Part shown: one piece after another, positions 1 through 64,000 of the stretch
Layout: each line of letters begins with the position of its first letter
How positions within the stretch are numbered: position 1 is the stretch's first letter
Assembly (NCBI RefSeq): GCF_000813985.1
Contig: NZ_JWLJ01000006.1
Location: 186,001 to 250,000 of the forward strand
Length of the DNA: 64,000 nucleotides
Source: Ruegeria sp. ANG-R
GTDB lineage: Bacteria; Pseudomonadota; Alphaproteobacteria; Rhodobacterales; Rhodobacteraceae
Direction of reading: 5' to 3'
Position numbers and translations under genes: made by a program
The notes under the pieces: model-generated
The model's database searches: none
Told to the model about the DNA's origin: nothing
What the model saw: only the letters and a program-made list of their open reading frames with translations

Positions 1-386
1 TACCGGTATTCCATCGCAACCCAGATCGGGCACGGGTAATCACGCCGTACCTGCTCCAGCCGATCCAAATCCTTTGAATCCGTGAACAGAGGCTTCTCTA
101 CCAACAACGGCAGCGGGCGTGTGTCAGCAACTTCGCAGATCTGATCCACATGCAGATGGTTCGGGCTAGCAATGACGAAACAATCCAGTTCTTTGATCGC
201 CAGAAGCTCCTGCATGGAACCTACCATGATTGCGGTCGGTGCAATTGCCGCTGCCGCAGCGGCCATTTCTGGATCAGGTTCAAATATTGCCGTTACACGA
301 GCACCTTCCAACAAGTCGATATTGTGAAGGTGCTCCTGCCCCATCATGCCGCATCCAATCAGCCCGTAATTGATGGTCCGGGTCAT
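1..386 (-). CDS. Gfo/Idh/MocA-family NAD(P)-dependent oxidoreductase, 3' part outside window
   Basis: The minus strand reads open from an ATG at 386 off the left edge, giving about 128 N-terminal residues. It starts MTRTINYGLIGCGMMG, a Rossmann glycine motif, and has the EKP motif (VEKPL) near residue 105 that is characteristic of Gfo/Idh/MocA dehydrogenases. These enzymes oxidise or reduce sugars, inositols and related polyols with NAD(P). The start lies 13 bases downstream of the stop of the GntR regulator gene, so the two are probably co-transcribed. The substrate cannot be named because the C-terminal substrate domain is missing from the window. Confidence 0.85.
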   Translation of the reverse strand, partial: MTRTINYGLIGCGMMGQEHLHNIDLLEGARVTAIFEPDPEMAAAAAAIAPTAIMVGSMQELLAIKELDCFVIASPNHLHVDQICEVADTRPLPLLVEKPLFTDSKDLDRLEQVRRDYPCPIWVAMEYR

Positions 387-399
387 GCGTGCTTCCTTT

Positions 400-1110
400 T
401 TACTTTAAACGTTGGACGTAGTTGGCCCGATCCGGATCGAACCATGTTTTTGAGAACTCAACGGGTTCAGCGCTTTCCGACCAGCTGAATCGTTCAATAT
501 AGCCGACTGCTTCGCCTGACTGTTTAGTGAAGTTGGGTGGCGTCCAATCCGGCAATGGTTGGACTGAAACTCTGTCTTCGGCCCTTGCGATCCAAAAACC
601 CAATTGGCGCTGATAATAGCGGTAGAGAGAGTCCGAAAGCAGGCTCTGGTCGATCAATCCCGCTGATTCGTCGAGCCAGATTTCTTCGACTGCAATGATT
701 GTATCATTCAGGTAGCGCATCCGGCGTACCCTTGAGCTTGCATCAGAAGCTCCGAATCTTGGCAGATCGGCTGGCTTTTTCAGATAATCGACCGACAGGA
801 TATCTGCGCGCGGCAGGCCGCCCCCTTCAGGTAACTCAAGCCTGAACATCGCGTAGACACTGTCTTGTGTTCCGGTCTCGCGAATATAGTTGCCCGAACC
901 TTGAATACGCTCCAACATCCCTTTTTTTTCCAGCTCAGCGAGCGATTTTCGCAACGTCCCAACGGAGACTTTCAATTCCGCTGCCATCTCACGTTCAGGC
1001 GACAATCGTTCACCATCAATCAGGCGGCCCGCTGCGATATCGCGGATCAGCAGTTCCGCGATCTGTATGTAAACCGGCAGTGCGTTCGGATTTCTGTCGG
1101 ATGCGTTCAT
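400..1110 (-). CDS. GntR-family transcriptional regulator (HutC/UTRA type)
   Basis: A 236-residue protein with an N-terminal winged helix (about residues 8-75; the SPEREMAAELKVS stretch is the GntR helix-turn-helix) and a C-terminal UTRA-type ligand domain. I chose the ATG at 1110 (MNASDRN); the reading frame also opens at a GTG at 1149, but that would put residues through the divergent promoter. It is transcribed away from the monooxygenase/TRAP operon that starts at 1216 and is likely its local regulator. UTRA domains bind small metabolites, so the ligand is probably the imported substrate or a product. No ligand can be named. Confidence 0.85.
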   Translation of the reverse strand: MNASDRNPNALPVYIQIAELLIRDIAAGRLIDGERLSPEREMAAELKVSVGTLRKSLAELEKKGMLERIQGSGNYIRETGTQDSVYAMFRLELPEGGGLPRADILSVDYLKKPADLPRFGASDASSRVRRMRYLNDTIIAVEEIWLDESAGLIDQSLLSDSLYRYYQRQLGFWIARAEDRVSVQPLPDWTPPNFTKQSGEAVGYIERFSWSESAEPVEFSKTWFDPDRANYVQRLK

Positions 1111-1151
1111 GCAGGGCGCTTCACTCGGTCGCAGGAAAAATTGATACACTA

Positions 1152-1165
1152 TTGATCTACATCAA
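1152..1165. promoter_or_regulatory. Perfect FNR/FixK-type palindrome TTGAT-N4-ATCAA
   Basis: The sequence TTGATCTACATCAA is an exact match to the FNR-family half-site arrangement TTGAT-N4-ATCAA and extends one more paired base on each side (1151-1166). It sits in the divergent promoter, 42 bases from the GntR start and 51 bases from the monooxygenase start. FNR/FnrL/Dnr proteins bind this motif; the GntR protein could instead be the true binder, since it also uses palindromes. Confidence 0.5.
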
Positions 1166-1215
1166 TGCGCTTGCTACGCAAGAGGAAAGTCAAAGATGTA
1201 CGGAGCGTGAATCAA

Positions 1216-2370
1216 ATGACCATCGTCCCCATCACATCCCCCGACCTGGATGCGGCCGAGGTTTCGTGGTTTGCAGCGCTCTGCTCGGATGACTACCAGT
1301 TTCTGGGTGTGCCTGATGGTGATCTGCGATCCAGTTGGGAGCATTGTTCAGGCATCGTCAAAGAAGCCGAAGCACAAGGGTTTCGCAACATCCTTTGCCC
1401 CTCGTCTTATCAGGTCGGACAGGACACCCTGAGCTTTGTCGCAGGCTGCGCGCCAATCACCGAAAAAATCAACCTGCTGGCCGCCGTGCGCTGTGGTGAG
1501 ATGCAGCCCATCATGCTGGCCCGCACCATCGCGACGCTGGACCACATGCTGAAGGGGCGGCTGACGGTCAACATCATCTCGTCCGATTTCCCGGGCGAGA
1601 AAGCCGACAGTGCGTTTCGCTATCAGCGTTCGCGCGAAGTGGTTGAGATTCTGAAACAGGCCTGGACGCAGGATGAGATCAACCATGCGGGCGAGGTCTA
1701 CAATTTTTCGAGCCTGACGACGGACCCGGCCCGGCCTTACCAGGCTGGTGGCCCACTTCTGTATTTTGGCGGCTACTCCCCGTCTGCTTTGGACCTGTGC
1801 GGCGAGCATTGCGATGTCTATCTGATGTGGCCAGAAACCAAGGATCAGTTGGCAGAGCGAATGAAAGCCGTTCACGCGGTTGCCGAGGATTACAATCGTA
1901 CTCTGGATTACGGCCTGCGCGTTCACATGATCGTGCGGGATACCGAAGCTGAAGCGCAAGAATATGCTGACTACATCGTTTCGAAACTGGATGACGAATA
2001 CGGTCGCGCGATCCGCGAGAGGGCGTTGGATGCGACCTCGCTGGGCGTGGCGCATCAGTCCAAGAACCGCGATCTGGCCGACGAATATGGCTATGTCGAA
2101 CCCGGACTTTGGACAGGTGTCGGACGCGCCCGCTCGGGTTGTGGTGCAGCGCTGGTCGGATCGACCGATCAAGTTATGTCCAAGATCGAAGAGTATCAGA
2201 AGATGGGCATCCGCGCCTTCATCTTCTCGGGCTATCCGCACATGGATGAGGCCAAGCATTTTGGCGCCCGCGTGATGCCCAACCTGAAAACCTGCTCGCT
2301 TCCCGAAGCCTACGGGCGCGTGCCAGCAACCACCCCGGCGACCCCGCTGGGCAACGGAGTTCGTCGCTGA
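1216..2370 (+). CDS. LLM-class flavin-dependent monooxygenase, SsuD-like
   Basis: A 384-residue luciferase-like monooxygenase. Features fitting the SsuD (alkanesulfonate monooxygenase) branch are the early ATLDHMLKGR segment, the R-x-H pair in LRVHMIVRD, the GCGAALVGSTDQV helix and the closing FIFSGYPHMDEA motif. SsuD enzymes use FMNH2 and oxygen to split C-S bonds of sulfonates, giving sulfite and an aldehyde. Start 1216 is chosen because GGAG lies at 1203-1206; the longer frame from 1165 lacks homology character. It is first in an operon with an aldo/keto reductase and a flavin reductase, both overlapping by one base. Other LLM substrates (amines, esters) cannot be excluded. Confidence 0.85.
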   Translation: MTIVPITSPDLDAAEVSWFAALCSDDYQFLGVPDGDLRSSWEHCSGIVKEAEAQGFRNILCPSSYQVGQDTLSFVAGCAPITEKINLLAAVRCGEMQPIMLARTIATLDHMLKGRLTVNIISSDFPGEKADSAFRYQRSREVVEILKQAWTQDEINHAGEVYNFSSLTTDPARPYQAGGPLLYFGGYSPSALDLCGEHCDVYLMWPETKDQLAERMKAVHAVAEDYNRTLDYGLRVHMIVRDTEAEAQEYADYIVSKLDDEYGRAIRERALDATSLGVAHQSKNRDLADEYGYVEPGLWTGVGRARSGCGAALVGSTDQVMSKIEEYQKMGIRAFIFSGYPHMDEAKHFGARVMPNLKTCSLPEAYGRVPATTPATPLGNGVRR

Positions 2371-3260
2371 TGCAACGTGTGAAACTATCTGACACTCTGG
2401 AAATGAGCCGCCTTGTCTATGGCATGTGGCGCTTGGGTGATGACAGTGACACCTCGACAGCGCATGTCGAGGCCAAGATTCAGACATGTCTGGATCAGGG
2501 GATCACCACCTTCGACCAGGCCGATATTTATGGCGGATACGCGGCCGAGGCCGTTCTGGGCAATGCCTTGCGCGCCAATCCCAGCCTGCGCCAGAAGATG
2601 GAGATCGTCACCAAATGTGACATCGTTGCGCCGATGGGGCGCTATGCCGAGGCCAAGGTCAAATACTACGACACGTCACGCGCGCATATTCTAAAATCGG
2701 TCGATACGTCTCTTTCGGAAATGGCGATTGACCACATCGACCTGCTACTGATCCACCGCCCTGATCCAATGATGGACCACAATGAAACCGGTGCGGCGCT
2801 GGATGAGGTGGTAGCCAGTGGCAAGGTCGGCGCGGTTGGCGTGTCAAACTTCCGCCCTTGGGACTGGTCTCTGCTACAGTCGGCAATGAAAACCCAGTTG
2901 GTCACAAATCAGATTGAAATCTCGCTTGGGGAGATCAGCCCGTTTACCAATGGCGATCTAGCGTTCCATCAACAGCATGGTCACCCGCTTATGGCGTGGT
3001 CCCCGCTTGGCGGGGGCCTTTTGATGGCCGGGAACCCTCCGGTCGGTGTTGTAGCGGATGAGATCGCCGCAGAATTCGGTGTGGATCGCGCCGCTGTGGC
3101 CGTTGCTTTCCTGCTCGCGCATCCGGCGAACATTCTGCCGGTTCTGGGCACAAATAATCTGGGCCGCATCAAGCGCGCCTCGGATGCGTTGAAAGTCAAG
3201 CTGGATCGTGAAAGCTGGTACCGCCTGTATGAGGCGGCGCTGGGACATGAGGTGCCCTGA
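2370..3260 (+). CDS. Aldo/keto reductase (YdhF-like)
   Basis: A 296-residue AKR barrel. The catalytic tetrad can be placed: D and Y in FDQADIYGGY, K in EIVTKCD and H in LLLIHRPDP. The C-terminal part carries the cofactor-binding LPVLGTNNLGRI segment typical of the YdhF group. It starts in a TGATG overlap with the monooxygenase. In this operon a sensible role is to reduce or oxidise the aldehyde or ketone released by the monooxygenase; that is inference. It is probably cytoplasmic and NADPH-dependent, as are most of the family. Confidence 0.88.
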   Translation: MQRVKLSDTLEMSRLVYGMWRLGDDSDTSTAHVEAKIQTCLDQGITTFDQADIYGGYAAEAVLGNALRANPSLRQKMEIVTKCDIVAPMGRYAEAKVKYYDTSRAHILKSVDTSLSEMAIDHIDLLLIHRPDPMMDHNETGAALDEVVASGKVGAVGVSNFRPWDWSLLQSAMKTQLVTNQIEISLGEISPFTNGDLAFHQQHGHPLMAWSPLGGGLLMAGNPPVGVVADEIAAEFGVDRAAVAVAFLLAHPANILPVLGTNNLGRIKRASDALKVKLDRESWYRLYEAALGHEVP

Positions 3261-3775
3261 TGAATGCAATCTCGCGCGATATGAACCATACATTTATCCC
3301 GCATAAAGACGACACGCGCACCCTACGCGATGCCTTTGGTCGCTTTGCCACCGGCGTTACCGTCGTGACCTGCGATAGTGAGGATGGGCCGATCTGCATA
3401 ACGGCCAACAGCTTTTCGTCCCTGTCGCTGGACCCACCGCTGGTAATGTGGGCCGGCGACCGCAATTCGCGCCGGTTCCGCTATTTTCACGCGGCGCGTC
3501 ACTTCAGCGTGCATGTTCTGTCTGCTGAACAGGCTGAACTGTGTTTTGGCTGTTCAAAAGATGCCCATGCGTTGCGTGAAATCGAACATGACCGTTGTGA
3601 AAACGGCACCCCGTTGTTGCCGGGCAGTCTTGCCCGGTTCGAATGCGAGCAGCACGCTTATCACGATGCAGGCGATCATGTGATCGTGGTGGGCAAAGTT
3701 CTGAAGGTCAGCATGGCGGATGGAGATGCGCTGACTTTCTTTGCCGGAAAACTCGGCCAATTCGCGAAAGCCTAA
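3260..3775 (+). CDS. Flavin reductase (HpaC/FMN-binding split-barrel type)
   Basis: A 171-residue flavin reductase-like protein with the family signature around residues 25-60: FGRFATGVTVVT, then ITANSFSSLSLDPPLV, which lines the FMN pocket. These enzymes use NAD(P)H to make free reduced flavin for a partner monooxygenase. The start codon overlaps the aldo/keto reductase stop (TGATG), and the SsuD-like gene is two genes upstream, so it most likely supplies FMNH2 to that enzyme. The frame also contains a second Met eight codons in, which could be the start. Confidence 0.88.
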   Translation: MNAISRDMNHTFIPHKDDTRTLRDAFGRFATGVTVVTCDSEDGPICITANSFSSLSLDPPLVMWAGDRNSRRFRYFHAARHFSVHVLSAEQAELCFGCSKDAHALREIEHDRCENGTPLLPGSLARFECEQHAYHDAGDHVIVVGKVLKVSMADGDALTFFAGKLGQFAKA

Positions 3776-3828
3776 GCGCGATATGATGATTGCGGGGCAA
3801 ACCCGCGGCTGACCAAGGGAGGATCCGC

Positions 3829-4416
3829 ATGGGCGGACTGGCATCGGCGTTAGCGCCGATTGCATTCGTGAACGAAACCGTGCTGCGATTGGGCCGCGCG
3901 GTTGGCGTCGTTGCGATTGCATTCATGGTAATCGCAATCCTGATTCAGGTATTCTTTCGATACGTTCTGGGCAATGCCCTGCCATGGCCGGATGAAGCTG
4001 CGCGGTTCTGTATGCTCTGGATGACCGGCCTGATGGCGCCCACCGCTTTCCGACGCGGAGGGTTCGTCGCCATCGACATGCTTGCGCGCTTCCTGCCGCG
4101 TGTATTGGGCCTGTCGCTCAATCTATTCCTGCTGCTGATATCGCTGGCCGTCCTGCTGGTTGCGGTCAATATCGGCTGGTCCGAAGTGACGGGATTTGGT
4201 GGCCGGTTCGCTACTGCGGCGTTGTACCTGCCCACCTCTTTCGCCTTTGACGAATGGTACCGCATTCCACGCAGTTGGATGATGGCCTCGCTGCTGGTTG
4301 GGATCATCCTCCTGATCTCAGTCAATATCGAGCTGATCTTGCGGTCCGTCGTGACCATACTGGGTGGAGCACATCTTTTGCCTGAAATTCCCGAAGCTGC
4401 GGTGGGGGCTGAATAA
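3829..4416 (+). CDS. dctQ: TRAP transporter small membrane subunit DctQ
   Basis: A 195-residue protein with four hydrophobic segments (about residues 20-45, 60-80, 95-120 and 145-170) and the DctQ pattern FFRYVLGNALPWPDEAARF near helix 2. The start at 3829 has a strong GGGAGG site eight bases upstream; the frame upstream of it is unlikely to be translated. DctQ forms a complex with the large permease DctM, encoded directly next with no intergenic base. It belongs to the transporter of the monooxygenase operon. Confidence 0.9.
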   Translation: MGGLASALAPIAFVNETVLRLGRAVGVVAIAFMVIAILIQVFFRYVLGNALPWPDEAARFCMLWMTGLMAPTAFRRGGFVAIDMLARFLPRVLGLSLNLFLLLISLAVLLVAVNIGWSEVTGFGGRFATAALYLPTSFAFDEWYRIPRSWMMASLLVGIILLISVNIELILRSVVTILGGAHLLPEIPEAAVGAE

Positions 4417-5706
4417 ATGCTGATTTGGTTCCTGCCCACCTTCCTGATTTTCCTGCTGATCGGCCTGCCGGTGTTTTTCGCACTGCTGGCTGCGCCCGGC
4501 ATTCTGCTATGGCTCAGCGGTCAGACCAACGACATCACGCTGCTTTATCGAAATGTCTATAACGGCATGGACAGCTTCCCGCTGATGGCGATTCCGTTCT
4601 TCATGCTGGCCGGAGAACTCATGAACCGTGGCGGCATCACCATCCGCCTCGTCGAGTTCAGCCAGGCCTTGATGGGCCACCTGCGGGGCGGCCTTGCGCA
4701 TGTGAACGTCCTCAGCTCGATCCTGTTTGCGGGTCTGTCCGGCTCTGCAGTCGCTGACACCTCGGCGCTTGGGTCAATGCTGATCCCGGCGATGGAGAAG
4801 CAGGGCTATACCCGCAAATTCGCCGCTGCGATCACGGCGGCCAGTTCGGTGATTGGCCCGATCATCCCACCCTCGGGCATCATGATCATCTATGCCTATG
4901 TCATGGGCGAAAGTGTGGCGGCGCTCTTCCTTGCAGGTATCGTGCCCGGTGTGATGGTTGGCGTTGGACTGATGCTGATGATCAAAGTCATGGCTGATCG
5001 CTATGATTTTCCCGTCGCAAGCCGCAAATACACCTGGCCCGAACGCCGTCAGGCCAGCCTCAAGGCCTTCTTTCCGCTGATGACGCCTGTGATCATTCTG
5101 GGTGGTATTCTGGGTGGCATTTTCACCCCGACCGAAGCCGCTGCTGTGGCCGTGGGATACGCTTTCATTATCGGTTTCTTCGTCCTGCGCACCCTTACCT
5201 TGAAGGAAGTGCCAGAAATCCTCAGCAACGCGGGTATGACCTCGGCGGTCGTATTGCTGTTGGTCGGCGCGGCGATGGCGTTCAAGACGGTCGTTAGTCT
5301 TAGCCATGCGCCGGAACAGTTGGCCTCGCTAATCCTCAGCCTATCGGAAAACCCGCTGATCCTGCTGTTCCTGATCAACCTGCTGCTGTTCATCGTTGGC
5401 ATGTTTCTGGACGCAGGCCCGGCGATCATCATCCTTGGCCCGATCCTTGGTCCGATCTTCACCAGTCTTGGTGTCGACCCGATCCATTTCGCCATCATCA
5501 TGAGCGTCAACCTGACCGTTGGTCTGGCAACACCACCAATGGGGCTGGTCCTGTTCGTAGCCGCCGCAGTGTCGCGGGAGCGGGTAGAAACAATCGCCAA
5601 AGCCATCCTGCCGTTTCTGGCAGTCGAAATCATTGTGATCTTCCTGATCACATACATCCCCGCACTATCCATGACGATCCCGAGGATAACGGGATTTGCA
5701 AACTAA
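4417..5706 (+). CDS. dctM: TRAP transporter large permease DctM
   Basis: A 429-residue, very hydrophobic DctM protein with about twelve membrane segments. Family motifs include PLMAIPFFMLAGELM, the GLSGSAVADTSALGS loop and IGPIIPPSGIMIIYA. The ATG follows the dctQ stop immediately (TAAATG), which implies translational coupling. DctM carries the sodium-driven transport pathway and receives substrate from the periplasmic DctP protein encoded next. Confidence 0.93.
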   Translation: MLIWFLPTFLIFLLIGLPVFFALLAAPGILLWLSGQTNDITLLYRNVYNGMDSFPLMAIPFFMLAGELMNRGGITIRLVEFSQALMGHLRGGLAHVNVLSSILFAGLSGSAVADTSALGSMLIPAMEKQGYTRKFAAAITAASSVIGPIIPPSGIMIIYAYVMGESVAALFLAGIVPGVMVGVGLMLMIKVMADRYDFPVASRKYTWPERRQASLKAFFPLMTPVIILGGILGGIFTPTEAAAVAVGYAFIIGFFVLRTLTLKEVPEILSNAGMTSAVVLLLVGAAMAFKTVVSLSHAPEQLASLILSLSENPLILLFLINLLLFIVGMFLDAGPAIIILGPILGPIFTSLGVDPIHFAIIMSVNLTVGLATPPMGLVLFVAAAVSRERVETIAKAILPFLAVEIIVIFLITYIPALSMTIPRITGFAN

Positions 5707-5730
5707 CTGAGACCCATAGGGAGGAAACGC

Positions 5731-6792
5731 ATGCTCAGAGATTTCTTTAAAACCGCAGCGGTGGCCACATCGCTGGTGGCCGCATCGGCGATTGCGGCAA
5801 CGGCGGCCGATTTTACGTTGCGCGCCACGGCCAACTCGAACGAAAACGACGAGGATTACGATGGCCTTGTCGTCTTCAAGAACTATGTTGAGGCGGCATC
5901 AAACGGCGCTATCGAGGTCGAACTGTTCATCGGCACGCAGCTGTGTTCGAACGGCGCGGAATGCCTGCAGGGCGTAGCGGATGGCACCATCGACATCTAC
6001 ATCTCCACCTCGGGCGGTGCTTCTGGCATCTTCCCGTATGTGCAGGTTCTGGACCTGCCCTACCTGATGGCTGATGACCGCATTGCCGAACACGTGTTGT
6101 CAGGCGATTTCACCCGGCAAATGCGTGACATGGCGTTGGAGGATTCCGGCGGCGCAATCCGTCTGATGACCATCGGCAACACAGGCGGCTGGCGCAACTT
6201 TGCCAACACCCAACGCCGTGTGGCGGAACCTGCCGATATGGAAGGTCTGAAAATCCGCACAGTTGTGGCCGACCTGCCGCAGGAATTGGTCAAGGCTCTG
6301 GGTGCATCACCAACCCCGATCCCATGGCCGGAACTGTTCACCAGCTTCCAGACTGGCGTTGTCGAAGGCTCCAAAAACGGCATCACCGACATCATGGGCA
6401 TGAAATTCCCCGATGCGGGCCTGCAATACGTCACGCTGGACGGCCATGCCTACATGGGTGCGCTGTGGTGGATGAACAACGCCAAGTTCCAGGAAATGCC
6501 CGAGGATTTGCGCCGCGTGGTGGTGGATGGATTCTACGCGCTGCAGCAGGCCACATTTGCGTCGCCCAAGCGCAAATCGATCCAAGCATACGAAGATTTC
6601 GTTGCGGGCGGAGGTGATCTTTACGTACCTACACCCGAGCAGAAAGCCGCGTTCAAAGAGGCTGCAACACCGGTTTATGCCTGGTTCCAGTCCAACGTGG
6701 CGCGTGGTGACGAAGTGTTTAACGCATTGACCGAGGCCGTTGCTGCGGCTGAGGCGGATGTAAACGCCTCGCGTGATGCAGACCTGAACTAA
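5731..6792 (+). CDS. dctP: TRAP transporter periplasmic substrate-binding protein DctP
   Basis: A 353-residue extracytoplasmic solute receptor. Residues 1-26 form a signal peptide ending in ATAADF, and the mature part has the DctP core: the LKIRTVVADLPQELVKALGASPTPIPWPE segment with its ligand-contacting Arg (about residue 175), followed by ELFTSFQTGVVEG. A strong AGGGAGG site lies seven bases before the ATG. It is the last gene of the operon and is followed by a hairpin at 6803. The order Q-M-P with the receptor last, behind catabolic genes, suggests that it imports the substrate of the monooxygenase. Confidence 0.93.
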   Translation: MLRDFFKTAAVATSLVAASAIAATAADFTLRATANSNENDEDYDGLVVFKNYVEAASNGAIEVELFIGTQLCSNGAECLQGVADGTIDIYISTSGGASGIFPYVQVLDLPYLMADDRIAEHVLSGDFTRQMRDMALEDSGGAIRLMTIGNTGGWRNFANTQRRVAEPADMEGLKIRTVVADLPQELVKALGASPTPIPWPELFTSFQTGVVEGSKNGITDIMGMKFPDAGLQYVTLDGHAYMGALWWMNNAKFQEMPEDLRRVVVDGFYALQQATFASPKRKSIQAYEDFVAGGGDLYVPTPEQKAAFKEAATPVYAWFQSNVARGDEVFNALTEAVAAAEADVNASRDADLN

Positions 6793-6802
6793 ATTGTTGG
6801 GT

Positions 6803-6818
6803 CGGGCCTTTGGGCCCG
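6803..6818. terminator. Hairpin between convergent dctP and SEL1 genes
   Basis: CGGGCC (6803-6808) pairs with GGCCCG (6813-6818) around a four-base loop, 11 bases after the dctP stop. Only a short T run (CCTTTA) follows on the plus strand, so it is a weak terminator by sequence. Its place between two convergent genes supports that role. Confidence 0.5.
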
Positions 6819-6822
6819 GCCT

Positions 6823-7293
6823 TTACCGAAACGGGTACATCCACACTTTGTAGTCGTTGACCAGAACATGCGCCCTTTCGATCTGCTCCGGCGACATCTT
6901 CTTGACCACTTCCTCAAGGCTGATCGCCGCATCGGGATCGCCGCCAATCGCGCTGAGCGTGTACCACATGTAGGCTCGCACCAAATCAGGCGCGGGCATA
7001 CCCAGACCCAGCTCATAGTACCAGCCGATGCCGGATTGCGCGCCCGGATGCCCCTTCATCGAGGCGCGCAGATACCATTCGAACGCCCGCTCATAGTCCT
7101 GTTCGACCCCGAGCCCCAGCCCGTACATCACACCGATCAACTCTTCGGCTTCTGCATTGCCGGATCGCGCCGCTGGCAACAGTTCTTCGCGCGCGGCCTT
7201 AAACTCTCCGGCTTCCATCAAATCACGCGCCTGTTCCAACTCGGCCAGCGCCGGAGTCGCAAGCATATAAAGGGCAAATACAAACTGACGCAT
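6823..7293 (-). CDS. Exported SEL1-repeat protein
   Basis: A 156-residue protein. MRQFVFALYMLATPALAELE is a signal peptide with an ALA cleavage motif, so I start at 7293 rather than further upstream. Two to three SEL1-like repeats follow (NAEAEELIGVMYGLGLGVEQDYERAFEWY, then HPGAQSGIGWYYELG), of the kind that form alpha-helical protein-binding solenoids in the periplasm. Its start codon overlaps the beginning of the divergent MauG-type gene. No specific partner can be named. Confidence 0.8.
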   Translation of the reverse strand: MRQFVFALYMLATPALAELEQARDLMEAGEFKAAREELLPAARSGNAEAEELIGVMYGLGLGVEQDYERAFEWYLRASMKGHPGAQSGIGWYYELGLGMPAPDLVRAYMWYTLSAIGGDPDAAISLEEVVKKMSPEQIERAHVLVNDYKVWMYPFR

Positions 7294-8577
7294 GGGGTTA
7301 CTTTCCTCTTGGCCGGGGCCGCGGCGGCTCAGGATTTGCCGCGGCCACTGACCGATGATGACTTCATTCCCTTTGATATGGAACAGGCCGCTATCGGCCA
7401 TCAACTGTTTTACGACCCGATCCTGTCGGGCAATCAGAACATTGCGTGCGCCCATTGCCATCACCCTGATTTTGGCACGTCGGATGGGCTGTCCCTAGGC
7501 ATCGGAGAAGGCGGCGAAGGCCTTGGCCCCGACCGCACGCCGGGGATCGGCGCGAACAAGATCCGCAAACGCATCCCCCGCAATTCCCCGGGTCTGTGGA
7601 ATCTCGGCGCCAAAGACATCCATACAGTGTTTCATGACGGGCGCCTGAGTATCTCGGATGTCTACGGCAACGGCTTCAATTCACCTGCGCAAGAATGGTT
7701 GCCCGACGGGCTGAACTCTCTGCTAGCTGCACAGGCCTTGTTTCCTCTGACCTCGCAGTTCGAAATGGCAGGCAACGTTGCCGAAAACGAGGTGACTGGA
7801 GCTGTCCATGATCGCATTGACAAGGGTTGGTCGATTTTGGCGAAACGTATCCGTACTAGTTCATACTACGGTTCCGCTATGGTTGCTGCCTTTGATGAAA
7901 TCGAGACCGCCGAAGAAATCACCATTACCCAGATCGCCAACGCGCTGGCAGCATTTATGGCAATCGAATGGCGGAGCACGGACAGTGCGTTCGATCAATA
8001 TCTGGCCGGCAACACCGATGCCCTGACGGTCACCCAAAAAAGCGGCATGGACCTATTCTATGGAAAGGCTCAGTGTTCCTCTTGTCATTCCGGCTCGTTG
8101 ATGACCGATCAGAAGTTTTATGCGTTGGGCCTGCCACCCTTCGGTCCAGGCCGAACCCGGCAATGGGACCCGTATGCCCGGGACGTCGGTCGCATGGGTG
8201 AAAGCAATCGCCTGGAAGATGCATATAGGTTCCGGACGCCTATGTTGCGCAACATTGTCCTGACCGCACCATACGGTCACAATGGTGCCTTTCCCGATTT
8301 AGAGAGCATCATTCGCCATCACTTAAACCCTCGTACAAGCCAAGAGAATTGGACACCTCAAATGGCTGCTCTACCAAAGATTCCCTGGTTGCAGAAAACT
8401 GACTTTTTAGTTTGGGAAGACCGCTTTGAAATGGAACGTCAATTCAACAAGATCGACATAGATGCAATTCAACTTTCGGAGCTGGAAGTCCAAAGCCTAA
8501 TATCTTTTTTGCATTCCTTGACAGGTTTCAGCGTGAATTCACCAAAATTTGGTGTTCCCGAGGGATTTATTCCTTAG
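7285..8577 (+). CDS. Di-haem cytochrome c peroxidase / MauG family protein
   Basis: About 430 residues with two covalent haem c motifs: CAHCH near residue 55 and CSSCH near residue 270. The family core is visible in RNSPGLWNLG, FHDGRLS, TSQFEMAG and the RTPMLRNIVLTAPYGHNGAF segment. A short hydrophobic leader (VTFLLAGAAAA-QD) indicates export. No ATG, GTG or TTG fits well: the frame continues open upstream but is then antisense to the SEL1 gene. An in-frame CTG at 7285 is my best guess, so the start is uncertain by several codons. The 3' end abuts an IS5-type scrap, and the last residues may have been altered by that insertion. It could detoxify peroxide or modify a partner protein. Confidence 0.8.
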   Translation: MTHGVTFLLAGAAAAQDLPRPLTDDDFIPFDMEQAAIGHQLFYDPILSGNQNIACAHCHHPDFGTSDGLSLGIGEGGEGLGPDRTPGIGANKIRKRIPRNSPGLWNLGAKDIHTVFHDGRLSISDVYGNGFNSPAQEWLPDGLNSLLAAQALFPLTSQFEMAGNVAENEVTGAVHDRIDKGWSILAKRIRTSSYYGSAMVAAFDEIETAEEITITQIANALAAFMAIEWRSTDSAFDQYLAGNTDALTVTQKSGMDLFYGKAQCSSCHSGSLMTDQKFYALGLPPFGPGRTRQWDPYARDVGRMGESNRLEDAYRFRTPMLRNIVLTAPYGHNGAFPDLESIIRHHLNPRTSQENWTPQMAALPKIPWLQKTDFLVWEDRFEMERQFNKIDIDAIQLSELEVQSLISFLHSLTGFSVNSPKFGVPEGFIP

Positions 8578-8752
8578 GGTCAGGGCTTGTTCTTTTTTCA
8601 TAGCCAGAACATGACGGTTGCGACGAGGACGATTGCGGACAGAAAGACCTTGGGCACCTGTCGCGGCGTGTTGCCACCCGCCGGCAATCCTTAAGCCTTC
8701 CGAACACGATCTCGATCCTGCTGCGATGTTTGAGAAGGCGCTTTGAAGTGTC
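8577..8752 (-). mobile_element. IS5-family transposase C-terminal remnant
   Basis: Read on the minus strand, the segment encodes KHRSRIEIVFGRLKD, RRVATRRDRCP and, after a one-base shift, VFLSAIV-type residues ending at a TGA at 8598-8600. That is the C-terminal end of an IS5-family (IS427-like) transposase DDE domain. The remaining 90% of the transposase is absent. The GGGTCAGGGCTTG at 8577-8589 looks like the element's terminal repeat and touches the stop codon of the MauG-type gene. Confidence 0.65.
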
Positions 8753-8980
8753 CGTATCCTCCCGCCGCAAAGCTCGAAGACGCGCCAAGACTTGCGACGT
8801 CCCACACAGGTTCGGTGTGGCCACGGCCGCACGCAAGAGTTGTTTTTGTTATAAACACACCCCAATAGCCGAGATCCGTACCGGAAACATATCCGAGCTT
8901 TCTGACATCTCCAACTTCAAGGTCGGAGTTTTCGAAGATGAAGCTCCGCACCTCGATATACCGGCCAAGGATGTCACCGG

Positions 8981-9649
8981 TTGGATCAAAGGACAAAAGC
9001 AGAAAGAGACTTTGAGATCGCGCATGGCGAAAGTGAGCGCCTTTTGCACGATATTCTTCCCATGACTGTGGCTGACAGGTTAAAGGCCGGAGAAGATCAG
9101 ATCGCAGATGAACATCCACGTGTTGCCGTCATCTTTGTCGATATCGTCGGCTTTACCGAAATGAGCCGAGACCAGCCACCAGCAAAGATCGTCGAGTTCC
9201 TGAACAAATTCTTCGTTGCAGTTGATGATCTCATCGAACAATATGACGCCGAGAAGATTAAGACCATCGGTGATGCGATAATGATCACCGTCGCTGCACC
9301 AATACCTTATCCCACCCCGGAAGACGGGGCCATGGAACTTGCGCGCGACATACTAGCTGCTTCAAAACACTTTGACTGACCTGACACAGGAATCCCCCTT
9401 GTCGTCCGGATCGGATTGCATTCTTGCCCTGCCGTTGCAGGCGTTATCGGAAAGGCAAAACTTGCATACGATATTTGGGGCGAAACAGTGAATATAGCAG
9501 CGAGAATGGAGAGTTCCGGTGTTCCCGGTACAGCTCAGGTTTCCGAGGTCTTTGCGTCACGTTTGGCCAAAACTATCGAATTTGAGAAGCGGCGAAGTGT
9601 CACCGTTGCCAGTAGCAGTATCGGTGCCTGCATATTCCGGCTCGAATAG
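8981..9649 (+). pseudogene. Class III adenylate/guanylate cyclase broken by one in-frame stop
   Basis: The frame encodes a typical SERLLHDILPMTVADRLKAGE linker and a class III cyclase domain. Both metal-binding Asp residues are present (IFVDIVGFTEMS and TIGDAIM), the Lys two residues before IGD is kept, and YDIWGETVNIAARMES holds the ATP-type Asp. A single TGA at 9377-9379 interrupts it after KHFD. Translation resumes in the same frame through RIGLHSCPAVAGVIG to the end at 9649, so nothing is lost but one codon. The N-terminal sensor domain is missing; upstream is unrelated sequence and IS debris. It is either a pseudogene or a read-through case; pseudogene is more likely given the debris. 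Confidence 0.75.
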
Positions 9650-9717
9650 CGACTCAGATTAGAATTCGCTTCTGATTCGAAAGATGTTTTCACGGAATCC
9701 CGAAGCCGATGTTTGTT

Positions 9718-9795
9718 ATCAATTGGCTGCTCGGGGACCGTGGATACGTCGCCGACTGGTTCAGAGAAGCATTGAAAGACCAGGGGATAGGATTC
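9718..9795 (+). mobile_element. IS5-family transposase internal scrap
   Basis: The frame from 9718 reads INWLLGDRGYVADWFREALKD, which is the conserved segment preceding the catalytic region of IS427-like IS5 transposases (usually LLGDRGYDADWFREAL). Similarity stops soon after, and the rest of the element is missing. Its orientation is opposite to the other scrap at 8577-8752, so the two flank the broken cyclase. Confidence 0.6.
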
Positions 9796-10024
9796 TGGAA
9801 AAACTGCCGATTGTCAGAACGCGATCCAAACCATCCAGTGACGCCAGACGCGGGGAAGGATCGGGGTCGAAGTCAGAAAAGATAGCATCTTCCACGATCC
9901 GTAAGTCGCGAGTGGGTTCACGGCAAAGCAAGCAGAATCAAAAACCACGCTGAAATCAGATGCTCAAGTTAGCGTTCGCTTAATGTCAGCATTCAACGCT
10001 AAAGAAGCTTCGCTACACCGCAAA

Positions 10025-10714
10025 TCAGTTCATCGCGTATGTCTGCCTAAGATAGAGCTCCAAAGACTGTAAGTCTGAGACGCGAATTCGTGCATAGCTT
10101 CGTTCAATCGCTCCGGCGACTTCCAGCGTGCGCAGGCATTTGTTTGCCGTGTTTCGTGTCAGCCCCGTCATTTGCCCGATTTCTTCATTGGTCAGATTGA
10201 AAACGCTGTGCCTTGGGTTCAGTTTTTTGAGGCTGATCAACATCGTGATCACCCGGCCCACAGGGTCCCGGTTGAGCGCGGCTTCGGTTAGGGTCAGATA
10301 GCTGTCTATTTGGAAAAGCACGTTCATGGAAATGTGACGCCAAACGTCCGGATGGCGCTCGTTTACCTTTTCGACGTGGGTCGCCGGCACCAAGAGTATT
10401 GCGCAATCGGTTCGCGCGACACCTGTACCCCGATGCCGCTCGCCAGTGATAACAGCGGCGTCGCCAAACCAGTTTCCCTCTTCGTATAGCAAAACCAGCC
10501 GTGTTTCATCGTGATGATAGCTGAGATATGCACCTACTGAGCCGCTCGCGAGGCCAACCATAAAGCGCGGATCATCCTCGACTTCAAAGATGCGCTCACC
10601 TTTGGAAATCTGGTGAAACCGCGCCCCGCTTAGCCAATCCTGCTGTACAGCATCCGGCAAACGTGAAAGCCACCCGTTTTGCCGCAAAAAGTGAACCGCC
10701 TCGTCCCGATCCAT
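10025..10714 (-). CDS. Crp/Fnr-family transcriptional regulator
   Basis: A 229-residue protein with an N-terminal cyclic-nucleotide-binding-type beta barrel (about 20-130) and a C-terminal winged helix with the recognition pattern NEEIGQMTGLTRNTANKCLRTLE (about 170-195). It lacks the N-terminal cysteine cluster of true oxygen-sensing FNR, so its signal is unknown. ATG 10714 is preferred because GAGGG lies just upstream; the frame also opens with a GTG at 10732. It is divergent from the two exported DUF1254/DUF1214-type genes and may regulate them. Confidence 0.88.
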   Translation of the reverse strand: MDRDEAVHFLRQNGWLSRLPDAVQQDWLSGARFHQISKGERIFEVEDDPRFMVGLASGSVGAYLSYHHDETRLVLLYEEGNWFGDAAVITGERHRGTGVARTDCAILLVPATHVEKVNERHPDVWRHISMNVLFQIDSYLTLTEAALNRDPVGRVITMLISLKKLNPRHSVFNLTNEEIGQMTGLTRNTANKCLRTLEVAGAIERSYARIRVSDLQSLELYLRQTYAMN

Positions 10715-10728
10715 GTTTGCCCTCAAAT

Positions 10729-10742
10729 GCACGTTGACGTGC
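10729..10742. promoter_or_regulatory. Perfect inverted repeat upstream of the Crp/Fnr gene
   Basis: GCACGT-TG-ACGTGC is a perfect six-base inverted repeat with a two-base centre, located 15 bases before the regulator's ATG in the divergent promoter region. Its position suggests an operator, perhaps autoregulatory. It does not resemble the classic CRP or FNR consensus. Confidence 0.35.
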
Positions 10743-10836
10743 AGTTTAGGTAGGTGGCTCTCGGTATCATACCCCTAATTTGATGATCCGAACCGTGGAT
10801 GAGCGGCGGATGTTATTGTTGGGGAGTACCAAAATC

Positions 10837-12345
10837 ATGCTTAAGCAAGTCCTAAAGTATACCTGTTCGTTTGCCGCGATTTGCGGCGCATCACTTGCCA
10901 TGGCGCAAGACAGTCCAGAATACGCAGCGAATGTACCAGATAGCATCATTGTGCCCGATAGTTTTGAGACGCGGCTGGGAACACTGGAGTACTTTGACGG
11001 TCTCCCGACCCCGGAAACAGCCGCAGTTGCCTATGATGCGCTGAACCTCGCGCGGGGGATCACTGCTTTCACGGACGGGATGCCCGCCGCGTCGACCTAC
11101 GCGATGTGCCTTGGACTTACTGAATCCGGAGCTGTTGCGGGAAGTTTCGGGATTTTTCAGGATCTCTACAACGCCCGATCCTTGCTGCTGACGCCGAACA
11201 CAACAACAATTTACGTGATGGGATGTACCGACCTGTCGAATGGCCCAGTGGTTCTCGAATTGCCTTCAGGCATTCTGGGGCTGATCGACGATGTCTACAT
11301 GCGCTACGTCGGTGACGTCGGGAACGCGGGGCCGGACCAGGGAAAAGGCGGAAAATACCTGATCGTGCCCGATGACTACGATGGCGATCTGCCCGAGGAT
11401 GGGTACTACATCCTGAAGACCCCAAGCTACATGAACTGGCTCGCGCTTCGGGCATTCCCAGGCGCAGATGGGCCAGCAGCCGAAGCCACCCGTGTCAAAG
11501 AGAACTTGCGCATTTACCCCTGGTCCGAGCGTGACAATCCGCCTGAAACCGGGTTTGTCGATATGACGGATGTGCAGGTCAATACCATCCACGCCAACGA
11601 CTTTTCGTTTTTCGAAGAAATGAAAGCCGTTGTCGATGCCGAACCCGAAGGCGCTTTGCCTGCGGAGCTATTGGGCGATCTGTTCACGCTAGGCATTCGC
11701 AAGGGGCAACCGTTTGAGCCTGATGAGCGTTTGAAACAAACTCTCACCGAAGCCGTCGCCATCGGAACCGCCGCTGCGCGTTCTCTAATCTATGCGCCCC
11801 GTACAAGGGCTCCCTTCTTGTATGAAACCGGCTACTGGAAAACCCCATTTGTTGGCGGTGATCACGAATTCCAGGCTGGCGATGCAAAGCTTGTCGATGC
11901 CCGCACGCTGTTTCACTACTATGCCACCGGCATCACCCCCGCGATGGTGGCCAAAAATGTCGGCGTCGGCTCGCAATATGCGATGATCAACCGTGACAGC
12001 GAAGGGAGCTATCTCGACGGTAGCAAAATCTATTCGGTCACCGTTCCAGCCGACGTGCCGGTGAACAACTATTGGTCTTTCGTGGTCTATAGTACTCAGA
12101 CACGATCCCTGCTGGAAACGGATCAGAAACTGGCGGGTGTCGACAGCACGTTGCCCACCCTCAAACCCAATGACGATGGCAGCTATACTGTCTGGTTTGC
12201 CCCCCAAGCGCCGGAGGGCAAAGAGGGTAATTGGATTCAGACCATGCCGGGCAAGTCGTGGTCGACCATACTGCGCCTCTATGGCCCGCTTGAGCCATGG
12301 TTTGATGGCACCTGGCGCCCCGGTGAGATTGAGCTGGTCGAATGA
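10837..12345 (+). CDS. Exported DUF1254/DUF1214-domain protein
   Basis: A 502-residue protein. The start at 10837 follows GGGGAG at 10820 and yields a clean signal peptide (MLKQVLKYTCSFAAICGASLAMA). The N-terminal half matches the DUF1254 pattern (TYAMCLGLTES, then NTTTIYVMGCTDLSNGPVVLELP) and the C-terminal half the DUF1214 pattern (GSQYAMINRDSEGSYLDGSKIYSV, then NNYWSFVVYSTQTRSLL, then WFAPQAPEGKEGNWIQT). Family members are periplasmic proteins of unknown biochemistry in many proteobacteria. It is followed after 38 bases by a shorter relative. Confidence 0.88.
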   Translation: MLKQVLKYTCSFAAICGASLAMAQDSPEYAANVPDSIIVPDSFETRLGTLEYFDGLPTPETAAVAYDALNLARGITAFTDGMPAASTYAMCLGLTESGAVAGSFGIFQDLYNARSLLLTPNTTTIYVMGCTDLSNGPVVLELPSGILGLIDDVYMRYVGDVGNAGPDQGKGGKYLIVPDDYDGDLPEDGYYILKTPSYMNWLALRAFPGADGPAAEATRVKENLRIYPWSERDNPPETGFVDMTDVQVNTIHANDFSFFEEMKAVVDAEPEGALPAELLGDLFTLGIRKGQPFEPDERLKQTLTEAVAIGTAAARSLIYAPRTRAPFLYETGYWKTPFVGGDHEFQAGDAKLVDARTLFHYYATGITPAMVAKNVGVGSQYAMINRDSEGSYLDGSKIYSVTVPADVPVNNYWSFVVYSTQTRSLLETDQKLAGVDSTLPTLKPNDDGSYTVWFAPQAPEGKEGNWIQTMPGKSWSTILRLYGPLEPWFDGTWRPGEIELVE

Positions 12346-12383
12346 TCATTCGCGACGCCACAACAAATTCAGGAGTTTTGAAA

Positions 12384-13391
12384 ATGAAATCCCCACTCCT
12401 TCTGACCGCAACACTCTTGGTGACAACATCGCCGGCGCAGGCCGAAACAGTTGCCGTCACGGCAGATAACTTTGCCCAAGCCGAAACTGCCTGGAACTTT
12501 GCCAATTGGGCACGCAGGGGGGCAGACCAAGATATTCTGCACCTGCGCGAAGTGTCGCCTGTTGGCGCAGATGCCCCCACGGTGCGCATGAACTGGGATA
12601 CGCTGTATTCCATTCAAATTATAGACGTGTCGGATGATCACGAATTCACGGTCACCATTCCGGACTCTGACCTGTATGTCTCCGTGCAGATAATGGATGA
12701 AGATGGGTTTTCACCCTACTTCATTGTTGAGCCGGGTGAACACAAGCTGACAGTATTGACTGATTACGCATTTGTCATGTTTCGGACAGAGCTCAAGGAC
12801 CGCACCGACGCCGACGCGTTGGATCATCTTCACAACGTACAGGATATGATCGCTGTTTCGGCCTATGTTGAAAACAGTCCCTATGTTTCGGAAGATTATG
12901 ATCAGGAGCAGCTCGAAGCGCTGCGTGTTGCCTATAAGAAAGAGTTCTTGAAGGCTGGCGTTGATTACACCTATGCCAAGGCACCCGGCGCGGCCGACCA
13001 GCATCTGCTCGACATATCACATGCCGCAGGCTGGGGCGGGTATCCGCCAGAGTTGGGTGTCTCGAATGCGTATTCCAGCTCGCCTGCATTGCCCGGAGAC
13101 GAATGCCTTGGCGTCACTTTTAACGATCCCAAGAACAAGTTCTTCACGTCCTTCACGCTCTATGATGTTGAGGGCTATCTGATGGCCGGGAACACGCATA
13201 TCAACTCGAATATGTGGGAACCAAATGCGGATGGGACCATCACCGTGCATTTCAACTGCGGGGAAAACGCGATCAATTCCCTGTCGTCTGGTGGTGAACC
13301 GTTCAATTACAGCGTAAGGAACTATGGGGTCAGCCAAGCCGTACTGAATGGTGATTTTCGACCAATCAACCCCAAACCTCCTGAGAACTGA
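12384..13391 (+). CDS. Exported DUF1254/DUF1214-like protein, shorter paralogue
   Basis: A 335-residue exported protein. ATG 12384 has AGGAG at 12371 and gives the signal peptide MKSPLLLTATLLVTTSPAQA. The segments VRMNWDTLYSIQIIDV, YVSVQIMDEDGFSPYFIVEPGEHKL and FTSFTLYDVEGYLMAGNTHINSNMW match the DUF1254/DUF1214 fold, but the N-terminal region is shorter than in its upstream neighbour. The two genes are probably one operon under the divergent Crp/Fnr protein. Function is unknown. Confidence 0.85.
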   Translation: MKSPLLLTATLLVTTSPAQAETVAVTADNFAQAETAWNFANWARRGADQDILHLREVSPVGADAPTVRMNWDTLYSIQIIDVSDDHEFTVTIPDSDLYVSVQIMDEDGFSPYFIVEPGEHKLTVLTDYAFVMFRTELKDRTDADALDHLHNVQDMIAVSAYVENSPYVSEDYDQEQLEALRVAYKKEFLKAGVDYTYAKAPGAADQHLLDISHAAGWGGYPPELGVSNAYSSSPALPGDECLGVTFNDPKNKFFTSFTLYDVEGYLMAGNTHINSNMWEPNADGTITVHFNCGENAINSLSSGGEPFNYSVRNYGVSQAVLNGDFRPINPKPPEN

Positions 13392-13942
13392 CGCGACGTT
13401 TGATCTGCGGATGAGCTTTCGAAACTCCCGGCGACGGGGTGTCGAGATTTGGTCTGCCGGTGTCATTCTTAGAAAGTGCAGAAGCCTTGAGCGTGGGCGC
13501 ACGCCGAGCATTGGGTGCGACACGGCATCTGGTTCATACCGGAGCCACAATCCGGTGGTTCACAGCCCAATTCAGTCTTTCAAGCAGAGCCCTTCCGCTG
13601 CAGCGCATCACTCTATACGCGACTTCACGGACCCGAAGTCAAATTTGGCGCCTGCAAAATGAATGCAAATCCTCAGCCACCTGCGTTGCACGCCGTTTTG
13701 TTGTAGGTTGTGCGATCATGTTTGGTGACGACTAAATACAACTCCGTTGATGGTATGGTGTTGCTTACTTCAAGACCTTGTTTACCCAGTTGTCGCTTTT
13801 CCATTTCAATACTCCATAATTGCTTGATCGTTGTTGACCATATGGGCGTGGAGCAGGGAGCGTCCCTGCCTGATTATGTGCAATCATTGCCTATTTCTGT
13901 CACAGCATTGACTTTTCAAAGGTAGACCGCCTTATTCCTTGA
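13392..13942. other. 551-base stretch without a recognisable gene
   Basis: Several overlapping plus-strand frames are open here for up to about 100 codons, but none has a ribosome site, conserved-looking sequence or family motif. I read it as intergenic or decayed DNA between the DUF1254 pair and the broken AraC gene. Confidence 0.5.
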
Positions 13943-14820
13943 ATGAAGCAGCTGCCCGATCTCAAAGAGCTTGCGTTGAAACATGCAGGCTCAACTGCGG
14001 TTCCTGATTTGGAAATTTATAAGCTGGACCAGCCGACTGAGCTGATCCCGCTTATGTATGAGCCAAGCGTTTACCTGATCTTACAGGGTGAAAAGCGCAC
14101 CATCATCGGCGATAAGGTGCTGGACTATTCGGGTGGTTCTTGCCTGGGTATAGCTGCAGAATTGTCGGCGCTCGGACAAGTCACCCGCGCATCTGTCCGC
14201 GAACCTTTTCTGGCGCTTGCCTTAACGATCAATACAACCAAACTCGCCGACGCGATGCGAAAAGCCCCGATATCTGAGCACTCGGGCGATCAGAGTTTTG
14301 GGTTACAGTCAGCTTCTGAATTGCTGATTGAAACATGGGGCAGACTGTTAGGCATACTCGACCGCCCAAATGAAATACAAGCGTTGGACCTCTTTATGAG
14401 CAGGAGCTTCTATACAGGCTTCTCGTTGGACCAATGGGGCCATTCTTGGGCCAGATTGGCACCGCGGATTCCGATCTATCCCGCATTCGAAAGACGATGG
14501 AATTCATGCGTCAACATCACGCCGAACGCTTAGAGGTCCGTGAAATGGCCGAATTGGCGGGTATGAGCCTTACGACCTTCCACCGTCGCTTTAAGAAAGT
14601 CACAGGTGTCAGCCCGCTCCAATACCAAAAGCAGTTCCGGCTACATGAAGCAAAGCGCTACCTGGTTGCCCGTGAAGGTAACGCTGCGTCGGTGGCTTAC
14701 CGTGTTGGCTATGAAAGCGCGTCCCAATTCAGCCGCGAGTATCGACGACTATTCGGCTTGCCTCCGCTTCAAGATGCTGCTGCGGCTCGAGAATTGGCGA
14801 AGGTTGTTTCGACATTCTGA
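13943..14820 (+). pseudogene. AraC-family regulator with AraC_N domain, frameshifted
   Basis: Frame one (13943-14433) encodes an AraC-type N-terminal cupin domain (TELIPLMYEPSVYLILQGEKRTIIGD). At about 14430 the reading shifts to another frame that continues PFLGQIGTADSDLSRIRKTMEFMRQHHAERL and then a full double helix-turn-helix (VREMAELAGMSLTTFHRRFKKVTGVSPLQYQK, then AASVAYRVGYESASQFSREYRRLFG). One lost base explains the break. The protein would be about 290 residues if intact, and similar regulators usually sit next to short-chain dehydrogenases. It is a fresh pseudogene or a sequencing error. Confidence 0.8.
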
Positions 14821-15062
14821 GACCAAAGATTTCACCTGTTGACGTTCGCAAGTTCGTCGCGTGTGAAGCGTCGGAAAACCGGACACAGTGTTTCTACTAG
14901 CAGCTTTTCCCACCTAAGACCGGTTGCAACCCAGAACAGTCATTCGACAAGTAGGGGTTACAGGTACTGTTGCCCTAGAACCTACTGCGCGGACTGGCCT
15001 TTACAAGTGTCTGTTTATCTGACGACCAATATGGGAAATGGCCAGACTTTAACCGAGCGTAC

Positions 15063-15511
15063 ACTATCAGGCTTTTCGCCGTGCTACTTTTGGGGTTAGC
15101 CGTTCTTTACTTGCTTGTGCCGTGGAACAGCCTTTTTTGTGGGCGATGCGTGAACAACGTGCGTTTCAGAATGCGATTGCGGGACCTCTGCGGGCTATTC
15201 ATTCAGGTGACAACCTAGCCATCTTGGCGCTATGCAGCGCTACCGCTGCCTATGGTTTTGTCCATGCGCTTGGCCCCGGTCATGGAAAGGTGCTTTTAGG
15301 TGGCACAGCCCTGACGAGCGGAGCCGCGATGCGCCGAATGGCCCTGCTGATACTGGTTTCAAGCCTAGCGCAGGCAGCTAGTGCAATTGGTTTGGTGGTT
15401 GTAGCTGCGCTTGTTCTGGGCTGTTCACATTGCCGGTGGCGCTCTTATCACGCTGGTCAGTTTTGGCTTGGCGTTGACCTATCTGGACAGTCCGGTTGTT
15501 TTTTTCTAGAA
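15063..15511 (+). pseudogene. NicO-family nickel/cobalt transporter, truncated and frameshifted
   Basis: The frame at 15122-15420 encodes RAFQNAIAGPLRAIHSGDN and the NicO hallmark GFVHALGPGHGKVLLGG, followed by a hydrophobic helix. The preceding membrane segment (RLFAVLLLGLAVLYLLVPW, about 15066-15125) is in a second frame and the following one (IAGGALITLVSFGLALTYLD, from about 15420) in a third. At least two frameshifts are therefore needed, and the total is shorter than the usual 280-370 residues. It lies directly before the CobW genes, which fits an original metal-homeostasis operon. Confidence 0.7.
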
Positions 15512-15516
15512 ATGTG

Positions 15517-15528
15517 ATGTTATTACAT
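15517..15528. promoter_or_regulatory. Candidate Zur-like box before CobW genes
   Basis: ATGTTATTACAT is an imperfect 12-base palindrome (10 of 12 positions symmetric) placed 14 bases before the first CobW start. AT-rich palindromes built on TGTTAT/ATAACA halves are typical of alphaproteobacterial Zur sites, and COG0523 genes are often zinc-repressed. The match is by eye only. Confidence 0.3.
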
Positions 15529-15541
15529 ATATGAACACACG

Positions 15542-16678
15542 ATGTTTATGACCCACACCTCGAAGACCCAGCCCGACCCCACTGAGGACCTGCGCGTCCC
15601 GGTGACTTTGCTCACAGGGTTTTTGGGTGCGGGTAAAACGACTTTGCTCAATCAGGTGCTTTCGGCCTCATCTTCAGGACCCATTGCCGTCATTGTAAAT
15701 GAATTTGGTGAGGCAGGTCTGGATCATGACCTGATTGAAACAGTGGACGGCGATGTCATGTTGATGCCTTCAGGCTGCTTGTGCTGTTCCATCCGCGGTG
15801 ATCTTTCAGACACGTTCGTCAAGCTACTTGCGCGGAAAGACGAAGGCATCCTCAATTTTGATCGCGTGGTGATTGAAACGACAGGGCTGGCTGATCCGGG
15901 TCCGATTCTTCAAACGCTGCTGGTAGATCCATATCTTGGTCGAAATACTCGAATGGACGGTGTTGTCACGGTTGTGGATGCGGTAAATGGGCCTGCGACT
16001 TTGGATGCCCAATTCGAGGCCGTGTCTCAAGTTGTGATGGCCGATCTGATTGTCTTGAGCAAAACAGACCTTGTTTCCAAAACTTCTGTCAAAGCTGTTA
16101 CCGAAAGACTGCGCGCTCTGAACCCAACGGCCGACATCATTCGCCCTTCAGACCGTGAGTTCGAGCCGAAAAGGCTTTGGAGCCTGACGAGCTTGCGGGA
16201 AGACGCTCGGCAACAAGATGCCCTTGCGTGGACGACGCCCAAGGTTGCTGAAGATCCCTTGGGAAATCTCTCCGGTCTAAAACCGACCTCCACGATGAGT
16301 TCGGCGACGACGTCCGAGTTTCGTCGTCATGACACTGACATAGCGTCTATTTCGATTGTTTTGGACGAAGCGCTGGACGATGACGTGTTCGATAGATGGT
16401 TCGACACCCTGATCGCTTACAAGGGCCAGGACATCCTGCGCGTAAAAGGCATCTTGTTTCTTGATGGTATCGACACGCCGTTTGCGTTCCATGGTGTCCA
16501 GCACATTTTCGATCCGCCAGTCCCGTTGAAGAATTGGACAGGCGAAGACCGGCGCACCCGCATCGTATTGATCGGCCGCAATTTGGAGCGGTCAGAGATC
16601 CAGCGCAGCCTTGATCTGTTGCGCAAAACCCAACCTACACAAACCCAAAACTCGACGGAGTTGCAAGGCAATGACTGA
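15542..16678 (+). CDS. COG0523/CobW-family metal-chaperone GTPase
   Basis: A 378-residue G3E GTPase. The P-loop GFLGAGKT is at residues 26-33, the metal-binding CLCC (CxCC) motif at 79-82, and the guanine motif SKTD near 170. The CobW C-terminal domain ([20 protein letters not shown], then HGVQHIFD) is present. These proteins deliver metals, often zinc, to client enzymes under scarcity. The gene overlaps the next GTPase by eight bases. The start could also be the Met two codons later (15548). Confidence 0.88.
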
Positions 16679-17885
16679 TACTCGACTACCCGTAACTGTC
16701 CTGTCCGGATTTCTTGGTGCCGGCAAAACCACATTGCTCAATCGCGTTTTGAACAATCGTGAAGGTCGTCGTGTGGCCGTCATCGTCAACGACATGTCTG
16801 AGGTCAATATCGACGCCGATCTTGTGCGCGCGGATACGGAGCTGTCGCGTACCGATGAGACTTTGGTCGAAATGTCAAATGGTTGTATCTGCTGCACACT
16901 TCGCGATGACCTGTTGCAAGAGGTGCGCCGTCTGGCAGAAGATGGCCGCTTTGACTATCTGTTGATCGAGTCTACCGGCATCTCCGAACCTCTTCCTGTT
17001 GCAGCAACTTTCGATTTTCGGGATGAGCTAGGCGAGAGCCTTTCTGATGTGTCTCGATTGGACACGATGGTAACTGTCGTCGATGCCGTAAATCTGTTGC
17101 AAGACTACTCCAGCCACGACTTTCTTAAGGATCGGGGTGAAACTCTGGGTGAAGAAGATGACCGCACCTTAGTCAATTTGCTTGTGGAGCAGATCGAATT
17201 TGCCGATGTGGTCATTCTGAACAAGGTCGCTGACGCAGGCCCGGAATGTACCGATGCCGCACGCAAAATCGTCCGCAGCCTGAACGCGGATGCTCGCATC
17301 ATCGAAACCAACCATTCAGATGTAGCTGCCGAGGCGATTCTCGATACGGGCATGTTTGACTTCGAAAAAGCACATGAGCACCCGATGTGGGCGAAGGAGC
17401 TTTATGGCTTTGCCGACCACGTGCCCGAAACCGAGGAATACGGTGTTGCCAGCTATGTCTACCGCGCACGGCAACCGTTTGAGCCTGAGAAGATTCTGAA
17501 AGTACTGAATGGGGATTTGCCCGGTGTCATCCGCGCGAAAGGACATTTCTGGCTGGCGACGCGCCCCAATTGGGTTGCCGAATTCTCGATGGCCGGGGCT
17601 CTGTCTTCCGTCAGGCCATTGGGCACATGGTGGGCTTCGGTGCCCAAGGAGCGCTGGCCGGACCACGAAAGTACACGGGAATACATGCAGGCGCATTGGT
17701 CCGAGCCGTGGGGCGACCGTCGGCAAGAGATCGTATTCATCGGCTCTGGTATCGATTGGCCGGCGCTAAAAAGGCGACTGGACGCCTGCCTAGTCCCCGA
17801 GAGCGTTGCCGCAGGCCCGGATGCGCTGCCGCTGGACCTTCCGGACCCGTTCCCCGGCTGGCGGCGTGAAGGAGAGGCGGCGTGA
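16671..17885 (+). CDS. COG0523 GTPase, long zinc-type (YciC/ZagA-like)
   Basis: A 404-residue G3E GTPase with P-loop GFLGAGKT at residues 13-20, metal motif CICC at 72-75 and guanine motif NKVAD near 183. The C-terminal part has the long-subgroup hallmarks ([40 protein letters not shown]). Start 16671 lies inside the end of the preceding gene, so the pair is translationally coupled. The long subgroup is generally tied to zinc limitation. It is followed in a four-base overlap by the DUF1826 gene. Confidence 0.88.
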
Positions 17886-18514
17886 CCTTCGCACAAACGG
17901 AGGTCAGGGATGCTGCAATCGGCGTTGGCATTGCGGATAAGCCCAGCGATTTGGCGGCAATCTACAAACCGGGATGCGCCGCTACGATCTGGCGCCGACA
18001 ACCGCCCAAAGGGTTTCAGGACTGGATTGATGGGCTGCACCCAGATCAGTTACCGACGACCCGCACGGTTCTGCGCGGAGAGGCGGTAGGAGAGGCTGTT
18101 CAACATATTTGCGATATCGCAGGAATGGATGAATGCACGGAACGCACGTGGCTTGTAGAAGATATCGCTGACCTGTCGGTTCGGTTCGCGGAAATCATGC
18201 GGTCACCTTACTTGCGTTTGCGCCTTGGTGTCGTCAACACGAACGCATGCCGAAAGTTCCACATCGATGCGATTATGGCGCGCCTGATCTGCACCTATCG
18301 GGGCACTGGAACGCAATACGGTGTATCGACCGATGGCAAGGAGCCGAAAAAGGTTTTTACGGTTGCTACTGGGACTCCGATGGTCATGCGCGGAACACTT
18401 TGGCCGGAGAGTCCTGCTTCTGGTTTACTGCACCGCTCACCACCCATCGAAGGCTCAGGAGAAACGCGTTTGGTTCTGGTGCTGGACCCTGTCTTCGACA
18501 TGGACGACGCTTAG
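17882..18514 (+). CDS. DUF1826-domain protein of the CobW operon
   Basis: A 210-residue protein starting with GTG in a GTGA overlap with the upstream GTPase. The C-terminal half carries [21 protein letters not shown], in which H127 and D129 form an H-x-D pair, a pattern that in other families coordinates a metal. DUF1826 proteins occur with COG0523 GTPases in alphaproteobacteria, but no reaction is established as far as I know. A strong terminator follows at 18551. A broken second copy lies at 19267. Confidence 0.82.
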
Positions 18515-18550
18515 AGACCGCAATTTCCTTATCGAGCAGGCGTGCCTGGC

Positions 18551-18591
18551 GGCGGTAGTGACCCGGAAAGGTCATTGCCGCCGGTTTTTTT
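18551..18591 (+). terminator. Rho-independent terminator of the CobW-DUF1826 operon
   Basis: A 13-base stem (18551-18563 with 18570-18582, including two G-T pairs) around a CGGAAA loop is followed by seven T residues at 18585-18591. It lies 37 bases after the DUF1826 stop. Confidence 0.9.
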
Positions 18592-18637
18592 CAGTAAATG
18601 AGAATTCCCGCTTATTCGGCTCTGCACAGATCCCCGG

Positions 18638-19047
18638 CTATTCCACAGCCTCGCTAACATCCGCAATTGTCGTGTCGGCCAATCGTTGTAATAAGCTGCG
18701 TTCGACATCCTGCATGATTTGGGAAACACGGTCGTGCAGCGCGTGTTCAAGAGAACACTGGTGCTGATCAGTATCGGCACTTACAGAAATGCGCCGCTCA
18801 TCGAATGCAAGATACACGTCTGCCAGTGCGATGCTGTGCGGCGCACGGGCAAATCGCAACCCACCTGAATGCCCTCTTTCCGAGGTCAACAAACCCGCTT
18901 CACGACGCTTGCCCAAAACGCGCCGGACAACCACTGGGTTGGTGCCCGCATGTGCTACAATTTTGCTGAGGTTTGCGCGGGTTCGGCGTCGTATGCCATG
19001 TGGCCGAGCGCGTACAGAGCGAGAGAGAGCCGGGAGTTACGTTTCAT
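18638..19047 (-). pseudogene. Rrf2-family regulator with one frameshift
   Basis: From the ATG at 19047 the minus strand reads MKRNSRLSLALYALGHMA, the Rrf2 N-terminus, up to TSAK near 18965. A one-base shift then moves to the frame that continues IVAHAGTNPVVVRRVLGKRREAGLLTSERGHSGGLRFAR, the Rrf2 winged helix and wing. The C-terminus (SLLQRLADTTIADV) is complete. The segment where cluster-ligating Cys residues would lie has one Cys only (HQCSLEHAL). It is broken as read and lies between an intact and a broken DUF1826 gene. Confidence 0.78.
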
Positions 19048-19266
19048 GTTTTATCCCAGCCGCAATACGAAAGTATGTAACAACTTGTGTTTCGAGAATC
19101 TCGTAACTCACATAGTTTCATTTTGTCTGCCTACTTTCATATTCCCACGGTTCTGACTTATGCGACTCAAACCTGCTCGTTTCTTTGGCCGATCACTCCA
19201 GCCGGCACAGTGGCATGTCCGAGCCCACCAGCCGCCAACGATGATATTCAACGGCGCGCCCCTAAA

Positions 19267-19534
19267 ATGACAGTTGCGCAAGAGATCGGAAAGAGCACGC
19301 CTGCCGAAGTGTTTGTTGTCCAAACACCAAAGTCTTTGACACAGCTTTTCGCTCCAGGTTGCGCAGCAGCGATCTGGGAAAGACAGCCTTTAAAAGTCCT
19401 TTCAATATTGGCTCGACAATCTGGACCCCGAGCAACTTCCGAATGCAAGACTGATACTTAGCGCTACGGCCGTTCAAGACGCCATGCGCCATCGCTTTAA
19501 GCTTCCGGGTGGGCACCTGAGTTCACGTCTGTGA
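19267..19534 (+). pseudogene. Second DUF1826 copy, truncated and frameshifted
   Basis: ATG 19267 begins MTVAQEIGKSTPAEVFVVQ and continues LFAPGCAAAIWERQP, parallel to the intact DUF1826 protein's [15 protein letters not shown]. After about 19388 the matching sequence moves to another frame: FQYWLDNLDPEQLPNARLIL, against [20 protein letters not shown]. That frame stops at 19532-19534, losing the C-terminal two thirds with the H-x-D motif. It is clear evidence of a duplicated and decayed metal cluster. Confidence 0.75.
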
Positions 19535-19685
19535 TCTTTTCGGTTCAGCCAAAAAGGAAGCGAGCAACAGGTTCGTCCGTTCCCAAACAACTCCAAAGTC
19601 TATTTTAGAACGTCCGGTTCAGGCTGGAGTGGGTTCACTCCCTGGAGTGCGGAGATGGACGGTTCTGAACCCTGCGTGAAGTCAA

Positions 19686-21296
19686 CTATCCTTCTGCTGT
19701 TTCTATCTTCCAAGCCTCTAGCAGCCTCGGAAGCGCAACATTCCAATCCATAACACCTGTCCGTTTGACCCAGTCGTTGTATTGGCTAATCAAGTCTGCC
19801 TCCAAGTCGGCGTTGCTCCCTCTCAAATCAGTCAACTCTGTGCGATCCGCTTCGATGTCATAGAGTTCCCAGTCTTGCCCATGCTGTCTGACGAGTTTGA
19901 ACTGACCCAACCGCACCGCCGAATTTCCCTCATGTTCGAAAAAGATAGGTTCTTCCCGTGCCCAGTCCTTGCCACGGAACAGATCCATCAATGACTGCCC
20001 TTGCATGGGCTGAATTTCGTGACCACCAACCTCACTTTGGTACTGACATCCCGTTGCCTCCAAAATAGTCGGTAAAACATCAACGACATGACAGGCAGTG
20101 TGCGCGTTTGCCTTGGAGGCAAACCCCTTGGGCCAATGCGCTATGAGCGGAGTCGAAATACCGCCTTCATGGACGTAGTGCTTGAACAATCGAAATGGCG
20201 CATTCGAGACGTTTGCCCACGGTTTGTCGTAACTTTGGTATGTCTGGGCATCGCCTGGCATCACGTCGGGGCGGTTTCCCATTTCAATGGGGCGACCGTC
20301 ATTAGTGGTGTCCGGGAAGAATTTTGCCCACCCGTCTTCCGCCATGAATTCAGCGCAGCCGCCATTGTCGGACAGGAACAAAATCAACGTGTCTTCAAAT
20401 TGACCCAGACGCTTTAGCGCAGCAATAAGTCTACCGATAGATTGGTCCATCCGGTCCACCATCGCAGCATAGGTGGCCATCTTTCGTGCCTCCCAATCGG
20501 TATTCCGTTCGGCCTCCCAGGGGTGAACAGCAACATCACGCGGAGATATTTCCCAGTTCTTCTGAAACAGGTTCATGCTGTTCATGGTTTCGTGTCGTGC
20601 GGTACGGATTGTGTCCCAACCACCTGAATATATCCCGTCATAGCGGGCGATGTCCTCGGGATGGGCATGCAGCGGCCAATGCGGTGCAGTATGTGCGAGA
20701 TAAAGAAAAAATGGCTGATCGTCAGGCGTTTCTTCGATCATTCCAATCGCTTTGTCCGTGATCGCATCCGTGAAATAGAAGTCATCAGGGAATGTCATAA
20801 CACGGCTGTCATCTTCGAGCATGTAATGCGGCGAGAAGAAATGCGTCACGCCATCGACGATCCCATAGAAGCGATCAAAACCGCGCTGTCTCGGCGTCGG
20901 ATGCTCAACATCTCCGACCCGCCAACTGTCAACTTCGCGTGCCATGAAATCTCCGGCGACATGCCATTTGCCGGACATCAAGGTCCGATAGCCACCTGCA
21001 CGTAGGTGCTCCGCTATGGTGGCGCTGTCATTGCGTAAAAACCCTTGGTACGCGAGCGTACCCAGATCGGCCCCCATGTGACCCACGCCGGCGTTGTGCG
21101 GGTACAACCCGGTCAAAAGAGATGCCCGCGTAGGACAACAGCGGGCACAGTTATACATTGCCGTAAGCAGCACACCATCCCTTGCAAGGCTATCGATATT
21201 TGGAGTGCGTATTTCCGATCCGGTGGCACCCAAATCTGCAAAACCCAGATCATCAGCCAAGATCAGTATCACATTCGGTCGTTTTCTTGTCGGCAT
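19686..21296 (-). CDS. Type I (formylglycine) arylsulfatase
   Basis: A 536-residue sulfatase. ILILADDLG holds the first metal-binding Asp pair, and the active-site motif CCPTRASLLTG gives the C-x-P-x-R consensus with Cys53 as the residue to be converted to formylglycine. LSDNGGCAEF holds the second metal Asp-Asn pair. There is no signal peptide, so the enzyme is probably cytoplasmic and acts on an imported sulfate ester. A formylglycine-generating enzyme must be encoded elsewhere. It is divergent from the cyclase at 21428; no dedicated transporter is adjacent. Confidence 0.9.
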   Translation of the reverse strand: MPTRKRPNVILILADDLGFADLGATGSEIRTPNIDSLARDGVLLTAMYNCARCCPTRASLLTGLYPHNAGVGHMGADLGTLAYQGFLRNDSATIAEHLRAGGYRTLMSGKWHVAGDFMAREVDSWRVGDVEHPTPRQRGFDRFYGIVDGVTHFFSPHYMLEDDSRVMTFPDDFYFTDAITDKAIGMIEETPDDQPFFLYLAHTAPHWPLHAHPEDIARYDGIYSGGWDTIRTARHETMNSMNLFQKNWEISPRDVAVHPWEAERNTDWEARKMATYAAMVDRMDQSIGRLIAALKRLGQFEDTLILFLSDNGGCAEFMAEDGWAKFFPDTTNDGRPIEMGNRPDVMPGDAQTYQSYDKPWANVSNAPFRLFKHYVHEGGISTPLIAHWPKGFASKANAHTACHVVDVLPTILEATGCQYQSEVGGHEIQPMQGQSLMDLFRGKDWAREEPIFFEHEGNSAVRLGQFKLVRQHGQDWELYDIEADRTELTDLRGSNADLEADLISQYNDWVKRTGVMDWNVALPRLLEAWKIETAEG

Positions 21297-21427
21297 TCAG
21301 AGGCTCCATTGCTGCACTGATGAGCTTACCTCACTATCGAAGATGATCTTGTCCCCAAGCGACACGACAACAGAGGGGGGGAGCCAAGGTTCTTTGATCA
21401 TCTTGTCCAAACGACTAGTTTGAGAAC

Positions 21428-22600
21428 ATGGCCTCCGTAGCACAACTAACCAACTGGATGATTACCGAAGGGCGCCGCTCAGGCGACCCGGTGAAGGTAG
21501 TTTCTCATTTCTGCTCGTCCTTAATTGAGCAAGGTGTACCGCTCTGGCGGGTCAATATCGGTCAGCGTTTCGCCAATCCTTTACTCATAGCATGGGGGGT
21601 CGTTTGGACTCCTGACGGGACCGACAGCTACGACGTAACTCATGAAACGATGTTGACAGAAGGGTATGTTGGCAGCTCGTTTGAGTACATTCTGGAGCAC
21701 AGAAAGCCGCTTCACAAAAACCTGCGACAACTGAACCCAAAGACTGAGCATTCATCGTATCTTGAATTCGCTGAGCTAGGTGGCACAGATTACTATGCGA
21801 CTCTGATGTATTATGGCGATGGATCACTACACGGCTGCACGTTTGTCACGCAGGAACCAAACGGCTTTTCACCGCAACATCTGAAATTGATTGAGACCGC
21901 ACTGCCTGCTCTGTCTTGCGCTTTGGAACCTGTCACGATGCGCAAGTCAGCCAAAGGGCTACTACGAACATATCTTGGCGATGGGCCCTCCGATGCCGTG
22001 TGGAACGGGCGGATCAAGCGAGGCGAACGAACGACCCTTGATGCAGTCGTCATGTTTTCTGACTTACGAGGTTTCACGGCACTTTCAGAAGTCGCACCCG
22101 AGGAAGATGTTTTTGACGCACTGAGTGGCTATTTTGATCTGGTCGTTCAATCTGTGGAAGAGAACGGTGGCGACGTTCTCAAGTTTATGGGGGATGGAAT
22201 TCTCTCGATCTTCACCATCGAAACTCAGAGTGATCACGCCGACCGATGCCGACAGGCTGCGCAAGCCGCACAAAGTATATTGGCCGGTTTGGCGACGCTC
22301 AACCGTCGCCGTATCGAGGCCAAAAAATTGTCTTTGGATGTTGGGATAGGGATCAACGTTGGGCAAGTCAGCTATGGCAACATCGGCAGTCCAGGAAGGC
22401 TTGATTTCACGGTTCTCGGGAGCGCAGTGAATGTTGCCAGTCGAATTGAGGGTTTGACCAAATCTATTGGCCACAGAGTGCTGGCGACATCAGCGATTGC
22501 TGGCGCCTCACCTGATCTGTTTTTGCCTTGTGGGTTTCATGAAGTTCGTGGCCTTGCTCGTCCAATCGAGTTGTTTTCTCTCGCCGAAGGAAAGCTTTGA
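21428..22600 (+). CDS. Class III adenylate/guanylate cyclase
   Basis: A 390-residue protein with an uncharacterised N-terminal domain (about 1-190) of the type common in alphaproteobacterial cyclases, and a C-terminal class III catalytic domain. Metal-binding Asp residues lie in MFSDLRGFTALSE and FMGDGILSIF, with Lys before FMGDG. The DFTVLGSAVNVASRIEGL helix carries the nucleotide-selecting Asp and the catalytic Asn-Arg pair. It therefore looks active and probably makes cAMP. No membrane segment is present. It is divergent from the sulfatase. Confidence 0.88.
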   Translation: MASVAQLTNWMITEGRRSGDPVKVVSHFCSSLIEQGVPLWRVNIGQRFANPLLIAWGVVWTPDGTDSYDVTHETMLTEGYVGSSFEYILEHRKPLHKNLRQLNPKTEHSSYLEFAELGGTDYYATLMYYGDGSLHGCTFVTQEPNGFSPQHLKLIETALPALSCALEPVTMRKSAKGLLRTYLGDGPSDAVWNGRIKRGERTTLDAVVMFSDLRGFTALSEVAPEEDVFDALSGYFDLVVQSVEENGGDVLKFMGDGILSIFTIETQSDHADRCRQAAQAAQSILAGLATLNRRRIEAKKLSLDVGIGINVGQVSYGNIGSPGRLDFTVLGSAVNVASRIEGLTKSIGHRVLATSAIAGASPDLFLPCGFHEVRGLARPIELFSLAEGKL

Positions 22601-22719
22601 TAAGGTGTTGCATTTTTTGGGCTGCACCGCAAAGAGCAGGAACCAGGTACTGGGCGCCAAGTGTAAAAGGCTGGTTCGTCCCGCATTTCGGGGTTTGCAA
22701 AGCCTGACGATGAAGGTCC

Positions 22720-23187
22720 GGTTTTGGCTGCAAACGATCTTAGAAGCGAAGCAGGCGGACGGTTCACGATGTGGGTTGTGTAGTTCGACAAAACCTTGAG
22801 TGCCGTCCCGGCGATGACCTCAAGAACGGTCTGCTTTGAATATCCGGCCTCGATCAGAGCATCGACCTGCTCAACACTGGCCCATCCCCGCGATTCGTTG
22901 ATGGTTTCAGCAAAAATATGGAGCGCTTCGAGTCTGGCGTCCGCGATTGGTGTACCCGCGCGCAATGCCGTGATCACACTATCATCCACTCCTGCCATCT
23001 CCGATACGGCCGTGTGCGCCGCCATGCAATAGGTGCAACCGTTCAGACGGTTAACCACCACTAAGAAATCCCTCAAGTTGTGATCAAAAATCGCTGGTTT
23101 TGCCCTGACCATCATACCGCAACGGCCTTCAACAAGCCCCGGGGCTGTCAGAAATGAAAGTCCAGCGGAACCGTTCGCGGGTAAGTA
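22720..23187 (-). pseudogene. AhpD-like carboxymuconolactone-decarboxylase-family protein, probably decayed
   Basis: The minus-strand frame encodes a clear core: NRLNGCTYCMAAHTAVSEM with the redox CxxC and the following His, then LRAGTPIADARLEAL and VLEVIAGTALKVLSNYTTHI, like the intact AhpD-like protein at 57246. Around the core the fit is poor: the N-terminal helical half is garbled and short, and the frame runs on past the natural end into sequence antisense to the cyclase gene. I read it as a decaying gene; a divergent but working protein is possible. Confidence 0.55.
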
Positions 23188-23411
23188 CTTGGTTCGCAAC
23201 CGATAAGGTCGAAATGACAGAGGATACCTCGAGATCCGAAAACTCATTTTGGACAAAAAAACTTCAAAAATTACCGGTGGCTTGTCCGAGCAATGTGGAA
23301 GCGACAATGCGGAGTGTGTGTTTAGCCGTACCACTTGAAATCTCTTACATTTGGTTAAATGGAATCACGCTGTTTTCGCCCACGGGAATTGGAAAGCGTT
23401 TCGATTTGCTT

Positions 23412-24425
23412 TCAGCGGGGTTTAGCAAGTCTTTGCTCTCGGTAGGTTCTGGGCGTTTCTCCGAAGCGGGTTTTAAACCAGCGCGAAAAGTGGCTGCTGT
23501 CTGAAAAGCCGCATTCATACGCGATCTGGGTTACGGTTCGTTTCGAGTTCATCAGCCGCCATCTGGCGTGTTGCAGACGCATGTCGCGCCAAACTTCTTG
23601 TGGCGTCGCTTTGGCGTGCTTGAGAAACACGCGGTTTAGTTGGCGCACAGTTGAACCAAGCATTGCGGCGAGATGTTCCGTCGTGTCAGGTTCCCGAAGC
23701 TTTTGGCGCATAATTTTTATGGCTTGCTCAACCCGCCAGTTCCCGCATTCTTCCAGATCCTGAAACGGAAGCCTGCCCACTTCGTGAGCCATACGGTGTT
23801 CGTCGACAACCAGAGCAGTAAGGCCTTTCATCCCTCTGGACCTTCCACAACGCTCAATTAGAATTTCAACTGCGAGGTCAATTGCTGCCGTGCCACCGGG
23901 ACAGGTCAGAATCCCGTCGTCGCTAACGTAAAGTTCGTTTTCAATCGGAATACTTTCCGGAAACATGGCCATAAATTCTGGTCGGTGGTGAGCATGAATC
24001 GCCGCTCTTTTTCCGCCCAGCAATCCAGCCTTTGCAATCGCGAAACTACCGGTGCAAAGACCGACCAGTTTTGTGCCAAGTGCATGCTGCTTCTGTAAAA
24101 ACTCAAAGGTATCGGCATGGATGCCATCTAGTTGATCGATCAGTCCGCCAACGACGACAATATAGTCATATTCCCCAGCTTCATCGTACGTTTTCCAAGG
24201 AGCGATAGAAAGTCCGGAGCTGGAGCAAACGGGCTCCTTATCGTGTGAAAGCACGTCCCAATGGCAAAATACCTGCCTGCTGCGATCTGCTTCATCCGAC
24301 GAATGCCTGACTGCATCGATAAACCCGGCCAAAGGTAAGATCGTGAAGGCCGGGGTCAAAATGAAGGCAAATCGAACGTCTGGGTCGATCTGTTCGTTTG
24401 CATTGGTTGTTAGCAAGTCAGACAT
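23412..24425 (-). CDS. GlxA-family regulator (DJ-1/PfpI domain plus AraC HTH)
   Basis: A 337-residue protein with an N-terminal GATase1/DJ-1-like domain (about 15-190; nucleophile-elbow region VGLCTGSFAIAKAGLL) and a C-terminal AraC double helix-turn-helix (LAAMLGSTVRQLNRVFLKHAKATPQEVWRDMRLQ, then VTQIAYECGFSDSSHFSRWFK). Regulators of this architecture include GbdR and SouR, which respond to glycine betaine, dimethylglycine or sarcosine. It is divergent from the racemase-TRAP-sarcosine oxidase run, so it is the probable activator of that operon. The ligand is inferred only. Confidence 0.88.
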   Translation of the reverse strand: MSDLLTTNANEQIDPDVRFAFILTPAFTILPLAGFIDAVRHSSDEADRSRQVFCHWDVLSHDKEPVCSSSGLSIAPWKTYDEAGEYDYIVVVGGLIDQLDGIHADTFEFLQKQHALGTKLVGLCTGSFAIAKAGLLGGKRAAIHAHHRPEFMAMFPESIPIENELYVSDDGILTCPGGTAAIDLAVEILIERCGRSRGMKGLTALVVDEHRMAHEVGRLPFQDLEECGNWRVEQAIKIMRQKLREPDTTEHLAAMLGSTVRQLNRVFLKHAKATPQEVWRDMRLQHARWRLMNSKRTVTQIAYECGFSDSSHFSRWFKTRFGETPRTYREQRLAKPR

Positions 24426-24514
24426 TGCTTTTCATCGTCACACAAAATGTCTCATTTGTTCTATTATCAGTCTGCCATGTACCTCAAATGAATACAAAGA
24501 CTCAAGGAGGGATC

Positions 24515-25564
24515 ATGCGTTGGAATCGAACCGTGACGGTTATTGGGGCACATGCCGAAGGTGAAGTTGGAAGAGTCGTTACAGGTGGAGTGTTGAATAT
24601 CCCCGGCAATTCAACATTGGAGAAACTTGAATATCTTCAGGCGAACGACGACTTGCGGAAGTTTGTAAACCAAGAGCCACGAGGGTGCGCGCAGATGACA
24701 ACAAACCTGCTGTTGCCCGCAAGCGACGCGTCGGCTGACGCTGCATTTATTCCCATGCAGGCTGACGGATCACACGCAATGTCAGGCTCAAACGCCATGT
24801 GTGTCACAACTGTGCTGCTCGAAACCGGTATTATCCCTATGAAGGAGCCGGAAACCGAGGTGGTATTAGATACTGCTGCCGGGCTTGTAACTGCGAAAGC
24901 GTCTTGCCGAGATGGTCGCGTGGAGAGGGTCACGTTAGACTTTTTTCCCGCATACGTGGAGCTGTTGGACGCAAAGCTCGAAGTGGCAGGGATTGGGACC
25001 ATATCCGTGGACGTTGCTTTTGGCGGAGTGTTCTATGTCATGCCCAATGTCGAACAACTTGGTTTTCAGATTGGTCCGGATGTCGCGCAGGATATGGTCA
25101 GGCTGGGCAACGACATTAAGAAGGCAGCTCAAGAGCAGTTTAATGTACAGCATCCGGAGATCGAACAGTTCAACTCAATCGAGTTCTTGATGTTCACAGG
25201 TAAAGAAAAGCCTGCTGCGAAGGTCTTTCGGAATGCGACAATCATGCCGCCAGGGCGTGTCGACCGCTCACCATGTGGCACGGGTTCGGCGGCTCGAATG
25301 GCGGCGATGTACGCAAAGGGTGAGATATCGATCGGCGAAGCGCTTGATATGCGTTCGACAATCAATTCAAGCTTTTTGACATCCGTTGTTGGCGAAACAA
25401 CGGTCGGCGGGCGAAAAGCAATCCTCCCGCAAATTTCTGGACGCGCATGGATATATGGAACAATGCAACTCGGGTCTGATCCCACTGATCCCTATCAACT
25501 AGGGTACACCTTGGCCGACACTTGGGGAACGGGCATTGACCACGAAATTCCAGGGTTGAACTAA
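24515..25564 (+). CDS. Proline racemase superfamily enzyme with Ser/Cys catalytic pair
   Basis: A 349-residue protein started at ATG 24515, which has AAGGAGG at 24503. In this superfamily two residues act as acid/base. Here the first position is Ser90 (HAMSGSN, where racemases have MCGH) and the second is Cys254 (DRSPCGTGSAARMA). Cys-Cys members are proline racemases or hydroxyproline 2-epimerases, Cys-Thr members are trans-3-hydroxyproline dehydratases, and Ser-Cys members are known among epimerases. It is probably an epimerase on an amino acid or imino acid. It is first in the run, 214 bases before the TRAP receptor gene. Confidence 0.85.
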   Translation: MRWNRTVTVIGAHAEGEVGRVVTGGVLNIPGNSTLEKLEYLQANDDLRKFVNQEPRGCAQMTTNLLLPASDASADAAFIPMQADGSHAMSGSNAMCVTTVLLETGIIPMKEPETEVVLDTAAGLVTAKASCRDGRVERVTLDFFPAYVELLDAKLEVAGIGTISVDVAFGGVFYVMPNVEQLGFQIGPDVAQDMVRLGNDIKKAAQEQFNVQHPEIEQFNSIEFLMFTGKEKPAAKVFRNATIMPPGRVDRSPCGTGSAARMAAMYAKGEISIGEALDMRSTINSSFLTSVVGETTVGGRKAILPQISGRAWIYGTMQLGSDPTDPYQLGYTLADTWGTGIDHEIPGLN

Positions 25565-25778
25565 ACAGCGACCAGCGACCACAGGCTCGGATGCAAAAGC
25601 AACCGGGCCTTTCAGTTCGTATCAAAACAATGGTGATCAGGCGAATAGGCAATGTCCGTTTCGTTATAAAAATGGACCATCATATTCAATTTGATCCCTG
25701 ATTCCATTCCTATCCTGACTCCCACTAATTGCTCTGTCGCTGAGGGCATGAGGATCAAATCAAATGGGAGGATCTCCA

Positions 25779-26801
25779 ATGACAATCAAACTCACCCGTC
25801 GTGCCGTATTGGCCGCGGCAACAGCAGTATCAATGGGGCTGACAGCTTTCGCTGCTTCGGCTGCGGATACTACGCTTCGCCTTTCTCACCTTTCGCCGCC
25901 CGACTCCGATATGGATGTATGGGCTAACGAGTTCGCATCTCGCGTTGCTGAAGCTACAGAGGGTCGCGTAGAGGTGCGGGTATTTCCGGCAAGCCAGCTG
26001 GGTGACTGGGAAGAGGTTTACGAACAGTTGGCCCAAGGTTCTGTTGATCTAGCCATTCAGTCCGTTTCGACCAAGTTTGATTCCCGTCTGGCCCTGACCT
26101 GGTTCCCCTACACCGCTGTGGACTATGACAGCGCAAAAGAGGCCTGGAACACCGGCGGCTTCCTGTTCAATATCGTAGATGGACTGGTCGAGCCACAGGG
26201 TATCGAACTCCTTGCGCCCTATGCATTCGGACTGGGTGGCGTTGCTGTTGGCAAACCGGTTGCTGACCCCAAAAACCCGGACGCGGATCACAGCGACCTG
26301 AAAATCCGCGTTTGGCCGTCGGGTGTGGGCACCCACAAACCTCTACTGGAACGGCTCGGTTATTCAACCACGACCATGCCCTGGGCTGAACTGTACACCG
26401 GCGTTCAGACCGGTGTTATTGATGGAATGGTCGGCGGCGTACCTGAGAATGCGGTGCGTGACTGGAACGGTGTTGTGGACACATGGCTGCAACTCAATGA
26501 CCACTTTGAAATCAACTGGCTTCTCACCTCGGCCTTCTCGATGGCAAACCTCCCGGAAGAGGATGTTGCTGCAATCTCCGGTATAGCTGCTGAAATGGCG
26601 ACGGAACGTTTCGATGCTGTTCAAGCTGCCGACGAGGGTTACCTCCAGCAACTGCGTGATGACGGTGTAACCGTTGTGACCTACACGAAACCCGAGATCG
26701 AAGCGATGGCCGCCGCTGTCCGTGCAGACGCATGGCCGCTCATGAAGCCTGAAATCGGCGACGAGCTCTATGAACTGATCCAGAACCACTACGGGAACTA
26801 A
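25779..26801 (+). CDS. dctP: TRAP transporter substrate-binding protein DctP (second system)
   Basis: A 340-residue receptor. ATG 25779 has GGGAGG at 25767; an upstream in-frame ATG at 25764 overlaps that site and is rejected. The signal peptide begins with paired Arg (LTRRAVLAAATAVSMGLTAFAASAAD), possibly Tat-type. The ligand-binding region is LKIRVWPSGVGTHKPLLERLGYSTTTMPWAE followed by LYTGVQTGVIDGMVGG. It lies after the racemase gene and before dctQM, separated from the latter by a terminator-like hairpin. Its substrate is probably what the downstream enzymes degrade. Confidence 0.92.
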   Translation: MTIKLTRRAVLAAATAVSMGLTAFAASAADTTLRLSHLSPPDSDMDVWANEFASRVAEATEGRVEVRVFPASQLGDWEEVYEQLAQGSVDLAIQSVSTKFDSRLALTWFPYTAVDYDSAKEAWNTGGFLFNIVDGLVEPQGIELLAPYAFGLGGVAVGKPVADPKNPDADHSDLKIRVWPSGVGTHKPLLERLGYSTTTMPWAELYTGVQTGVIDGMVGGVPENAVRDWNGVVDTWLQLNDHFEINWLLTSAFSMANLPEEDVAAISGIAAEMATERFDAVQAADEGYLQQLRDDGVTVVTYTKPEIEAMAAAVRADAWPLMKPEIGDELYELIQNHYGN

Positions 26802-26813
26802 TCCCCCGAGCTG

Positions 26814-26845
26814 GGGGCGTGGCGAAAGCCATGCCCCTCGTTTTT
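26814..26845 (+). terminator. Intra-operon terminator/attenuating hairpin between dctP and dctQ
   Basis: GGGGCGTGGC (26814-26823) pairs with GCCATGCCCC (26828-26837) over a GAAA tetraloop, with T5 at 26841-26845. It lies 12 bases after dctP and 18 bases before dctQ. It probably stops most transcripts and stabilises dctP mRNA, giving excess receptor over membrane subunits, as is common in TRAP and ABC operons. Confidence 0.85.
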
Positions 26846-26862
26846 CAACTTGGGAGGAAGAA

Positions 26863-27396
26863 ATGCTTGAAGAACGTCAAACCCAGATAAAAAATCCAAT
26901 TTGGGTGTTTACCCTGAAAGCGCAGCGCTTTGTGATGTTTGTTTCGAGCATTGCCTTCACCGCAGCTGTCTTTCTTCAGGTCGTTACCCGGTATCTCTTC
27001 AACTACTCGCTATTTGGTATTGAGGAATTCGCCAGTTTTGCCGGGATCATCATGTACTTCATTGGCGCTGCTTATGCGACGCACGAGCGAAGCCATATAT
27101 CCGCAAGTCTGGTCGATACCATTTTTGGCGAAGGGCGCATCACAGCTGGCGTGCATACGTTTACACGCTTTCTGGCAGCTTTGCTGACGATCTACATTCT
27201 CGTCGCCTTGTGGGATCTGCTGGTCTTCACCGAACGGATGAACACCAAATCGACCGAACTGCGCGTGCCAATGATCTTCATCTACGGCACGATGTTCGTC
27301 GGCCTGGTTCTGACCGCCTTCTATTTTCTTCTCGAAACCTACGACAGCCTGCGAGCCACGATTTCGCACACTTCCGCTGAGGAGACCGACAAATGA
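26863..27396 (+). CDS. dctQ: TRAP transporter small membrane subunit DctQ (second system)
   Basis: A 177-residue membrane protein with four predicted segments (about 25-47, 55-75, 100-122 and 140-162). The DctQ motif region reads TRYLFNYSLFGIEEFASFAG. GGGAGG lies eight bases upstream of the ATG, and the stop overlaps the dctM start (ATGA). It pairs with the next gene to form the membrane part of the sodium-coupled transporter. Confidence 0.9.
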   Translation: MLEERQTQIKNPIWVFTLKAQRFVMFVSSIAFTAAVFLQVVTRYLFNYSLFGIEEFASFAGIIMYFIGAAYATHERSHISASLVDTIFGEGRITAGVHTFTRFLAALLTIYILVALWDLLVFTERMNTKSTELRVPMIFIYGTMFVGLVLTAFYFLLETYDSLRATISHTSAEETDK

Positions 27397-28697
27397 GTTC
27401 TATAATTTTGATGGATGTCGCTCTTCTCGTTACCTTGATGGTGTTGGGCGTTCCTGTTGCTATGACCTTTGTGGCCGCCGCCGCTTTCCTGATTATCTTT
27501 GGTGATTACAATTCAACCACGTTCCTGATCACCTCTGGCTACTCCAAGGTCTCGTCGGTCGTTCTGCTTGCCATTCCTCTTTATATTCTTGCTGGTGGCA
27601 TCATGACCCAGGGTGGAATTGCGAAACGCCTTTTGGATTTGGCTGACAGCATTCTCGGTCGCTATCGCTCTGGTCTGGGCGTGGTGACTGTCATCACCAC
27701 TGCTATTTTTGGCGCGATTTCGGGCATGGCCTCATCGGCTGTGGCCGCGATTGGTTCGATTGCGATCCCGAAAATGGTCGAACAAGGTTATGATCGTGGA
27801 TACGCAACCTCGCTGGTCAGCTGTTCAGCTGTATTGGCGCTGCTGATCCCACCAAGCGCGACGATGATCCTCTACGGATGGGTTACTGGCACTTCGATTG
27901 CGGCCTGCTTCCTTGCGCCGCTCCTGCCGGCTTGCCTTCTGATCGCGCTCTTTTCGTTCTGGAACATGGTTCTCACGAAAAAGATGGACATTGAGGTTGC
28001 AGACCCCCAACCGTTCAAGGTTCAGATGAAAACCGTGTTTCAGAGGTCTCGTGAGGCAGGTTTTGGCCTTGCCATGCCGCTGATCATTCTGGGTTTCATC
28101 TACGGCGGAATCACCACACCGACCGAAGCCGCCGCTGTTGCCGTTGTCTACGCTCTGCCGGTTGCCTTCCTGATCTACCGTGAGCTGACCTTCAAATCAT
28201 TCTATGATGTGGTCTGGAAATCCGCGCAGGTGACTTCGGTTCTGATGCTGGTCATCTTCACTGCGAACATGCTGGCGCGGGTTCTGACCCTTGAAGAGGT
28301 TCCTCAGCAGATTCTGGAATCTATGCTGGCCATCTCAAGCAACCCGGTCGTGCTGCTGTTGCTGGTCAATGCTTTCCTGCTGATGATCGGCATGTTCATG
28401 GAAGATATCTCGGGTATCCTGCTGGCTGCACCGCTTTTGCTGCCGGTCGTGACCGAAGCTGGTGTGCACCCGGTTCACTTCGCAGCGATCATCGGGACTA
28501 ACCTTGGCATGGGTCTGATTACACCGCCTACGGCTCCGATCCTGTACTTCGGAACGCTTATTGGCCAGACAACCCTTGCAAAGGTCGTGAAACCCACTCT
28601 GGTGTTCGTCTTCCTGGCCTATTTCCCGGTTGTTCTGATCACCACATTCCTGCCCGAGCTGTCGCTGTGGCTGCCACGGCTTGTGACCGGGCTCTAA
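27393..28697 (+). CDS. dctM: TRAP transporter large permease DctM (second system)
   Basis: A 434-residue permease with about twelve hydrophobic segments and the DctM motifs LLAIPLYILAGGIM, GAISGMASSAVAAIGS and LIPPSATMILYG. Translationally coupled to dctQ by a four-base overlap. A UspA-type gene follows after 14 bases, an arrangement known from TRAP operons such as that for ectoine uptake (TeaABC-TeaD). Confidence 0.92.
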   Translation: MSSIILMDVALLVTLMVLGVPVAMTFVAAAAFLIIFGDYNSTTFLITSGYSKVSSVVLLAIPLYILAGGIMTQGGIAKRLLDLADSILGRYRSGLGVVTVITTAIFGAISGMASSAVAAIGSIAIPKMVEQGYDRGYATSLVSCSAVLALLIPPSATMILYGWVTGTSIAACFLAPLLPACLLIALFSFWNMVLTKKMDIEVADPQPFKVQMKTVFQRSREAGFGLAMPLIILGFIYGGITTPTEAAAVAVVYALPVAFLIYRELTFKSFYDVVWKSAQVTSVLMLVIFTANMLARVLTLEEVPQQILESMLAISSNPVVLLLLVNAFLLMIGMFMEDISGILLAAPLLLPVVTEAGVHPVHFAAIIGTNLGMGLITPPTAPILYFGTLIGQTTLAKVVKPTLVFVFLAYFPVVLITTFLPELSLWLPRLVTGL

Positions 28698-28711
28698 GGG
28701 GAGAAACGCTC

Positions 28712-29161
28712 ATGAAACTCCGTGTACTTGTTCCCGTTGATGTGGAAGACGAACGCTCCTGGACCAATGTGTTGCCGCTTTTGCGGCAACACGCCAAGGG
28801 CAACGACGTTGAAGTATCAGTGGTCACCGTTGTCCCGGAATTGGGGACAGTGATTGCTCAGGCCGCGCAAGCTGCCCCGTTCACTTCGTTCGTACCTTCG
28901 GAACTGAAAGACAAGGCCCTCGCCCTCGCAGGCGACCGGCTGAGAGAAATTGTGGGCACTGATGAATTTGGAGAGATCCGGCATATTGTTCGGTCGGGTT
29001 CGATCTATTCAGAAGTTCTTCAAACCGCAGAGGACATTTCCGCGAACCTTATCGTGGTGATGTCTCATATCCCTGACTTTGGCGATTACCTCTTGGGGCC
29101 AAACGCCGCCAAGATCGTTCGTCACGCAAAGTGTTCTGTGCTGGTCGTTCGACCAGAATAG
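28712..29161 (+). CDS. Universal stress protein (UspA family), TRAP-associated
   Basis: A 149-residue UspA protein. The start at 28712 follows GGGGAG; the longer frame from 28667 overlaps dctM. The ATP-binding motif is recognisable in VMSHIPDFGDYLLGPNAAKIVRHAKCSVLVVRPE (G-2x-G-9x-S type; the end of the protein). In the ectoine TRAP operon the UspA protein TeaD binds ATP and modulates transport; a similar role is likely here by position. Confidence 0.88.
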   Translation: MKLRVLVPVDVEDERSWTNVLPLLRQHAKGNDVEVSVVTVVPELGTVIAQAAQAAPFTSFVPSELKDKALALAGDRLREIVGTDEFGEIRHIVRSGSIYSEVLQTAEDISANLIVVMSHIPDFGDYLLGPNAAKIVRHAKCSVLVVRPE

Positions 29162-29174
29162 ACAAGGTTTCAAA

Positions 29175-29723
29175 ATGGCTAAATCGAAAGAAATGCTCGA
29201 TAAACTTCGAGCTGACAAGTTATCTGTGGCAGTGATCATGACGGGCGGGACCATCGCCAAAAGTTATGATCCTTCAGAAGCAAAGCTGTACAACTTTGAA
29301 CCGAAAGTCAAAGACCTCATCGGCGAGCTGCGCATTGACGACCTTGACTTGACTTTCGTCGATCTGATGCATCGGGACTCGCTGGAAATCGGCGACGACG
29401 AACGCAAGGAAATCATCGGTAAGATCAGCGAAACAGCCAAATGCTTCGATGCTGTTCTCGTGACTCACGGAACCGACACACTTCCCGATACAGCGGAAGA
29501 GCTTTGCCATTCTAACGAAAAACTCAATGTCCCGGTGGTGTTTACCGGGGCAATGATCCCCCACACAGTCAAAGGATCTGACGCCGCGCAAAACGTGACC
29601 GAGGCGTTACTCGCGCTGCGGATTTTATCCGCAGGCGTCTACATCGTGTTCCACAACCGCATCCTGTCTTTGCCTGGAGTTCGCAAAGATTATGAAAACC
29701 TCACATTCGAGAAGGTAAACTGA
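29175..29723 (+). CDS. Single-domain asparaginase-like protein
   Basis: A 182-residue protein corresponding only to the N-terminal domain of type I/II asparaginases, which are about 330 residues. Both active-site motifs are present: MTGGTIAK with the nucleophile-equivalent Thr26, and THGTDT with Thr100-Asp101. The Lys equivalent is probably Lys133 in TVKGSDA. The C-terminal domain, which completes the active site of the neighbouring subunit in true asparaginases, is absent, with no trace downstream because the lyase gene starts in the stop codon (TGATG). It may hydrolyse an amide of the substrate, or act otherwise. Confidence 0.8.
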   Translation: MAKSKEMLDKLRADKLSVAVIMTGGTIAKSYDPSEAKLYNFEPKVKDLIGELRIDDLDLTFVDLMHRDSLEIGDDERKEIIGKISETAKCFDAVLVTHGTDTLPDTAEELCHSNEKLNVPVVFTGAMIPHTVKGSDAAQNVTEALLALRILSAGVYIVFHNRILSLPGVRKDYENLTFEKVN

Positions 29724-31138
29724 TGTCGCGCTTCGAAACAGACAGCATCGGTCAACGTGAGCTGCCTGACGATGCTCTTTTTGGTGTAAATACGCTGCGA
29801 GGCGCAGAGAACTTTGACATCTCGCCTCTGAAAATCGGGCGTGAGCCGGCTTTTGTGCGTGCGCTTGCCTTCATCAAAATGGCAGCCGCAAAAGCCAACG
29901 GTGAAATCGGGGCTATCAGCCCGGATCAGAGCGCAGCTATCGTCGCAGCATGTGAAGAAATCGTAGCCGGAAAACACCACGACCAGTTTGTGGTTGATCT
30001 GTTGGAAGGCTCCGGCGGTACATCCATAAACATGAACGCGAACGAGGTCATAGCCAACCGCGCTCTGCAGATCATGGGTCACAAAGCAGGTGACTATCAG
30101 CACCTCAATCCAAATGATCACGTCAACAACGGGCAATCAACCAACGACGTTGTACCTTCGGCGGTGAAGCTGGCTGTGCTTGAGAAATCTTCTGCGCTGA
30201 TTCAATCTTTGGGTCTTCTCGCAGACGCGCTCAAAGCCAAATCTGAGGATCTGGCGCACGTCCTGAAAATCGGCCGAACCTGTATGCAGGCTGCTCAACC
30301 GATGACGCTTGGGCAGGAGTTTGGTGGCTATGCAGCAGCGATGTATCGCGCTCAGTTCAAGTCTGCCGAAGTTGTAAAAGATCTAACCACGTTGCCCCTC
30401 GGCGGAACTGCAATCGGGACTGGTCTGGGTGCGAAGCCCGGATACAAAGAAGCGGTCTATCGTCATTTGTCGGCGGATATTGGTCTCTCCTTCAAACCCG
30501 CCGAAGACATGTTTGATGGGATGCAAAACTCGGACACGTTTGCACGTGTTTCGTCTGAATTCCGCATTGCTGCCGAGGTTATCGGCAAGATCAGCCTTGA
30601 CTTGATCATCCTGTCTTCCGGCAACAAATCCGGGATTGGTGAGATTATTCTGCCCGCAGTTCAACCGGGTTCTTCAATCATGCCAGGCAAGATAAACCCG
30701 GTTCTGCCCATGATGATGCAGCAGGTGGCTTATGCTGTGGTTGGAAACGACGCCGCCGTCTCTTTGGCATCACTCGGTGGACAGCTTGAAATCAACCACT
30801 TTGAGCCGGTTATCGCATCGCGTTTGTTCGACACGATGGATCTCCTTGCCCGAGGCAGTTGGATCTTTGCCGAAAAATGCATCGCCGGTATCGAGGCAAA
30901 CCAAGAACAGGCGTTGGAGAACCTACTTGGCTCGTCAGCGCTAGCCACCGTGTTTGTTCCCGCACTTGGTTACGCCAAAGTTTCTCAAATCGTCAAAGAA
31001 GCTGAAGCCAAGGGCCAGCTCTTTGTAGATGTCATAGTCGATTTGGGCCTGATGACGAAAGAGGATGTCATTGACGCGCTAAAAGCAGCGACAGGTTCCG
31101 ACTTTTCCAAAGCAACCACTCCAGAACAAGAACAATAA
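29723..31138 (+). CDS. Aspartase/fumarase superfamily C-N lyase, aspartate ammonia-lyase-like
   Basis: A 471-residue lyase. Family signatures are NNGQSTNDV (about 133-141), the GGTAIGTG segment and the mobile loop GSSIMPGKINPVLP (about 318-331) with the catalytic Ser. The loop and the following QQVAYAVVGND resemble aspartases more than fumarases. The superfamily releases fumarate from aspartate or N-substituted aspartates such as EDDS. It overlaps the asparaginase-like gene and soxB by one base each, so all three are co-translated. The substrate may be aspartate itself or an N-substituted aspartate; sequence alone does not decide. Confidence 0.82.
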   Translation: MSRFETDSIGQRELPDDALFGVNTLRGAENFDISPLKIGREPAFVRALAFIKMAAAKANGEIGAISPDQSAAIVAACEEIVAGKHHDQFVVDLLEGSGGTSINMNANEVIANRALQIMGHKAGDYQHLNPNDHVNNGQSTNDVVPSAVKLAVLEKSSALIQSLGLLADALKAKSEDLAHVLKIGRTCMQAAQPMTLGQEFGGYAAAMYRAQFKSAEVVKDLTTLPLGGTAIGTGLGAKPGYKEAVYRHLSADIGLSFKPAEDMFDGMQNSDTFARVSSEFRIAAEVIGKISLDLIILSSGNKSGIGEIILPAVQPGSSIMPGKINPVLPMMMQQVAYAVVGNDAAVSLASLGGQLEINHFEPVIASRLFDTMDLLARGSWIFAEKCIAGIEANQEQALENLLGSSALATVFVPALGYAKVSQIVKEAEAKGQLFVDVIVDLGLMTKEDVIDALKAATGSDFSKATTPEQEQ

Positions 31139-32394
31139 TGACCAAGTATTCAGCCTTGTCGGTGTTCCGCCACGCCTTAAGCGGAAACAAGAACTGGGGT
31201 CGCGCATGGCGCGATCCTGAACCCAAATCATCCTATGATGTCGTCATCGTTGGTGGCGGCGGGCATGGGCTTGCCACGGCGTATTATCTCGCCAAAGAAC
31301 ACGGCATCACAAATGTCGCCGTCGTCGAGCAGGGATGGCTCGGCGGCGGCAATACGGGTCGCAACACGACGATTGTGCGTTCGAACTACATGATGCCCGG
31401 CAACACCATGTTCTACGAGCGCTCTATGCAGCTTTGGGAAAACCTGAGCCAGGATCTGAACTACAATGTGATGATCTCGCAACGGGGACAGTACAACCTC
31501 TGCCATTCTCCCGGGCAGATGGATGCGGCACGGCGACGCGGTAATATCATGCGTGCAAACGGAATTGACGCTGAATTGTTTGATCGCGAAGAGGTTAAGC
31601 GCCGCCTGCCGTATCTCGATTACTCAGAAAACGCCCGCTTCCCGATCCACGGTGCGATTTATCAGAGCCGGGCTGGAACAGCGCGCCATGATGCCGTGGC
31701 ATGGGGATACGCACGCGGCGCGGACCAACGCGGGGTGGACATCCTTCAGCAGCGCGAAGTCACAGGCTATCTCTGGGACGGCGGCAAGATTGTAGGCGTT
31801 CAAACTAATCGCGGAGACATTCGCGCCCAAAAGGTTGCCTTGTGCGTGGCCGGTCATTCAGGTCACCTCGCACATATGGCAGGTCTGCGGCTGCCAGTTG
31901 AAACGCATTCTCTTCAGGCTTACGTCACCGAGCCCTACAAGCCTTTGGTAGACACGGTCATCAGTTTTGGCGCAGCGCATTTCTACATCAGCCAATCTGA
32001 CAAAGGTGGTCTTGTTCTGGGCGGCGATCTGGACATGTACAACTCTTATGCGCAGCGCGGCGGGTTGCCGATTGTTGAACACACGCTTGCCAGCGCGAAA
32101 GCCCTGATGCCTTGCGTTTCAAGGCTCAAACTGCTGCGTCACTGGGCCGGGGTGATGGACATGTCAATGGACGGCTCGCCCTTCATCACAAAAACCCCTG
32201 TCGACGGCCTCTATCTGAACGGTGGTTGGTGTTACGGCGGCTTCAAAGCAACTCCTGCGTCCGGATGGTGTTTTGCCCACACAATCGCCAAAGATGAACC
32301 CCACGAGGACAACGCAGAGTTCACACTGGATCGGTTCAACCGCGGCTACCAAATCGACGAAAAGGGCATGGGCCCACAGCCAAACGCGCATTGA
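31138..32394 (+). CDS. soxB: Heterotetrameric sarcosine oxidase beta subunit
   Basis: A 418-residue FAD-dependent amine oxidase. The dinucleotide fold reads VVIVGGGGHGLATAYYLAKE near residue 35, and RNTTIVRSNYM and YQSRAGTARHDAVAWGYARGA match SoxB around the flavin sites. SoxB carries the sarcosine-oxidising FAD and, with SoxA, the covalent FMN. It starts in the stop codon of the lyase gene. The full soxB-D-A-G order of the classic four-subunit enzyme follows, so this is a complete oxidase. Homologues also act on other N-methyl amino acids. Confidence 0.92.
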   Translation: MTKYSALSVFRHALSGNKNWGRAWRDPEPKSSYDVVIVGGGGHGLATAYYLAKEHGITNVAVVEQGWLGGGNTGRNTTIVRSNYMMPGNTMFYERSMQLWENLSQDLNYNVMISQRGQYNLCHSPGQMDAARRRGNIMRANGIDAELFDREEVKRRLPYLDYSENARFPIHGAIYQSRAGTARHDAVAWGYARGADQRGVDILQQREVTGYLWDGGKIVGVQTNRGDIRAQKVALCVAGHSGHLAHMAGLRLPVETHSLQAYVTEPYKPLVDTVISFGAAHFYISQSDKGGLVLGGDLDMYNSYAQRGGLPIVEHTLASAKALMPCVSRLKLLRHWAGVMDMSMDGSPFITKTPVDGLYLNGGWCYGGFKATPASGWCFAHTIAKDEPHEDNAEFTLDRFNRGYQIDEKGMGPQPNAH

Positions 32395-32403
32395 GGTGAC
32401 AGT

Positions 32404-32670
32404 ATGATCAGGATCAAATGCCCGATCTGCGGGCTTCGCAACGAAACAGAATTCACCTACGGGGCGGACGCAACCGTCAAACGCCCCGAAATGGGTGAAC
32501 AGGAACAACAGCCCTGGGTGGATTATGTGTTCAACCGCGACAACCCACGCGGATGGCACAAGGAATATTGGCACCATGTTCAGGGGTGCCGCCAATGGGT
32601 TGTTCTGGAAAGAAACACCCTCACTCACGAAATCGGCGAATGCAAACTGGCACGGGAGGTCGAGCAATGA
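32404..32670 (+). CDS. soxD: Sarcosine oxidase delta subunit
   Basis: An 88-residue protein starting IRIKCPICGLRNETEFTY, with a C-x2-C zinc pair at residues 6-9, and further candidate ligands in YWHHVQGCRQW (about residue 60). This is the small zinc-binding delta subunit of the heterotetramer. GAGGTG lies seven bases before the ATG. It overlaps soxA by four bases (ATGA). Confidence 0.92.
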   Translation: MIRIKCPICGLRNETEFTYGADATVKRPEMGEQEQQPWVDYVFNRDNPRGWHKEYWHHVQGCRQWVVLERNTLTHEIGECKLAREVEQ

Positions 32671-35663
32671 AGCGTCTGGATACCGGCGGTCGCATCGACC
32701 GTTCCAAGCCACTTTCGGTCACGTTTGACGGCACCGCACTGCCCGCCTACCACGGCGATACACTGGCATCTGCGATGCTGGCTGGCGACACGATGGTAGT
32801 TGGTCGGAGCTTTAAATATCACCGGCCACGCGGAGTTTATTCCGCCGGTGTAGAAGAACCGGGCGCGATGGTTCACCTGCGCGACGGAAACCGACATGAA
32901 CCGAATGCACGCGCAACCGTTGTTGAAGCGTTTGATGGCTTGGTATCATCCGGCCAAAACGCCTGGCCCAATGTTCGGTTTGACGTTGGGGCTGTAAACG
33001 GCCTGTTCTCGCCGTTTTTGAGTGCTGGCTTTTACTATAAAACCTTCATTGGCCCGTTCAAAAACACCACAAAGTTCTGGATGATGTGCGAAGCCTTCAT
33101 CCGGAAAGCGGCCGGAATGGGCCGTGGGACCTATCTCGAAGATCCCGATCACTACGAAAAACGCAACGCATTCTGTGACGTATTGGTGATTGGCGGCGGT
33201 GTCGCTGGGCTGTCCGCAGCTTTGGCAGCTGGTCGATCTGGAGCAAAGGTCATCCTCGCGGAACAAGATTTTGAGCTGGGTGGCGCGGTTCTGAGTGAAC
33301 CGATTGGTGGAGAAGACGAAGCGTGGGTGGAAGCTGTTTTGACAGAGCTTCAATCCATGGAAAACGTCCGAATTCTCACGCGAACGACCGCCTTTGGCGC
33401 TTATGATGGGGACGTCTATGGCTTGGTCGAGCGGGTTTCGGATCACTTGAAGGCCCCAGAAAACCATCAGGTTCGTCAACGCTATTGGATGGTGCACGCT
33501 GAGCGCTCGATCCTGGCGACCGGTGCTATCGAACGTCCGCTGGTTTTTGGCGGCAATGACAAACCCGGTGTGATGCTGGCGAATGCAGCCAGAACTTACC
33601 TGAACCGGTTCGCCATTTTGCCCGGAGAGAGTGTTGTCGTCTGCACGAATAATGACAGTGCATACGAAACAGCTGCGGAGCTTGCACGGGCTGGCGCAAC
33701 CGTAACTCTCGCTGAAATGAGGGCTTCTGTTCCCTCCAGCCTGACCCACGAAGCCACCGAAGCGGGCGTTTCAATTTTGATTGGCCACGCGGTTTTGGAG
33801 GCACGCGGAAAGTCGCGCGTTGCGTCCGCAGTTGTGGTTCCAATTGATGCATCGGGACAGGCCTCGGGTGCGCCGAAAACGATACCGGCAGATCTGATCG
33901 CAACATCGGGCGGATGGTCTCCGGCCGTTCACCTGTGGAGCCATCTCTTCGGCAAGCCGATCTACAATGAAGATGCTGCATGTTTTATTCCGCGTTCGGA
34001 AGAAAACCACAAGATGCAGGCAGCAGGCACGGCGATGGCTACAACGTCTCTGTCCGAAACAATCGAGCAGGGATTTGATCAGGGCGTAAAAGCTGCACAG
34101 GCCACAGGCCACGCAAAAGAATGCGGTGCGCGACCTGATCACTTCATGACCGGTGCATACTGGCAAAGGGGCATCGAACCGATCTGGGCAGTCGTCCGCA
34201 CCAATGGAAAATGTCAGGGCAAAGCCTTTGTCGATTTCCAGCATGACGTCAAAATCAGCGACATCGATCAGGCCCACCTCGAAGGCTATGTATCGGTTGA
34301 ACACCTGAAACGGTACACAACGACGGGGATGGCAACCGACCAGGGCAAGCTTTCTAACGTCAATGCGCTGGCGCGTATGTCAGAGCTTCGAGGTATGAAA
34401 ATACCGGAAGTCGGAACAACGACCTTCCGACCCCCGTTCACGCCAATCTCAATGGCCTCTTTGGTTGGCCACGAACATGGAAAGCATTTCCGACCAACGC
34501 GGCTTTCGCCAATACACCACTGGCACGTCGAGAATGGCGCGAAGATGACCGAAGCCGGAGCCTGGATGCGGCCTTGGTACTACGCTGAAGCAGGCGAAGG
34601 TCTCGACGAGGCCTATATTCGCGAAGCAGCTCATGTGCGTGAGCATGTTGGGATGGTTGATGTCTCGACCCTCGGCAAAATCGCGATTCAAGGCCCCGAC
34701 GCCGCTGAATTCCTGAACCGGATGTATGTCAACGGTTGGAAAACGCTGCAGGTCGGCCGCTTGCGTTACGGTGTGATGTTGCGTGAAGACGGTTTTGTCA
34801 TGGACGATGGGGCCACCGCGCGTTTGGGAGAACATGATTACTTCATGTCGACCACGACGGCGAATGCCGCAAAGGTTCTGGCTTTTTCTGAACATCTTCT
34901 GCAAACCGCATGGAAAGACCTGAAAGTTCATGTGACCACTGTAACGGATCAATGGGCTGCCATCGCTGTGGCAGGTCCAAAAGCCCGCGACTTGTTATCG
35001 AACGTCTTTAAGGGTGCTGATCTGAGCCGCGAAGCACTGCCCAACAATCACTTTACTTATGCCAAGCTCGATGGGGTCGCGGTCCGAATTCACCGGATGT
35101 CGTATTCTGGTGAGCTGGCTTATGAGGTGTATATCCCGTCGGGCTATGCCCGCGCAGTTTGGGAAACTCTTCACGAACAAGGCCAGAAGTATCGGATCAA
35201 GCCTTACGGCACGGAATCTATGAGCACGCTCAGGATCGAAAAAGGACACGTTGCCGGGCCCGAACTTGAAGGCCGGACAACGATGAAGGATCTCGGCCTC
35301 GAAGCGTTTGCCTCCTCCAAGAAACCCTTTGTCGGTTCGGTGTTGCGGAAGCGACCAGTCTTGGAAGATCCGGAACGTCCAACCCTGGTTGGTCTTGAAA
35401 TCGACGGTGCCACGGGTGCCAAATCCGGTTCCATTCTCTTCCCGAAGACGGGAGAGACAAAGGGGCATGGCGATGGGTGGGTCTCTTCCACCACCTACTC
35501 GCCTGCTCTCGGAAAGAACATCGCCCTTGCCCTGTTAAAAAACGGCTCATCCCGGAAAGGTGAAACCGTCCGCGTGGTGAACTTCATCGGCAATGAGACA
35601 CTGACTGCAAAGGTGGTGTCACACCATTTCTTTGATCCGAAAGGAGAGCGGCAAAATGCTTGA
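32667..35663 (+). CDS. soxA: Sarcosine oxidase alpha subunit
   Basis: A 998-residue protein, the usual SoxA size. It has an N-terminal region with GRSFKYHRPRGVYSAG, an NAD-binding fold at about 170-200 (VLVIGGGVAGLSAALAAGRSGA) and a C-terminal T-protein-like domain (from about 610) that in SoxA binds tetrahydrofolate and takes up the methyl group as methylene-THF. The start at 32667 is set by the ATGA overlap with soxD; the frame is open further upstream but is inside soxD. It overlaps soxG by eight bases. Confidence 0.93.
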   Translation: MKRLDTGGRIDRSKPLSVTFDGTALPAYHGDTLASAMLAGDTMVVGRSFKYHRPRGVYSAGVEEPGAMVHLRDGNRHEPNARATVVEAFDGLVSSGQNAWPNVRFDVGAVNGLFSPFLSAGFYYKTFIGPFKNTTKFWMMCEAFIRKAAGMGRGTYLEDPDHYEKRNAFCDVLVIGGGVAGLSAALAAGRSGAKVILAEQDFELGGAVLSEPIGGEDEAWVEAVLTELQSMENVRILTRTTAFGAYDGDVYGLVERVSDHLKAPENHQVRQRYWMVHAERSILATGAIERPLVFGGNDKPGVMLANAARTYLNRFAILPGESVVVCTNNDSAYETAAELARAGATVTLAEMRASVPSSLTHEATEAGVSILIGHAVLEARGKSRVASAVVVPIDASGQASGAPKTIPADLIATSGGWSPAVHLWSHLFGKPIYNEDAACFIPRSEENHKMQAAGTAMATTSLSETIEQGFDQGVKAAQATGHAKECGARPDHFMTGAYWQRGIEPIWAVVRTNGKCQGKAFVDFQHDVKISDIDQAHLEGYVSVEHLKRYTTTGMATDQGKLSNVNALARMSELRGMKIPEVGTTTFRPPFTPISMASLVGHEHGKHFRPTRLSPIHHWHVENGAKMTEAGAWMRPWYYAEAGEGLDEAYIREAAHVREHVGMVDVSTLGKIAIQGPDAAEFLNRMYVNGWKTLQVGRLRYGVMLREDGFVMDDGATARLGEHDYFMSTTTANAAKVLAFSEHLLQTAWKDLKVHVTTVTDQWAAIAVAGPKARDLLSNVFKGADLSREALPNNHFTYAKLDGVAVRIHRMSYSGELAYEVYIPSGYARAVWETLHEQGQKYRIKPYGTESMSTLRIEKGHVAGPELEGRTTMKDLGLEAFASSKKPFVGSVLRKRPVLEDPERPTLVGLEIDGATGAKSGSILFPKTGETKGHGDGWVSSTTYSPALGKNIALALLKNGSSRKGETVRVVNFIGNETLTAKVVSHHFFDPKGERQNA

Positions 35664-36225
35664 GCTTTGTTCCCCCCTCAACTCCAAGCTTCAAGCTGGC
35701 CGCTTCGGCGCACAGGGCGAGACCGGCATTGCGCTGGGCGGACGTCCTGTGCGCGATCTCTGGCAGATCGCCGGGTGGGGTGATTTTGAGGCGGCTGCCA
35801 TCGAGGTCCTTTCGGATCTCGGGCTTTGTGGGCTTGGAAGCTATTCTCTTGCGTCAAGGGCAAAGGGCCGGACCGCATGGCGAATTGCGCCCGACAAAAT
35901 CCTCATCGAAAATGCCGGCAATTTGTCTGACTACATGTCTGCAAATCTCGCCACGCTTGATCTATCGCACGCTCGGACGGTGATTTTGCTATCGGGGACT
36001 CAGGCACGTGACGTTCTTTCGCAACTAATAGCGATTGACGTGACAGAGACTGCGTTTCCTGAAGGGCGATTTTTGCAAACCGGCATCCATCACGTGGGCG
36101 TGCTCATCCAGTGTATGGGGCAAAATGCGTTCGAAATCTATGCCCCTGTCACATGGGCCGAGACTGTCTGGGAAGTTATTTGCGAAAACGCGAAGCCCTT
36201 CGGTGTAGAGATTGTCGCCGATTAA
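35656..36225 (+). CDS. soxG: Sarcosine oxidase gamma subunit
   Basis: A 189-residue SoxG protein. ATG 35656 has AAGGAGAG at 35641 and lies in the end of soxA. The sequence shows the family's LADLSHARTVILLSGTQARDVLSQL-like core (here LDLSHARTVILLSGTQA) and the closing YAPVTWAETVWEVI. It is the last gene of the operon. The usual folate-recycling genes that often follow soxG are absent; an IS element begins 30 bases later. Confidence 0.9.
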   Translation: MLELCSPLNSKLQAGRFGAQGETGIALGGRPVRDLWQIAGWGDFEAAAIEVLSDLGLCGLGSYSLASRAKGRTAWRIAPDKILIENAGNLSDYMSANLATLDLSHARTVILLSGTQARDVLSQLIAIDVTETAFPEGRFLQTGIHHVGVLIQCMGQNAFEIYAPVTWAETVWEVICENAKPFGVEIVAD

Positions 36226-36254
36226 TGTTGGTGCGCGGTTTTCTGGAGTGCCAC

Positions 36255-37304
36255 GGCTCTGTTGTACGAAACGGGTGAAGATCGAGCTTCCCCTTTCCTC
36301 GGAGGTACTTATCCTACGGGCTCTGTGACGGGTATGCCAAGAGCTGTGTAGCGGTTGAGAACCGCGATCCGGACCTGCAGCTCAGCAACTTGCCGACCGA
36401 AGTCTCTCGCCATGAGGCCTTGGCCAAGTCGTTTGACGCAATTCATCTTTGCCTCTGCGCGGCTCCGGCGGTGATAGCCGGTCAGCTTTCGCCATAGGAC
36501 CGGTCCGAGATACTTGCAGGCTCTCACGGCTTCGTTACGCGCGACGGCACCTTCTGTGGTTGGCTTCCAAGGTTGGGCAATTTTGCGTGGCGGAATGATG
36601 GCGGCGGCTCCCCGAGCGGCGATCACGTTGTGGCGCCTGCGTGTGTCATAAGCCCCATCGGCCGTGACTGTGGCAATCTCCTGATCGGGTGGGATCTGTT
36701 CCAGCAGATCGGGCAGCATTGGCGCGTCGCCGACGTTGCTTGTCGGGACCCCAACCGCGCGGATCTCCAGTGTTTCCTCGTCCATTCCAAGATGGAGCTT
36801 GCGTCAAAGGCGTTTCTTTGGCCCGCCATGCTTGCGGGCGTTCCACTCACCTTCACCTTCCGCCTTGATCCCGGTCGCACCGATCAGCAGATGGAGCGGC
36901 CCGGACCCACCACGGCAAGGAATAGCGACGTTCAGTGTCTTCTGGCGGCGGCACAGAGTGCTGAAGTTCGGCACTTTCCAGTCGATCCCCGCCAGACGCA
37001 GCAGGCTCTCGACAAAACCGGTCGTCTGCCGAAGGGGCATGCCGAAAAGCACCTTCATCGTCAGGCAAACCTGAATTGCAGCATCGCTGAACTCGGGCTG
37101 GCGACCGCGCTTGCCGGTCGGGGCCGCCTGCCAGGGCATCGCAGGATCAAACCAAATCGATAGCGAACCACGCTGCTTCCGCGCCGTGTTATACGACCGC
37201 CAGTTCTTTGTCTTGTACTTCGTGGGAAACCAGCTGCTCATGACCATCAGCTACCACCCTGGATGCAAACAGTGAATCCCTCACGCCTTTTGTGCAACAA
37301 AGCC
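36255..37304 (-). mobile_element. IS5-family insertion sequence, 1,050 bp, with terminal inverted repeats
   Basis: The ends are imperfect inverted repeats of 23 bases (36255-36277 against 37282-37304, 18 matching): GGCTCTGTTGTAC on the left and GGCTTTGTTGCAC on the right strand. One transposase reading frame fills the interior. The flanking bases (CCAC left, CATG right) do not form a target duplication. The left end lies 30 bases after soxG, and the right end falls inside a GIY-YIG gene. Lack of duplication suggests that recombination or deletion took place at the element. Confidence 0.85.
36309..37241 (-). pseudogene. IS5-family transposase with in-frame stop
   Basis: The frame from ATG 37241 encodes MSSWFPTKYKTKNWRSYN and continues through RRQKTLNVAIP and LHLLIGATGIKAEGEGEWNARKHG. 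A TGA at 36804-36806 replaces what is normally Trp in the KRRxWRKLHLG segment. The same frame then continues with VTADGAYDTRRRHNVI and KLTGYHRRSRAEAKM, the DDE domain. A single TGG-to-TGA change explains the break, so the element cannot move on its own. Confidence 0.85.
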
Positions 37305-37784
37305 CATGAATACCGTGAACAACTGAAGGCAGAGAAAGACGAGCGCGCCCGTGCCATGGCCGAGATGACAAAGTCCGGATACGTCTATGTCATTTCTAAT
37401 GTCGGTTCATTTGGGGAGGACTTGGTCAAAATCGGCCTGACCCGGCACCTTGATCCCAACGATCGGGTTCGCGAGCTGGGTGATGCCAGCGTACCATTCG
37501 GTTTCGACACGCATGCGATGATCTATTCTGAAGGGGCACCTGCACTGGAAGCGGCGCTCCACAAGGAGTTTGCGGAGCAACGCGTGAACATGGCGAACAT
37601 GAGAAAAGAGTTCTTTCGTGTTTCGCTTGATGAGGTCGAAGACGCTATGGCAAGACTCGCACCCGATGCTGAATTCTTCAAAGATCGCGAAGCTCAGGAA
37701 TGGCATGAAACCATGGCGCGACGGAAGGAGAAGCTGATGAAAGTCAACAACTCAGAGACAGACGAGCTGCCTGCCGAGATATAA
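37305..37784 (+). pseudogene. GIY-YIG-like T5orf172/MUG113-domain protein, 5' end removed by IS5 element
   Basis: The remaining C-terminal 159 residues start exactly at the IS boundary. They contain SGYVYVISNVGSFGEDLVKIGLTRHLDPNDRVRELGDASVPF and ALHKEFAEQRVNMANMRKEFFRV, the T5orf172/MUG113 domain of the GIY-YIG nuclease superfamily. Such domains form the C-terminus of DUF4041 proteins found in phages and defence-type loci. An in-frame ATG inside the IS (37263) could still drive expression of a fusion. The N-terminal part is not elsewhere in the window. Confidence 0.75.
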
Positions 37785-37933
37785 CTTCAAGGTTCCCGGC
37801 AGCCTGTGAAACTGTCCTGGCTATGGGCTGTGAGTGGGCATCCGATCGGTCCGATAAATGCTGAGCAACTTGTTCAGACCGGAGCAATCGGTGACCGCAA
37901 TTTAAGACTTAGGGTCAATTTTCTGGCCTTGAG

Positions 37934-38836
37934 CTACATACTGGTGGCCTTACCCGCGAAACGATCGGTCAAAAAATCAACTAAGGACCGAACCCGCCGC
38001 GGCAGGAAGCGCATTTCCGGGCGCAAAATGAAGATTCCACCACCCGCGTCCGGTTCCACATGATCGGGCAACACCGGGAGCAAGCAACCTGTATGCAAGT
38101 CATGGGAGATAAGAAACTCCGGCAGCCATGCTATGCCGCGTCCCGCGCGGCACGCCGCATGGAGCGCGTCAAGACTGTTGCAGGAAAATCCTGGACCAAG
38201 CCGCGACAAACCCCCAACAGGTCGTATGAAGCCCCAATCCGAAATCTGTTTTTCCTGCCCCAGGCGCAGACATCTGTGTGATGTGAGTTCCTCCGGTTGT
38301 CGAGGAACACCATGTTGTTCGAGATAGACGGGCGCGGCGCAGGGAATCCGCCGATTGTTCATCAGCTTTCGCGAGATGAGGGATGAGTCAGGCAACACGC
38401 CACTTCGAACCGCGACATCGAAGCCCTCTCCGACCAGGTCAACGATCTTGTCCGTCAGCAGCAGTTCGACTTCCACCTCAGGATTGAGTTCCATGAATTC
38501 GATCACCAGTGGGACCACATGTAGCTGACCAAGGGCCGCTGAACTTGTCACACGGATCACGCCGCGCAGGTTACCGACATCATCAGCAATATCCTCTTCT
38601 AATGCTGTCAGGCGGTTAAGAAGGTCCCGTGCTTCCTCCGCATATCGCCGGCCCGCCTCCGTCAAGGTCATGCGTCGAGTCGAGCGGACAAGTAGAGGCA
38701 CCCGCAACCGCTGCTCTAACTGATGCACCCGCTTGCCCACGGCAGATGGGGTGTATCCCAAAACCCGCGCAGCGGCCGAAAAACTACCGTGATCAATCAC
38801 GGCCATCAGGATTTCCAGTTCCGTCTTCTGTGACAT
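37934..38836 (-). CDS. LysR-family transcriptional regulator
   Basis: A 300-residue LTTR. The N-terminal winged helix reads LEILMAVIDHGSFSAAARVLGYTPSAVGKRVHQLEQRLRVPLLVRSTRRM; a periplasmic-binding-like effector domain follows from about residue 90 (CrgA/DhcR-like class). It is divergent from the Old Yellow Enzyme gene at 38938 with a 101-base spacer, the usual LTTR arrangement, and so probably regulates it. Confidence 0.9.
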   Translation of the reverse strand: MSQKTELEILMAVIDHGSFSAAARVLGYTPSAVGKRVHQLEQRLRVPLLVRSTRRMTLTEAGRRYAEEARDLLNRLTALEEDIADDVGNLRGVIRVTSSAALGQLHVVPLVIEFMELNPEVEVELLLTDKIVDLVGEGFDVAVRSGVLPDSSLISRKLMNNRRIPCAAPVYLEQHGVPRQPEELTSHRCLRLGQEKQISDWGFIRPVGGLSRLGPGFSCNSLDALHAACRAGRGIAWLPEFLISHDLHTGCLLPVLPDHVEPDAGGGIFILRPEMRFLPRRVRSLVDFLTDRFAGKATSM

Positions 38837-38937
38837 CTGTTCCTAAAACTATCAAACCTTTATCCAAATAACCCAGTTATCGCACAGGGTTTTCCAAATT
38901 ATCTAAGGTCGAGACTGAAAAACCAAGGAGAATCGCG

Positions 38938-40134
38938 TTGTCCACCGCTTCAAACATCTCCCTCTTCACCCCCCTTACTCTGCCGAACGGGCGTGTGTTG
39001 AAGAACCGGATCATAAAATCGGCCATGTCAGATTCACTGGCGAATGGTCAGGGCAACCCGACCGCTGCACAGATACGGCTCTATGAACGCTGGGCTGAGG
39101 GTGGTCTGGCAGCGTCAATCATCGGTGAGGTGCAGGGAGATTCGCGTTACCCTGAAAAACCCGGCAATCTGGTGCTCGATGATTCTGCTGACATGGTAGC
39201 ATTCCGTGAACTTGCGCGGCGCGGGTCGGTTAACTCGGCGCAGCTCTGGCTACAGCTTGGTCATGCCGGAGCTCTGGCGCATCGTCCGCTCAGCCAACCC
39301 AAAGGGCCGAGCGCCATCGACTTTCCTGATTTCCGAAGCGAAGCCATGTCACTTGCCGAGATCAAGGCCATTCCAGATCGTTTTGCCAACACAGCCCGTC
39401 TTGCAGCCGAGTTGGGATTTGGCGGCGTCCAGGTTCATGCCGCGCACGGTTTTCTTTTGAGCCAGTTCCTCTCCCCGCTCTTCAATCACCGGACGGATGC
39501 CTATGGTGGGTCGATCCTGGCGCGGATGCGCCTGCTGATCGAAACGGTCGAAGCCGTCCGCGCCGCGGTGCCGCCCGACTTTGCGGTTGCGGTTAAATTG
39601 AACGCCACCGACCAGCTTGACGGTGGGCTAACGGAAGAAGACGCGCTCAGAGTGGTTGCAGGGCTAGAAGGCAAAGGTGTCGATCTATTGGACGTCAGCG
39701 GCGGAACCTATTTTCCCGGCGCGCCATCAAGTTCCGAACGCGCGACCAAAGGCCCGTATTTTCTGGACTTCGCCCGGGCGGCGCGTGCGTTGATCTCGAC
39801 CCCGCTCATGGTCACCGGAGGGTTCAAACATTACCAAGAGGCCGAGGCTGCGATCCTTTCAGGGAATGTGGATGCGGTGGGTATCGCGCGCGGGCTCGTC
39901 CTCGATCCACATTTGCCCAAGACATGGCGGATCGGAAAAGGCGATCCTGTTTTCCCTCGCTTCGCCACTCTGCCGCCGGGAGGGATGACGGCATGGTTCA
40001 CCATGAGAATGACGGATCTCGGGGAAGATCAGGAAGGAGCGGTAGATCGGGACATCGCCCAGGCTGTCACTGATTATGAAGAACGCGACGGGCAGCGCGC
40101 AGAGATATGGAAAACAAGGTTTGCTTTTCGTTAA
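38938..40134 (+). CDS. Old Yellow Enzyme family NADH:flavin oxidoreductase
   Basis: A 398-residue FMN barrel starting with TTG at 38938 after AAGGAG. Signatures are LKNRIIKSAMSDSLA at the N-terminus, QLWLQLGHAGA, VQVHAAHGFLLSQFLSPLFNHRTDAYGGS with the HxxH/N and Tyr active-site residues, and VTGGFKH near the phosphate site. These enzymes reduce activated C=C bonds or act on related substrates using NAD(P)H. The divergent LysR gene suggests induction by an electrophile or substrate. Confidence 0.9.
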   Translation: MSTASNISLFTPLTLPNGRVLKNRIIKSAMSDSLANGQGNPTAAQIRLYERWAEGGLAASIIGEVQGDSRYPEKPGNLVLDDSADMVAFRELARRGSVNSAQLWLQLGHAGALAHRPLSQPKGPSAIDFPDFRSEAMSLAEIKAIPDRFANTARLAAELGFGGVQVHAAHGFLLSQFLSPLFNHRTDAYGGSILARMRLLIETVEAVRAAVPPDFAVAVKLNATDQLDGGLTEEDALRVVAGLEGKGVDLLDVSGGTYFPGAPSSSERATKGPYFLDFARAARALISTPLMVTGGFKHYQEAEAAILSGNVDAVGIARGLVLDPHLPKTWRIGKGDPVFPRFATLPPGGMTAWFTMRMTDLGEDQEGAVDRDIAQAVTDYEERDGQRAEIWKTRFAFR

Positions 40135-40542
40135 ACCCATACAAAGGCAAGCCAAGCATAGTTGGAGCAAAAACAACTGTTTATGCTGAACTACGCAATG
40201 ATCTATTCCGTAGAGGCATCGGCATTGTAAATCGTCTTACCCCACAAAAAAAATTTTCGTGGGGTAAGGTGATGATCACGAACACACGGCAACCGGAACA
40301 GCCGCCTGCACTGACCTTTTGGGACTTAAAAAGCGATCCGGCCTCCAATCTCTTTGGATCAACCGAACTCAAGCCCACTGGCAATAAGACCTATTGGTGC
40401 GGTCGACACCGGGTCGGCAAAGGAGTTATCGATCAAAGTATCGCTGAACACAGTGACCATCTCAGAGATCTGACATCCCGCCACAGGACAATCGTCGTGG
40501 CTGCGGTTACGAATTTGTTTTCTACTGCAAGTTTCTCGAGAT
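40135..40542. other. 408-base stretch without a recognisable gene
   Basis: A 171-codon frame (40107-40622) runs through here but overlaps the OYE gene end and has no family character; it would need an improbable start. The only clear structure is the hairpin at 40236-40268. Confidence 0.5.
40236..40268. repeat. Perfect 10-base inverted repeat with A/T loop
   Basis: CTTACCCCAC (40236-40245) and GTGGGGTAAG (40259-40268) are exact complements separated by 13 bases consisting of eight A, four T and a C. No T run follows on either strand, so it is not a standard terminator. It lies 102 bases after the OYE stop. Confidence 0.6.
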
Positions 40543-40908
40543 TCACGCACATCCCGCGTCCTTCAATATTCTTAACATCTCCGCCTTTTCGTCTGCGCTC
40601 GCGGCTTCATCCCGCAGCATGATCTCAAAGGCGTCACGACGTTCACAAATGATCGAGATGCCGATCGCAGGAAGCGCAGCTTCAATGAATGTCCTCGCTG
40701 ACGGTATGACACTCGAGTCGACGCGCATAACGATAAACGAGGATACAGAATTCCGGTCCGATCCGGCGTGCTGCTCGAAACTGAAATGGGCGCCATCAAA
40801 CCTATCTTTGACAATGTCGTATAGCACCCGCAGTTTGTCAGCGCGCCTCTCGATAGCCAGCCGATCCTCCTCCTTAAGCTCCCTAATTTTGATTTCTTTC
40901 ATATTCAT
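40543..40908 (-). CDS. Small hypothetical protein
   Basis: A 121-residue protein from ATG 40908 (MNMKEIKIRELKEEDRLAIERRADKLRVL), rich in charged residues at both ends with a more hydrophobic middle (SSFIVMRVDSSVIPSARTFIEAALPAIGISIICE). The start is fixed by an ATGA overlap with the upstream gene and a GAGAGGA site. I do not recognise the family. The coupled arrangement argues that it is translated. Confidence 0.55.
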   Translation of the reverse strand: MNMKEIKIRELKEEDRLAIERRADKLRVLYDIVKDRFDGAHFSFEQHAGSDRNSVSSFIVMRVDSSVIPSARTFIEAALPAIGISIICERRDAFEIMLRDEAASADEKAEMLRILKDAGCA

Positions 40909-41165
40909 CTGATCCTCTCCGCTTGCGTCTCCGATCCCAGCACCAGGAACTTGGCGTTTTGTGAATACGGCCCACATTCAGGAGTCACGTGCGCCGAATT
41001 CTCCTCAAATGCATCGGCCCAGATCTCATATTCCTCTTTAGTAGCCTCATCAGGTGACAACGCATTGTGCAACGCAGATACGACGCATTCACTGGCGGCT
41101 TTACGCAACAAACGACCTTTGGTTTCCCGTCGCCCCAAGAGCTTCTTTGCATGGTCATCACACAT
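40905..41165 (-). CDS. Small hypothetical protein, coupled to the next gene
   Basis: An 86-residue frame from ATG 41165 (MCDDHAKKLLGRRETKGRLLRKAASECVV), with an acidic middle (EATKEEYEIWADAFEEN). The frame is open further upstream but the composition there is unlike protein. Its stop overlaps the start of the next small gene. There is no recognised family and no convincing ribosome site, so it is less certain than its partner. Confidence 0.45.
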   Translation of the reverse strand: MCDDHAKKLLGRRETKGRLLRKAASECVVSALHNALSPDEATKEEYEIWADAFEENSAHVTPECGPYSQNAKFLVLGSETQAERIR

Positions 41166-41352
41166 GCGAGAAATTTTACTCTTGGCTCTCGGCAACAGCA
41201 AAAGGGCGGAGCGTAACCAAGTTATAGGCTTTTGTTTTACAACAATTCTTTTTCTGGGGGTTTTTCCCGACAACTTGATTTTTGGATTTCTCGGGGGGCG
41301 TAGCGTAACCAAGGCTTGTGAGAGATGATGGAAATTCCCGACCCGCCGTCTC

Positions 41353-42378
41353 TCAGGCCTCTCCATGATTGCACTCTCGAAGCTGGAACAACCCCAGAGC
41401 ACTCACGACTTCGCGCTTCGTCGCATCGGTTCGCTCGCGGGCCCGCTCAGTGCCGTTCCGGATGACATTCAGAACATGGTCGCGATGTTCAGACAAATGC
41501 GCCCGCTGCTCGCGGATGGGTGCAATGAACGCCTGCAATATGTCTTCCAACCGTGCCTTGATCTTACCATCGCCAAGGCCGCCGCGTTGATAATGCGCCT
41601 TGAGATCTGCCAGATCATCCTTGGCCTCATCAAAGGCATCCAGATAGTTGAAGACCACATTGCCCTCGACCTGACCGGGATCCTCTACGCGCAAGTGGTT
41701 CGGGTCCGTGAACATGGCCCGGACGGCGCTACGGATCTCGTCGGGAGACGCAGAAAGCGAAATCGCATTGCCTCCGGACTTGGACATTTTCGCCTTTCCG
41801 TCAATCCCTGGCAGCCGGCCGGATTTGGGAATGACAGCGCACGCTTCAGGCAGAACCACCGCGCCTGCGGTTGCATTTATCCTGCGCACCAGCTCGTTTG
41901 TTTGCTCGATCAGGGGCGCCTGGTCTTCGCCGACGGGCACGACCGTAGCCTTGAATGCGGTGATATCCGCCGCCTGTGCTGCGGGATAGCAGAGAAAGCC
42001 GGCGGGGATGTTTCTGCCGAAACCGCGTGCCCGGATTTCATCTTTGATCGTCGGGTTGCGCTCCAGCCTCGCGACGGTGACGAAGTTCAAATAGAGCATC
42101 GACAGCTCCGCCAGCGCAGGCAGGTGCGATTGCAGGCAGATCGTTGTCCGCTCGGGGTCGATGCCCACAGCCAGATAGTCCAGCGCGACTTCGATGACGT
42201 TGCGACGCACCTTGTCGGGATCATGCGCGTTGTCGGTCAGGGCTTGCGTGTCCGCCAGGAGCAGGAATTGTTCATGGCTGTCTTGATAGCGCAGGCGATT
42301 GGAAAGCGATCCCGCGTAGTGGCCGATATGCAGCGGCCCCGTGGTGCGGTCTCCGGTCAGTATGACAGGTTTGGTCAT
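41353..42378 (-). CDS. trpS: Tryptophan--tRNA ligase under Trp attenuation
   Basis: A 341-residue class I synthetase. The ATP motifs are TGDRTTGPLHIGHYAGSL (HIGH at about residues 17-20) and AKMSKS near residue 200; YPAAQAADI and the VPVGEDQAPLIE helix are typical TrpRS. It charges tRNA-Trp. Start 42378 has ACGAGGA upstream; the frame upstream of it is part of the leader RNA. Transcription appears controlled by the leader peptide and terminator at 42428-42530, so expression should rise when charged tRNA-Trp is short. It may be a second, inducible TrpRS, as with indolmycin-resistant enzymes of Streptomyces; a second copy cannot be checked here. Confidence 0.92.
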   Translation of the reverse strand: MTKPVILTGDRTTGPLHIGHYAGSLSNRLRYQDSHEQFLLLADTQALTDNAHDPDKVRRNVIEVALDYLAVGIDPERTTICLQSHLPALAELSMLYLNFVTVARLERNPTIKDEIRARGFGRNIPAGFLCYPAAQAADITAFKATVVPVGEDQAPLIEQTNELVRRINATAGAVVLPEACAVIPKSGRLPGIDGKAKMSKSGGNAISLSASPDEIRSAVRAMFTDPNHLRVEDPGQVEGNVVFNYLDAFDEAKDDLADLKAHYQRGGLGDGKIKARLEDILQAFIAPIREQRAHLSEHRDHVLNVIRNGTERARERTDATKREVVSALGLFQLRECNHGEA

Positions 42379-42427
42379 ATGGGTGTCCTCGTAGATTGTG
42401 AGGCACCGCATTGGGGAGCATGGATAC

Positions 42428-42451
42428 AAAAAGACCGCCCAAGCGGCGGCC
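42428..42451 (-). terminator. Attenuator terminator in the trpS leader
   Basis: On the minus strand a seven-base stem GGCCGCC/GGCGGTC (42445-42451 with 42433-42439, one G-T pair) with a five-base loop is followed by five T residues (42432-42428), 50 bases before the trpS ATG. An alternative pairing exists: GCGGCC at 42473-42478 can pair with the GGCCGC of the upstream arm and so prevent the terminator. Confidence 0.85.
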
Positions 42452-42479
42452 TCGGAATAGATGGTATTGTCCGGCCGCG

Positions 42480-42530
42480 TTATTTCGGGGCCAGCCACCA
42501 GAGTGTCGAAAGGAGCATCAGGTTATCCAT
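42480..42530 (-). CDS. trpS leader peptide with tandem Trp codons
   Basis: A 16-codon frame from ATG 42530 to TAA 42480-42482 encodes MDNLMLLSTLWWLAPK. The two adjacent TGG codons (11 and 12) lie just before a segment CTGGCC (42489-42494) that can pair with GGCC of the antiterminator strand at 42473-42478. Stalling at the Trp codons would free that strand and block the terminator. There is no Shine-Dalgarno site, but the promoter position suggests a leaderless start, as known for trpL of Sinorhizobium. Confidence 0.8.
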   Translation of the reverse strand: MDNLMLLSTLWWLAPK

Positions 42531-42537
42531 GCCGACA

Positions 42538-42566
42538 GCAGTATTGCCGGAAACGAATGCCGTCAA
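42538..42566 (-). promoter_or_regulatory. Candidate sigma-70-type promoter of the trpS leader
   Basis: On the minus strand TTGACG (42566-42561) is followed after 15-17 bases by a weak -10 (AATACT at 42545-42540 or TACTGC at 42543-42538). Transcription would start within a few bases of the leader ATG at 42530, which explains the lack of a ribosome-binding site there. Confidence 0.45.
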
Positions 42567-42738
42567 GCTGACACTGTGGGTGATTCAACCGCAGATCGCT
42601 TCACATAACACCCGTTCAGCGACGCTCGTGGTTCGTGATCCGGCGCGGGTTGAAGACCTTCACGAAGAAAAAGATGGTCCGCAGTATTCTGCCATTGCCT
42701 CGATGTTTGTGTAGCTGAAATCTCTGTAACCGATTTTG

Positions 42739-44139
42739 TTACACTGAAGTGTGCCAGACAAGCTTACCTGTCTCCAACTGACCTTCACTCATATCCTCTC
42801 TCGGGCACCAGATAGAAAAGCCATGCTCATGCTCTCTTAGAATGCCCAAAGCGTCATCAGATCGGAAAGTGATCAAACAATCCATGCCGCGCAGTTCAAC
42901 AGGATGCGTTGACGGGGGCAATGCGCGTCCAAACAAACGATGGAACCGGTATCCCGTGAGGACATCGGACAGAACACACTGTAGATACGAAGGTATGTCA
43001 GCGAGGTCACCCTTGTCGATACCGTCTTTCCTGTTTTTGACGTATGCCCTCAGATGCCGGGAAATGAACGCTTCGCGGCTTGGTGCAAGCGCCCATTTCA
43101 TCGAAACTTCACCAAGTTGTTCAGCAAATGCTCTGCGCTTCTCGAGGATGCTCTTCAGTTCACCCTGGTCGATTGGAGCATCAGGTGGCATCGCCTTTGC
43201 TTTCGCCACAAATTGATCGAAAGCTTCAAAAAATTCAGGGCCAAACCTTTCCATTGCCGCATAGTGCTGTGCCATCCGCTTGTCATGGCCTTCCAGGGGA
43301 GGCGAGTTTTCGTCACGTTGTGACATCTTCTGATTAAACTCCTGCCGCCACTTGTCGTCATAAGTGCGGTTGTAGGCAACGCGCTGGGCTTCGCCTGCTG
43401 CAATTCCCCAATTGGTGATCCACTCTTCGGCGGGTGGGTCGATAAACGCGCGGTCCTCGCCAGCGTCCATCTCGTAATGCAGATCGAGCGCCCAACGCGG
43501 GAACGTCTTTCCAAGATTGAAGAACCCGGCATCATTCAGATCCGGAAGATCCTCCGGGGCCTGCCTTGGCTGCGCTTTCTGCATCTGCTCCTCGGTCAGC
43601 TGAACAACGCGATAGCTACCCGTATCCTGGCGCAGGAAAGACACAAACAGAAGCAGCGCCCCACTGTCATTCAATTTGACAGGCTTTGGCTCTAACAAGG
43701 CACCAAGGTCGATCTGAAGAACAAAATGCATCGGTCTCCCGTCAGGGTCGCGCGGCCATGCGTGAGCAATCGGCAAAAGCGGCAAACCACCAAACCAGGA
43801 TGTTGCGGATTGGTTTGCCTCAAACGGTGAGCGGAGGTGCAAAAACCAAGTGGGCAGTTCCGCGGCACGATCAGCCTCACCATCCATAGCGAGAAGTTCG
43901 CTGTTTCGGAAATCATCGTCCTTGGTGTTCCAGACGGTTTCCTTCTCGGGTGTTGTGTTCAGCTTTGTTTCTTCCGGCCAGTGCTTGACAAGAAGACCGA
44001 CAAAACAAAGGGCAATGAAAAAGAACAGGCACAGAACGCCTTGCGCCAATGATATTTCACGTAGCTGGATGCCAATGGCGGCAATTGCCACAAACATGAA
44101 AGCTGCCGCGAAGAAAAAGGAGCTTATTATCTTTTGCAT
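42739..44139 (-). CDS. DUF1963 (YwqG-type) protein with two N-terminal membrane helices
   Basis: A 466-residue protein with hydrophobic segments at about 3-25 and 30-52, then a cytoplasmic or periplasmic DUF1963-type domain: SWFGGLPLLPIAHAWPRDPDGRPMHFVLQIDLG and LLLFVSFLRQDTGSYRVV. The central part is charged and helical. I use ATG 44139; the frame upstream opens only with a TTG. DUF1963 function is unknown. It is transcribed on its own, tail to tail with nothing obvious. Confidence 0.75.
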   Translation of the reverse strand: MQKIISSFFFAAAFMFVAIAAIGIQLREISLAQGVLCLFFFIALCFVGLLVKHWPEETKLNTTPEKETVWNTKDDDFRNSELLAMDGEADRAAELPTWFLHLRSPFEANQSATSWFGGLPLLPIAHAWPRDPDGRPMHFVLQIDLGALLEPKPVKLNDSGALLLFVSFLRQDTGSYRVVQLTEEQMQKAQPRQAPEDLPDLNDAGFFNLGKTFPRWALDLHYEMDAGEDRAFIDPPAEEWITNWGIAAGEAQRVAYNRTYDDKWRQEFNQKMSQRDENSPPLEGHDKRMAQHYAAMERFGPEFFEAFDQFVAKAKAMPPDAPIDQGELKSILEKRRAFAEQLGEVSMKWALAPSREAFISRHLRAYVKNRKDGIDKGDLADIPSYLQCVLSDVLTGYRFHRLFGRALPPSTHPVELRGMDCLITFRSDDALGILREHEHGFSIWCPREDMSEGQLETGKLVWHTSV

Positions 44140-44154
44140 GGGTGGATCGTTCAA

Positions 44155-44667
44155 TTGTTGCTCTCAATTGATCCACATCTAAACTTGAACTTTAGCAACC
44201 TAAAGCAGAATTAGACGCGACTAAAATTCGACCTTCCGTCTGTCGCCAACGTCGAAGTTAAAAGGGCTACCACGCAACTGGCGCCGGGGCCTTACTTGTG
44301 TCCCACCACACGGAATGCGCCGCCAGGAGACACGCCGCAGATACTCGTCAACCGGATGCCGCAGTTCAGGCCGCCGCGTAGTGCCTAAACACTTCCGTAG
44401 TGCCATCCTTTAGGATCAGGAAGACCGAATAGGCCTCTCGCTCAAGCCCAACGATCGGAGGCCCGGTCGGTCGCCGAGAGAGCGTGCAAGAAAGAAGGCC
44501 CCGCTCGACGTTTTATTGGCTCAGAAGTGAATGACGGTGGATGGCCGGCCAAACAATCAAACGACAAAAAAGACTTTACCGGTTGAGTTTTCGACAAACG
44601 GTTGAACTCAAGACGTTGCGAAGCATAACCTGACAGATACGATAATAATTCAAGAGATTACAAACAG
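44155..44667. other. 513-base stretch without a recognisable gene
   Basis: Only short frames occur, none with family character or a ribosome site. It separates two divergent genes and must hold their promoters, which I cannot place with confidence. Confidence 0.5.
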
Positions 44668-45378
44668 ATGCCAGACCCTAAATTGCAATCGATGGAGTGG
44701 TCGGAACGTGCCCTTGAGGCGTGCGATAATCTGGACTTCCCTGAGAACTTTGAGGCCGCAGAACTGTTGTTCAAACAAGCTTTCGAACTGGATCTGTTAC
44801 AGCCGCTCGATGAGTTGCATGTCAAGCGCGCGGGTGACTATGCACGGGTGCTCACTGAACAATCAAAATTTGATGAAGCAAAAAGCGTAATAAATCGGAC
44901 CCTGAGCAGGACTTCACGCTATTCAGATGTTGAAGAACTTATGGTTGTCGAATTGCTGGCAGCGCTCGCTAACTTCGAAATGCAACAAGGCAATCTGGAA
45001 GAGGCGGAAGCCAATCTGAATGAAGCTGTTACACTTCGGCGCCAGCTTGGCACCACGCTTAAGACGGTGGACCAAACCAGAGAGAAAAATCTGGCGGAGG
45101 TTAGAGCTCTGTTGGGACGCCCGAAAGATCTGGAAGCACAGCTGCAAAGCAAATTAGATTCGCATCGCGCCACCCCCCTGGAAGCACCAGGTGGTTACAA
45201 CACAGTGCTGGAAGAACTTTCTGCCATATTGATCTCGCAACACAGATACGATGAAGCAAGACAGCTGATCGCAGAGGGACGCGAGCTTCGTATCAAATGC
45301 CGGCAATCGATCTCGGCACCAGATCAATGGGATCGAATGGAAGAGACAATTAGGTCTCGACCCAGCCGCAGCTATTAG
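44668..45378 (+). CDS. TPR-repeat protein
   Basis: A 236-residue soluble protein. Helical pairs of TPR type are visible at about 25-60, 65-100, 105-140 (VELLAALANFEMQQGNLEEAEANLNEAVTLRRQLG) and 185-220 (LSAILISQHRYDEARQLIAEGRELRIK). TPR arrays mediate protein contacts. There is no signal peptide. The start is preceded by only a weak site. Partner and role are unknown; the gene stands alone. Confidence 0.75.
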   Translation: MPDPKLQSMEWSERALEACDNLDFPENFEAAELLFKQAFELDLLQPLDELHVKRAGDYARVLTEQSKFDEAKSVINRTLSRTSRYSDVEELMVVELLAALANFEMQQGNLEEAEANLNEAVTLRRQLGTTLKTVDQTREKNLAEVRALLGRPKDLEAQLQSKLDSHRATPLEAPGGYNTVLEELSAILISQHRYDEARQLIAEGRELRIKCRQSISAPDQWDRMEETIRSRPSRSY

Positions 45379-45804
45379 GCCGAGGAACGTTGCCAACCAA
45401 ACTCCTCTCAAGGCTTTTCAGCCCTGCGATATTTGAGGTCTCCGGGCTGCTAAGCCATGCTACCGTCGCGCACTTTGGTGACACTTCTGCTTTGCAGACC
45501 GAGTGACGTTTCTACTTGGTTGCAACATCGTAGTTCGTTTTGTAGCCAAGCTCTGCCGCATGATGCTTGCTGGAGCATTACAGACGTAATTGCAATCGAC
45601 GGATTTCGAGGTTCTTTTTGCTCTCCCCAGCGCGCCTGGATTGGCGTCCGCCAAACTGGCAGGCGGTGGCGTTGCGGACAGTCGAGAAAACGTAGCGAAG
45701 GCACCCTTTGTTGCGCTCCACCAACGCCGTTCGGTTTCTGGAATGAATTCGGGGTGCCGCCAAGTGAGTTTGGCCGATAGCAGATATACTGAAATTGGCT
45801 TCGT
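45379..45804. other. 426-base stretch without a recognisable gene
   Basis: Overlapping frames on both strands up to 157 codons are open, but their residue composition is unlike protein and none starts with a ribosome site. It may be decayed or repeat-type intergenic DNA. Confidence 0.45.
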
Positions 45805-46071
45805 TCAGCCTTCGTGGCTTTGCTGGCACACAGCTTTGTAAATCTCCACGTCACTTTCTGTCGGCAGGTCGCCAGTGGGCGCTTCAAGTCGCTCAATCTG
45901 GTCGAGAGAAAGTCCCGAGACATCCGCTAGCGCGTCTTTCGTGAGCCCCGCCAGCTTTCTCAGTTTCAAGAGCTCCAGGGCAAGGTCCGTCTTCTCCTGA
46001 TATTGCGCGAGAAACTCTTTGAGTTCTGGCCTCTCCGCCAGGATCTCCTGCTTCAGTTCTTCGACGCTCAT
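45805..46071 (-). CDS. Small HTH (XRE-type) DNA-binding protein, antitoxin-like
   Basis: An 88-residue protein from ATG 46071 with AGGAAT upstream. The N-terminal half is helical (VEELKQEILAERPELKEFLAQYQEKTDLALELLKLR) and the C-terminal half is a helix-turn-helix (LAGLTKDALADVSGLSLDQIERLEAPTGD). The size and layout resemble HigA/XRE antitoxins, but no toxin gene is adjacent on either side. It is divergent from kptA. Confidence 0.7.
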   Translation of the reverse strand: MSVEELKQEILAERPELKEFLAQYQEKTDLALELLKLRKLAGLTKDALADVSGLSLDQIERLEAPTGDLPTESDVEIYKAVCQQSHEG

Positions 46072-46269
46072 ACTGATTCCTTTCCCAACCAACCCCTCCA
46101 AATCGGTGCCATACTACCAAAAACTGCCTGTCCGGGCACCCCTTGCGGAGCCATCTTCGAGTCCGGTGGACAGATGCTCCGTGTAAAGCCCGTCCAATCC
46201 GCCGATGGTATGTTGACACATCCAGGTTCGAACAGTCCAAATGCAGCGAAAGTCAGAAAGGCTCCGGCG

Positions 46270-46797
46270 ATGTCGAAACAAAGCAAGACTTTATCACGGA
46301 TTCTGAGACACGAGCCCGAACTCGTTAGCTTGTCCCTGATGCCGGGCGGATGGGTGCGCGTTGACGATCTTCTGCGGGGGATGAAACGGAATGGCCAATC
46401 ACTGAGCGTCGAGGAACTGCACAAAATCGTCGAGGAAAACGACAAGAAACGGTTCACGCTTTCGGAGGATGGAACTCTTATAAGGGCCGCCCAAGGGCAT
46501 TCCGTTGAGGTCGATTTGGGTCTCGAAGCCGTAGCGCCGCCGGAAACCCTGTATCATGGCACCGCCAGATCAAATCTCGACAGCATATTCAGCGAAGGTC
46601 TGAAACCAGGTAGGCGGCAACAGGTCCACCTTTCTCCTGATCCTGAAACCGCTGAAAAGGTAGGGCAACGGCACGGGAAACCGACCGTCCTTCGAATAGA
46701 AACTGGCAGTATGCATCGGGATGGTTATGCGTTCTATCGGGCGGACAATGCGGTTTGGTTGACGGATTTCGTTCCAGCGCAATACTTGGGTTTCTAA
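46270..46797 (+). CDS. kptA: RNA 2'-phosphotransferase (KptA/Tpt1 family)
   Basis: A 175-residue enzyme, the usual size. ILRHEPE holds the catalytic Arg13-His14 pair, IRAAQGHS another conserved Arg, YHGT (95-98) and RRQQVHLS (115-122) the NAD-binding and phosphate-contacting residues. KptA removes a 2'-phosphate from RNA using NAD, giving ADP-ribose 1'',2''-cyclic phosphate; bacteria lack the tRNA splicing that makes this substrate in eukaryotes, so its bacterial role is unclear. ATG 46270 is the first Met before the conserved region. It is divergent from the HTH gene. Confidence 0.9.
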   Translation: MSKQSKTLSRILRHEPELVSLSLMPGGWVRVDDLLRGMKRNGQSLSVEELHKIVEENDKKRFTLSEDGTLIRAAQGHSVEVDLGLEAVAPPETLYHGTARSNLDSIFSEGLKPGRRQQVHLSPDPETAEKVGQRHGKPTVLRIETGSMHRDGYAFYRADNAVWLTDFVPAQYLGF

Positions 46798-47004
46798 TCC
46801 GACCGCGATACTTGCAAAACGGACGGGCAGCTGAACCCAGCGGGCTTACTGAATGAACATGGTGATGGAGGGCAACGGTCGTGAGCAATCCATCTATGAA
46901 ACAATGGTTGTCGCTCACCACAAGCACAAGCTGCACTGTTGAGATCGGCAATGCGTTGGCAATGATACAAGCTCCGTCAATTGCTTGCCCTTGGCAACCA
47001 GAAA

Positions 47005-47331
47005 TCAAGCATCCTCCTCGCCCTTGGTCGTTGCATCGGTATCTGTCTCGATTGCCTCCGTCAGAGCATCCCTTTTGGGTTTCAGCTCGCCTGGAACGTC
47101 GAAATTTGGGTTGCGGCCATCCTCAATCCGTTCAAGAATGGCACTTACTGCTGAAGCGGCAACAGCTTCTTCAGCCACTGCCTCTGCGCTGTCACGACAC
47201 CAAACATTTGATCTTTTGATTTTCTGTTTCAGCAAATCGTCCGGACAGCGCTCCAATTCGTCTGCAGGAACAAACTTGCGCAGAAGTGCAATCAGGTCGG
47301 CGCGGCTGAGAGATTGGAGCTTGCTGTCCAT
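47005..47331 (-). CDS. Small hypothetical protein
   Basis: A 108-residue protein from ATG 47331 (MDSKLQSLSRADLIALLRKFVPADELERCPDDLLKQKIK), with a helical N-terminal half, an Ala-rich middle (SAEAVAEEAVAASAVSAILERI) and an acidic tail. Another ATG at 47367 is possible. I do not recognise the family. The charged, low-complexity C-terminus suggests a disordered tail. Confidence 0.5.
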   Translation of the reverse strand: MDSKLQSLSRADLIALLRKFVPADELERCPDDLLKQKIKRSNVWCRDSAEAVAEEAVAASAVSAILERIEDGRNPNFDVPGELKPKRDALTEAIETDTDATTKGEEDA

Positions 47332-47541
47332 TCTGAGACCATAATCCAAAACGAGGCCCAGAGCCATGTTTGGTAAGGACTTCGCCAAAAGCTGACGGAG
47401 CCAGGCGGCGGCTGAAAATTGCAGATACCGCCCGTTGATATCTCATGCAAAAAGGTGATCTGAACGAAATCAACAATCGCCGTGTGCTCTGCTGCTCATG
47501 CTGGCAATCGGAACTGAATAGTAGGCGGTCCCTCGCAAACC

Positions 47542-47844
47542 TCAGGAAGAGATCAGTCCCCTGCCGTCCCGGTAAACCTGCTTCCAGGGCAGAATGGAAA
47601 AGGAGGCCCTGAGACCCGTGGGCCAAAACGGATCGGCGTGGATCAGCTTCTCGACCTCACTTTGATCCTCTGCCTCAACGATCCAAAGACCATCGCGCCC
47701 TCTGTTCTCACCATCCGTCAGGGGCCCGGCGGCTTCCACGGCCTCGGCGTTGTCTTCGAGGAAAGCTATATGCTCCTTCATGAGAGCCGCCCGAATACCG
47801 GGATCGGCATCTGTGGCATCTTCAAACAGGACTATGAATTTCAT
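47542..47844 (-). CDS. YciI-family protein
   Basis: A 100-residue protein with the YciI ferredoxin-like fold: MKFIVLFEDATD, MKEHIAFLEDN with the conserved His, then GPLTDGENRGRDGLWIVEAEDQSEVEKLIHADPFWPTG, in which the His-Asp pair HADPFW is the proposed active site. YciI proteins have poorly known or varied functions. It is divergent from a LysR gene at 47933, which may control it. Confidence 0.88.
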   Translation of the reverse strand: MKFIVLFEDATDADPGIRAALMKEHIAFLEDNAEAVEAAGPLTDGENRGRDGLWIVEAEDQSEVEKLIHADPFWPTGLRASFSILPWKQVYRDGRGLISS

Positions 47845-47932
47845 TGCGGACCCTCACTTTGCTGTGCCGAGTGATTATGGCATGGCAAAGTTGCTGTTTG
47901 GCAAAGACCTTTTGCCAATCTATTCTGCAAAA

Positions 47933-48805
47933 ATGCAGGATCATGATTGGGATGATTTCAAATATCTGCTCGCGCTGCACAGAACGGGCACGCTGTCAGA
48001 CGCGGCGCGGCGGTGCGGTGTGAATGAAACGACGGTCGCACGGCGTTTGAAACGGCTGCAACAGGCGCTGCGAGTGACCCTCTTTGTCCGAAATGAAGCG
48101 GGTCGCCACCAATTGGCGGAAGCAGCGCAGCAAATACTCGATCACGCTGAAACCATGGAACGCGAAAACACGGTGCTAACAGAGCATCTGGACCAGTCCT
48201 CCGGCCAGATTGGAGGCACGATCAGGATCAGCGCCGTTCCGGTGATCATCAATCACGTCATTCTGCCTCACCTCGGAAAGCTGGGCGACAAGCATCCACA
48301 CCTGGCTGTCGAGCTGGTTCCTGAAGCACGAAACATCGACCTGACAAAACGCGAAGCCGACTTGGCTATCCGTTTCTCCCGTCCCGAACAGGGCGGCTTG
48401 GCGACAATGGCCCAAAAACTCGGCGAATTGGGGTTTGATGCGTATTGCGGATCGCAGCTCACACCAGAACAGCAGGATGACGCAGACTGGATTTGCTATG
48501 ACGACGCATCCGCCTCCCTTCCGCAGGCGCGATGGACAGAGGAGCTTCGAAAGCGCCTCAAACAGCGCCCAAGCAGATTCCGGGTATCGGACATCGATAC
48601 CGCTCTTGAGGCGGCGGCCCGAGGTTATGGGAAAGCTGTCCTGCCTAAACTCGTTTGCGAGGGTAACAAAAGGTTTCGTTGTATCGGCGCAGAGACATCG
48701 AGATCGGGCATGGCGCGAGATGTGTGGCTGCTATCGCATTCAGATGAAGCGCGTTTGTCGGTAACCACAGTCAAGTCCTGGTTGGGCGAATTGCCTTGGG
48801 CCTGA
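47933..48805 (+). CDS. LysR-family transcriptional regulator
   Basis: A 290-residue LTTR. ATG 47933 (MQDHDWDDFKYLLALHRTGTLSDAARRCGVNETTVARRLKRLQ) gives the normal length and N-terminus; an in-frame ATG at 47882 would add 17 residues. The effector domain starts at about residue 90. It is divergent from the YciI gene and convergent with the glutaredoxin gene. Confidence 0.87.
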   Translation: MQDHDWDDFKYLLALHRTGTLSDAARRCGVNETTVARRLKRLQQALRVTLFVRNEAGRHQLAEAAQQILDHAETMERENTVLTEHLDQSSGQIGGTIRISAVPVIINHVILPHLGKLGDKHPHLAVELVPEARNIDLTKREADLAIRFSRPEQGGLATMAQKLGELGFDAYCGSQLTPEQQDDADWICYDDASASLPQARWTEELRKRLKQRPSRFRVSDIDTALEAAARGYGKAVLPKLVCEGNKRFRCIGAETSRSGMARDVWLLSHSDEARLSVTTVKSWLGELPWA

Positions 48806-48829
48806 TCACCGCTCGAATGCATTGCCACG

Positions 48830-49498
48830 TTAGACATCGCCGGTCACCTTCAGATCTGCGTATAGGGCCTCCACTGGCGTGAAGGGCGGGATACCGGCGC
48901 AGCTCATCAATTCGTAAAATGGCGTTGAAACCTGTTCGGGGAAATTGAGTTCGGCGACCATGGTCAGGCTTCGCAGCTCCGCCAGCGCAGCCAGTGTGTC
49001 GAAGCTGATATCGCCGGAGGCCAAAAACTGAACGACACGGGGAAGAGCAGCTTCAACTTCAACAGCAAGCTGCGGAGTTCGCGCAAGTGCATCCGCAAAT
49101 GCCATTCCTATCCGCTCTGGCATTGCACTTTCAAAGAAGGCCAAGGCCTCAGAAGATGCCAGCTCGGGAACATTCAAGCGCGGCATGCGTGGATAGCACA
49201 GAGCGTTTAGTGCCGAGGATACCGTCTCGCGCCATTTTTCCAATTCCAGACCGGTGTCATAGGACGATAGCAATGGCGTGCCAATTGCATCAAAATGACG
49301 AATGATTTCTGTGCTGTCCTGAATCAGCGTCTCACCATCCACCAAAATCGGAACGGTCAATCTGTCGACCCAACCCTCAAGCTCGGCTGGAACCTGCCCC
49401 GGCGCCACATAGACGAGTTCGGGCGACAGATCCTTCAGGCCAGCCATTATGCGGGCGCGCACGCAAAATGGACAGGTTTCAAAGACAAAGAGTTTCAT
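48830..49498 (-). CDS. grxB: Glutaredoxin 2 (GrxB family)
   Basis: A 222-residue protein with a glutaredoxin domain (MKLFVFETCPFCVRARIMAGL, active site C9-P-F-C12; VPILVDGETLIQDSTEIIRHFD as the cis-Pro/glutathione region) and an all-helical GST-like C-terminal domain, as in E. coli Grx2. It reduces disulfides or glutathionylated proteins with glutathione. It is the third gene of an MBL-cupin-grxB operon, 19 bases after the cupin gene. Confidence 0.87.
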   Translation of the reverse strand: MKLFVFETCPFCVRARIMAGLKDLSPELVYVAPGQVPAELEGWVDRLTVPILVDGETLIQDSTEIIRHFDAIGTPLLSSYDTGLELEKWRETVSSALNALCYPRMPRLNVPELASSEALAFFESAMPERIGMAFADALARTPQLAVEVEAALPRVVQFLASGDISFDTLAALAELRSLTMVAELNFPEQVSTPFYELMSCAGIPPFTPVEALYADLKVTGDV

Positions 49499-49517
49499 CG
49501 ACGTTACTCCGCCACCC

Positions 49518-49979
49518 TCACAGGTAGACAACGCCAAAACGTTCCTCGATCAGCTTCAGATCTCGCACGCCGGTTTCATTCTGGCGAGACGTTTCGGCCA
49601 TGAAGTCCTCGGCCCAATCGCCGGGGAAGATGTAGCTGATCAGCTTGGCGGTCGTATCGCCCACGTTTTTCATGTAGTGGGAGACACCGCGCGGGCATTG
49701 GATGCTGGCGCCGGGCCCGGCCCTGAAAACCTCATCGCCGATTTTGACCTCAAGGTCACCTTCGATGATGTGAAAGGTCTGGTCTTCCCATTTGTGGTAG
49801 TGATCGGGGATGCAACTGCCGGGCGCGATTTCGCCCGCGCCGAAAACATACTCGGACTGGGTGTCCTCTTTGCCAGCCGCGACCGAGGTGTATTCGTTTT
49901 CGGCCATGAAATACTTACGGCCTTCATGCCAGCCGCTGATGACCGTCTTCTTGCCAGTAGTTTCGGTTTTCTTGGGCAT
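49518..49979 (-). CDS. Cupin-domain protein
   Basis: A 153-residue single-cupin protein. The two cupin motifs are visible: PDHYHKWEDQTFHIIEGDLEVKIG with His, His and Glu metal ligands (motif 1), and CPRGVSHYMKNVGD with the third His (motif 2). There is no signal peptide. Small cupins act as sensors, isomerases or dioxygenases. It lies between a periplasmic MBL hydrolase and glutaredoxin 2 in one operon. Confidence 0.85.
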   Translation of the reverse strand: MPKKTETTGKKTVISGWHEGRKYFMAENEYTSVAAGKEDTQSEYVFGAGEIAPGSCIPDHYHKWEDQTFHIIEGDLEVKIGDEVFRAGPGASIQCPRGVSHYMKNVGDTTAKLISYIFPGDWAEDFMAETSRQNETGVRDLKLIEERFGVVYL

Positions 49980-50048
49980 GTCATGCTCCGTTTTCGGGTC
50001 ATTTGGGTAGGGCAGGACCGGGCAGTGACACTGCCCGGTCTGTTTAGG

Positions 50049-50906
50049 TCAGTGGCCGTGCCAGATCGAATAGGCCATGCGCTCCACATGGGCAGACAGG
50101 TTCTGGTCATACATGAACCAGTGGCTGAACTCGGGCAGCTCGACCGTTTCCTTCAGTTCCTCGACCGTCTTGCCCGCAGCAAGACCCTCCGACACGGCCT
50201 TGAAAAGCGCCTCGTTGAAAGCCAAATCCTCGGCCAGTTGCTCCGGCGACGACATCGGCATGTGCCCTGATATGACCGTGTCGAATTCCAGTTCGGTCGT
50301 CACGCGGCGCAGCGTGTTTAGCGAACCCACGTAGTCATGCGTGTTCAGGCGGCCGGGAAGGTTCACGAAACCCTGAAGGTGCCAGTCGACCGCCATGAGA
50401 ACCTTGTCTTTTGGCATGTAGATGGCGCTGTTGCACTGACCATCGTTCGAACCGTAGTAGCGCATTTCGACGACCTTGCCGCCAAGCTCGATCCGGTATT
50501 CGTCCCCTTCATAGGTTACGTCAGGTTGCACGACCCGGTTTTCCAGATCACGGCCCAGCAATTCGGCGCACCCTTCATGCGTGATGAACTCGGCGCCTTC
50601 GTCCTTGAAGATTTGTCCTCCGCGGGAATGGTCGAAATGGGGATGGGAATAGAGCACCTTGACCACGGGCTGATCCGTCAGCTTTGCAATTTCGGCCCGC
50701 ATTGCTTCGGCGCGGAATTCCTGGTTGGGATCCACGACGATGACGCCGTCATCGGTGATCACGATCAGGCTGGAATAATGCGCCATGTGGAACTGATAGA
50801 CACCATCTTTCAGCTCGGTCATGACAGGTTTCATCTCGTCATCAGCGGCAATTGCGGCGCTCGCAAAGGCGGTTGCGGCCGCAAGGGCTGTGAGAATGCG
50901 TTTCAT
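50049..50906 (-). CDS. Periplasmic metallo-beta-lactamase-fold hydrolase
   Basis: A 285-residue MBL-fold protein with signal peptide MKRILTALAAATAFASAAIAAD. The zinc motif is YSHPHFDHSRGG (HxHxDH) near residue 89, with further ligand His in ITHEGC, Asp in VDWHLQG and His in SGHMPM. The substrate is unknown; relatives occur as hydrolases in quinoprotein and detoxification operons. It is the first gene of an operon with the cupin and grxB and is divergent from a LysR gene. Confidence 0.88.
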   Translation of the reverse strand: MKRILTALAAATAFASAAIAADDEMKPVMTELKDGVYQFHMAHYSSLIVITDDGVIVVDPNQEFRAEAMRAEIAKLTDQPVVKVLYSHPHFDHSRGGQIFKDEGAEFITHEGCAELLGRDLENRVVQPDVTYEGDEYRIELGGKVVEMRYYGSNDGQCNSAIYMPKDKVLMAVDWHLQGFVNLPGRLNTHDYVGSLNTLRRVTTELEFDTVISGHMPMSSPEQLAEDLAFNEALFKAVSEGLAAGKTVEELKETVELPEFSHWFMYDQNLSAHVERMAYSIWHGH

Positions 50907-51002
50907 GGCAAGGGCCTCCTATTGTCTGGGAGGCTATATATCATTGATGAATGCAGGTATAATTGGAGCAGTATGCAATAGAGAACTTACTGAAAGTATC
51001 TA

Positions 51003-51899
51003 ATGGATAAGCTCAGGAAGATGGCTGTGTTTGCCCGCGCGGTTGAACTGGGCAGCTTCGCAGCCGCTGCGGCGGACAAGAACGTTACCCCTACGATCGT
51101 AGGCCGACATGTGGCCGATCTTGAGGCGATGCTGGGTCTGCGGCTTATCAACCGCACCACACGGTCGATGGAGGTGACCGACGCGGGTCAGCGTTACTAT
51201 CATGGCTGCAAAACCATGCTGGACCAGATGGCGGAACTGGAACAGGATGTTGCGGATCGAAAAGGCGTCGGTCCTTCGGGCATTGTCCGCGTGGCAGCGC
51301 CCGAAGGCATGGGCACTCTGCTGATGGATGCCGCTGAAAGCTTCCAGAAGCTCTATCCGCAAGTGTTGTTCGATCTGGTGTTCGACAACGATCAGACTGA
51401 TTTTGTCAGTGCAAAGGTCGATCTTGCGATCCGGTTGGCGATCTCGCTTGAAGACAGCTCCCTGATTGTGACCAAACTGACCGATACCCGGCTGAGTTTG
51501 TTTGCTGCCCCATCCTATCTTGAAAGTTATGGCGTGCCGACCACCGTTCAGGAGCTCGACAATCATGCCTGTCTGGCGTTCGGCGGTTCGCGCTTTGGAG
51601 ACAGCTGGCCGCTGTTAACAAAGACCGGCCTGCGCAAACTGCGACAACCCTGGCGCATGGTGATAAACCAAACCCACATCTACCGAGAGGCATTGATCCG
51701 GGGAATGGGGATCGGACTATTGCCGGAGATCATGGCCTTGGACCTCGTTGAGGCCCAGCGACTTTCCCAAATTTACCTGGATGACAGTTTTCCAGACGTC
51801 GGCGTTTTCGGCGTTTATCCCGACAAAGCATTCCAACCACACCGCGTCCGTTTGTTTCTCGAGCATTTGCGAACAACGCTCGCAGGAAACGAAGCGTGA
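51003..51899 (+). CDS. LysR-family transcriptional regulator
   Basis: A 298-residue LTTR with winged helix MAVFARAVELGSFAAAAADKNVTPTIVGRHVADLEAMLGLRLINRTTRSME and an effector-binding domain from about residue 90. The 96-base divergent spacer with the MBL-cupin-grxB operon implies that it regulates those genes. It ends just before the decayed ABC-3C/TniQ-like island. Confidence 0.9.
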   Translation: MDKLRKMAVFARAVELGSFAAAAADKNVTPTIVGRHVADLEAMLGLRLINRTTRSMEVTDAGQRYYHGCKTMLDQMAELEQDVADRKGVGPSGIVRVAAPEGMGTLLMDAAESFQKLYPQVLFDLVFDNDQTDFVSAKVDLAIRLAISLEDSSLIVTKLTDTRLSLFAAPSYLESYGVPTTVQELDNHACLAFGGSRFGDSWPLLTKTGLRKLRQPWRMVINQTHIYREALIRGMGIGLLPEIMALDLVEAQRLSQIYLDDSFPDVGVFGVYPDKAFQPHRVRLFLEHLRTTLAGNEA

Positions 51900-51910
51900 A
51901 ATGGTGAATT

Positions 51911-52382
51911 TCAGCCAAGAAAAGAAGACAGGTCGGCGATCCTGACAAGCGCTCCCCGACTGGTAGTTCCGACTTTCTTCTCACCAACAACATCAATTCC
52001 AGAGGTCTGAAGACGTGCCCTCACGCGCAACCATTCCGGCTTCTTGCATGAGATTGAACTGATTTTTGCCAACGCCGAGGAACGCCATTGCATCTTTCGC
52101 TGAGAGGTATTTATCCCGACCTGCAATCAGGACCTCCACTTCGTCTCGAGGCACCATGGTATGTTTGTGTCCGTAGCCGGATGTCGATTGACGGCCACGG
52201 AGCGCGCCAGCAGCAACAGCTGCCACAACGCGTTCTGCTCTCACGCCAAGCTGCCGACTTGCCTCGGCCGCGGAGATCCATGCTCGGTCACCCGACACAC
52301 CGACCGAGTAAGAGCCTTCAAAGTGCTGACCAACAGTCTGATGAAGACGATCATGGAACGGCTTATATTCGCTGAAATCTCC
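51911..52382 (-). pseudogene. TniQ-like / HTH transposition-protein scrap, frameshifted
   Basis: The minus-strand frame ending at 51993 reads GDRAWISAAEASRQLGVRAERVVAAVAAGAL and then DKYLSAKDAMAFLGVGKNQFNLMQEAGMV, two consecutive excisionase-like HTH units as seen in the C-terminal part of some TniQ proteins. A frameshift near 52030 continues WLRVRARLQTSGIDVVG to 51911. The N-terminal zinc-finger region of TniQ is missing. The TniQ assignment is from memory of the pattern and is tentative. Confidence 0.4.
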
Positions 52383-52603
52383 ACTATGACGGAGTCGCAG
52401 CCTGCGGCCGCCTCGCGCCAATGTCCTTTCTCAACATCTCCTCCCAGAGAATAGTAAAGAAAATCCATGATCGTAGATTTACCAGAGCTGTTCTGGCCGC
52501 GAATAATGTTTAGTCCACGGTGGAAGTACTCATCAAAAACAGCACTACCTGACTTGACGATCTTTAGACGTCTAATCATCAGGTTCGGGTTAAGCTGTGT
52601 CAT
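52367..52603 (-). pseudogene. ABC-3C system ATPase, N-terminal fragment only
   Basis: From ATG 52603 the frame encodes 79 residues of an SMC/RecN-like ATPase: MIRRLKIVKSG, HRGLNIIRGQNSSGKSTIMDFLYYSLGGD with the Walker A GQNSSGKST (36-44), and CDSVIVEISAN. Homology then stops abruptly at about 52370, where the TniQ-like scrap begins. The full ATPase would be several hundred residues. The start overlaps the stop of the middle-component gene, as expected in an ABC-3C operon. Confidence 0.65.
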
Positions 52604-53120
52604 ATCGAAATTCCCCAAGACCAGATCTATCTTTAAGCCCACCGGGTCCAGAAACGCTTATTTGCAAGAAATCGTCGACCAAAATCCTCAGCAGTTCTTT
52701 ATGCTTGTCTGTGGCAAGATTTAGAGCCTCTGTAAGAGGCTGCGGTATCCTGCTTTCGTGAAGCAAAACGTATCGTCTGTTGCTTATTGTGGACAGGGTG
52801 ACAATCTCTTGCTTACTAAGCGCGCTCAGAGCGGAGTCTTGAACTACTGACATCCGATCGAACAGGACACTTGATTCTGGTAGGGCGGCATAGCGGACAT
52901 CAGGCAATGCCCTCACCAACCCATTTATTCTCTTCGTTAAGCCAGAGATTTCACGTGGCGCGCGAAATTCCGATAGCCTCTCAGGGAAGCACGAATAGAA
53001 GTCAGCGATCCTAAGCCAGTCATAGTCATACTTCTCACAATCACCAAAACGAAGAAGCGTCAGAAATCGAAACGCCGTGTGATAAGGATCATATGAAGCC
53101 GAGTATGAAACGTTTAGCAT
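52590..53120 (-). CDS. ABC-three-component system middle component (MC5-like)
   Basis: A 176-residue protein from ATG 53120 (MLNVSYSASYDPYHTAFRFLTLLRFG). The N-terminal YDPYHTAFR pattern and the helical winged-type remainder (YDYDWLRIADFYSCFPERL, then SKQEIVTLSTISNRRYVL) fit the middle component 5 family of ABC-3C conflict systems. It is intact, starts inside the stop of the effector remnant and overlaps the ATPase start. With both partners broken it is probably no longer functional. The family call is from pattern memory. Confidence 0.6.
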   Translation of the reverse strand: MLNVSYSASYDPYHTAFRFLTLLRFGDCEKYDYDWLRIADFYSCFPERLSEFRAPREISGLTKRINGLVRALPDVRYAALPESSVLFDRMSVVQDSALSALSKQEIVTLSTISNRRYVLLHESRIPQPLTEALNLATDKHKELLRILVDDFLQISVSGPGGLKDRSGLGEFRYDTA

Positions 53121-53651
53121 GATTGCCACCTGATGTGGCAGCGCTCAGCGAGCCAATTTATCATGCCTTGAATATCCCCCTTATCCATGAAGGGGCGCTG
53201 ATGGCATCAATATCTTCCAGAGTGGGCTGTATTATGTCCTCATGAATTATTGCATTCACTTTTGGCGGGAAAGCATAAACGCGGGCGGCATAATCTTGGT
53301 TTCAAAGACTGTCATGATCCTCATCAACAGACGAACAAAGAGCATCTGAGCCGATTGATAATGCGTATACTTTTCAATCATTTGTTCAAAGGCGAGTAGG
53401 TCTCGTTCAGCACTCGTCCACTCATCTGCTCGGTCGACAGCATCAAGCTTTTCACGCAGACCCTTTAGGTCAGAGTCCTCGCGATTCGAAATGAGATATT
53501 GAAGCTTATCAATATAGCCGTTGTAAGTTTTCTGATCCCGCATCTCATCTTCGATGCGTTGAGCGAGCGCTGTCATCTGCGAGTTCGCTCTCGGTGTGTC
53601 TTGCCCCACCCTGCTACCTACCACTTTCTTCCAAATATATACCCTCGGCAC
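53114..53651 (-). pseudogene. ABC-3C effector C-terminal domain, frameshifted
   Basis: The frame at 53256-53651 reads TYNGYIDKLQYLISNREDSDLKGLREKLDAVDRADEW and FEQMIEKYTHYQSAQMLFVRLLMRIMTVFETKIMP, a typical ABC-3C effector C-terminal domain. It then shifts near 53265 to a frame encoding VNAIIHEDIIQPTLEDIDAI and again near 53185 to one ending MINWLAERCHIRWQSC at 53114. At least two frameshifts and loss of the N-terminal effector part make it non-functional. Confidence 0.6.
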
Positions 53652-54053
53652 ACCTTGTGGATGCTCTCACACATGCGGCTCATAATTGTCATCACTTAAC
53701 GTGACAAATCCAGGGAGTTCAGCCTTTCGGTGATCTGGTTCGGTGGAGATTCGTGTCAATTCAAGAGGTTCGCAGATCATTCAGAAGTCCTTTGCCGCTT
53801 CTAAACTAACTCACAGCCTCCTTCCACCTTATGCATGCGCTGGTATCGCGATAAGGTGCAACTTTGAAGTCCTTGGCGCAAACCGCGTTCCAAAAACTGC
53901 CATAAGCATTGCACTCTATGAGTGGCATTTAGCAACACTCATAAATCCTCACCTGATACCTGTATCGCTTCGGATTTTTGGGCTGCTTCAACATAATCCA
54001 CACAATCCGTCTGAGACACCAAGGCGAACGATTATGCGCGATCCTACACCGAT
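53652..54053. other. 402-base stretch without a recognisable gene
   Basis: One plus-strand frame of 104 codons is open but has no family character and no ribosome site. This is the border between the decayed ABC-3C island and gyrB. Confidence 0.5.
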
Positions 54054-56573
<2,520 letters not shown>

Positions 56574-57146
56574 TCAGAGACGATCGATATCAGCCGCAAT
56601 ATCCTCGGCGATCGCAAGCGCATCCACGTCGTTGCGTTCGGCTGTCAGACGCAGCCCCAGGAGGTCGGATTGATAACGTGCTGCCAGCCGGTCTGGGTCA
56701 TGCGGCCGACCAATTTCGCCAGCCTCTTGTGCCCGACGGAAAAGCGCAGAAAAACAGGCTCGCATTTCGGCAAGATGTGCATCTGCCTTTTCTGCCAGAT
56801 CATGATCTTTCGCCTGCAGTTCCGCATATGTTTTGGCCAGCATACAGGCCCTTGCAGGCATCCCGGCGCCCTCGGCCACAAGACGCGGCTGCGTTTGCAG
56901 CGCGGCCTTCGGCCCCAGTTCATCGGCCAACTTACGTAACCGCGCAACGCCATCCGCCGCATACCGCTGCAACGCCAGCGCATAGAGCGCGTCTTTGGAG
57001 CCGAAGGCCGCATAAAAGCTTCCCGGCTTCAGTTTCAGTTCGCGCTCCAGATCTTTCAGGGACGTCCCTGCCCACCCCTGACGCCAGAACAAATCCCTGG
57101 CCCGCAAAATCAGATCATCCCGGTCATATTCAGGCTTTCGGGGCAT
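56574..57146 (-). CDS. TetR-family transcriptional regulator
   Basis: A 190-residue regulator from ATG 57146 (MPRKPEYDRDDLILRARDLFWRQGWAGTSLKDLERELKLKPGSFYAAFGSKDALYALAL), which is a textbook TetR helix-turn-helix. The C-terminal ligand domain is helical, with one Cys in ARACMLAKTY and another in MRACFSAL that might sense electrophiles. It is divergent from an AhpD-like gene, with two matching palindromes in the 99-base spacer, so it probably represses both. Confidence 0.92.
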   Translation of the reverse strand: MPRKPEYDRDDLILRARDLFWRQGWAGTSLKDLERELKLKPGSFYAAFGSKDALYALALQRYAADGVARLRKLADELGPKAALQTQPRLVAEGAGMPARACMLAKTYAELQAKDHDLAEKADAHLAEMRACFSALFRRAQEAGEIGRPHDPDRLAARYQSDLLGLRLTAERNDVDALAIAEDIAADIDRL

Positions 57147-57160
57147 ATTCTCACCAATTC

Positions 57161-57176
57161 TTGAACGTTTGCTCAA
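57161..57176. promoter_or_regulatory. Palindromic operator 1 (TTGA-N8-TCAA) for the TetR protein
   Basis: TTGAACGTTTGCTCAA lies 14 bases upstream of the TetR start in the divergent spacer. Its arms match those of the second copy at 57185-57200; the two are exactly 24 bases apart. Confidence 0.7.
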
Positions 57177-57184
57177 ATATATAC

Positions 57185-57200
57185 TTGAGTGATCGCTCAA
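57185..57200. promoter_or_regulatory. Palindromic operator 2 (TTGA-N8-TCAA) for the TetR protein
   Basis: TTGAGTGATCGCTCAA is a near-perfect palindrome (arms TTGAGYGA/TCGCTCAA) of the kind bound by TetR/ComR-like repressors. It shares TTGA and GCTCAA with operator 1 and lies 45 bases before the AhpD-like start. Confidence 0.75.
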
Positions 57201-57245
57201 TAAACCCTATTTCCGTATCACCGCACCCAAAAATGGAGCTCCGAA

Positions 57246-57812
57246 ATGGCCGACTTCCCCTCCCACGACCTTGAAACCGCCCCCAAAGGGTCCAAACCGC
57301 TGCTGGAAAGATCTCAGGTCGCCTTCGGTCGCCTGCCCGGCCTGCACAAGGTGATGGCGGAAAGCCCACAGCATCTGGAAGGCTATCAGGTTTTGCACGG
57401 GCTGTTCCTGCAGACTGACTTTGATAATGACGAGAAGACCGTCGTCTGGCAGACGATCAATGTAGAAAACGAATGTCACTATTGCGTGCCTGCACATACC
57501 GGCATCGCGAAGATGATGAAGGTCTCGGACGACATCACCGAGGCGTTGCGCAATGAAACTCCGCTGCCCTCGGCCAAGCTGGAAGCGCTGCGCACTTTCA
57601 CCCTGCAAGTGATGGAGACCCGCGGCAACCCCACCGAAGAACAACTGCAAGCGTTCTTTGACGCAGGTTACTCGCACCGCGCGGTTTTGGATGTGGTTCT
57701 TGGTCTGGCGCAGAAAACCATGTCGAACTACGTCAACCACATGGCCAAAACACCGGTCGACGAGGTGATGCGCAGCTTCCTGTGGGAGCGCAGAGTCAGC
57801 GAGCCTGCCTAA
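57246..57812 (+). CDS. AhpD-like carboxymuconolactone-decarboxylase-family protein
   Basis: A 188-residue protein of the CMD/AhpD fold. The redox motif is ECHYCVPAHTGIAKMM (C-x2-C followed by His), and the second half has DAGYSHRAVLDVVLGLAQKTMSNYVNHM. Members are peroxidase-type reductants or peroxide/electrophile scavengers. It is divergent from and likely repressed by the TetR gene. Its stop overlaps the end of recF on the other strand by four bases. Confidence 0.88.
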   Translation: MADFPSHDLETAPKGSKPLLERSQVAFGRLPGLHKVMAESPQHLEGYQVLHGLFLQTDFDNDEKTVVWQTINVENECHYCVPAHTGIAKMMKVSDDITEALRNETPLPSAKLEALRTFTLQVMETRGNPTEEQLQAFFDAGYSHRAVLDVVLGLAQKTMSNYVNHMAKTPVDEVMRSFLWERRVSEPA

Positions 57813-58906
57813 GCGCTAACGACCGAACCCTCATCGCCTTCGGTAACGACCAGCGTTTGGGCCCGGTCCCCCAATTCCGCAAACAGCTCAGGCCCGGTGC
57901 CCGTCATCCAGGCCTGCGCACCCAGCGCGCAAATCTCATCGTAAAGCGCTGCCCGCCGACCGGCATCGAGATGCGCCGCCACCTCATCCAACAGCACAAT
58001 CGGTGGCGCGCCCACCATGCGCGCCAGCGCCCGTGCGTTCGACAGGATCAGCGAGACCAGCAACGCCTTTTGCTCACCGGTTGAGCAATCCTTGGCCGGA
58101 ACGCCCTTTGCAGCAAAGACTCCGTACAAATCTGACCGATGCGGCCCGACCAGAGTGCGACCCGCTGCCAGATCACGAAACCGGCTTTCATTCAAAGCCT
58201 CGCGCAAATCCCCTGCCGTCTCCGGCATCGCGCCTTCGGTCTGCACCAGCTCAAGCTCCGCCGATGGAAAGGCCGTCTCTGCTTTGTCCTGCGCGGTGCG
58301 CAGATGCTCCAGTGCAAGCAAACGCGCTGCGTGGATGCGATGCCCCATCTCGGCCATCTGCCCTTCCAGCGCCGCATACCAATGGGCATCCCGCACCTGC
58401 TCTTTCAGCAACCGGTTCCGCTCGCGCATCGCTTTTTCGTATGTTAGAGACGCTTCGGCGTGGGCGGGATCAAAACTCAGCGCGATCCGATCCAGAAAAC
58501 GCCGCCGCCCTTCCGCACCTTCGATCCAGAGACGATCCATCGAGGGGATCAACCAAACCACCCGCGCCAGCTTTCCCAGCTCGATCTGGCTTGAGGCTTT
58601 CTCATCAATCCGCACCTGCCGCGCGGCGCCGCCTTCGGACCAGGTCTCGATTTCAAACTTCTGCCCTTGCGCCTGCAACAGCCCAGAAAGCTTCCAACCC
58701 AGCGCCTCGGGGCGCCGCGTCATCTCAGCCGCGCTCGCGCGCCGCATCCCGCGCCCGGGCGAAAACAACGACACCGCTTCCAGAATATTGGTCTTCCCGG
58801 CCCCGTTCGGCCCATGGATCGCCACCGGCCGCCCGTCCAAAGATAACCGCGCCAGCTTGTGAGACCTAAAATGCGAGACCGTAAGCTCGGTCAGGGCCAA
58901 TCCCAT
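57809..58906 (-). CDS. recF: DNA replication and repair protein RecF
   Basis: A 365-residue RecF. Walker A is IHGPNGAGKTNILEAVS (about 31-47), RecF-typical segments are LIPSMDRLWIEGAEGRRRFLDRI and LVGPHRSDLYGVF, and the signature and Walker B are STGEQKALLVSLILSNA and VLLDEVAAHLD. It loads RecA at gaps with RecO and RecR. It lies 59 bases downstream of dnaN in the conserved dnaA-dnaN-recF order. Confidence 0.95.
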   Translation of the reverse strand: MGLALTELTVSHFRSHKLARLSLDGRPVAIHGPNGAGKTNILEAVSLFSPGRGMRRASAAEMTRRPEALGWKLSGLLQAQGQKFEIETWSEGGAARQVRIDEKASSQIELGKLARVVWLIPSMDRLWIEGAEGRRRFLDRIALSFDPAHAEASLTYEKAMRERNRLLKEQVRDAHWYAALEGQMAEMGHRIHAARLLALEHLRTAQDKAETAFPSAELELVQTEGAMPETAGDLREALNESRFRDLAAGRTLVGPHRSDLYGVFAAKGVPAKDCSTGEQKALLVSLILSNARALARMVGAPPIVLLDEVAAHLDAGRRAALYDEICALGAQAWMTGTGPELFAELGDRAQTLVVTEGDEGSVVSA

Positions 58907-58965
58907 GACCCCTCCCTTCTTCTGTTCAAAAATACCTCCGCCGGAGGCATCGCGCGCCAGCGCGA

Positions 58966-60087
58966 TCAGACGCGCATCGGCATGACGACATAAACCGCGC
59001 TCTGATCATTGCCTTCCCGCATCAGAGTCGGGTCACCTGCCGAATTGAACATGAACACCGCATTCTCGCGATCCACCTGCGAGGCGATTTCAAGCAGGTA
59101 TTTTGCGTTAAAGCCGATCTCAAGACGCTCATCTCCGTACGCAACGGCCAACTCTTCCTCAGCCGCACCGCTATCCGGTGCATTCACCGACAGAACCAAC
59201 TTATCCGAGTCCAACTGCAGCTTGACGGCGCGGGACCGTTCGGATGAAACGGTCGCCACACGATCAACAGCCTGAGCGAATTCAGCGGCATCCACTTCCA
59301 GCTTGCGTGTGTTTCCCTGCGGGATAACACGCGTGTAGTCCGGGAAGGTGCCGTCAATCACCTTCGACGTCAGCGTAATATCCGGCGTCGCAAACCGCAC
59401 CTTGGTTTCGCTGACCGAGACGGCAATATCCATCTCATCATCATCCAGAAGTTTGCGCAGTTCACCCACAGTCTTACGGGGAACAATCACACCGGGCATG
59501 TCCGCAGCGCCATCCGGCAGGTCAGCGTCAATGCGTGCTAGGCGGTGGCCATCGGTAGCCACGCAGCGCAGCACCTTGCCGCCCTCAGAGCCATCCGCCA
59601 CGTGCATATAAACGCCGTTCAGATAATACCGCGTCTCTTCGGTCGAGATCGCGAATTTCGATTTGTCGAACAACCGCCGCAGTAACGCCGCCGACGCGGT
59701 GAAGTTCGATTGGTATTCCGAGGACGCCATGACTGGGAAATCTTCTTTCGGCAGCGTCGCCAGCGAGAAATTCGAACGGCCCGCTTCAACTGTCAGTCGA
59801 CCCGCCGCACTATCGGCAGTCAAGGTCACCAGCGCTCCATCGGGCAGCTTGCGCACAATCTCATGCAGCGTTGTGGCGGCGACAGTTGTCGCTCCAGCTT
59901 TCTCGACCTGCGCAGGTGCCTTGTCGACAACCTCGATATCCAGATCAGTTGCTCGGAACAGCGCCTGATCGCCCTCGGCTTCGATCAGCACATTGGCCAG
60001 GATCGGGATGGTGTTGCGGCGTTCCACAACGGATTGGGCCTGCGAAACGGCCTTGAGAAGGGTGCCGCGTTCGATGCTGATCTTCAT
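58966..60087 (-). CDS. dnaN: DNA polymerase III beta sliding clamp
   Basis: A 373-residue clamp of normal length from ATG 60087 (MKISIERGTLLKAVSQAQSVVERRNTIPILANVLIEA). The three clamp domains and the C-terminal end VYVVMPMRV, where the protein-binding groove closes, are recognisable. It lies 221 bases downstream of dnaA and before recF. Confidence 0.96.
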   Translation of the reverse strand: MKISIERGTLLKAVSQAQSVVERRNTIPILANVLIEAEGDQALFRATDLDIEVVDKAPAQVEKAGATTVAATTLHEIVRKLPDGALVTLTADSAAGRLTVEAGRSNFSLATLPKEDFPVMASSEYQSNFTASAALLRRLFDKSKFAISTEETRYYLNGVYMHVADGSEGGKVLRCVATDGHRLARIDADLPDGAADMPGVIVPRKTVGELRKLLDDDEMDIAVSVSETKVRFATPDITLTSKVIDGTFPDYTRVIPQGNTRKLEVDAAEFAQAVDRVATVSSERSRAVKLQLDSDKLVLSVNAPDSGAAEEELAVAYGDERLEIGFNAKYLLEIASQVDRENAVFMFNSAGDPTLMREGNDQSAVYVVMPMRV

Positions 60088-60308
60088 ACCCTCAGTTCCT
60101 CTGGCTTGAGTGCGCACATGGGCGGGACTGGCAAGTTACCGGTTCAGCCCTGAGGCACAAGGATTTTTTATGATTTTCTGGGTTGGAATAATCAAACCGT
60201 CAAGGCCCACCGGCCCGGCCACCGTCAGTTCGCGCGCGATCGTGGATTATTGCGCACATGAAAATGCCCCGGCCGGCTGGCACGGGACGTTTTCAAAACA
60301 GACGCAAT

Positions 60309-61691
60309 TCAGGCTTCCAGTGCCCGGCGCAACATCTCGACATCTTCGGCAATCTGGCCATCGGTCAGCTTCAGCTCTTCGATGCGTTTGACACCATGCA
60401 TGACCGTGGTGTGGTCGCGTCCGCCAAAACGGCGGCCAATCTCAGGCAGCGACCGGCTGGTCAACTGCTTGCACAGATACATCGCCACCTGACGCGGGCG
60501 CGCATAGGACCGCAAGCGTTTCGGGCCAATGATATCGCTAAGGCGGATATTGTAATAATCCGAGACCTTGCGCTGAATCTCTTCGACCGTGATCTTACGC
60601 TCGGACGCACGCAGTACATCGGCCAGACAATCCTGCGTCAGCTCCATATCGATCTCGCGCCCGACCAGCGAGGCAAAGGCGAACAGGCGGGTCAGAGCGC
60701 CTTCCAGCACGCGCACATTGGTCGAAATACGATGCGCGAGGAACTCCAGCACGCCGTCGGCAATGGTCAGATCGGGATAGGTGCTGCTGTAATGCTGAAC
60801 TTTGTTCTGCAAGATACCCAGGCGCAACTCGTAGTCCGTGGGGTGCAGATCGACCACAAGGCCGCATTGCAAGCGCGATTTCACGCGATCCTCAAGGTCC
60901 TTGATCTCGCCCGGCGCGCGGTCGGCCGAAATGATGATCTGCTTGTTCTGATCCACCAGCGCGTTGAATGTATGGAAGAACTCTTCCTGCGTCGAATCCT
61001 TGCCCGCGATGAACTGCACGTCATCCACCATCAGCACATCGACCGAGCGGAACAGATGCTTGAAATCCATCATACGACGTTCCCGCAGGGCCTGCACGAA
61101 GCGATACATGAACTGCTCCGCCGACAGATACAGGACGTTCAACTCGGGGTGTTTGGTCTTCAGTTCCCAAGCGATAGCGTGCATCAGGTGGGTCTTACCA
61201 AGGCCGACGCCGCCGTAAAGCACCAGCGGATTAAAAGTAACCGGCCCGCCTTCGGATACGCGGCGCGCTGCCGCATGGGCGAGTTCGTTGGGCTTGCCGA
61301 CAACGAAGCTGTCAAAGGTAAATCGTGCGTCCAGCGGCGCCGCCTGTAAGGCTTCAAGCGCATCACTGGGCGTATCTGGCACGGCGGGTCGGGGTTCGGG
61401 CGCCAACGATGGCTTGGCATCTTCTGCCAGTGTGGGGCGCGCTGACGAGTTGGCTGCCGTGCGGAACGCCAAACGCTGCACCTTTTCACCCGACGTGTTC
61501 AGTTCATAGAGAATAAGGTCTGCGAAATTCTGACTGACATAGTTGCCCATGAAATTGGTCGGCACCGAGAAAACCGCAACACCATCCTGCAACTCCTGAA
61601 ACTCCAGAGGTTCAATCCAGGTGGTAAAGTTGTTTTTCCCAACCGCCTTCATCAATTTGCTACGCAGTTGTCCCCATTTCTCTTGTGTCAT
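60309..61691 (-). CDS. dnaA: Chromosomal replication initiator protein DnaA
   Basis: A 460-residue DnaA. ATG 61691 (MTQEKWGQLRSKLMKAVGKNNFTTWIEPLEF) fits the conserved domain I; the frame extends upstream without conservation. The AAA+ domain has Walker A GGVGLGKTHLMHAIA and Walker B VLMVDDVQF, and the C-terminal DNA-binding domain shows the signature GGRDHTTVMHGVKRIEEL. It opens the replication origin. The leader region upstream (61692-62168) has no obvious DnaA-box cluster. Confidence 0.97.
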   Translation of the reverse strand: MTQEKWGQLRSKLMKAVGKNNFTTWIEPLEFQELQDGVAVFSVPTNFMGNYVSQNFADLILYELNTSGEKVQRLAFRTAANSSARPTLAEDAKPSLAPEPRPAVPDTPSDALEALQAAPLDARFTFDSFVVGKPNELAHAAARRVSEGGPVTFNPLVLYGGVGLGKTHLMHAIAWELKTKHPELNVLYLSAEQFMYRFVQALRERRMMDFKHLFRSVDVLMVDDVQFIAGKDSTQEEFFHTFNALVDQNKQIIISADRAPGEIKDLEDRVKSRLQCGLVVDLHPTDYELRLGILQNKVQHYSSTYPDLTIADGVLEFLAHRISTNVRVLEGALTRLFAFASLVGREIDMELTQDCLADVLRASERKITVEEIQRKVSDYYNIRLSDIIGPKRLRSYARPRQVAMYLCKQLTSRSLPEIGRRFGGRDHTTVMHGVKRIEELKLTDGQIAEDVEMLRRALEA

Positions 61692-62168
61692 TCGGCGCCT
61701 CACGCATCCCATCTTTATTGGCCTTGCGGCCTTATCAATATGTCCCGTTTTCCGGGTCTTATGGCGCTCACACACAGGGACACACTTCGCCAAACCTGTT
61801 GGTCTGGCGGGTATGCGCGAATATCATCATCGTACATCGCAGCACGACCCCAAAAATGGGGCGCACCCGGAAACCGGGTTGCGCGTGACATTCCAATTTT
61901 TCGACAGGGCCAAGATCATCGGAAAACCCGAGACCCAGAGCAGATCGTCCATCCAGCCGAAGCCGGTTTTCGAACATTCGTTCCGTGATCCGTCTGATGC
62001 CCGTCAGTCAGATCGCTGGAACAGCCTGTCCCCCCAAGCGAGTGAATCGCTGACATCAGTCGTAGCAAGAGCCCAAGGGTCCGGGCAACGAAACTCTGAT
62101 ATTGACTCGGGGTTCGGGGCGAAAGAATCTCTCGGCTTCGTGAAGACGCGGCTTTCCGGCAACAATGG
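61692..62168. other. Leader region of dnaA, 477 bases without a gene
   Basis: It lies between the rpsT terminator and the dnaA start, so it must hold the dnaA promoter. I see no consensus DnaA boxes (TTATCCACA) and no AT-rich unwinding element, so I do not call an origin here. A plus-strand frame through it (61621-62529) is a shadow of dnaA and rpsT. Confidence 0.55.
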
Positions 62169-62197
62169 AAAAGGCGCCGCAATACGCGACGCCTTTT
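62169..62197. terminator. Strong bidirectional hairpin after rpsT
   Basis: AAAAGGCGCCGC (62169-62180) pairs with GCGACGCCTTTT (62186-62197) around a five-base loop: 12 pairs with one wobble or mismatch. On the minus strand it follows the rpsT stop by 35 bases and ends in a U-rich arm, so it should end rpsT transcription before dnaA. Confidence 0.85.
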
Positions 62198-62232
62198 TTG
62201 CATATCAACGCTTGACGCGTTTTAGCCGAGAA

Positions 62233-62496
62233 TCAGCCCAGCGCTTTAACGCGTGCCGACAGGCGCGACATTTTGCGGGCTGCGGTGTTCTTGTGGAAGA
62301 CGCCTTTGGTGACGCCGCGCATCAGCTCGGGCTGAGCCGCGCGCAGGGCTGCGGTGGCCGCGTCCTTGTCACCGGATGCGATCGCTTCTTCAACTTTGCG
62401 CAGGTAGGTGCGGATGCGCGAACGGCGTGCTTTGTTTACGGCGAAACGCTTTTCGTTCTGACGAGCGCGTTTTTTTGCCTGGGGCGAGTTAGCCAT
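62233..62496 (-). CDS. rpsT: 30S ribosomal protein S20
   Basis: An 87-residue, lysine- and arginine-rich protein starting [36 protein letters not shown], the universal S20 N-terminus, and ending [24 protein letters not shown]. It binds 16S rRNA in the 30S body. It is followed by a strong terminator, with dnaA further downstream, as in many Rhodobacteraceae. Confidence 0.97.
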
Positions 62497-62672
62497 GTGT
62501 CTCTGACCTTTGTTCGGTACGATTTCTAAAGTTACGCGCCACGGGAAGAACCGGACCGGATCGAGATCACGAGTGTGAGTCGGGCCAGAGCGGGCCGCAC
62601 GCGCATGTATGACGGCGGTCTCTATCCAAGTTTTTGGGCTTTGCCAAGCTGATTCTTACATCGACGACCGGA

Positions 62673-62700
62673 CAAAAAAAGGCGGGACCAAGCCCGCCTG
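62673..62700 (-). terminator. Rho-independent terminator of the enoyl-CoA hydratase gene
   Basis: On the minus strand AGGCGGG and CCCGCCT (62693-62699 and 62680-62686) form a seven-base stem with a six-base loop, followed by a run of T on that strand (A run at 62674-62680). It lies 24 bases after the stop at 62724. Confidence 0.9.
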
Positions 62701-62723
62701 ATTTCACTGAATGCCCTTTGCGC

Positions 62724-63500
62724 CTACTTATCGCGGAATTGCGCCGCACGTTTTTCAAGAAACGCAGCCATGCCTTCCTTCTGGTCTTCGGTGGCAAACA
62801 TCGAATGGAACACCCGACGCTCAAACAACATACCTTCGCTCAATGGCAACTCGTAGCTGCGGTTCACAGCTTCCTTGGCAGCGATGGCTGTGATCTGTGA
62901 TTTCTCTGCGATCTTCTGCGCCGCGCCGGTTGCTTCTTCGATCAGCTTCTTGGCGGGAACAACGCGACTCACCAAGCCAGCACGCTCGGCTTCTTCAGCG
63001 TCCATGAACCGGCCTGTCAGGTTCATGTCCATCGATTTGGACTTTCCGACAAAGCGGGTCAAACGCTGGCTGCCGCCGAGCCCTGCGATGACGCCCAGAT
63101 TGATCTCGGGCTGGCCGAACTTGGCCGTATCCGCCGCGATGATGAAATCGCACAGCATTGCCAGTTCACACCCACCGCCCAGCGCATAACCTGCGACCGC
63201 CGCGATGATCGGCTTGCGGATCGCGGAAACCCGGTCATTGGCATCGGCGAAGAGGTTGATGTTGAACACGTCGACAAAGCTCATCTCGGACATCTCCTTG
63301 ATGTCCGCACCCGCGGCAAACGCCTTGTCCGAGCCGGTGATGATGATGCAGCGCACCTTGTCGTTGCTGTCTGCTTCTTCCAGCGCATCGCACAATTCAC
63401 CCAGCAACTGGGTGTTCAGCGCGTTCATCGCGTCGGGTCTGTTAAGCTTGATTAGGGCGACGTGGTCTTCGATTTCGACGATGATCGTCTCAAAAGCCAT
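62724..63500 (-). CDS. Enoyl-CoA hydratase (crotonase, short-chain type)
   Basis: A 258-residue crotonase. Both catalytic Glu residues are present: GGGCELAML (about residue 110) and [16 protein letters not shown] (about residue 130), and the oxyanion-hole segment [10 protein letters not shown] is intact. The C-terminus [24 protein letters not shown] resembles mitochondrial short-chain enoyl-CoA hydratase closely. It hydrates trans-2-enoyl-CoA in fatty acid or amino acid breakdown. It lies downstream of mutM and upstream of rpsT, a common roseobacter order. Confidence 0.94.
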
Positions 63501-63566
63501 GAGGTGTAAGCTTCCGGTTGTTCCGTTCAGATACGATTCATTATCACGCGAATTCGCTGGATCAAG

Positions 63567-64000
63567 TTATCTTTGGCATTGCGCACAATAGAAGGATGAG
63601 CGACCCGATTGGGTGATTCTCTTGATTTCACCACCACATCCTTCGGTCCTGCAGGGTGCGCCCTCGCGCCCGTATACATCGAAGCTGTGTTGAAAATATC
63701 CAAGTTCTCCATCGGCTTGCCGGAAATCCCGCAGGGATGAACCACCCGCTTCAATCGCATCTTGCAGCACCTGCCGGATGATCGGAACCAACGCGGCAAC
63801 TCGTGGCGCGGAAATCTGTCCGGCTTTGCGACGTGGCGACACCTTGCCGCGATAAAGCGCTTCGCAGACGTAGATATTGCCCAGCCCGGCAACGATTCCC
63901 TGATCCAGCAGCGCGGATTTGACCGGAGTGTTCTTGCCCCGGAATGCATCAATCAGGTGCTGTTCATGAAAATCATTGCCCAGCGGTTCCGGCCCCAGAA
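63567..64000 (-). CDS. mutM: Formamidopyrimidine-DNA glycosylase, C-terminal part
   Basis: The frame enters from the right edge and ends at 63567, giving about 143 C-terminal residues. It shows the helix-two-turn-helix segment [36 protein letters not shown] and the zinc finger [26 protein letters not shown] (four Cys), with the finger Arg that contacts damaged DNA. MutM removes 8-oxoguanine. The N-terminal catalytic Pro lies outside the window. Confidence 0.95.

Follow-up and report, generated by a model that had tools for sequence, protein, structure and literature searches.

We report that the trpS gene in a 64,000-nucleotide stretch of the Ruegeria sp. ANG-R genome (hereafter the window, in whose positions all coordinates are given) is preceded by what we read, with high confidence, as a transcription attenuator of the ribosome-mediated kind. 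When charged tRNA-Trp is scarce, it would induce an auxiliary tryptophanyl-tRNA synthetase (TrpRS) that is probably resistant to indolmycin. In the proposed mechanism, RNA polymerase would start at or next to the leader AUG. With Trp-tRNA plentiful, the ribosome would reach the leader stop codon and cover segment 2, leaving segments 3 and 4 to pair, and transcription would end at 42428. Under scarcity, either from Trp starvation or because the main TrpRS is inhibited, the ribosome would stall at codons 11-12 and cover segment 1 only; segment 2 would then pair with segment 3 as the latter emerges, the terminator would be pre-empted and trpS would be made.

All parts lie on the minus strand, and the attenuator with its promoter spans 42566-42376. 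The predicted promoter (42566-42538) combines a -35 element TTGACG (42566-42561), a 17-nt spacer and a -10-like TACTGC (42543-42538), followed by 7 nt to the leader ATG. The leader peptide gene (42530-42480) has 16 codons (MDNLMLLSTLWWLAPK plus stop) without a Shine-Dalgarno sequence, with the putative regulatory Trp codons 11 and 12 at 42500-42495. Segment 1 (CTGGCC, 42494-42489) is complementary to segment 2 (GCGGCCGG, 42478-42471), which contains GCGGCC (42478-42473). Segment 3 (GAGGCCGCCGCTTG, 42453-42440) forms the terminator 5' arm and loop and is a potential partner of segments 2, 4 and 5. Segment 4 (42439-42428) consists of the 3' arm GGCGGTC and the U5 tract, the terminator stem with its T5 running over 42451-42428. 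Segment 5 (CAATGCGGTGCCTC, 42413-42400), complementary to segment 3, lies directly 5' of the trpS Shine-Dalgarno GAGG (42390-42387), and trpS itself (42378-41353, ATG at 42378) encodes 341 amino acids. An initial annotation of this DNA had placed the leader, its Trp codons, CTGGCC, GCGGCC, the terminator and TTGACG, all at correct positions; segment 5 was absent from it and is added here. The folding check that it had proposed came out in favor of a structured leader, the leader RNA of the window being more stable than 200 of 200 dinucleotide shuffles (z -3.3). An Rfam search of the window gave no match at the gathering score, and a riboswitch, T-box or other Rfam family was rejected on that ground; the best sub-threshold match at the site, RF00513 (Trp_leader), reached 20.2 bits against a gathering score of 41.

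The trpS product is an auxiliary TrpRS of the TrpRS II type. It matches TIGR00233 at 224.3 bits (cut-off 176.75), and its closest solved structures, PDB 2a4m and 1yi8, which we take to be Deinococcus radiodurans TrpRS II, score 371 bits, compared with 212 for the next structure. The main, housekeeping-type TrpRS is encoded on a different contig of the Ruegeria genome and is 29% identical to the window enzyme, which answers the question of a second trpS raised by the initial annotation. A further TrpRS-like match in the genome is a stretch of 47 residues, which we rejected as a third TrpRS given that the remainder of the enzyme is missing. At the position of His43 in PDB 1i6k, presumably the Bacillus stearothermophilus TrpRS, the main Ruegeria TrpRS has His, whereas the window enzyme and 64 of 64 aligned TrpRS II proteins have Gln. 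In the B. stearothermophilus enzyme, an Asn in place of His43 confers resistance to indolmycin (PMC4899734), and from the Gln at this position we predict that the window TrpRS II is probably resistant as well. Cupriavidus and Acinetobacter enzymes that serve their hosts as the sole TrpRS have this Gln too; hence, it marks the TrpRS II family and not the auxiliary role.

TrpRS II is patchily distributed, with matches (E 1e-60) in 14 of 394 genomes of the family and 21 of 390 of the order, two overlapping sets that both contain the genome of the window. The 14 family matches are the window, one locus with its front missing (L016) and 12 full-length orthologues. Orthologous loci lacking the adjacent Trp codons or the hairpin had been named in the initial annotation as what would speak against an attenuator. 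Instead, the leader with adjacent Trp codons (WW leader) is kept in 12 of 12 full-length orthologues and a U-tract terminator, by script criterion, in 10 of 12, the two exceptions having a hairpin with a weak tract (L013) and a hairpin without a tract (L015). The wider comparison covered 106 TrpRS II loci, including the best 80 of 569 candidate stretches from a scan of named genomes, after removal of five from 111 (L002, L003, L016, L028 and L029; main TrpRS, fragments and decayed copies). A WW leader, 8-20 codons long and with the adjacent Trp codons close to the end, precedes 82 of these 106 loci. This count takes in the window as well as genomes represented more than once, and it corresponds to 75 distinct leader regions. 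Seventeen of the 24 loci without a leader belong to Cupriavidus (9) and Acinetobacter (8); three are cut by a contig edge (L025, L031, L038), one has a 5'-truncated gene (L074), and the others have lost the leader stop with WW present (L061), have no WW (L063) or have a single Trp codon (L110).

Within the genomes tested, the leader and a second TrpRS occur together. Among 46 named genomes drawn from the same best 80 of 569 stretches, two TrpRS matches are found in 37 of 37 with a leader (counting L110, with its single Trp codon) and one in 9 of 9 without. This association is confounded by kinship, except for Cupriavidus basilensis, which has the leader and two TrpRS, compared with five Cupriavidus without a leader in the same comparison. 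The switch accompanies TrpRS II as a second copy and is absent where TrpRS II is the sole TrpRS, within these 46 genomes. In a plasmid collection, 71 records match TrpRS II, and 13 of the 15 inspected carry a WW leader: Roseibium, two Escherichia coli, Klebsiella, Salmonella, Variovorax, Burkholderia, Vibrio, Salinivibrio, Photobacterium, Agrobacterium, Proteus (with a GTG start) and a Deinococcus. Two of these records, that of Klebsiella and one of E. coli, share a protein accession, and several are so large that they may be chromosomal. The two records without a WW leader are from Acetobacter (one Trp codon) and S. epidermidis (none). In the Ruegeria genome itself, no WW leader was found before trpE (L114) or the main trpS (L112).

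Loci with a leader were aligned in two classes. The terminator class, to which the window belongs, comprises 39 rows (alignment A2), with L013 and L022 assigned to it by hand though failing a lax U-tract rule. The invariance of the Trp codons in A2 is by construction, as WW served both to select the rows and to set the cut, and the 39 loci encode 33 different leader peptides. The promoter is kept in position. TTG starts at -36/-35 from the leader ATG in 39 of 39 loci (TTGAC in 33), compared with at most 8 of 39 at any one position pair in 500 mononucleotide shuffles, and TA is found at -13/-12 in 39 of 39. An SD-like 4-mer is present 5' of the leader ATG in 3 of 39 loci, as it is at a control position (3 of 39). 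The fixed promoter-to-ATG distance indicates that the leader mRNA is probably leaderless, which bears out a guess of the initial annotation, and the RNA very likely starts at or beside the A of the leader ATG. The rnTrpL RNA of Sinorhizobium meliloti is reported to begin at the leader ATG (PMC7298713).

The terminator helix is the best-supported structure of this class. Helix 3:4 is 99.3% paired over 39 loci (97.6% in shuffles), and changes on both sides are found in 3 of 7 pairs, compared with 0.5 in shuffles; compensatory changes, for which the initial annotation had proposed to look, are thus present in the terminator. Helix 2:3 is 94.5% paired in A2 (92.2% in shuffles, 30-70% in slid controls), and a single pair has changes on both sides, a value reached by 404 of 500 shuffles. 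As a duplex, 2:3 of the window has -14.5 kcal/mol against -8.4 kcal/mol shuffled (p 0.02), and it is stronger than shuffles at p <=0.05 in 33 of 39 loci of the terminator class and 19 of 36 of the other, U-less class. Helix 1:2, which draws in bases of the Trp codons, has 95.4% pairing in A2 and no pair changed on both sides.

We simulated the switch with the RNA cut at the edge of the stalled ribosome, using footprint edges that are our assumption. With the ribosome stalled at either Trp codon, the predicted probability of 2:3 as segment 3 emerges has a mean of 0.86 over the 39 loci and exceeds 0.5 in 36 of 39, compared with a mean of 0.10 without a ribosome. A ribosome at the leader stop codon would cover segment 2 in 36 of 39 loci. 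Three loci (L014, L047, L048) have no 2:3 in the tested register. At equilibrium with a stalled ribosome and segment 4 out, the terminator beats 2:3 at most loci (mean P(3:4) 0.84-0.85); hence, the switch must be kinetic. The trp-type layout recognized by the initial annotation is thus supported by the compensatory changes in 3:4 and, in silico, by a 2:3 occupancy that tracks the position of the ribosome.

The U-less class keeps the leader and has, at the place of the terminator, a hairpin without a U-tract. Its alignment (A3) has 36 rows, with L097 (long spacer) left out and L110 added, and L066, L069 and L092 were assigned to it by hand despite meeting the lax U-tract rule. TTG is found at the promoter position in 24 of 35 loci (shuffled maximum 6) and TTGAC in none. 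Helix 1:2 is 98.6% paired with three pairs changed on both sides. Helix 2:3 is 98.9% paired; it is nearly invariant and a 3-column slide pairs as well, so that this count is uninformative. The predicted probability of 2:3 is 0.94 stalled and 0.12 free. On A3, RNAalifold predicts a long-range helix from segment 3 to segment 5, directly 5' of the trpS Shine-Dalgarno. It is 92.1% paired, compared with 82.1% in shuffles and 27-69% when slid; 36 cells are changed on both sides (shuffled mean 14.4, slid 1-29) and the covariation score is 0.385 (0.203 shuffled, 0.04-0.15 slid). Its pair count and pair-type count are not outstanding, being reached by 77 and 303 of 500 shuffles, respectively. Kinship of rows alone can beat the shuffles, and the slid controls are clear. 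In full-length class-2 RNA, the mean predicted P(3:5) is 0.54 free and 0.34-0.35 stalled.

Segment 5 is also found in the terminator class. In the window, GAGGCCGCCGCTTG can pair with CAATGCGGTGCCTC with one bulge at -19.6 kcal/mol, compared with -10.5 kcal/mol shuffled (p 0.013). In A2, the 3:5 helix is paired in 87.2% of cells, compared with 18-53% when slid and a shuffle mean of 85.9%. Its covariation score is 0.145 against 0.126 in shuffles, with both-side changes in two pairs and three cells; given this weak margin, conservation speaks more than covariation for 3:5 in this class. An alignment-free duplex test (hairpin arm plus loop against the downstream sequence) gave p <=0.05 in 32 of the 39 loci of the terminator class, in 29 of the 36 of the U-less class and in 6 of the 12 plasmid-collection loci tested (of 15 inspected), the six above that threshold being the loci of two E. 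coli, Salmonella, Salinivibrio, Deinococcus and Photobacterium.

As segment 5 can affect only transcripts that extend beyond the terminator, its natural role would be in the translation or stability of the read-through mRNA, and we propose that it probably adds a check on that mRNA. Speaking against this role, folding tests did not show a stall-dependent opening of the trpS Shine-Dalgarno, its predicted accessibility being nearly equal stalled and unstalled (means 0.25-0.29 in class 1, the terminator class, and 0.15-0.17 in class 2, the U-less class). A local hairpin hiding the Shine-Dalgarno is predicted for the window. In class 1, the corresponding CCTC:GAGG hairpin was rejected, as it is 51.9% paired and no better than slid controls, and in class 2 it is weakly supported. 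The window CCTC may pair with either segment 3 or the Shine-Dalgarno, so that the effect of segment 5 may be of either sign. A tentative extension of the attenuator, which we put at somewhat less than an even chance, is an arrangement of two layers, in which segment 3 would choose among segments 2, 4 and 5 (the last mimicking arm 4), a transcription gate would be followed by a translation gate, and the U-less lineages would keep the second gate only. If so, transcriptional and translational attenuation would interchange by a few U residues around a conserved core.

A quick tree of 64 TrpRS II proteins places 20 of 20 U-tract rows in one 21-row alphaproteobacterial clade (support 99), the remaining row of which is the U-less L053; eleven further leader rows of the tree have neither class assigned. 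Two changes are needed on this tree for terminator versus U-less and four for leader versus none. The tree does not distinguish gain from loss, as its root is only a drawn one and is a meeting point of long branches. The confinement of the terminator to one clade, at the price of two changes, would also suit an element that is mainly translational, with 3:5 as the OFF state and 2:3 as the ON state, and with a terminator special to that clade. The 36 U-less loci fit this, retaining the leader, 1:2, the 2:3 complementarity and a 3:5 helix with many compensated cells, as does the predicted decrease of 3:5 on stalling in class 2. However, the window has a clear U-tract terminator, the Shine-Dalgarno accessibility is nearly unchanged by stalling, and the Shine-Dalgarno hairpin is unsupported in class 1 and weakly supported in class 2. 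We consider a mainly translational element unlikely, at roughly one chance in a few, and retain transcription attenuation for the window.

Rho-dependent attenuation, in which stalling would hide or expose a C-rich stretch 3' of the hairpin, as proposed for a Sinorhizobium DUF1127 gene, is a considerably weaker alternative. The spacer after the hairpin is, by eye, pyrimidine-rich and G-poor in the U-less class, and for S. meliloti there is a report of attenuation that is linked to a uORF and probably depends on Rho (PMC12218461), but an intrinsic terminator helix of good quality, almost completely paired, is present in the window and across its class, and we regard a Rho-dependent switch here as improbable.

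The last alternative is chance. In shuffled versions of the window (60 shuffles, both strands), a WW leader with a U-tract hairpin (<=90 nt) is expected 0.017 times, and the real window contains one, scored twice owing to two in-frame ATGs. That the WW ORF is untranslated and the hairpin merely terminates an upstream transcript gains some ground from the frequency of WW leaders without the hairpin requirement (1.75 per shuffled window) and from translation of the leader being a prediction at this locus, but is hardly credible given the rarity of the combination, the WW leader at most of the 106 TrpRS II loci (best 80 of 569 stretches included), its absence where TrpRS II is the sole TrpRS in the 46 genomes tested, and the promoter distance and hairpin, which were not selection criteria and are kept among WW loci whose leader peptides differ so widely.

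The Ruegeria genome contains a second site that the class 1 model matches. A covariance model of class 1 (R1) finds the window site as its best own-genome match (105 bits) and, second, L117 (42.7 bits), where a U-tract hairpin is accompanied by a segment-5-like complement (-24.0 kcal/mol, compared with -9.9 kcal/mol shuffled; p 0.001). The leader-like ORF of L117 has no Trp codon. For its 67-aa ORF, the searches made found no relatives, and an identity as DUF1127 was rejected for want of a Pfam match.

Attenuation of a TrpRS gene has precedents, as the initial annotation had stated for Streptomyces and as citations confirm. Vecchione and Sello in 2010 reportedly described attenuation of an auxiliary, antibiotic-resistant TrpRS gene, which we take to be Streptomyces coelicolor trpRS1, and Kitabatake 2002, as cited, is said to have linked induced TrpRS expression with indolmycin resistance in S. 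coelicolor. By these citations, trpRS1 resembles the window in being an auxiliary resistant TrpRS gene under ribosome-mediated transcription attenuation, but it is actinobacterial. A classical attenuator is also predicted before Streptomyces avermitilis trpS2 (PMC1262725), again an actinobacterial candidate, and the accessible part of that report does not mention a segment 5. The trpL/rnTrpL system of S. meliloti is, like the window, an alphaproteobacterial Trp attenuator with RNA from the leader ATG, but it controls trpE(G) and no aminoacyl-tRNA synthetase (PMC7298713). In the literature searched, we found neither a Trp attenuator of TrpRS II in proteobacteria nor an element like segment 5; most subscription papers lie outside it, which makes this weak evidence of absence. 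The remark of the initial annotation that it knew of no described roseobacter case holds within the same literature, although a partial alphaproteobacterial precedent exists in Caulobacter, where ribosome profiling indicates a putative small leader CDS in the trpS mRNA (PMC4117421). The accessible text states neither its sequence nor its mechanism nor the TrpRS type. Within the Rhodobacterales, the uORFC-8-2 motif before cysS is a predicted ribosome-mediated attenuator of an aminoacyl-tRNA synthetase gene, from which the window differs by its Trp in place of tandem Cys codons and by its gene (PMC8632094).

The closest solved relative of the window enzyme, D. radiodurans TrpRS II, has the Gln at the His43 position in common with it. 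Its reported partner is a nitric oxide synthase (PMC9437257), whereas the Ruegeria genome has no match to that family (PF02898, 0 matches), and such a link of the window TrpRS II was rejected for this reason. Leader-controlled TrpRS II recurs at loci of alpha-, beta- and gammaproteobacteria and at one of Deinococcus, with plasmid records counted, and is no peculiarity of Streptomyces. It provides a likely route by which bacteria in the environment could tolerate inhibitors of TrpRS, among them the indolmycin made by marine Pseudoalteromonas (PMC5069768), and its natural variants with and without a U-tract offer material on the interconversion of transcriptional and translational attenuation. 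The mechanism of the element is a known one, and what is new, as far as the literature searched shows, is its wide distribution and segment 5.

The covariance model built from terminator-class leaders found a second match in the Ruegeria sp. ANG-R genome, scoring 42.7 bits and located at C1:93537-93655 (positions 1466-1620 of locus L117). Its leader-like ORF of 17 codons contains no Trp codons, and a hairpin with a U-tract is present. A complement resembling segment 5, the stretch that can pair with the 5' arm and loop of the terminator, is strong at this site (duplex energy of -24.0 versus -9.9 kcal/mol for shuffled sequences, p 0.001) and lies before an ORF of 67 aa. A Pfam search with this ORF gave no match, and among the 198 Rhodobacteraceae genomes searched it was found in none of the other 197. 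At the window site itself, the upstream neighbour of the attenuator is a gene for a DUF1963 protein (42739-44154), on the minus strand like the attenuator.

Several copies of TrpRS II, the auxiliary synthetase encoded by the trpS of the window, are decayed or partial (L003:1501-1641, L016, L028 and L029). Such remnants, a C-terminal fragment in the Ruegeria sp. ANG-R genome and front-less or stop-bearing copies in its relatives, suggest that the gene has been lost repeatedly. One genome (G625) carries two TrpRS II genes (L024 and L030), each preceded by its own MESTKIISNFWWLVSS leader.

The leader at L061 lacks the usual stop codon, and its ORF extends beyond segment 2, the antiterminator partner of segment 3. 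If this stop loss is real, a terminating ribosome would no longer cover segment 2 at the usual place. An identical leader region occurs at L039 and L040, in MAGs that carry the labels Nitrospira and Parvibaculum and whose isolates are similarly named; one of these labels may be a binning error.

TrpRS II is also encoded on plasmid records from E. coli, Klebsiella and S. epidermidis (L124, L129, L131 and L135). A further plasmid match, a 9.3 kb record from Streptomyces griseorubiginosus (H93), has a TrpRS II score similar to those of the S. epidermidis plasmid copies, and contamination of this record is possible. Among the four records, no WW leader (adjacent Trp codons) was found at TrpRS II in S. 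epidermidis; the enterobacterial records have WW leaders before the gene, which in Klebsiella adjoins a tryptophan permease gene.
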